NCBI RefSeq assembly: GCF_045679555.1
Contig: NC_092122.1
Coordinates: 13,567,043 to 13,631,042, forward strand
Reading direction: 5' to 3'
Source: Salvelinus alpinus
Lineage: Eukaryota; Chordata; Actinopteri; Salmoniformes; Salmonidae
DNA length: 64,000 nt
Shown here piece by piece: positions 1 through 64,000 of this stretch; within the stretch, counting starts at the first letter, position 1, and the number at the start of each line of letters is the position of its first letter. Under the pieces are notes generated by a model. The model saw only the letters and a program-made list of their open reading frames with translations. It was not told the origin of the DNA and did no database searches. The translations under genes were made by a program, and so were the position numbers.

Positions 1-502
1 TAATCTTCAAGCACACTGTCTGCATTCTACAGTGCTATCAGAGTCAGTGTGAACAACACATGCTCAGGGGTCATCCATGCTTTGTCTCTGTGGTCATTGG
101 AGTGCATTAGCTCAGCCTCACCACTGTTGGCATCGCTTGCGAGCCAGTGTTCACGGGCCACAGTGATGAGCAAATATTTTCTTACTTACTAAAGGGGAAA
201 AAAATGCATTGTTGGTCATTTGGTGCTTGTTTTTAAGCACTTCATGGTAAGGTCTGTCTGTACCTGTTGTATTCGGCACATGTAACAAATAAAATCTGAT
301 TTGATTTATTTAATTTGAACAATCTTATTTCTAAGCATCTCCTACTGTCACAATGTATATTTTACTGTAATGACTAGGGCCTGGAGTTTTTCCTGATATT
401 CAACATGAACAACATGTGATTAGGGAAAACTCAGGCCTCTAGTCGTGGAATATGTTCTTCCCTGTGGTTGTCCAACCAGCCTTACATGTTGGTGTTTAAC
501 AG
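1..502 (+). other. ITFG2: ITFG2 intron, 3' part
   Basis: Non-coding sequence upstream of the first visible ITFG2 exon. It ends in the acceptor AG at 501-502. Apart from a retroelement tail at about 240-306 I see nothing in it. Earlier ITFG2 exons lie outside the window. Confidence 0.75.
240..306 (+). repeat. retroelement 3' tail fragment
   Basis: The sequence ends in GTATTCGGCACATGTAACAA followed by AATAAAATCTGATTTGATTT. This is the terminal motif shared by salmonid LINE/SINE families, and a better copy ends near 17700. Only the 3' end is present, which is typical of a 5'-truncated insertion. Confidence 0.6.
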
Positions 503-676
503 GTCAGTACAACTGTAAGGATGGCAAGAACAGCCCCTGTCTGGTGTACGTCAGCTTCAACCACAAGATCTATGTGTACTGGAGGGTGGAGCTGGAGCGC
601 ATGGAGCCCACCCATCTCCTTAGGGTCCTGGAGGAGAGGCCAGAGTTCAAGGCCCAGCTGGAGCAACTGGGAGTGG
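503..676 (+). CDS. ITFG2: ITFG2 penultimate coding exon
   Basis: ITFG2 is a beta-propeller (FG-GAP) protein of the KICSTOR complex with KPTN, KICS2 and SZT2. KICSTOR holds GATOR1 on the lysosome and so restrains mTORC1 when amino acids are low. The exon is bounded by an AG acceptor at 501-502 and a GTGAGT donor at 677. It begins by completing a split Gly codon and encodes about 58 residues. [18 protein letters not shown] and the following ELERMEP, LEERPEF and LEQLGV blocks match the C-terminal part of human ITFG2 as I recall it, with the same spacing. The exon ends in phase 1, and the terminal exon at 3727 continues in frame. Codons are intact. Identification is strong; only this C-terminal part is visible. 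Confidence 0.93.
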
Positions 677-1333
677 GTGAGTTGGAGTTAAACAACAATA
701 TAAACCTAAACGCTACTCTCATTCAAATCATATCTAGAACATTTTTTTGTTAGGTCTAACCTCATCCCCAGGCTCATTACTAGAGAGAGCCGACAGGTGG
801 ACTAAGTAGTTTGAAATACATCTTGCATGTAATTTAATTAGACCACAGCACCAGGTAGAAAGCTCCTGGGTTTCCCTGTCCACCATTTTGTTTAGTTCCC
901 CATTAACTCAGCTAATGCTACCTGACACATAAACAGTGCATCTACTGTTCTGTATTCATGTAATCTAACTGAGAGTAAGGGAAACAGATTAAATGTGTGT
1001 GTCCTCAACTCGTCTACATGTATGTAAAACCTGTCCCCGCCAGCAGACGGTTCTGTTGTTCTGATGCGTGACTGGAGTATTTATAGAGGCAGAGGCTGGA
1101 ATCCACGCATTCACTCCTATGGAGCAGAGGGGACCGCTCTCTCTTCATCTCGCTCTCTCTGCCTCTCTCTCTTCTTCGCTCTCTCTATCCCAGGGGAATT
1201 CTCTCTCAGCAGGCTAGCAACACTGTCAAACACTGCCCAGATTCACAAACACATCACACGCACACACACACACAAACGCAATCATAATGGTGTCTTTTTG
1301 TAGGCACCATGCTGCCATGGTTCATGGGCAAAG

Positions 1334-1650
1334 CCTATGGGTAAATTAATGGAGTTTTTGGATAAACGCGCCGAAAATAAGGTTGGTGGTAAACACAGGC
1401 TTAGGGGATCTTGTTCTATGAGATAATCTTTATCCGCTAACATCATTTTTTGTGAATTCTGAAGCATTTATGTCACCCAAAAATCACAAAGCACATAAAA
1501 GGCTTCATAATTCATAAAGGTCACGTTAACGCCCTGATATTATCTCATCGAACAAAACCTGTAAGATCTCCTAAGCCTGTGTTAACCTCAGACCTTATTT
1601 TCGGCGTTTATCCCAAAACCCCATTCTTTCCCATTCATTTTCCCCATAGA
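1334..1650. mobile_element. hairpin MITE (inverted-repeat element)
   Basis: Two arms are inverted copies of each other. The left arm (about 1335-1430) contains GGATAAACGCGCCGAAAATA and later ACACAGGCTTAGGGGATCTT. The right arm (about 1545-1650) carries the reverse complements in mirrored order. There is no coding capacity, so it should be non-autonomous. Exact ends and target duplication are unclear. Confidence 0.7.
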
Positions 1651-1929
1651 AACGAACCAGAGGTATCTCATTTCAGTTTTTTAGGACGACAAGCTGCCAA
1701 GCTCTATTCAGGCTTATCTTTCTGCTCCGTGGGCACTATCTCCATCTGTCCCTGGTCTGCCCCATTAATGAATGACATAGACTGCACTACATTATACAGT
1801 AGCTAGCTTTCTGTCTGTTTATGTTTGTGTTGCATATGCACGTACTGTGTGACTGTTCGTTTGTACTATACTCTGCTGCTCTGCATGGCCCTGTCTGTCT
1901 GTGCTCTCAGAGTGACAGATGGTCCAGCT

Positions 1930-2062
1930 ACCTGACCCAGTGGAGGCTGCTGAGGGCAGAACGGCTCATAATAATGGCTGGAACGGAGCAAATGGAATGG
2001 TACCAAACACCTGTAACCATGTGTTTGATGAGTTTGATGTATTTGATACCATTCCACTTCTT
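1930..2062. repeat. short dispersed salmonid repeat with inverted arms
   Basis: The sequence GTGGAGGCTGCTGAGGGCAG leads into GGAATGGTACCAAACAC. It is mirrored by GTGTTTGATG and GATACCATTCC around 2020-2055. I recall this as a very common short salmonid repeat of MITE type, and no coding capacity is visible. Boundaries are approximate. Confidence 0.6.
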
Positions 2063-2321
2063 TTTTTCAATGTTTTTATTGTTGTTTTTGATTATATAGT
2101 CTGCAGATAGCCATTTCATGTAGGCCTTATTCATAAAAAAAAAAAGAATGTGCTGACAACAGATTTCCTAACAGCAGCTAAGCCTAGTAGCTTCCTGTTC
2201 CTGCAGCGTGTTAATAATTGAACCCCTGGGCGTGTTGGTGCTCCTTCCTGCGATTTCAGAGAACTGTTACCTAACTCATCATGAGACACATAGTAGTCAT
2301 GGAGACTGAGGGCTGAGGAGG

Positions 2322-2633
2322 GTGTAGGGACAGGGAGAGAGGGGGGTAGGGACAGGGAGAGAGGGGGGTAGGGACAGGGAGAGAGAGAGAGGGGGGTAGG
2401 GACAGAGAGAGGAGGGGGGTAGGGACAGGGAGAGAGGGGGGTAGGGACAGGGAGAGAGGGGGGAGTAGGGACAGAGATAGGGGGTAGGGACAGAGAGAGT
2501 GAGGGGGGGTTGAAACAGAGATAGAGGGGGGGGGGGGGGACAGAGAGAGAGAGGGGGTAGGGACAGAGAGAGAGAGAGGGTAGGGACAGAGAGAGAGGGG
2601 GTAGGGACAGAGAGAGAGAGAGAGGGAGGGGCT
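2322..2633. repeat. GA-rich minisatellite
   Basis: About a dozen imperfect copies of GTAGGGACAGGGAGAGAGGGGG (roughly 22 bp, with shorter variants), plus one G-run at about 2527-2538. The strand is almost pure purine, so it could form triplex or quadruplex structures. It lies in the last ITFG2 intron. Confidence 0.85.
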
Positions 2634-3726
2634 AAACCCAGCTAGCAGTGTGACATCAGCTTATTGCTGATAGATAGCGCTGCCTGTGTGTGTGTAGCTG
2701 TCACCTGTCACCAAGTCTGAGTTCCACACACAATGGTAGACATCTTCACTCACCCATCACAAATAACAACCAAACACATCCCCCTTCTCTGACTCTGTCG
2801 ACAGAACTGAGATATTATATATGAGTCATTGCTTAATAACAAGGAAGAGAGTAAAGTAAATGTATCTACAGTGTGTTTTATGTTTAACTAGAAGCTTCTT
2901 TTCTCTGGCTTCACAATGTGACAATGCAGGATAATTATGGCTGTTGCTGTACAGGTAAAAGCAAGACGCCGTGAGGAGAGAGGCATATTTGTTATACCTA
3001 TGGGGACTTTTATCTCTCTCTGCTTGTGTTTATTTCAGCAGTAAATTAATAATCTGAATGTCTTCTCAGCGGCGTTGCCATGCAGATGGTACAGTTTACT
3101 TTGTACCACCACTCTCAGGTGTTTTACTGTGGCAAACTAAAACGTTTATGTTAAGTGAACCTGTGTACCTGTCTGCAGTATGTCATTACTATGAAAATAT
3201 GGGTTTGAACAAAACTTATAAAGTTGGACCCTCAACAAGAAAGCGAGGACATGTAGCTACTACATATCACCTGTCTGCATCTCTTGATTTAACATCCTGC
3301 CCTAATGCATTTTCGGTAAGGGACCTGCTAAATGAATGGCCCATCCGTAATCCATGGAATCCTGCTTCTGCATGATGATGTCACACTTTTTCTGCATTAC
3401 CTTCCCTAAGCAACCATTGTCATGCATTCTAAACTCCCCAGTTTAAGTGAATGCTGGTAGAATAGCTCCTCAGAGCAGCAGGGAGCTCCTCCACTGGCTC
3501 AGCTGTAATTTATTATTCATCTAAAGCAGTGCTCTCATCTGCATTTCAAAACCCACTCTGACTCAACCCCACTAAAGACAGTTTAATACAGAGCAGTCCC
3601 AGCTCCCTCAGAGGGACTCGAACCTGCAACCTTTCAATCAGAAGGCACCCATGCCGCCAGAGGACAGACAGGTCATATGATCATTGTCTGGTCAAGGGTC
3701 ATAGCCACCATTTGTGTCTCTGACAG

Positions 3727-3806
3727 ACGCCGAGGACAGGGAGGCCGTGAGAGAGCTGGTGGGAGACACACTCTACGGACACACGCTGAAGAAGCAGGCC
3801 GGATGA
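3727..3806 (+). CDS. ITFG2: ITFG2 terminal coding exon
   Basis: The last ITFG2 exon follows acceptor TCTGACAG and adds 26 residues plus the stop TGA at 3804-3806. The G from the upstream exon and the AC here form the Asp codon. The reading DAEDREAVRELVGDTLYG then aligns with the human ITFG2 C-terminus, which has DPDD, RALL and QTLYH at matching places (recalled). Phase, length and position agree, so the short exon is well supported although it is far too small to stand out alone. The 3' UTR is only about 100 bp and includes a 17-base C-run. Confidence 0.9.
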
Positions 3807-3889
3807 CCTTAACACGACCCTCACCTCTCCACTCCTCCAACCCCCCCCCCCCCCCCCTTCTCTTTCTCCTCGTTTCTGTAAATACTCTG

Positions 3890-3895
3890 AATAAA
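3890..3895 (+). promoter_or_regulatory. ITFG2: ITFG2 poly(A) signal
   Basis: A canonical AATAAA 84 bp after the ITFG2 stop codon, so cleavage is expected near 3905-3925. It lies just after the C-rich stretch at 3841-3857. Confidence 0.8.
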
Positions 3896-4072
3896 GGCTG
3901 AAGCACACACTGACTGTTAGTTGTCTCATGTTTTTGGTAGAATCTTATTATGAAATGTGTCCGGTTTGCCTAGCTGTCTCACTGTCAGATCTCCCCTCTG
4001 GCATAGTTATTGGTATTCCATGCACCAGACTGGTTTAGAAATAGGGTCTAGAAGACACATTGAAGTGATATA

Positions 4073-5644
4073 CAGTGGGGAGAACAAGTATTTGATACAC
4101 TGCCGATTTTGCAGGTTTTACTACTTACAAAGCATGTAGAGGTCTGTAATTGTTATCATAGGTACACTTCAACTGTGAGAGACGGAATCTAAAACAAAAA
4201 TCCAGAAAATCACATTGTATGATTTTTAAGTAATTAATTTGCATTTTATTGCATGACATAAGTATTTGATACATCAGAAAAGCAGAACTTCATATTTGGT
4301 ACAGAAACCTTGGTTTGCAATTACAGAGATCATACGTTTCCTGTAGTTCTTGACCAGGTTTGCACACACTGCAGCAGGGTTTTTTGGCCCACTCCTCCAT
4401 ACAGACCTTCTCCAGATCCTTTAGGTTTCGGGGCTGTCGCTGGGCAATATGGACTATCAGCTCACTCCAAAGATTTTCTATTGGGTTCAGGTCTGGAGAC
4501 TGGCTAGGCCACTCCAGGACCTTGAGATGCTTCTTACGGAGCCACTCCTTAGTTGCCCTGGCTGTATGTTTCGGGTCGTTGTCATGCTGGAAGACCCAGT
4601 CACGACCCATCTTCAATCCTCTTACTGAGGGAAGGAGGTTGTTGGCCAAGATCTTGCGATACATGGCCCCATCCATCCTCCCCTCAATACGGTGCAGTCG
4701 TCCTGTCCCCTTTGCAGAAAAGCATCCCCAGAGAATGCTGTTTCTACCTCCATGCTTCACGGTTGGGATGGTGTTCTTGGGGTTGTACTCATCCTTCTTC
4801 TTCCTCCAAACAGGGCGAGTGGAGTTTAGACCAAAAAGCTCTATTTTTGTCTCATCAGACCACATGACCTTCTCCCATTCCTCCTCTGGATCATCCAGAT
4901 GGTCATTGGCAAACTTCAGACGGGCCTGGACATGCGCTGGCTTGAGCAGGGGGACCTTGCATGCGCTGCAGGATTTTAATCCATGACGGCGTAGTGTGTT
5001 ACTAATGGTTTTCTTTGAGACTGTGGTCCCAGCTCTCTTCAGGTCATTGACCAGGTCCTGCCGTGTAGTTCTGGGCTGATCCCTCACCTTCCTCATGATC
5101 ATTGATGCCCCACGAGGTGAGATCTTGCATGGAGCCCCAGACCGAGGGTGATTGACTGTCATCTTCAACTTCTTCCATTTTCTAATAATTGCGCCAACAG
5201 TTGTTGCCTTCTCACCAAGCTGCTTGCCTATTGTCCTGTAGCCCATCCCAGCCTTGTGCAGGTCTACAATTTTATCCCTGATGTCCTTACACAGCTCTCT
5301 GGTCTTGGCCATTGTGGAGAGGTTGGAGACTGTTTGATTGAGTGTGTGGACAGGTGTCTTTTATACAGGTAACGAGTTCAAACAGGTGCAGTTAATACAG
5401 GTAATGAGTGGAGAACAGGAGGGCTTCTTAAAGAAAAACTAACAGGTCTGTGAGAGCCGGAATTCTTACTGGTTGGTAGGTGATCAAATACTTATGTCAT
5501 TCAATAAAATGCAAATGAATTACTTAAAAATCATACAATGTGATTTTCTGGATTTTTGTGATACAAATTACAGACCTCTACATGCTTTGTAAGTAGGAAA
5601 ACCTGCAAAATCAGCAGTGTATCAAATACTTGTTCTCCCCACTG
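4073..5644 (-). mobile_element. Tc1-like transposon, near full length
   Basis: A 1572-bp element flanked by TA (4071-4072 and 5645-5646). Terminal inverted repeats begin CAGTGGGGAGAACAAGTATT and stay recognisable for about 200 bp. The right repeat lacks about 44 bp present on the left, just inside TCTGTAATT. A single transposase gene on the minus strand fills most of the interior. The repeats match closely, which suggests a fairly recent insertion for this window. Confidence 0.95.
4290..5312 (-). CDS. Tc1-like transposase (DD34E), C-terminus frameshifted
   Basis: A cut-and-paste transposase that would bind the element's inverted repeats and integrate at TA. The 340-residue frame starts at [10 protein letters not shown]. 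An N-terminal paired-like helix-turn-helix region (about 1-110) contains [11 protein letters not shown]. The catalytic domain shows Asp in [12 protein letters not shown], Asp in [11 protein letters not shown], and Glu in [11 protein letters not shown] with 34 residues between the last two, so the DD34E triad is complete. After EEWAKKP the frame leaves the family pattern: the expected ending is encoded in the next frame across an A-run followed by CCC near 4380. One extra base appears to have frameshifted the last ~37 residues. The catalytic core is intact, and activity of this copy is uncertain. Confidence 0.9.
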
Positions 5645-5646
5645 TA

Positions 5647-6185
5647 TGCTCTCAATGTGAATAACCTGTATAGGTTCAACCACCAATATTTATTCCTGTT
5701 TTTTGATCTGGTAAGTTATACCAAATGTCAGCCATTTTAGTCCCTTTCTTTCTGTCTTTTTGTTCTGTGATCTTTGATCCTCAAAGATCTGTAGTGGTAC
5801 TGATGTTGCATAATACCAACAGCGTTATGTAACTTGACCATCAACGTAGCAGCAAGACTACTCTTGTTTGTCAGTTTTGTATTGCAGAGGACTTCTAAGT
5901 CGAGGCAACAAGTGTAAACAATACTGACTGCTGGATTGGTCTATAGGGGAATCTTCCTTTCTCCCAAAGGGAAGATCCTATATCAGCCTCTAGTCTGTCT
6001 ACTCTGGTTCTCATGTATTTTAAATGAAGAGGGACGTGTGGAGGACTCAGTGGCTGCCTCATGTGTGTGTCTAGACTCTGGGCTCAGGTGTCTCTTGTGT
6101 ATCCTACTCTGGAGCTCTCCTCTCCTTTATGGGCCAAGGCCCTGCAGTGCAGTATGTACCAAAGCTGGGACACTTTGTTTTTCAT
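5647..6185. other. intergenic, no feature seen
   Basis: Ordinary AT/GC-mixed sequence between two transposons. I see no splice-bounded coding segment or repeat structure in it. Confidence 0.5.
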
Positions 6186-6790
6186 CTGTTTAGTTTCACT
6201 TCTCCAGGTTAGAAGTTGCATACAGGTAGCTGCCAAAATAATGGAAACAAAGATAAATTGAAAGCAGGTGCTTTCACACAGGTGTGGTTCCTGAGTTAAT
6301 TAAACGTTTAACATTCCATCAAGCTTAGGGTCATGTAAAAAAAAATTGGGCTGGCCATTATTTTGCCTACCATGGCTATGACCCCATAGGATGGCAATGC
6401 CCCCATCCACAGCATTTCCACCACCATTAACAAAACACCAAAGGATGGAATTTCTTGTGGAGGAGGGGTGTCACATCCCTCCAATAGAGTTCCAGAAACT
6501 TGTAGAATCTATGCAAAGGTGCATCGATGCTGTTCTGGCTTGTGGTGGCCCAACATCCTATTAAGACACTTTATGTTGGTGTTTCCTTTATTTTGGCAGT
6601 TACCTGTACTTTCATTTAGGTATTTAATGAACCGGTGATGGGAACAGTAGAATGATGTGTGTTCTATGTCCTCCTTCCTCTCTGTTAATCATTATATTCA
6701 TGGGTCTGCCAGGCTGTTCAACAAGTTATGTGATTATGTTTTTAGGTTGATCGTTGCGCCCATTACTGTGGCATGAGAAGAAAAACACTG
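6186..6790 (+). repeat. local duplication, copy A (split by a MITE)
   Basis: Outside the inserted MITE, this stretch matches 9140-9375 over about 220 bp. Shared landmarks are CAGGTTAGAAGTT, GGTGATGGGAACAGTAGAAT (GGCGATGGGAAGAGTAGAAT in copy B), TTCCTCTCTGTTAATCATT and CCCATTACTGTGGCATGAGA. By eye about 85% of positions agree. It may be a local duplication or two copies of an unknown repeat. Confidence 0.75.
6223..6606. mobile_element. Tc1-type MITE
   Basis: A 384-bp element between TA dinucleotides (6221-6222 and 6607-6608). Its inverted ends are CAGGTAGCTGCCAAAATAAT on the left and, as reverse complement of the right end, CAGGTAACTGCCAAAATAAA. There is no open coding frame, so it is non-autonomous. 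Confidence 0.85.
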
Positions 6791-7118
6791 ATATATGCCC
6801 TTATATGTAGCCGGCCCATTGGTCAGGAGCATTCCTATCAGCTTTGTCGAGACTTGTTCCTGTTTTGCCCGTTAATGGTCAAACGGTTGGCACATCAGTG
6901 TGTCACGCTGGTTCCCAGGACCTGTGTCTCTGTGCGTCAACACTGAAGGGACAGAAAAACACTGCATTCTATAACTGGGTTCCACTTTGGTCTCGACTTC
7001 TGACTCCGTCTGCCGACTAAGGCCTCTGACTGCAGTCCCAGTACTTGCTTCCTTATTATTCAGTATATAAAATCTTCTAATGTTATGTTCTTAAGTGTTT
7101 TTCTCTCTACTTTATATA

Positions 7119-8784
7119 CAGTTGAAGTCGGAAGTTTACATACACTTAGGTTGGAGTCATTAAAACTCGTTTTTCAACCACCCCACACATTTCTTGTTAA
7201 ACAAACTATAGTTTTGGCAAGTCGGTTAGAACATCTACTTTGTAGATGTTTACAAGTAATTTTTCCAACAATTGTTTAAAGACAAATTATTTCACTTATA
7301 ATTCACTGTATCACAATTCCAGTGGGTCAGAAGTTTACATACACTAAGTTGACTGTGCCTTTAAACAGCTTGGAAAATTCCAGAAAATTATGTCATGGCT
7401 TTAGAAGCTTCTTGATAGGCTAATTGACATAATTTGAGTCAATTGGAGGTGTACCTGTGGATGTATTTCAAGGCCTACCTTCAAACTCAGTGCCTCTTTG
7501 CTTGACATCATGGGAAAATCAAAAGAAATCAGCCAAGATTTCAGCGAAAAAATTGTAGACCTCCACATGTCTGATTCATCCTTGGGAGTAATTTCCAAAC
7601 GCCTGAAGGTACCATGTTCATCTGTACAAACAATAGTACACAAGTATAAACACTATGGTACCACGCAGCCATCATACAGCTCAGGATGGAGATGCGTTCT
7701 GGCTCCTAGAGATAAACGTACTTTGGTGCGAAAAGTGCAAATCAATCCCAGAACAACAGCAAAGGACCTTGTGAATATGCTGGAGGAAACAGGTACAAAA
7801 GTATCTATATCCATAGTAAAATGAGTCCTATATCGACAAAACCTGAAAGGCTGCTCAGCAAGGAAGAAGCCACTATTCCAAAACTGCCATAAAAAAGCCA
7901 GACTACGGTTTGCACATGGGGACAAAGATCGTACATTTTGGAGAAATTCCCTCTGGTCTAATGAAACAAAAATAGAACTGTTTGGCCATACTGACCACCG
8001 TTATGTTTGGAGGAAAGGGGGGGGGCTTGCAAGCCGAAGAACACCATCCCAACCGTAAAGCACGGGTGTGGCAGATCATGTTGTGGGGGTGCTTTGCTGC
8101 AGGAGGGACTGGTGCACTTCACAAAATAGATGGCATCATGAGGTAGGAAAATTATGTGGATATATTGAAGCAACATCTCAAGACATCAGTCAGGAAGTTA
8201 AAGCTTGGCGGCAAATGGGTCTTCCAACTGTACAATGACCCTAAGCATACTTCCAAAGTTGTGGCAAAATGGCTTCAGGACAACAAATTGAAGGTATTGG
8301 AGTGGCCAACACAAAGCCCTGACCTCAATCCTATAGACAATTTGTGGGCAGAACTGAAAAGCATGTGCGAGCAAGGAGGCCTACAAACCTGACTCAGTTA
8401 CACCAGCTCTGTCAGGAGGAATGGGCCAAAATTCACCCAATTTATTGTGGGAAGCTTGTGGAAGGCTACCCAAAACGTTTGACCCAAGTTAAACAATTTA
8501 TAGGCAATGCTACCAAATACTAATTGAGTGCATGTAAACTTCTGACCCACTGGGAATGTGATGAAAGAAATAAAAGCTGAAATAAATCCTTCTCTCTACT
8601 ATTATTCTGACATTTCACATTCTTAAAATAAAGTGGTGATCCTAACTGACCTAAAACAGGGAATTTGTACTTGGATTAAATGTCAGGAATTGTGAAAAAC
8701 TGAATTGAAATGTATTTAACGTATGTAAAATGTATTTAGCGTATTTAAATGTATTTAGTGTATGTAAACTTCCGACTTCAATTG
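7119..8784 (+). mobile_element. Tss / Sleeping Beauty-type Tc1 transposon
   Basis: A 1666-bp element between TA dinucleotides. The left end CAGTTGAAGTCGGAAGTTTA is that of the salmonid Tss family from which Sleeping Beauty was derived. Both inverted repeats keep the internal direct-repeat copy: GTGGGTCAGAAGTTTACAT near 7323 and its mirror near 8530. The right tip reads CAATTG-type rather than CAACTG-type, one substitution from canonical. The transposase gene inside is dead. Confidence 0.95.
7510..8523 (+). pseudogene. Tss-type Tc1 transposase, inactivated
   Basis: Starts at [19 protein letters not shown] and covers the whole family length to the usual ending at ATKY-stop (8521-8523). The paired-like DNA-binding region and the [17 protein letters not shown] segment are recognisable. 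The frame is broken by a stop at about 7822, a G-run near 8018-8024 with a frameshift, a stop after the GIMR segment near 8143, and a stop at about 8390. All three catalytic acidic residues are also changed: WSNETKIEL (Asp to Asn, 7960-7962), QLYNDPKHT (Asp to Tyr, 8231-8233) and LNPIDNLW (Glu to Asp, 8336-8338). It cannot encode active transposase. Confidence 0.93.
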
Positions 8785-8786
8785 TA

Positions 8787-9139
8787 GATGTGTGTCAAGC
8801 CCCAGCAAATAGAGTAATGTCAAGACCAGCAATCGGTGCCGTATTTATTAAATTATTTCCCACATAGGACACCCCTGGCCTGGTATAATAAATGCAACAT
8901 GGAGGAGTAGTATGGATCCTGTGTGAATTTGACCTTTGCCCTAATATTTCCCCAATGCAGTCAGGCTGGATGTTACACTATCTAATACAGAAGCAGCAGA
9001 TGGATGACCATGGGAACTGACCACCCATGGGTAATCTCCCCGCCAGCAGTGTGTGTGTGTATATTTAAGCAATTGGAGCTATTCTTGCCTCCACCCTCCT
9101 GTAGTTTTTACAGTTCTATTGATAGTCAGTGTTGACATA
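8787..9139. other. intergenic, no feature seen
   Basis: No coding or repeat structure recognised between the Tss element and duplication copy B. Confidence 0.45.
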
Positions 9140-9380
9140 TGTTTAGTTTCAGTAAACAGATGTCAACAGGTTAGAAGTTACACCTCGTCACGTCCGTTCA
9201 TTAAGGAATTGAATGAATCGGCGATGGGAAGAGTAGAATGATGTCTGTGTTCCATGTCCTCTTTCCTCTCTGTTAATCATTGTATTAATGGGTTTTGCTA
9301 ATCTGTTCAACAAGTTTTGTGATTATGTTTTTAAGTTGAATTGTTGCTCCCATTACTGTGGCATGAGAAAAACAACACTT
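9140..9380 (+). repeat. local duplication, copy B (no MITE)
   Basis: Partner of the copy at 6186-6790. It runs from TGTTTAGTTTCAG through CAGGTTAGAAGTT to CCCATTACTGTGGCATGAGA without the 384-bp MITE. Around the insertion point it has about 12 extra bases relative to copy A, so the junction is not a perfectly clean empty site. Confidence 0.75.
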
Positions 9381-10004
9381 TTTTGACTATGTGTAATGGA
9401 TGGAGGACTTTTTTTCTCAGATGGAGAAGGTTATCATTTAATGTGCTTCCACAGAGCATGGCTACCGGGTTAGTGTAATCATAGGAAGGTTGAACAACTG
9501 TTCTGATGAAGCAGAATGGTGAGGCTATGATCAGGGCCCGGGGTCTATGACAACTGACAACATCACGTGTCTAAACACACTCTATAATGGATGCATTTGG
9601 ATCATTTTAAATGAAGGATAATTTTTTTGTCTGCTGTTATTAAAGTTGCTTTGCAGCATGTCATTTGATTTACACTACATAATATCATTTTGGGCAAATT
9701 ATCAACAGCTATAATTACCTTAGAAGGAAGGGGTACATTTAATATCATTACAAATTATAATAATCCAGTTATAATTGAAGTTAAAGCTGAAGGGGAAAAA
9801 ATCTGATATGGAGTTGAAGAGCTTTATCCAACATAAAAGGGTTTGGAAAACTTTCCCTTTGAGTCTATCTAAGCTCAAAGAGATGGCTAATAATAAGTAC
9901 TGTAGGAAATAGCATCTTCTCTGTGAGTGAAAAGAAAATTGTCCTACTCTGAAAACTGCCAGCCGCCCCTCGTACAAACTGCCTTTACGGATAAACCACA
10001 TGAA

Positions 10005-10170
10005 CTTCACGTGATCTTATGTGAAGTTAATGTGATAATATGTAGAGCAACATGTCATAACATCAAACTACACAAACGTGATCACGTGAAATGTTCCAAA
10101 AACACATGATTTCACATGTGAAATCGTGGGATTTTTCACATGTCAGATCATGTGTTTTTTCTGTAAGGGA
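10005..10170. repeat. inverted-repeat element rich in CACATG/CACGTG
   Basis: AAAAACACATGAT (about 10096) is mirrored by ATCATGTGTTTTT (about 10147), with TTTCACATGTGAAAT and further CACGTG copies between and upstream. It looks like a short hairpin repeat of MITE type rather than a regulatory cluster. Ends are not resolved. Confidence 0.5.
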
Positions 10171-10336
10171 GTATCCCCCTCAAATCCTTCACCTTTGCCA
10201 TCAGGTCACTCGGTTGTCATGGCAGTCTCCTCAGACGGCTAATAATAATGCGTGTCAGATAGCACTTGTGTGACACTAAAGAAGCTCCTTCCCTCCCCTC
10301 CTTCCCCTGATCACTAGGACTGAGACTGATTCATGT

Positions 10337-11349
10337 TCAAATCAAATTGTATTGGTCACATACACATGGTTAGCAGATGTTAATGCGAGTGTAGCGAAAT
10401 GCTTGTGCTTCTAGTTCCGACAGAGCAGTAAAATCTAACAAATTCACAACGACTTCCTTATACACACAATGTAAGGGGATGGAATAAGAATATGTACATA
10501 TAAATATATGGATGTGCAATGGCCATGCGGCACAGGCAAGATGCAATAGATGGTATAAAATACAGTATAGACATATGAGATGAGCAATGTAGGATATGTA
10601 AACATTATTAAAGTGGCATTATTTAAAGTGACTAGTGATACCTTTATTAAATCCATTTATTAAAGTGGCCAGTGATTTGAGTCTGTATGTTGGCAGAAGC
10701 CTCTCTACAGTATGTTAGTGATGGCTGTTTAACAGGCATTGAGATAGAAGCTGTTTTTCAGTCTCTCGGTCCCAGCTTTGATGCACCTGTACTGACCTCG
10801 CCTTCTGGATGATAGCGGGGTGAACAGGCAGTGGCTCGGGTGGTTATTGTCCTTGATGATCTTTTTGGCCTTCCTATGACATCGGGTGCTGTAGGTGTCC
10901 TGGAGGGAAGGTAGTTTGCCCCAGGTGGTGCGTTGTGCAGACTGCACTACCCTCTGGAGAGCCTTGCGGTTGAGGGTGGTGCAGTTGCTGTACCAGGTGG
11001 TGAAACATTTAACACGTTTAAATGTTTTACTCACGTCAGCCACAGAGAAGGAGAGGCCACAGGCTTTGGTAGCGTGCCGTGTCGGTGGCATTGTATTGTC
11101 CTATGAGCGTGCAAAGAAGTTGTTTAATTTGTCTGGGAGCAAGATGTCGATGTCCGCGACGGGGCTGGTTTTCTTGTTGTAATCCGTGATTGTCTGTAGG
11201 CCCTGCCACATACGTCTCGTGCTTGAGCCGGTGAATTGCGACTCTACTTTGTCTCTATACTGACGCTTAGCTTGTTTGATTGCCTTCCGGAGGGAATAAC
11301 TACACTGTTTGTATTCGGTCATGTTTCCAGTCGCCTTGCCATGATTCAA
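10337..11349 (-). mobile_element. LINE fragment, RT core deleted
   Basis: A non-LTR retrotransposon read on the minus strand, 3' end at 10337 and 5'-truncated near 11349. From 11349 downward it encodes the endonuclease-RT linker (YKQCSYSLRKAIKQAKRQYR, then RRMWQGLQTITDY) and the start of the RT domain (LSFSVADVSKTFKRV, about 11010-11065). It then jumps directly to the C-terminal segment (KALQRVVQSAQ, LQDTYSTRCHRKAKKIIKD). The palm with the catalytic Asp-Asp box is missing. A frameshift lies near 11095. The 3' tail TTGGTCACATACACATGGTT (plus strand) is a very common salmonid LINE end. Confidence 0.85.
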
Positions 11350-13786
<2,437 letters not shown>

Positions 13787-13802
13787 GAGATGAATGGACT
13801 TG

Positions 13803-14268
13803 TGGGCCTCCCGGGTGGCGCAGTGGTCTAGAGCACTGCATCGCAGTGCTATGCTGCGCCACCAGAGTCTGGGTTCGCGCCCAGGCTCTGTCGCAGCCGG
13901 CCGCGACCGGGAGGTCCGTGGGGCGACGCACAATTGGCTTAGCGTCGTCCGGGTTAGGGAGGGTTTGGCCGGTAGGGATATCCTTGTCTCATCGCGCTCC
14001 AGCGACTCCTGTGGCGGGCCGGGCGCAGTGCGCGCTAACCGAGGGGGCGGGTGCACGGTGTTTCCTCCGACACATTGGTGCGGCTGGCTTCCGGGTTGGA
14101 GGCGCGCTGTGTTAAGAAGCAGTGCGGCTAGGTTGGGTTGTGCTTCGGAGGACGCATGACTTTCGACCTTCGCCTCTCCCGAGCCCGTACGGGAGTTGTA
14201 GCGATGAGACAAGATAGTAATTACTAGCGATTGGATACCACGGAAAATTGGGGAGAAAAGGGGATAAA

Positions 14269-14299
<31 letters not shown>
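13803..14299 (+). mobile_element. tRNA-derived SINE with poly(A) tail
   Basis: A 497-bp SINE starting near GGCCTCCCGGGTGGCGCAGT. It carries an A-box-like TGGCGCAGTGGTCTAGAGC and a B-box-like GGGTTCGCGCC, so internal RNA polymerase III promotion is expected. The long GC-rich body ends in a run of about 30 A. It is bounded by a perfect 16-bp target duplication, GAGATGAATGGACTTG, at 13787-13802 and 14300-14315. The intact tail and duplication point to a young insertion. Confidence 0.93.
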
Positions 14300-14303
<4 letters not shown>

Positions 14304-14315
14304 TGAATGGACTTG

Positions 14316-15097
14316 GCTGTTTTTGTGACATGACAGCTGATACATCTGTTTAAATCCCGAATGATGCAGGAGCCTCAGTCATAGAACAAACAGTAGCAGC
14401 AGCACAGGACAATAGCTTTTTAAATTGACACTGATCTCTTTAGACGTTTCCTTACCCGAGGTCCATTTCTCTTCCATAATTGACATCAGCAATGTTATTC
14501 TGAATCCTGTGTACTGCAGTACCTGTTCTTACTCCATCAGCACTGTGGACATGGAGAACAGTGAGAAAATAGTCTCTTGTGACAGCCTTAACATTGAAGC
14601 TGATTTGGTTCTGGGTGCCAAGGTAATGACTTGGTCATAGAGACCTCTGCCAGTAGCATTGTTTTGAGCTTGTAGTCCTTCGCAGTCAGAGATAAATCTG
14701 TGTAATATGAATGGCTCTAGTCCTAAGGCTGTTTGTTGGTAGCAGTGATTCAGCAGAGCACCCGGGGCTGGGCCGGTATTGGGGATTAACAGAGGCAGCC
14801 TGCCTCACTGGTTCCTCTCTGATTGGGGGGGTGGGAGCATGTGTAACAGGGTTGGTTATGTTTCCACTTGCCACTGAAAAAATATCTATTCAATCTTTAT
14901 GTATTCCAATTTATTGGTTGAATTTACATATCAGTAAGGTCTTATGCTGTTGGTCATGCTTGCAGATAGAAGGAGATCGCAAAATGTACATTCTTCCCAG
15001 TCTGATATTGAATTGCAAGCGATAGGTCACATTCTGAAATAGTGCATTCTATTTACGTAATTACAATGTGTACGAGTTCACTATGTACATTTCCATA
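14316..15097. other. intergenic, no feature seen
   Basis: No supported feature. The phrase CCCAGTCTGATATTGA near 14996 recurs near 18370, hinting at a repeat with unresolved limits. Confidence 0.4.
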
Positions 15098-15606
15098 TAT
15101 CTAGAGCTTTGTATACATCTCTGTGTGTAGAGTAGAGGTGATCTAGAGCTTTGTATGCATCTCTGTGTGTAGAGTAGAGGTGATCTAGAGCTTTGTATAC
15201 ATCTCTGTGTGTAGAGTAGAGGTGATCTAGAGCTTTGTATGCATCTCTGTGTGTAGAGTAGAGGTGATCTAGAGCTTTGTATACATCTCTGTGTGTAGAG
15301 TAGAGGTGATCTAGAGCTTTGTATGCATCTCTGTGTGTAGAGTAGAGGTGATCTAGAGCTTTGTATGCATCTCTGTGTGTAGAGTAGAGGTGATCTAGAG
15401 CTTTGTATGCATCTCTATGTGTAGAGTAGAGGTGATCTAGAGCTTTGTATGCATCTCTATGTGTAGAGTAGAGGTGATCTAGAGCTTTGTATACATCTCT
15501 GTGTGTAGAGTAGAGGTGATCTAGAGCTTTGTATACATCTCTGTGTGTAGCGTAGAGGTGATCTAGAGCTTTGTATACATCTCTGTGTGTAGCGTAGAGG
15601 TGATCT
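15098..15606. repeat. 42-bp minisatellite, 12 copies
   Basis: Twelve near-identical 42-bp units, each containing GATCTAGAGCTTTGTATACA and TCTCTGTGTGTAGAG. Variants are mostly TATAC/TATGC, TGTGT/ATGTG and AGAGT/AGCGT. Since 42 is divisible by three, the minus strand stays open as a 14-residue repeat (DHLYSTHRDVYKAL type). Nothing else suggests a gene. Confidence 0.95.
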
Positions 15607-15984
15607 TGAGTTTGTACAGAAAAAACAGTTCGATTTGTATTTTCCATTTCCTTGTTCAGCTACAACTAGGTGAAACATAGGATATTACAGTTCTTCAGAT
15701 CACATTGATAGGATAGGCTCGAATGGAGCTCATCCAGTTTATTTTCCAGTGATTGCAATAGAACGCCAATAGAACGGAGGGTAATGGCAACTTATCTACT
15801 CGCCCTCGCAGTCTCGTTAGATATCCCGCACGCCGACCCCTATAGCGCCGACTCCAGACTCCACAGGGATTTGGGCCTGGTCTGGGATGAGCATTATGTC
15901 CTTCGCCTCTGATTTGTTGAAATAATCCTCATCCAAATCGCTGTTTTGTTGTCCAGAAGCTCTTTTCGGTCATATGAAACAATG

Positions 15985-16697
15985 TCTGAAACAAAATAGA
16001 ACAATTGATCAGGAACGCGTAAGACAACACCATTATAATTCCATGGACTCTGCTTATGGAAAATCCTGACTCTGCCATCAGCATGACCCAACAGGAACCG
16101 GGACTCATCGGACCAGGCAATGTTTTTCCACTCTTCAATTGTCCAGTGTTGGTGATCGCGTGCCCACTGGAGCAGCTTCTTCTTGTTTTTAGCTGATAGT
16201 AGTGACCGTGTGGTCTTCTGCTGCAACAGCCCATCCATAACAAGGTTCGACGAGTGGTGCCTTCCAAGATGCCGTTCTGCACACCACTGTTGTACTGCAC
16301 CGTTATTTTGTCTGTTTGTGGCCTGCATGTTAGCTTGCACCATTCTTGCCATTCTCCTTCGACCTCTCTCATCAATGAGCTGTTTTCTCACACAGGACTG
16401 TCGCTGACTGGATGTTTTTTGTTTGTGTCACAACTCTCTGTAAACCCTAGATACTTTTGTGTGTGAAAAGCCCAGTAGGCCGGCCATTTCTGAGATACTG
16501 GAACCAGCGCGCCTGGTACCGACGATCATACCACGTTCAAAGTCACTTAGGTCACTCGATTTGCCCGTTCTAACATTAAATGGAACAGTAACTGAATGCC
16601 TCGATGCCGGTCTGCCTGCGTTATATAGCAAGCCACGGCCACGTGACTCACTGTCTGTAGGAGCGAACCATTTTCGTGAACAGGGGGGTGTACCTAA
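15985..16697 (-). pseudogene. Tc1-like transposase relic, second family
   Basis: On the minus strand, 16631-16428 encodes an N-terminal helix-turn-helix segment (LSDFERGMIVGTRRAGSSIS, then MAGLLGFSHTKVSRVY). After a frameshift near 16400, the linker and first part of the catalytic domain follow down to about 15990, including the first catalytic Asp in IAWSDESRFLL. The second Asp, the Glu and everything after are absent, replaced by unrelated sequence. The family differs from the elements at 4073 and 7119. The outer end near 16690 abuts the next MITE. Confidence 0.85.
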
Positions 16698-16699
16698 TA

Positions 16700-18087
16700 A
16701 GTGTACAAAACATTAGGAACACCTGCTCTTTCCATGACATAGCTTTCACTTGGATTCAACTGGTCAGTCTATGATCCCTTATTGATGTAACTTGTTAAAT
16801 CCACTTCAATCAGTGTAGATGAAGGTGAGGAGACCAGTTAAAGAATGATATAAAATAAATGGCGGTGTCAGAGGAAGTCCCGTGTGGTGCCAGGTTAACA
16901 ACCTCTCCCTCAACGTGATCAAGACAAAGGAGATGTATGACGACTACAGGAAAAGGAGGACCGAGCACGCCCCCATTCTCATCGACGGGGCTGTAGTGGA
17001 GCAGGTTGAGAGCTTAAAGTTCCATGGCCCAAACACACCAAGACAGTCGTGAAGAGGGCACGACAAAGCCTATTCCCCCTCAGGAGACTGAAAAGATTTG
17101 GCATGGGTCCTCAGATCCTCTAAAGGTTCTACAGCTGCACCATATAGAGCATCCTGACTGGTTGCATCAATGGAGGTCCATCCAGGACCTCTATACCAGG
17201 CGGTGTCAGAAGAAGGCCCTAAAATTTGTCAGACTCCAGCCACCCTAGTCATAGACTGTTCTCTCTGCTACAGCACGGCAAGCATGCAAGAGGCTTCTAA
17301 ACAGTTTCTACCCCCAAGCCATAAGACTCCTGAACAGCTAATCAAATGGCTACCCAGACTATTTGTATTGTCGTCGTCCCCCCCCCCCCCCCCCCTCTTT
17401 TACGCTGCTGCTACTCTCTGGTTATTACCTATGCACAGTCACTTTATCTCTACCTACATATACAATTATCTCGACTAACCTGTGCCCCTGCACATTGACT
17501 CTGTACCGGTACCCCCTGTATATAGCCTCGCTACTGTTATTTTACTGCTGCTCTTTAATTATTTAAATGTTTTATTTTTTACTTATCTATTTTTTACTTA
17601 ACATTATTTTTCTTAACTGCATTATTGGTTAAGGGCTTGTAAGTAAGCATTTCACTGTAAGGTTGTATTCGGCGTATGTGACAAATAAAATTTGATTTGA
17701 TATTTAAGCCTTGAAACAATTGAGACATGGATTGTGTATGTGTGCCATTCAGAGGGTGAATGGGCAAGACAAAATATTTAAGCACCTTTGAACAGGGTAT
17801 GGTGGTAGGTGCCAGGCGTACCGTTTCGAGTGTGTCAAGAACTGCAACGCTGCTGGGTTTTTCAAGCTCAACAGTTTCCTGTGTGTATCAAGAATGGTCC
17901 ACCACCCAAAGGAGATCAAGCCAACTTGATACAACTGTGGGAAGCATTGGAATCAACATTGGTCAGCATCCCTGTGGAACGCTTTCGACACCTTGAAGAG
18001 TCCATGCCCCGAGGAATTGAGGCTGTTCTGAGTGCAAAAGGGGGTGCAACTCAATATTAGGAAGGTGTTCCTAATGTTTTGTACACT
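16700..18087 (+). mobile_element. Tc1-derived MITE interrupted by a LINE
   Basis: Inverted ends GTGTACAAAACATTAGGAAC (16701) and its mirror finishing near 18087 bound an element whose body is split by a LINE fragment (about 16853-17700). The right half keeps coding traces from an internally deleted Tc1 transposase: a helix-turn-helix start (KTKYLSTFEQGMVVGARRT, from 17760) joined after a frame change to a C-terminal tail ([20 protein letters not shown], to the stop at 18058-18060). So it is a non-autonomous deletion derivative of a Tc1 element. Confidence 0.85.
16853..17700 (+). mobile_element. LINE 3' fragment nested in the MITE
   Basis: The C-terminal RT region and 3' UTR of a non-LTR retrotransposon. 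NNLSLNVIKTKEMYDDYRK and ILIDGAVVEQVESLKFHG lead, after frameshifts, to LRRLKRFGMGPQILK-type sequence. A C-run lies at 17378-17394. The 3' end is GTATTCGGCGTATGTGACAA plus AATAAAATTTGATTTGA. The short sequence TGATAT on both sides (near 16847 and 17698) is a plausible target duplication. Confidence 0.85.
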
Positions 18088-18224
18088 GTGTGCGCGTGCG
18101 TGCGTGTTAGATATTGCGGGCTTCCTGGGATTTGCTTTTGTATGTTATCGCTGTAAGAGCGAGTTAGCTAGCATTCTCTAATTGTAGTGGTCGCATTAGC
18201 TCCCTGCTTATTCAGTTATTTTCA

Positions 18225-18480
18225 TGCTAACAGACAAATCACAAATCTACAGCCATCAACATACTGTTGGTCCTGCACATCTAATGTGCTTCCTTGTCTA
18301 TTGTCAGGTACGTACATTTATTGTATTCAGTACTATTTTTGTCATTGTTATGACGTTTGATTACAAAATACCCAGTCTGATATTGACATGCAAACGACTA
18401 ATAACGAATCTACAGCCGTCAACCTACTGTCCGTCATATCTAATGTGCTTCCTTGTGTCTATCATCAGAATAAACACCAA
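18225..18480 (+). repeat. imperfect tandem duplication, ~150-bp unit
   Basis: CTACAGCCATCAACATACTG followed by TCTAATGTGCTTCCTTGTCT (from about 18247) recurs as CTACAGCCGTCAACCTACTG followed by TCTAATGTGCTTCCTTGTGT (from about 18411). The two copies are diverged and lie head to tail. No function is suggested. Confidence 0.65.
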
Positions 18481-19336
18481 TCAACGGGGATCCCTGGCTG
18501 GACAGTCTTTTCTTTAAAAGCACAACACAAGAGGTCCGTAGTACGATCACATCTGTTACACATGTCAGCATTAGCACAGGGACACAGCCAGCCAGGGACC
18601 TGCTCCCTGGTCAGAAGAATCATCCCTCCAGCCCCCCAGTCCCTCGCTGTGGGAACATCTGCTTTCTCTGCTGCACCAACGAGAAAAGGGTATTTTTATA
18701 ACGACGTCACAGCAACACAACCATGAGAATATCAGAGCTACAAGTGGATTATTAAAAAAAGAAAATGGCAGCACAGTGACTCATGTTTTAGTTAGCGCTG
18801 AATATCCTCCCTTCTTCCCTCCAGTTGATCAGGTGGTGGATATTAGTGATACTGCTTGTGGTTTGATGTTTTTTGAGCAGATAAATGGTTGTACTGTTAG
18901 CTTAGTCTTGTTTTTGTGTCATAACAGGCATTCGTCAAGATGTGACTGGCACATCTTAGTCTTGGCATAGTAAATGTGTGTAAATTAGACCTTTAAAAAA
19001 CTGCAAGCATAGCTAGCCAGAATACATCTTTTAATAGGCAGAGAAAATACTGTTCACAAAAAATAAATGTATTTCATACATCGATTACCATCGCACAGCA
19101 TATTAGGAAGTACACTAGTACGAAACATTAGCAATCTATTCGTGGGTGACCTCCAAAGAAAGAGCTAGAGGTCAGATGGATATTGTTACACAGTCGAGAG
19201 CATGGCACTGTCCAGGGCCTATCTTCACAAAAAGTCTGAGTAGAAGTGCTGATCTGGGATCAGGTCCATGTAATCTTATCCATTATGCTCTGAAAGGCAT
19301 GACTGATCCGATATCAGCACCTACCCAGGGTAGTCA
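18481..19336. other. intergenic, no gene seen
   Basis: No coding signal. A short CTGATCTGGGATCAGGTCCA motif near 19250 resembles a widespread salmonid repeat but is too short to delimit. Confidence 0.4.
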
Positions 19337-19545
19337 TTAGTTACCACAGCCACAAAGTCATAAACCCAGCCTATTTCTACATCTCTTCCAAAAATCTGAT
19401 TTTAAACCTAACCGTAACCACACTGCAAAACTTATGTCTAACCTTGAATTAAGACCAAAAAGCTCATTTTTGTTTTCATGTATTTTTTTTCTCGATATAG
19501 CCAATTATGACTTTGTGGCTGTGCTATCTAGTGGAAACCCGTACT
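19337..19545. mobile_element. MITE with ~28-bp inverted ends
   Basis: The left end ACCACAGCCACAAAGTCATA (about 19343) is mirrored by TATGACTTTGTGGCTGTGCT at about 19506-19526. The interior has ACCTAACCGTAACCACACTG and ATTAAGACCAAAAAGC, as in common salmonid repeats. There is no coding frame. Confidence 0.7.
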
Positions 19546-20214
19546 CAGAGACTCTTTGAATACAGGTCCAGATGGTAAAAGCAGAGTATGAAGACCTTTC
19601 TGAGGGCGTCTGAAGCGCTTCCTGATTGTCCAAACAATGCGAATGGATCAAGGCAGAGTGTAATGCATGTTAGTGGGAAGATTTTAGTGTGGCCTTTTGG
19701 GTCTCTCACATGCCTGATTCACACCATAGGGTCAAACTGAACCAAGCCGAGCTGTACAGTACTGGGTTGGCCTCGTTACGACTCCACCATAGTAGCTGGA
19801 ACCGTGCTGTAAAGGATAATGAGAAAATACGATATTCAAGCCAGCACAGTACGTTTCGGCCCTGTAGTCGACCCTGTAGTGTGAAACTGTCAGTCAGGCA
19901 ACAAGAGGCTTGATGATAATTCTGTACCGCTGCGCCGGTCCTAGTAAAATACCAAATCAGCAAACAAGGCTTGTCAAAGTGAATAACGTACGTCAGCAAA
20001 AGTGGAACAAACGAGAAGAGGAAAAATGTACCAAGCAGATTTGTTTCCCGAATTTCAAAAATTAAGAGGGAGAGAGAGAGAATATGCTTAAACAAACATC
20101 TATGAGGGCCTTGGCCCAGAGAGCAGCCTCGGAGCAGAGTGATTAATGTCCCCTGAAGAAGACAAGGGAAGGAAGGCAGCTGGGGTCGGCTGCGTCTTGG
20201 CAACTCCCTCTGAC

Positions 20215-20296
20215 CGGAGCTGGGAGGAGGAGGAGGAGCTGGGAGGAGGAGGAGGAGCTGGGAGGAGGAGGAGAAGCTGGGAGGAGGAGGAGAAGT
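20215..20296. repeat. GGA-rich short tandem repeat
   Basis: About five copies of GGAGCTGGGAGGAGGAGGA-type units of 18-21 bp. It is strongly purine-biased. Confidence 0.85.
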
Positions 20297-20393
20297 AAAT
20301 AGAACTCATCCCTTTTTCTTTCCCATGTGAAACACTAGCCACTAACCATATCAAAACAGAAAAGCCCCTCCTCGATTGACATGCATCCAACAC

Positions 20394-20396
20394 ACA

Positions 20397-20453
<57 letters not shown>
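20394..20453. repeat. (CA)n microsatellite
   Basis: About 30 uninterrupted CA copies, flanked by more imperfect CA-rich sequence up to 20515. Confidence 0.95.
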
Positions 20454-20455
<2 letters not shown>

Positions 20456-21084
20456 CTACCAGTCCGTACACACACTCGCACATCTCCAAGTCACACACAC
20501 TGACACACTCTCACAGGAACACTAACATCCAGACTTCAACAAAAAATCCTGCGGAATTATGGACTGTTTGTATCTCTTTGCTGTGCTGTCCGTCTGACAC
20601 ACACATCTAGTGCCAGGACTCTATTGACATTTAAGTGGAATTATTGAGAACTAGTTTTGATGTGGGTCATTGTGACATTCTTAGGAGCACTCTTCATTTG
20701 GGAAAATAGACGAGAGAGAGAGAGTCTTCACTTGGCTGAAGGCAGTTAGTTCAGGAATAGCAGTAGTCTCCTCACATCTCTTCCAGAATTCCCTGTCTGT
20801 CCTGACTCTCAATTAGATTTTTTTAACAGGCAGATTCAAAGGTCTCATAAGACCTGTTTTTTCACCGTTTCTCTTGAGCACGTATGATAGGACATCTAGA
20901 AGACTATCTCTCTGTAAAGGGATGTGAGGGAGATATAATTGTTTCCTCAAGGCTGAACTGATTTTGATTTTAAACAGTTTGGGCATTTAATTGATGATCA
21001 ACGTAAATTATTTTATACTTCCAAATCACAATATGTTCATTTCAAATGATAATCATCGTCTGACTCCTCAGTATGTTTCAGTAG

Positions 21085-21275
21085 ACTCTTAGAAAAAATG
21101 ACTTTTTGAAGAACCCTTTTTGGTTCCAGGTAGAACCCTTTTGAGATCGATGTAGAACTCTTTACAAAGAGGATTCTACATGGAACACAAAAGAGTTCTA
21201 CCTGGAACCAGAAAGGGTTCTCCTATGGGGACAGCCAAATAACCCTTTTGGATTCCTTTTTTTCCAAGAGTGTAT
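21085..21275. mobile_element. hairpin MITE (AGGGTTCTACCTGGAACC type)
   Basis: Nested inverted repeats: GAACCCTTTTTGGTTCCAGG and TAGAACCCTTTT on the left mirror AAGAGTTCTACCTGGAACCA and AAAGGGTTCTCC on the right. Outer ends AGACTCTTAGAAAAAA and TTTTTTTCCAAGAGTGTA also pair. It lies just beyond the 3' end of NRIP2 and could sit in its 3' UTR. Confidence 0.75.
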
Positions 21276-21604
21276 TGAACAATGATGCACTGTCTGACAT
21301 AAAAAAAACACCTTGATTAAGTAGATAATTATGAAGATTGTTACATAGAATCGTCCCAAAGCTTGAGCTCCATCCGTAAACATAAACTAGGCTAAGTCAA
21401 TACAGCAGTAACATCATGGTAATGCCTTAATTCCACAGAAACAAACACAATGGTGTAAACTGAAGAGAATTGGGGTGCTCAACCATGTTGCTGGCAGTGC
21501 GAGACACTGGTTGCACAGTCCAGACCCAGACTGCATCATGTTTTTACAGCGCCAGCCAATCAGAGAAGGGTGTGGGACGGCTGGGAGGTTGTGACCCGCC
21601 AGGG

Positions 21605-50471
<28,867 letters not shown>

Positions 50472-51038
50472 GGTCAGTCAGTCCAACCAGTCAGTCAACC
50501 AGTCAGTCAGTGCAGTACAGCTAGCTAGAGTGTAGAGCAGAGCTGCTACGTTCAGCGTACCTCTGTCTGATGTAGCCTGGTTTGGAACAGCAGTAGCAGC
50601 AGTAGCAGCAGAAGCAGCACAGAAGCAGCACAGAAGGGTATGAGTGTTTAAGGCAGAGCAGCACAGCCCAGTGCCCTGTACTGTAAAGTCTCTCCTTTTC
50701 ACTTCCAAGAGATAGATCGCAGAGAGTAGATGATACTGTTGATTACTCCTGTTTTAGTTGTTCTCTTCCAGAACAAATGTCTTCCTTCAACTTTACGTTG
50801 TCCGTCTTCAAACTGTTCCACCTTCAAACTGTGACCTCCCTCACTGTGATGGTGAGGTTGTTTTGAGGGGCTAGTCCTTGGCATCTATTTGTGTTCTGTG
50901 TTGCTGTCAGTGTCCAGAAATGATTAGTGTGCTGATGGTCCTGTTATGTAGACATGTCTCTCTTCAGGCTGGGCTGTGTGTGTGTCCCCTCTGTCAGTGC
51001 AGTCTGTCCTTGCAGCGCTGCAGGAGCAAACTGTGCCC
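50472..51038 (-). promoter_or_regulatory. NRIP2: NRIP2 5' region
   Basis: Expected promoter and 5' UTR of NRIP2. It has clustered CAGTCAGTC repeats next to the start codon and a GCAGCAGTAGCAGC-type tract at 50588-50635. No TATA box stands out at a fitting distance, so the start site cannot be fixed. Confidence 0.45.
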
Positions 51039-51370
51039 CTCTCTTTCTCTGCTGTCTCTCTCCCTTTTTCTGCTCTCGCTCTCTCTCTGCTCTTTCTCTC
51101 TCTCTCTCTCTACTCTCTCTCTCACACCTCTCTCTGCTTTCTCTCTACTCTCTCTCTGCTCTCTCCTCTATCTCTCTCTGCTCTCTCCCTCTCCTCTCTC
51201 CTCTCTCTCTCTCTCTCTCTCTGTTCTCTCTGTCTGCTCTCTCCTCTCGCTCTCTCTCTCCCTCTCCTCTCTCCTCTCTCTCTCCTCTCTCTCTGCTCTC
51301 TCTCTGCTCGCTCGTTCTCCTCGCTTTCTTTCTGTCTCCTCTCTCTCTCCTCTCTCTCTCTCTCTGTGTG
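51039..51370. repeat. CT-rich block upstream of NRIP2
   Basis: About 330 bp almost free of A on the + strand, built of CTCTCTCT with TCTGCTCTCT interruptions. The opposite strand is purine-rich. Long frames on both strands result from the composition. Confidence 0.92.
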
Positions 51371-53039
51371 TGATTCTGTCTCTTCCTCTCATTGCTGCTC
51401 TCTGGAGGAGTATATACCCACCCCCTGTCCCTCCCCTCAAGCCCTCTTTCCATCACACACTCTGAGACACACACACACACACACATAAATATATATACAC
51501 ACACACACACACACATCTCGCCTAGTTTCAAAACACGACACCCACATGTTCTCGGTTAATGCCCCGTAGTGAGGGGAAACACTTTGAAGTAGAAAAGCAA
51601 CTAGCTACCTTCTTATTACCTCCCTACCCTCCACACACAGATCTGGAATACCTTTCTGTCCTGGCTGACATACTGAACATGCTGATTCATGCTGCTATAG
51701 AACATCAGAGATGATCACATCAGACGCTTACTACCTGAATAAATACATAAAGATCAGATTCTCTCCCCTTGGATTTATTTGAGCCTTTCCCCTGAATGTC
51801 CTTCAGCCGTGCACCGAGCCACATCTAAAGCACATCAGAGATGTAACATGTTATAATGCAGTCAACCAATAGAGATTCTAACTCCTGTACAGTAGTAGTT
51901 CTATGTGATGGATAACACATTGAGGGATCCACACTGTCAGCTATATGTGTATTTTGCTGAGTTCTAACCAGTTGTCATTTAGTTCCCCTGGGTTTTCAGT
52001 GGTTCCGGCACCTATGCTACGGTTGTGTCTGTGATTGGTGTCTGTGATTAGTGTGATTGGTGTGTGTGATTGGTGTGGTTGCTCCAGCATTGATCTCCAC
52101 TCAATCAAGCCCCATGAATAAATGAACAGGCTTCAGCATGAGATTCACAAACCCCTTCAGTTCAGACCCCCCTCATTTATACACATAACCTCATGTATAT
52201 ATAATTATCAAAAGGGGGAAAATCAATCCCTCAATGAGCATCGGTGTAATAGAACCTATTAAAATGGTAATATATATTTTGCAAGGCTTTTGACCTTGGG
52301 CTAAGCAGGTTAAGTCATAAACAACATTTCTCTGGTGTTGCAAGAATGCATGTAGCCTAACACAATACATGTACATTTCCTCATGCCTCATACATGTTTC
52401 ATGTACTCAATATTTACATGTCAAACACAGTATAATGTCCTTAAAATGTCCCCCTGCACAGAATATTGTTTTCACACATGTAATTAACCTGTTTACCGGT
52501 GTTTATTTATGAGACTGTTGGACTTCCCAAGGTGATTGATTGGAAATGGACTGTATTGAAAATCTAAATACTCAGACAGGGATATACTGCCACCTTCTGG
52601 TGATATTTTTCTTTAACCCTGGTGGATCGTTACATGGGGTTTTTGTCGAAGATGTGCACTCTCACACACCACAACTTGCATAGCTGACATAAAAAAGGTT
52701 GTATTTTAGCCTTGGCGCCAGTCTGTTCTTGCTCTCTTGCCAACTCCTTATGGAATTGTCTACAATGCCAAAAAGCATAAACAAATCTGAGACCAGGCTA
52801 CTTTTGTTTATGTAGTTTAAGAGAAATGTAATCTAAATGGATGTGTTTGGTGGGGGTTGCAAAGTGCTTTTAGCATTGATTTGCAGCTGTGTAAAATAGT
52901 AAACATAGTTGCACAAATGTTGTAGATTAAAATCTCAAAGGAAGCAGACAAATTCCAGATGTTTTAATGGCCACTATTTTAGAATTCTACTAATGTGCAG
53001 GGCCATTCCAATAGAATTCAGAATGATTTCGAAATGATT
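51371..53039. other. intergenic, no gene seen
   Basis: CA tracts at 51468-51513 and a short GTGTGATTGGTGT direct repeat near 52020-52078. No coding segment recognised. Confidence 0.45.
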
Positions 53040-53053
53040 GTTTCCATAGAGAC
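53040..53053 (+). promoter_or_regulatory. RFX-like X-box
   Basis: GTTTCCATAGAGAC fits the RFX X-box pattern RYYNYY-N2-RRNRAC. It lies 18 bp before the TATA box and 72 bp before the start codon of the unnamed gene. X-boxes mark cilia genes in animals. A match this short could be chance. Confidence 0.5.
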
Positions 53054-53070
53054 ATTACAAACCAAGAGTG

Positions 53071-53077
53071 TATAAAA
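53071..53077 (+). promoter_or_regulatory. TATA box of the unnamed gene
   Basis: TATAAAAA 54 bp before the ATG. Transcription would start near 53100, leaving a 5' UTR of about 25 bp. Confidence 0.6.
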
Positions 53078-53124
53078 AGTATTGTTTTAATTCAAATAAG
53101 CAAAGTGTTGATTCACTGCAAGAC

Positions 53125-54204
53125 ATGGAGGTGGTTCAGCCCTATGCAGAGAAATATCTTATGAAGCTGACATTCTATGCAGAAGACGATCCTGCCTTCA
53201 ATTTAGGTAAATATTGTTTTTTTATGTAAATTGTGAAATAGCCACCAATTTATTATTTTTTGTCAGAGTTATTTCAAACTATTTCATAGTTCCATTCTTT
53301 GTTTCATGATTGGGCAGATTTCATGAAGGAAACATACTCCTACTCAACATACACAGTGACAGTGCGACTGACCAATACAGCGGAGAAGCCTCTGACACAG
53401 CAGAACCTGCAGTGTGTGGCCCTCAGCATCCCAGACCTCCACTACCGTCTCACAGGCCATCCTTATGCCCCGGGTCTCCTCCACCTTGCCCACCTCCAGA
53501 CAGACCCTCTACCCCTGGACTATAGCCCTCCAGCTAGACCAACCCTGGATCCCAGAAAGCAGACATGGGACAGAGTCTCTCTGGAACATTCCACTATTCC
53601 CCTGACCAATATGTCTCTTCCTGAGGGCCAGTTCCATGGCTCTCAAGGGGATAGCGAGAGCAGCAGTATCACTGACTGGTTCCTCTGTGACGGGTCCTTT
53701 GTGCCAGACTTCTCAGGGAAGGAGTGGACCTCTGTGAACTACGGAGGCCTAGAGTTTATAAGGGCTTTCTCCCCAATCAGACAGACTGACGATGCAGCTG
53801 ATATACTGGGAAGGTGTAATATCACCGATTACACTGCTTACGAGCAGTTTGTCTTCTCTGTCGATGTGGACATCCTCAAGGCAAAAGATCCTTCAGGAAC
53901 AGAGGAATCTAGTCCTGCCTCCAAAATGTTAGAAGAGAATAGTTTACAAAGAGAGAAAGCTAGTCCCGCCTCCAAAAGGGAAGAGGGGAATAGTTTTGTA
54001 AAAGAGGTCACTCGTTTTGACGACAAATGTGAAGAGAGGAATAATTTAGGAATAGAGGACGCTAGTTCCGCCTACAAAGGGAAAGAGGAGAATCGTTTCA
54101 GGAGAAAGGCTGTTGGTTCCCCCTACATAAAAAAAAGAGAGGACAAAGTACCTGGATGTACAGAAGCGAGGACCAAACCGAAGACAGGGAAGAAAGATAA
54201 CTAA
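53125..54204 (+). CDS. unrecognised two-exon gene, 322 residues
   Basis: Exon 1 is 53125-53206 (MEVVQPYAEKYLMKLTFYAE, then DDPAFNL) with a GTAAAT donor. Exon 2 is 53318-54204 after TTGGGCAG. Both are phase 1, and the joined Asp codon gives FNLDFMKETY. I do not recognise the family. The N-terminal ~200 residues look like a folded domain: TYTVTVRLTNTAEKPLTQQN, SSITDWFLCDGSFVPDFSG, FVFSVDVDILK. The C-terminal ~100 residues are charged, with imperfect ASPASK/EEN-type repeats, and end in a Lys-rich tail. There is no signal peptide or membrane segment. The upstream X-box and, in human, the testis gene TEX52 near NRIP2 make a ciliary or testis role conceivable, but this is only inference. Confidence 0.8.
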
Positions 54205-54354
54205 ATGATCCTTAAGGCCTTAATATGGCCAGACTATGAAAGTTTAGATGTGATTCAAAGTATTTTATGTAGCTTCACTTGCAGAGATGAAAAGGCAAAG
54301 CCTCCTACTTCCAAAAAGGCACAATCACTGAATGCATGGTTTCAATGTTTTTAC

Positions 54355-54360
54355 AATAAA
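54355..54360 (+). promoter_or_regulatory. poly(A) signal of the unnamed gene
   Basis: AATAAA 150 bp after the stop codon. Cleavage is expected near 54372-54390. Confidence 0.8.
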
Positions 54361-54391
54361 ACAGAATGACACCTACTCCCTGAATATTTTC

Positions 54392-54397
54392 TTTATT
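54392..54397 (-). promoter_or_regulatory. KLHL42: probable KLHL42 poly(A) signal
   Basis: AATAAA on the minus strand, 1.35 kb after the KLHL42 stop. Cleavage would fall near 54362-54382, inside the 3' end of the opposing gene. Confidence 0.55.
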
Positions 54398-55750
54398 CTT
54401 TTAAGTCAACGTCCAAGGCATCTGTCAGAACAAAACCAGAGGTGACAAAACAATATACAGTACATTCATCAAACTCCAACACATTTTAGAAGCCAAACAA
54501 CGTAGTTGTATTATCAGCAGAAAGACTGCGTTCATACAAACCATCTCCACAGAAAAGGTTTGTAATCCCCTTTAATTAAAGCTAGACTCAGCAAAGTTAC
54601 TTTGCCACAAACAGCACCGGAGATATTGAGATGAGCGACAGTCACACACAGTATCTGTGCACGGGTTCGCGTCACGCTGTTCACAGCGTGGTAGCCAGGG
54701 CACCAAAATAGCTGAGAAGTTGAGCCTCACGCTTCTACGCTTCTTAGTTGTGGAAATTGAACCACTATGTTGTTTACTTTTCTGCTTCATATCGCTGAGT
54801 CTACCTTTAAACCAAAACTACATTCTCATTGTCTTTCATCAATTTGTTCTTATCGTACCCTAATGAAAGCTCTTTCCTGATAATTCAACGGGGAAATGGG
54901 GAAAAAAAGACAGTTTTGGTTGGTCACTTACAATTCAACTCTTGTTCATCTGTACAAAATCACCCCAGGTGTGGGAGAAGGCACGTTCCTTATCCATTTC
55001 ATTGAACTGTACTGCTGCTGAGCTTAGCATTTGTTTTCTAAACAATGTTCATAAGTTAAATCAGTCAATGAATTACTCAATTTCATCCATTCATGATTCT
55101 ACCATTTTTCTTCTCACACAAGAGTTTAAACATTTGTTTACTTATTAATTGTGGTCCGGCATCAGCTTAGCATTTTATTTCAGTTCTTCAATCGCCCATT
55201 GCGAAACCGGCAGTGTAAAACCAAAGCCACTTCTTGGCTACAAACTTTCTTCAATATCCAATATGACATGTATTAAATCTATTAGTAATTTGCATTAGCG
55301 TTTAAGGTTTGTAGTGAACAATAAGATGAAGATTTTTGCAAATCAATATATTTTTTTATGTGCAGTGTAAACAATAGGGAATGTTCTATATGATTCAAGT
55401 CTACTTCTAATCAAAGAATCCAAAAATGGATCTCAATAATAGCCCAATGCTGCTATGCAAACTTAGACATTGACCTGCAACGCATGACTGTTGCTTTGCC
55501 TGTGCTTGTAGCTACTTTAAGGTTTAAATAATGTAACAAGCGGTGTCTTTCTATATTTTGCCCCACCAACAGGGATGTGGCCACACTTTGTCCTACTGCA
55601 GCCATCTACAGCTCTACCATTACCACTTCTCTTCATGGGAGCTATGTAGCCGCAGCACGCACAAACAAGCCTCTTGTGGCATATGATGTAGTCTCTGGAC
55701 TGTACGACCACTGGCATCAACTAAACATCCTTACATTCCATCCGCAACGC
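54398..55750 (-). other. KLHL42: KLHL42 3' UTR (inferred)
   Basis: AT-rich sequence without introns or repeats between the KLHL42 stop codon and the minus-strand AATAAA. The length is typical for a vertebrate 3' UTR. Confidence 0.5.
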
Positions 55751-56202
55751 TCATAGAACGTTGGGCAGATAGAGGGAGCAGAGTAGCATATTCTGGCCCA
55801 GCGCGGGGAAGCGTCTGAAGGCCTCCCAGGCGTCTGAAAAGATGTTGTACTTGAGGAATACGCGGTGCTCCAGGCTGGTGGGCAGGCTGACGTCGCGCGA
55901 CATAATATAGACGCCGTCGTTGTGCAGCGTGCACGTGAGGTTCAGGCCCGACTTGGAGGTGTTGTCCTTCAGGTGGAGCCACTCCCCGGTGGTCACGTTG
56001 TAAGACTGCACCGTCAGCATGTCCTCCGTCTGGCTGGCCCGTCGCCCCGGACCCGGCTCCAGCTCGTGGGTGTACCCCCCCACCAGGTAGATGGTATCTT
56101 CCACCGAGAGCATCTGCTGCTTACGCACGTGGGCCGAGCAGGAGCGGAACACTGTCCAACTGTCAGAGGTGGGGCAGTAGCGGAGTACGCTGGTATTCCT
56201 GT
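55751..56202 (-). CDS. KLHL42: KLHL42 exon 3 and stop
   Basis: Acceptor ending TAG at 56203-56205. It encodes DRNTSVLRYCPTSDSWTVF, then VRKQQMLSVEDTIYLVGGY and TSKSGLNLTC, and the ending EAFRRFPALGQNMLLCSLYL followed by PNVL and the stop at 55753-55751. The last kelch blades are complete. Confidence 0.95.
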
Positions 56203-57497
56203 CTAGTAGATACAGAGAGAAAAAAAAACAGCATTTGTTAAAATAATTTAAGAACCAGTTGATATTTTGTCAAATGAACAAGCACTATTTGTGTAGCCTA
56301 CAGTTCTTTATGTCTACTGTGTGTATACATTGGGCATTTTAGAAAATGTTCTCACTTCTGCTGGGAATGAAAATCACCCCCACTAACCTCTGGCAGTATA
56401 TCCTCCCATGACGTAGATCATGCCCTGGCACTCGCAGGCAGAGAACTCTGCCAGGGGGTCGGGTAGTGACGACACACAGGTCCACCAGTCCTGCTCAGGG
56501 CTGTAGCACTCCACAGTGCCCTGACACTGGCCTCCCACTGCATACAGCTTCCCTCGTACCGCCAGCAGCTTGAAGTTGGACCTGACCGGAGGAGAGACGG
56601 ATATACAACAACATTACAGGATGGAGACATACTGTAGCCTATGTAGTTTGCTGGCTCAGCATCAAAACAGATTGAAGATCAAGACTGGGACAGACTGCAT
56701 AGAGATCTATTCACATAGCTGACCTGTACTGACCTCTTCTGGTTCAGGGGGGCTACCTGGTTCCATTCATTTCTACAGGGGTTGTAGCAGTGTGCCGCTG
56801 AGATCTCCTGGCTGGTCATTCTGTACCCACCGACAATGAACAGGTAGTTGTCCAACATGGCTGAGCCGTAGCCTCTCACATTGACCATGTCAGAGGGCAG
56901 GTTGTTAGCGAGCGGCTTCCAGCGCTGCTCCACTTCCCCATATCTCAGCATTGACCAGGGCTCGTCCTGGTCTGGTAGGTCCAGAGCCAGACAGGTGAAG
57001 AGTCCGATAGCCACCAGAGTGGCCGTGCCTTTCATACGCATCTCTCTAACCTGGTTGCGCAGGGCAGCTGGTAAGTCGCTGAACTCTGGTCTCCGCAGCA
57101 TCGGGTGGTAGTGACAGCTCATATATCTGAGACAAGCGTTGCGTAGATCATGAGTTCCATATACCTCAGATAGGCTGTATAGTTCCACACAATTCTCTTG
57201 TCGAATTTCAGACGAAAGGAGTTTTAGGATAGAGGTGACTTGCAAAAAAGATGCAGTCTCAATCAGGTCTTCCAGGGTCTCGTTGACTACTTTCACTTTG
57301 GAGGTGTTGATAAACTCCAGGACCAGCTCGAGCCCTGGCACACTCAGCCCCTGCAGTTGCACTGAATCCTCTCTGGACTCGCGCATCCCAGAGCTGTACA
57401 GTGCACGGAAGTAGTCACTTTTTTCTATCAACTTGCCTTTGTTGACGTTGTACGTTTTGTCATCCATGACAATTACGATTATTTGTTCGGATGACAT
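55751..57497 (-). CDS. KLHL42: KLHL42, three exons (whole span)
   Basis: KLHL42 (KLHDC5) is a BTB-kelch substrate adaptor of the CUL3 ubiquitin ligase. In human it targets the microtubule-severing katanin subunit p60 during mitosis. Joining 57497-56734, 56581-56388 and 56202-55751 gives 469 residues against about 505 in human (recalled); the shorter length comes from loss of an acidic insertion in the BTB-BACK region. The start ATG is at 57497-57495 (MSSEQIIVIVMDDKTYNVNK). BTB is about 6-95, BACK-like about 100-180, kelch repeats about 205-465. The kelch part has NYLFIVGGYRMTSQEISAAH, KLYAVGGQ, MIYVMGGYTAR and TIYLVGGYTHE. All junctions are GT-AG with phases 2 and 1. The gene is compact and transposon-free. 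Confidence 0.95.
56388..56581 (-). CDS. KLHL42: KLHL42 exon 2
   Basis: Acceptor CTCCGGTCAG and donor GTTAGT. It encodes SNFKLLAVRGKLYAVGGQ through FSACECQGMIYVMGGYTAR, two kelch repeats, 64 full codons plus split codons at both ends. Confidence 0.93.
56734..57497 (-). CDS. KLHL42: KLHL42 exon 1
   Basis: Residues 1-254 plus two bases, donor GTCAGT. It holds the BTB domain (SDYFRALYSSGMRES, LEDLIETASFLQVTSILKLL), the BACK-like part (CVELYSLSEVYGTHDLRNAC) and the first kelch repeat (VNVRGYGSAMLDNYLFIVGG). Confidence 0.95.
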
Positions 57498-58222
57498 GTT
57501 TAGTGGTTGGGTTAGCTTGATAATGTTGTCAAGTGATCTGTTTTGTTGACTGTCCTCTTCCGGCCTCGATCTGTTAATGACTGCCTGTCAGTTTACATTT
57601 CTCAGGCGCAGGGGTGGTCTGCAACTCTATTCGCACCGCAGTCACCAGGCCTATATATGGTCATGTTCAGCCCATACGTCTGGATGATGCCTGGATCATT
57701 TCAACTCAGTTATGAGTGTGCTAGCTAGCTAGCAAGAGGCTAAGAGTGACTTGGAAATCTAGCTAGCCTCTTTATCTTTCAAAAACAGCGGGTATTATCT
57801 CGACGTACATCCAAAGAAGATGTTTTGCTGGACCATGTGGTAATTTTTAAGATTTATATACTGGATAACACACTTTCTTTGCATTGTCGAGATAATCTGC
57901 AGAAAGCTGCAGTTGGTTTTTGAGGAGAAATTGGCCAGCATATTTCCTGTTTTGATCCTGTGGGTTGCGTCACTTGCTTGCTCAACCGGAAACCACTGCT
58001 TTCTTCTTCGTGTAAAGACAATGCCATGCAGATGGTACAAGATGTGTTGCTGCCACCAGCTGGCTTGGGGTATACTCTACCTGCACTCGACAGGTGCAAG
58101 CCTCCCGTAGTGTATGTTCCAATATTTTGCTTCACCAACTTTTCAGGGAACCAGGTACATTAAAACCAACAGTTTCCAACTATCAACAACATAAACTTGC
58201 AATGAAGTAAGACAGTGTATAG
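57498..58222 (-). promoter_or_regulatory. KLHL42: KLHL42 upstream region
   Basis: Expected promoter and 5' UTR of KLHL42. Mildly CpG-containing near the ATG; no TATA box at a fitting distance. No gene found on the other strand. Confidence 0.4.
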
Positions 58223-58420
58223 GGCGGCAGGTAGCTAGTGGTTAGAGCGTTGGACTAGTAACCGGAAGGTTGCAAGATCGAATCCCCGAGCTGACAAGTA
58301 CAAAATCTGTTGTTCTGCCCCTAAACAAGGCAGTTAACCCACTGTTCCTAAGCCGTCATTGTAAATTCGAATTTGTTCTTAACTGACTTGCCTAGTTAAA
58401 TAAAGATTAAATAAATAAAA
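58223..58420 (+). mobile_element. HpaI-type tRNA-derived SINE
   Basis: Head GGCGGCAGGTAGCTAGTGGT, B-box-like AGATCGAATCC, body CCCTAAACAAGGCAGTTAAC, tail CTTGCCTAGTTAAATAAAG followed by AAATAAATAAAAT. Confidence 0.93.
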
Positions 58421-60148
<1,728 letters not shown>

Positions 60149-60239
60149 ACCGAGGGAAAGTTGGTTTTATATTCACATATTCAGACTTTCATCAGACATT
60201 CAACAGATAATCAACAGACAATCAACAGACATTAGTCAA

Positions 60240-60710
60240 AATCCATTTAAAATTGTAAAAATCAATAACTAATTCATTGATTGTCACAGAAACATAAAAA
60301 TATATATGGTTTATTCTATAAATGCCTAGCATACTTTTACAATATTTGTTTTGAATAAAAATTCCAGTTTTGATTTGATGGAAATAGATAAAATCTTTCA
60401 AATGCAATTTAATGCGGTATAAATCAATAACTAATTCACCGTTTGTCACAGACACATCAAACTTGATATGATTAATTCTATAAATGTCTAGCATACTTTT
60501 ACAACCTTTGTTTTGAGTAAAAATTCCAGTTTTGACTTGTTGGAAATACATAAAATCTATCAAATGCCATTTAAAACTGTATTAATCAATAACTAATTCA
60601 CTGTTTGTCACAGAAACATCAAACTAGATATGATTTATTCTATAAATATCTAGCATACTTTTACAACTTTTGTTTTGAGTAAAAATTCCAGTTTTGATTT
60701 TATAGAGGGC
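60240..60710 (-). repeat. ~162-bp tandem repeat, left arm (3 units)
   Basis: Each unit contains AAATCAATAACTAATTCA, TTTATTCTATAAAT and CTAGCATACTTTTACAA. The last two motifs recur near 60310, 60471 and 60632. The array stops inside a unit near 60705 where foreign sequence begins. Confidence 0.9.
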
Positions 60711-60735
60711 ATGTAGCCTGTCTAGAGGGCGTGTG

Positions 60736-61102
60736 TGTCACGCCCTGACCATAGAGAGCCATTGATTCTCTATGGTGAAGTGGGTCAGGGCGTGACTGGG
60801 GGTGATCTAGTTTATTTATTTCTATGTGGTGTTCTAGTTTATTTTCTATGTTGGTGATTTGTATGATTCCCAATTAGAGGCGGCTGGTAATCGTTGTCTC
60901 TAATTGGGGATCATATTTAAGTAGCTGTTTTTCCCACCTGTGTTTGTGGGATATTATTTTGTGTTTTGTGTTGGTGCTTGTGCACCACTTAGTCACGTTT
61001 TGTTGTTTCTTTATTTGTTTTGTTCTAAGTTTTCACTTTAATAAATAATGTGGAACTCAACATCCGCTGAGCCTTGGTCCATTGCTATACACGACTGTGA
61101 CA
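60736..61102 (+). mobile_element. solo LTR (TG...CA, 5-bp TSD)
   Basis: 367 bp from TGTCACGCCCTGACC to ACTGTGACA, with 5-bp duplication GTGTG (60731-60735 and 61103-61107). AATAAATAATG near 61044 is a likely poly(A) signal. A hairpin (60863-60879 with 60898-60914, 18-base loop) corresponds to the one in the LTR at 35565-35923, so both belong to one family. Confidence 0.85.
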
Positions 61103-61139
61103 GTGTGGTAAAAGTTCTAACGAGTCTGTTATACCCTAT

Positions 61140-62047
61140 TAGAAGGTGCCTGGCATAAAATTCTGCATCTTCAGTCATATTAAATTAGCATCCTTCACTC
61201 ATGCTGCCAAACATACCCTCGTAAAACTGATTATCCTACCGATCCTTGACTTTGGGAATGTCATTTACAAAATAGCCTCCAACACTCTACTCAACAAATT
61301 GGATGCAGTGCCATCCGTTTTGTCACCAAAGCCCCATATACTACCCACCACTGGTTGGCTGGCCCTCGCTTCATATTCGTCTCCAAACCCACTGGCTCCA
61401 GGTCATCTATAAGTCTTTGCTAGGTAAAGCCCCGCCTTATCTCAGCTCACTGGTCACCATAGCAACACCCACCCATAGCATGCGCTCCAGCAAGTATATT
61501 TCACTGGTCACCCCCAAAGCCAATTCCTCTTTTGGCCGCCTTTCCTTCCAGTTCTCTGCTGCCAATGACTGGAACAAATTGCAAAAATCACTGAAGCTGG
61601 AGACTCATATCTCCCTCACTAACTTTAAGCACCAGCTGTCAGAGCAGCTCACAGATCACTGCACCTGTACATAGTCCATCTGTAAATAGCTAATCCAACT
61701 ACCTCTTTCCCAAACTGTCTTATTTTTTTTTGCTCCTTTGCACCCCAGTATCTCTACTTGCACATTCATCTTCTGCACATCTATCACTCCAGTCTCTATC
61801 ACTCCAGTGTTTAATTGCTAAATTGTAATTATTTTGCCACTATGACCTATTTATTGCCTTACCTCCTTTATCTTACCTAATTTGCACACACTGTATATAG
61901 ACTTTTTTCTATTGTGTTATTGACTGTTTGTTTTGTTTATTCCTTGTGTAACTCTGTGTTGTTGTTTGTGTCACACTGCTTTGCTTTATCTTGGCCAGGT
62001 CGCAGAACTTGTTCTCAACTAGCCTACCTTGTTAAATAAAGGTGAAA
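61140..62047 (+). mobile_element. LINE 3' fragment in the fold-back element
   Basis: Encodes the C-terminal end of a fish LINE: ASFTHAAKHTLVKLIILPIL and NTLLNKLDAV. After a frame change come YKSLLGKAPPYLSSLV, SSFGRLSFQFSAANDWNKLQ and a stop near 61674. A 3' UTR follows, ending CTTGTTAAATAAAGGTGAAAT. The RT catalytic part is absent (5' truncation). Confidence 0.88.
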
Positions 62048-62055
62048 TATATTAT

Positions 62056-63290
62056 TTTTTTTTTAAACAAAGGTTGTAAAAGTATGCTAGACATATATAG
62101 AATAAATCATACCGAGTTAGATTTTTCTGTCATAATCAGTGAAAACGTTATTGATATATATTGGTTTAAATGGCATTTTATAGATGTTATATATTTCTAT
62201 CAAATCAGAACTGGAATGTTTACTCAAAATTAAAGGTTGTAAAAGTATGCTAGACATTTATAGAATAAATCATACCTAGCTTGATGTCTCTGTGACAAAC
62301 GTGATTTAGTTAATGATTTATACCGCATTCAATTACATTTTATAGATGTTATGTATCTATCAAATCAGAACTGGAAATGTTTACTCAAAATAAAAGGTTG
62401 TAAAAGTATGCTAGACATTTATAGAATAAATCATACCTAGCTTGATGATTCTGTGACAAACGGAGAACTAGTTATTGATTTATACCACTTTAAATAGCAT
62501 TTTATAGATTTGATGTATGTCTATGAAATTAAAATCGGAATTTGTATTCAAAACAAAGGTTGTAAAAGTATGCTAGACATTTATAGAATAAATCATACCC
62601 AGGTTGAGGTTTCTGTGACAAACGTGAATTAGTTATTGATTTATACCACTTTAAATTGCATTTTATAGATTAGATTTTTTTTCTATCAAATCAAAACTGT
62701 AATTCTTCCTAAAAAAAAGATTGGAAAAGTATACTAGACATTTATAGAATAAATCATACCTAGTTCGATTTTTCTGTCATAAATCAGTGAAAACGTTATT
62801 GATTTGTACCGCTTTAAAAGGCATTTTATAGATGTTATGTATTTCTATCAAATCAGAACTGGAATGTTTACTCAAAGCAAAGGTTGTAAAAGTATACTAG
62901 ACATTTATAGAATAAATCATACCTAGTCTGAAGATTCTGTCATAATCAGTGAAAACGTTATGGATTTATATATTGGTTTAAAAGGCATTTTATAGATGTT
63001 ATGTATCTATCAAATCAGAACTGGAATGTTTACTCAAAGCAAAGGTTGTAAAATTATACTAGACATTTATAGAATAAATCATACCTAGTTTGATGATTTT
63101 GTGGCAAACGGTGAATTAGTTATTGATTTATACCGCTTTAAATTGCATGTTGTAGATTTGATGTATTTCTATAAAATCAAAACTGAAATATGTATTCAAA
63201 ACAAAGGTTGTAAAAGCATGCTGGACATTTATAGAATAAATCACATCTAGTTGGATGATTATTTGACAAACGGTTAATTAGTTATTGATT
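62056..63290 (+). repeat. ~162-bp tandem repeat, right arm (8 units)
   Basis: Units carry AAAGGTTGTAAAAGTATGCT, AGACATTTATAGAATAAATC and TTGATTTATACC. Repeats of the first motif start near 62072, 62233, 62394, 62557, 62720, 62882, 63043 and 63206, a period of 160-163 bp. Units differ from each other at roughly 10-20% of positions by eye. Confidence 0.93.
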
Positions 63291-63399
63291 TTTAAATTTG
63301 TAAATGGATTTTGGTGAATGTCTGTTGATTGTCTGATGAATGGCTGTTGAATGTCCGAATGTGTGAATATAAAACCAACTTCACCTCGGTATCAATTAG

Positions 63400-63615
63400 C
63401 TGTCTTTTAAGATAACGCAAAGCCCGTGCTTTAGCAGAGTGACGTCGGCCGCGTGCCTCTGACAGGATGGATCTTGAGCGCAGCGTAGCGGAGTGGGTGG
63501 AGAGAACCGCGCGCATGCATAACGACGGGGCACCATAACCAAAATCACGCACTGTCATTCATGCGTTTGGTCTTCAACCGAAGCCTTTGACGGACTGTCT
63601 TAAAACAAAACGAGG
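63400..63615 (+). promoter_or_regulatory. CpG-rich sequence before the last exon
   Basis: CpG is frequent from about 63440 to 63760 (for example ACGTCGGCCGCGTGCC and ACCGCGCGCATGC), unlike the AT-rich element before it. It is a plausible promoter/CpG island for the exon at 63616. No TATA box seen. Confidence 0.45.
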
Positions 63616-63720
63616 ATGAGGGAAGAGTCACGCGGGTTCTGTTTTCTTAATTGTTTTTTATTCATCATCAGTGTCCGGCAATGGGTGTCCGCGAGCAGAA
63701 ACCTGCGCCCGTGCAATGAG
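63616..63720 (+). CDS. probable first coding exon, secreted protein (partial)
   Basis: An ATG at 63616 opens a 35-codon frame (MREESRGFCFLNCFLFIISV, then RQWVSASRNLRPCNE) that stops exactly at a strong donor GAG|GTAAGA. The N-terminus has a short charged start, a hydrophobic core (CFLNCFLFIISV) and small residues near VSA, as in a signal peptide. The rest of the gene lies beyond 64000. I do not recognise the protein. KLHL42 is next to MANSC4 in human, but these 35 residues do not let me assign that name. Confidence 0.5.
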
Positions 63721-64000
63721 GTAAGAGTGCGCAGCTCGACACGAGCGGCAGTGGCTGTCACACTGTTATTTATAACGCTGTTTTAAACTACATTAAATAA
63801 GCAAGCCATGACATTGTCACCAAGTGCGCTGAACGCATAATGTGTAATCATCTTGTACTAGGCTATGTCCCAACCATATTTATCATGTTTATGTTCCGAA
63901 CGTTATCAAATGGGTCAAGAATTAACATTAAACAGAGGATTATAGGCTACAACCTTCTGCCAATCATTGTTATAAAATACCTATTGGCGTGGAATGGAGT
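63721..64000 (+). other. start of an intron (inferred)
   Basis: Sequence after the GTAAGA donor; no coding signal to the window end. Confidence 0.4.

Follow-up and report, generated by a model that had tools for sequence, protein, structure and literature searches.

Near one end of a 64,000-nucleotide stretch of the Salvelinus alpinus genome (hereafter the window; contig coordinates G000:C37:13567043-13631042 in a 2.37-Gb genome assembly), two arrays of a ~162-bp tandem repeat face each other in opposite orientation. Are these arrays the arms of a single transposon, or are they satellite DNA that came to lie this way by other means? And if they belong to a transposon, how did the two arms come to contain such different numbers of repeats?

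Layout of the element and its copies in the genome

The tips of the putative element are inverted copies of each other that align with a local score of 107. None of 1000 shuffled pairs scored above 34, and among up to 3000 pairs of inverted 100-mers drawn at random from the window none exceeded 73 (99.9% point, 33). In both arms, a run of ~11-bp CAACAGACATT-type repeats sits between the tip and the ~162-bp units, of which there are three on the left and eight on the right (the innermost of these being partial), with the right arm inverted (Table 1). TRF gave a period of 162 for both arms, and the units are A+T rich (73%); no similarity between the unit and the tip domain was detected (500 shuffles). 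A sequence-only reading had described a fold-back element at 60149..63391 with inverted tips, three plus eight units and the same short repeats in both arms, and each of these features was borne out, except that the right end of the element moves to 63390 when its boundaries are set by the 9-bp duplication seen at other copies (see below). The long composite terminal inverted repeats, made up largely of tandem repeats, are those of a fold-back element. Two other features of the window were recorded: pieces of a BTB-Kelch gene with a KLHL33-type BTB match (55754-57587, minus strand) adjoin the element, and a 42-bp tandem repeat is present in 12.4 copies with 97% matches at 15099-15616.

Table 1. 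Features of the fold-back element in the window (window positions)
Feature	Position	Strand	Remark
Whole element	60149-63390		ends set from 9-bp duplication of other copies
Left target-site duplication	60140-60148	.	GTCAATTAG, 9 bp
Left tip and ~11-bp repeats	60149-60231	+	tip ACCGAGGGAAAGTTGGTTTTATATTCACA; CAACAGACATT-type repeats
Left arm ("B" arm)	60232-60705	+	inner edge near unit position 152, also seen in several further copies
Left-arm units	L1 60232-60392; L2 60393-60555; L3 60556-60705	+	
Family core remnant, part one	60702-60735	+	continuous with 61108-61188 in copies without the LTR
5-bp duplication of nested LTR	60731-60735; second copy 61103-61107	.	GTGTG
Nested solo LTR	60736-61102	+	367 bp, TGTCACG...CTGTGACA
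Family core remnant, part two	61108-61188	+	
Nested dispersed repeat, LINE-like 3' end	61189-62064	+	61192-62048 is 82.5% like L040:7248-8127
Right arm ("A" arm)	62065-63317	-	R8 (62065-62184, partial) to R1 (63156-63317)
Right tip and ~11-bp repeats	63318-63390	-	
Right target-site duplication	63391-63399	.	ATCAATTAG, 8/9 equal to left

To look for other copies, the genome was searched with the tips, as the sequence-only reading had proposed. A 96-base tip query gave at least 58 matches at different places (40 of 105 candidates scored) and a second tip query at least 44 (40 of 140 candidates scored); several matches may belong to one tip, owing to the 11-bp repeats. Among the 20 loci fetched first, 12 contain two inverted tips and ~162-bp units in both arms, as laid out by nhmmer (L031-L036, L038, L039, L042, L044, L045 and L050). 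One of these, L036, resembles a duplicate of L035, with an identical layout and 99.4% likeness beside one tip. The remaining eight (L037, L040, L041, L043 and L046-L049) showed only one tip within the fetched stretch, which counts against the pattern. Five copies were added later: both tips are present in L053 and L057, and one tip is present in L054 and L055 (3-kb stretches) and in L056. The smallest layout is that of L057, a 1000-bp copy with hardly any core, in which arms of 3 + 3 unit matches (one of the six covering fewer than 90 model positions) nearly touch. Ten family tips, in both orientations, lie within ~1.15 Mb at G000:C10:72.2-73.3 Mb, and two loci from this region, L041 and L042, are 96% alike; the usable rows in the comparison of flanks beside tips were L001/L002, L027/L028, L029/L030 (plus-strand) and L041/L042. 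Searches of viral contigs with the unit pattern, of prokaryote genomes with the tip pattern and of paper text with short strings from the element gave no match.

In many copies the two arms differ in their inner edge, which lies at unit position ~61 in one arm and, in the other, at ~152, beyond which comes a 115-bp core segment. This segment is present without gaps at four places (on C1, C18, C7 and C29), its first 100 bases are found at two places on C26, and it is partial or contains small gaps in L032, L039 and L045. In the window the solo LTR, flanked by its GTGTG duplication, interrupts this segment, and the LINE-like 3' end stands in place of the remaining core and of the right arm's inner edge. 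Its LINE label is provisional, Pfam having given no family. The middle of the window element (60736-62064) is mostly later insertions. A non-LTR retrotransposon, now broken, with pieces of endonuclease and reverse transcriptase, occupies 35156-38537 (minus strand) of the window, and ~35723-35839 is similar to a portion of the nested solo LTR (76% over 121 columns, with a longer alignment that is gapped).

Units of the arrays and their change after insertion

According to the sequence-only reading, the order of units matches from each tip inward. L1 and R1 have CAAAATCCATTTA in common on the tip side; over whole units, L1 is 81% like R1, 83% like L2 and 86% like L3. Pairing L1 with R1, L2 with R2 and L3 with R3 gave a mean of 82.5%, no better than the 83.0-84.0% obtained with shifts of three to five units, and a tip-inward order was therefore not upheld. 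Inner units of the window are 84.5% alike between arms and 84.1% alike within arms.

We extended the comparison to 61 units from 12 elements, with A and B arms assigned by hand from their inner edges, leaving out L036, an inward-facing unit of L038 and any unit match that spanned fewer than ~90 model positions. Compared across elements, first units from the same arm are 86.3% alike; first units from opposite arms are 85.1% alike, and first versus later units 82.3%; later (inner) units of different elements are 84.9% alike, and units in one arm of one element 83.2%. The positional signal among units is modest. Because likeness within an arm is no higher than likeness between elements, the arms, it seems, are copied whole, without homogenisation of their units.

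A distinct inner type of unit (GTTTTCACTGATT) is the last full A-arm unit in L034, L035, L039, L044 and L045, and in the window it occupies right-arm positions 3, 4 and 8 (R3, R4 and R8). R2 and R6 are 92% alike and R4 and R8 88%, and right-arm units four apart average 87.6% and units five apart 88.0%, compared with 79.8-83.6% for other spacings. These values suggest that a block was duplicated, which probably brought the right arm to eight units; the size of this block is ambiguous between four and five units because R3 is 83% like R7 and 90% like R8, a result that counts against a simple duplication. Also counted against block duplication are the placement of the inner type at A2 and B4 in L038 and the failure to find it in five of the 12 elements (L031, L032, L033, L042 and L050).

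Insertions that are present twice in the genome allow the arrays to be compared in place. The window insertion is also found at a colinear second locus on C11 (L031), where the flanks are 94.5-96.5% alike, and for each of two further window segments, ~6 and ~33 kb distant, the candidates found (two of two scored) included a single other locus, also on C11, in agreeing order and orientation and 84-90% alike. This second locus likely stems from an ancient whole-genome duplication; its presence and the size of the genome are both consistent with a salmonid host. The C11 copy has 2 + 2 units (one of each pair incomplete), compared with 3 + 8 in the window, and no match to the LTR, the LINE-like piece or the 115-bp segment was found in it. 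R1 and R2 correspond to C11 units, the nearest unit to R2 being its C11 counterpart; beyond these two units, the difference may reflect loss on C11 as much as gain in the window. A second pair, L054 and L055 on C1, has common flanks that are 96.1% alike over 1786 columns, tip included, and 92.7% alike over 340 bases beside the tip. In the one arm compared, L054 has one full unit and L055 three, a difference of 320 bp, or two units, with the tip and the ~61 edge present in both; L055 also has ~315 bp extra in its core. Since L054 and L055 differ by two units while retaining tip and inner edge, the gain or loss of whole units within an arm after insertion is largely supported. The 11-bp run varies among copies as well, reaching ~32 repeats in L047. 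The earlier proposal that the arrays expand independently therefore stands as far as change in length after insertion is concerned, and the independence of the two arms is read from unequal counts within single elements (three and eight in the window).

These data also bear on where the arrays came from. The element could have picked them up from a pre-existing satellite, an origin to which we give a small but real chance: the lack of detectable similarity between unit and tip domain fits such a capture, but the positional unit classes are modestly common to independent copies, as expected of an old, built-in part, and no separate long array was seen among the listed matches to the unit (40 of 201 candidates scored). 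In that search, with common words skipped, the listed arrays were all short and the longest was that of the window, a result that does not favour the label "satellite" attached to the unit by the sequence-only reading.

Target site, coding capacity and proposed mechanism

The element is flanked by TCAATTAG, exact at 60141-60148 and 63392-63399 and the sole 8-mer repeated at such a spacing in the window (1 of 60741). To establish the length of the duplication, we compared left and right flanks of 13 insertions, with element ends set by hand at ACCGAGG and CCTCGGT or decayed forms of these (the right end of L034 being degenerate) and with L031 (the same insertion as the window) and L036 (the duplicate of L035) left out. 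Identity is 0.72 at 9 bp (84/117), compared with 0.16-0.32 at 5-8 and 10-13 bp and with 0.29 per position at 9 bp for mismatched flank pairs. Nine of the 13 insertions agree at seven or more of nine positions, as do none of 156 mismatched-pair controls, and in L053 the duplication is exact (ATCATATCC). Counted against a uniform length are L033, with a perfect 8-bp match instead, and L034, L039 and L050, among whose flanks no clear 9-bp duplication was found. Because other copies show a 9-bp duplication, that of the window is read as GTCAATTAG/ATCAATTAG, 9 bp with one mismatch; the exact 8-bp repeat noted earlier is real, but the true length is one base longer.

Dispersed copies with target-site duplications, again as in fold-back elements, show that the element transposes as a whole: the tips and duplications recur together at different sites. 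The sequence-only reading was to be abandoned if other copies lacked common tips or duplications; it survived, in that tips, short repeats, arrays and target duplications recur elsewhere, and one transposon does carry a tandem array in each terminal repeat. The fold-back family is real, dispersed and apparently non-autonomous, and the window element is one copy of it.

The length of the duplication also bears on the enzyme. P elements make an 8-bp duplication, and both hAT and P were considered on the basis of the apparent 8-bp repeat (33/104 across insertions at that length) and dropped, as the 13 insertions show 9 bp. That the family is a fold-back, Galileo-like member of the P superfamily and not of Mutator appears improbable: the long repeats of the Galileo F subfamily do contain tandem units of ~210 bp, in numbers that differ between ends, but Galileo duplications are 7 bp, a length at which identity here is 0.16 (15/91), compared with 0.72 at 9 bp. 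Least credible of all is an ordinary satellite array inverted by rearrangement, with tips and duplication accidental; tandem, A+T-rich (73%) ~162-bp units and the capacity of rearrangement to yield inverted arrays would suit it, but at other sites too the arrays come with tips, short repeats and 9-bp duplications, and the unit arrays among the listed matches are short.

A 9-bp duplication (84/117) is that of the Mutator superfamily (MULE), and because of this length the enzyme is most likely Mutator-like. A full-length copy with a transposase, which the sequence-only reading had hoped to see, was not found among the copies fetched and read, and this counts against the assignment. In the fullest cores (~2.3-2.4 kb, L034 and L044) we found no frame longer than 118 aa. 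Ten core frames gave one Pfam match, a Tc1-type helix-turn-helix in L034, and nine gave none; the nested pieces in the L034 and L044 cores are presumably Tc1-type, a label in line with that one match. Ten further frames gave reverse-transcriptase and Tc1-type matches in L033 and L045, with ALKBH8_N also matching both reverse-transcriptase frames, and a MULE match in L058; five gave none. L033 and L045, which are long, were considered as autonomous copies and rejected, as they hold LINE- and Tc1-type insertions. No MULE match to Pfam was obtained from the tested frames of fold-back copies. Six long MULE frames are present in the genome, perhaps a young or domesticated family; the one read, L058, contains a MULE transposase frame of 740 aa (L058:1305-3527, minus strand) to which CG-1 and SWIM also match weakly, with no related tip in 4.5 kb. 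Two open frames, of 107 and 237 aa, lie inside a fold-back copy at L053:986-1769 and match no Pfam family. The window itself contains, at 4290-5360 (minus strand), a 356-aa Tc1-type transposase frame with no internal stops and Pfam matches to a Sleeping Beauty/Tc3-type helix-turn-helix and DDE.

With considerable confidence, we interpret the window element as a copy, now decayed, of a fold-back family that is non-autonomous, moves as a whole by cut and paste and has arrays that were later altered. Each end is a composite inverted repeat comprising a conserved ~29-bp tip, a variable 11-bp run and a variable row of ~162-bp units, enclosing a core that appears non-coding in the copies read and measures ~2.3 kb where it is fullest. 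The transposase, supplied from elsewhere and, to judge from the 9-bp duplication, most likely Mutator-like, would have cut at the tips; the element was inserted as a whole, and its arrays travelled along. Whole units were then gained or lost within an arm, probably by unequal exchange or slippage between them. The window copy lost most of its core and acquired a LINE-like piece as well as an LTR element, of which a solo LTR is left, and its right arm probably grew to eight units via the duplicated block of four or five units. By analogy with Galileo, the tandem repeats probably serve as extra transposase-binding sites.

Relation to known fold-back elements

Xenopus MITEs are reportedly a case of tandem repeats riding on a vertebrate DNA element and, compared by titles alone (cited in PMC12628747), resemble the window family in this respect. 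Fold-back elements with tandem-repeat arms have been described in insects, nematodes and plants, according to the portions of the published accounts consulted here, to which the following comparisons also refer. Tetris of Drosophila virilis, close in layout to the window family, is a non-autonomous fold-back element in which each terminal repeat consists of a flanking domain followed by ~220-bp A+T-rich units; it makes 8-10 bp duplications, no transposase copy was found, its authors assigned it to Mutator, and two allelic copies differ in unit number (PMC4079207). The window family is likewise non-autonomous, with a flanking domain followed by tandem units in variable number and no transposase copy found, but its unit, tip and host are different. 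Moreover, Tetris units also form long satellite arrays, whereas none were seen among the listed matches to the window-family unit, and Tetris units have 37 bp in common with the flanking domain, whereas no such sequence was detected in the window element.

In Galileo, a member of the P superfamily, elements of the F subfamily differ from one end to the other in their internal tandem units (PMC3573991), and extra transposase-binding sites have been described within its terminal-repeat units (PMC3688188). Galileo resembles the window family in its long terminal repeats with unequal internal tandem units at the two ends, but differs in its 7-bp duplications and in having known transposase-coding copies. 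The terminal repeats of Tm1, a Mutator/Foldback element of root-knot nematodes, are composite and include a variable number of short tandem repeats, and its duplications are most commonly 9 bp, with 45 of 53 elements showing 8-10 bp (PMC3169594). Tm1 is similar to the window family in these composite repeats, short tandem repeats and mostly 9-bp duplications, but its repeats are 13-15 bp, no ~162-bp units are described in the parts of the account consulted, and a putative transposase is known. The window family works like Tetris, Galileo and Tm1, and is a new family of known design.

Among the top matches in the open-access literature, none described a family of this kind in a teleost or salmonid. 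We put forward, tentatively, that this is a fish fold-back family in which 11-bp and ~162-bp arrays stand in series in each terminal repeat and change in length by whole units after insertion, that duplicated blocks of the genome provide paired insertions from which the history of array growth and loss can be traced and dated, and that dispersed satellites could start from such arms. Where a genome of vertebrate size contains duplicated loci, both copies of an insertion can be set side by side, and the growth or shrinkage of arrays becomes visible without new transposition. Such change in the absence of transposition bears on the origin of dispersed satellite-like arrays.
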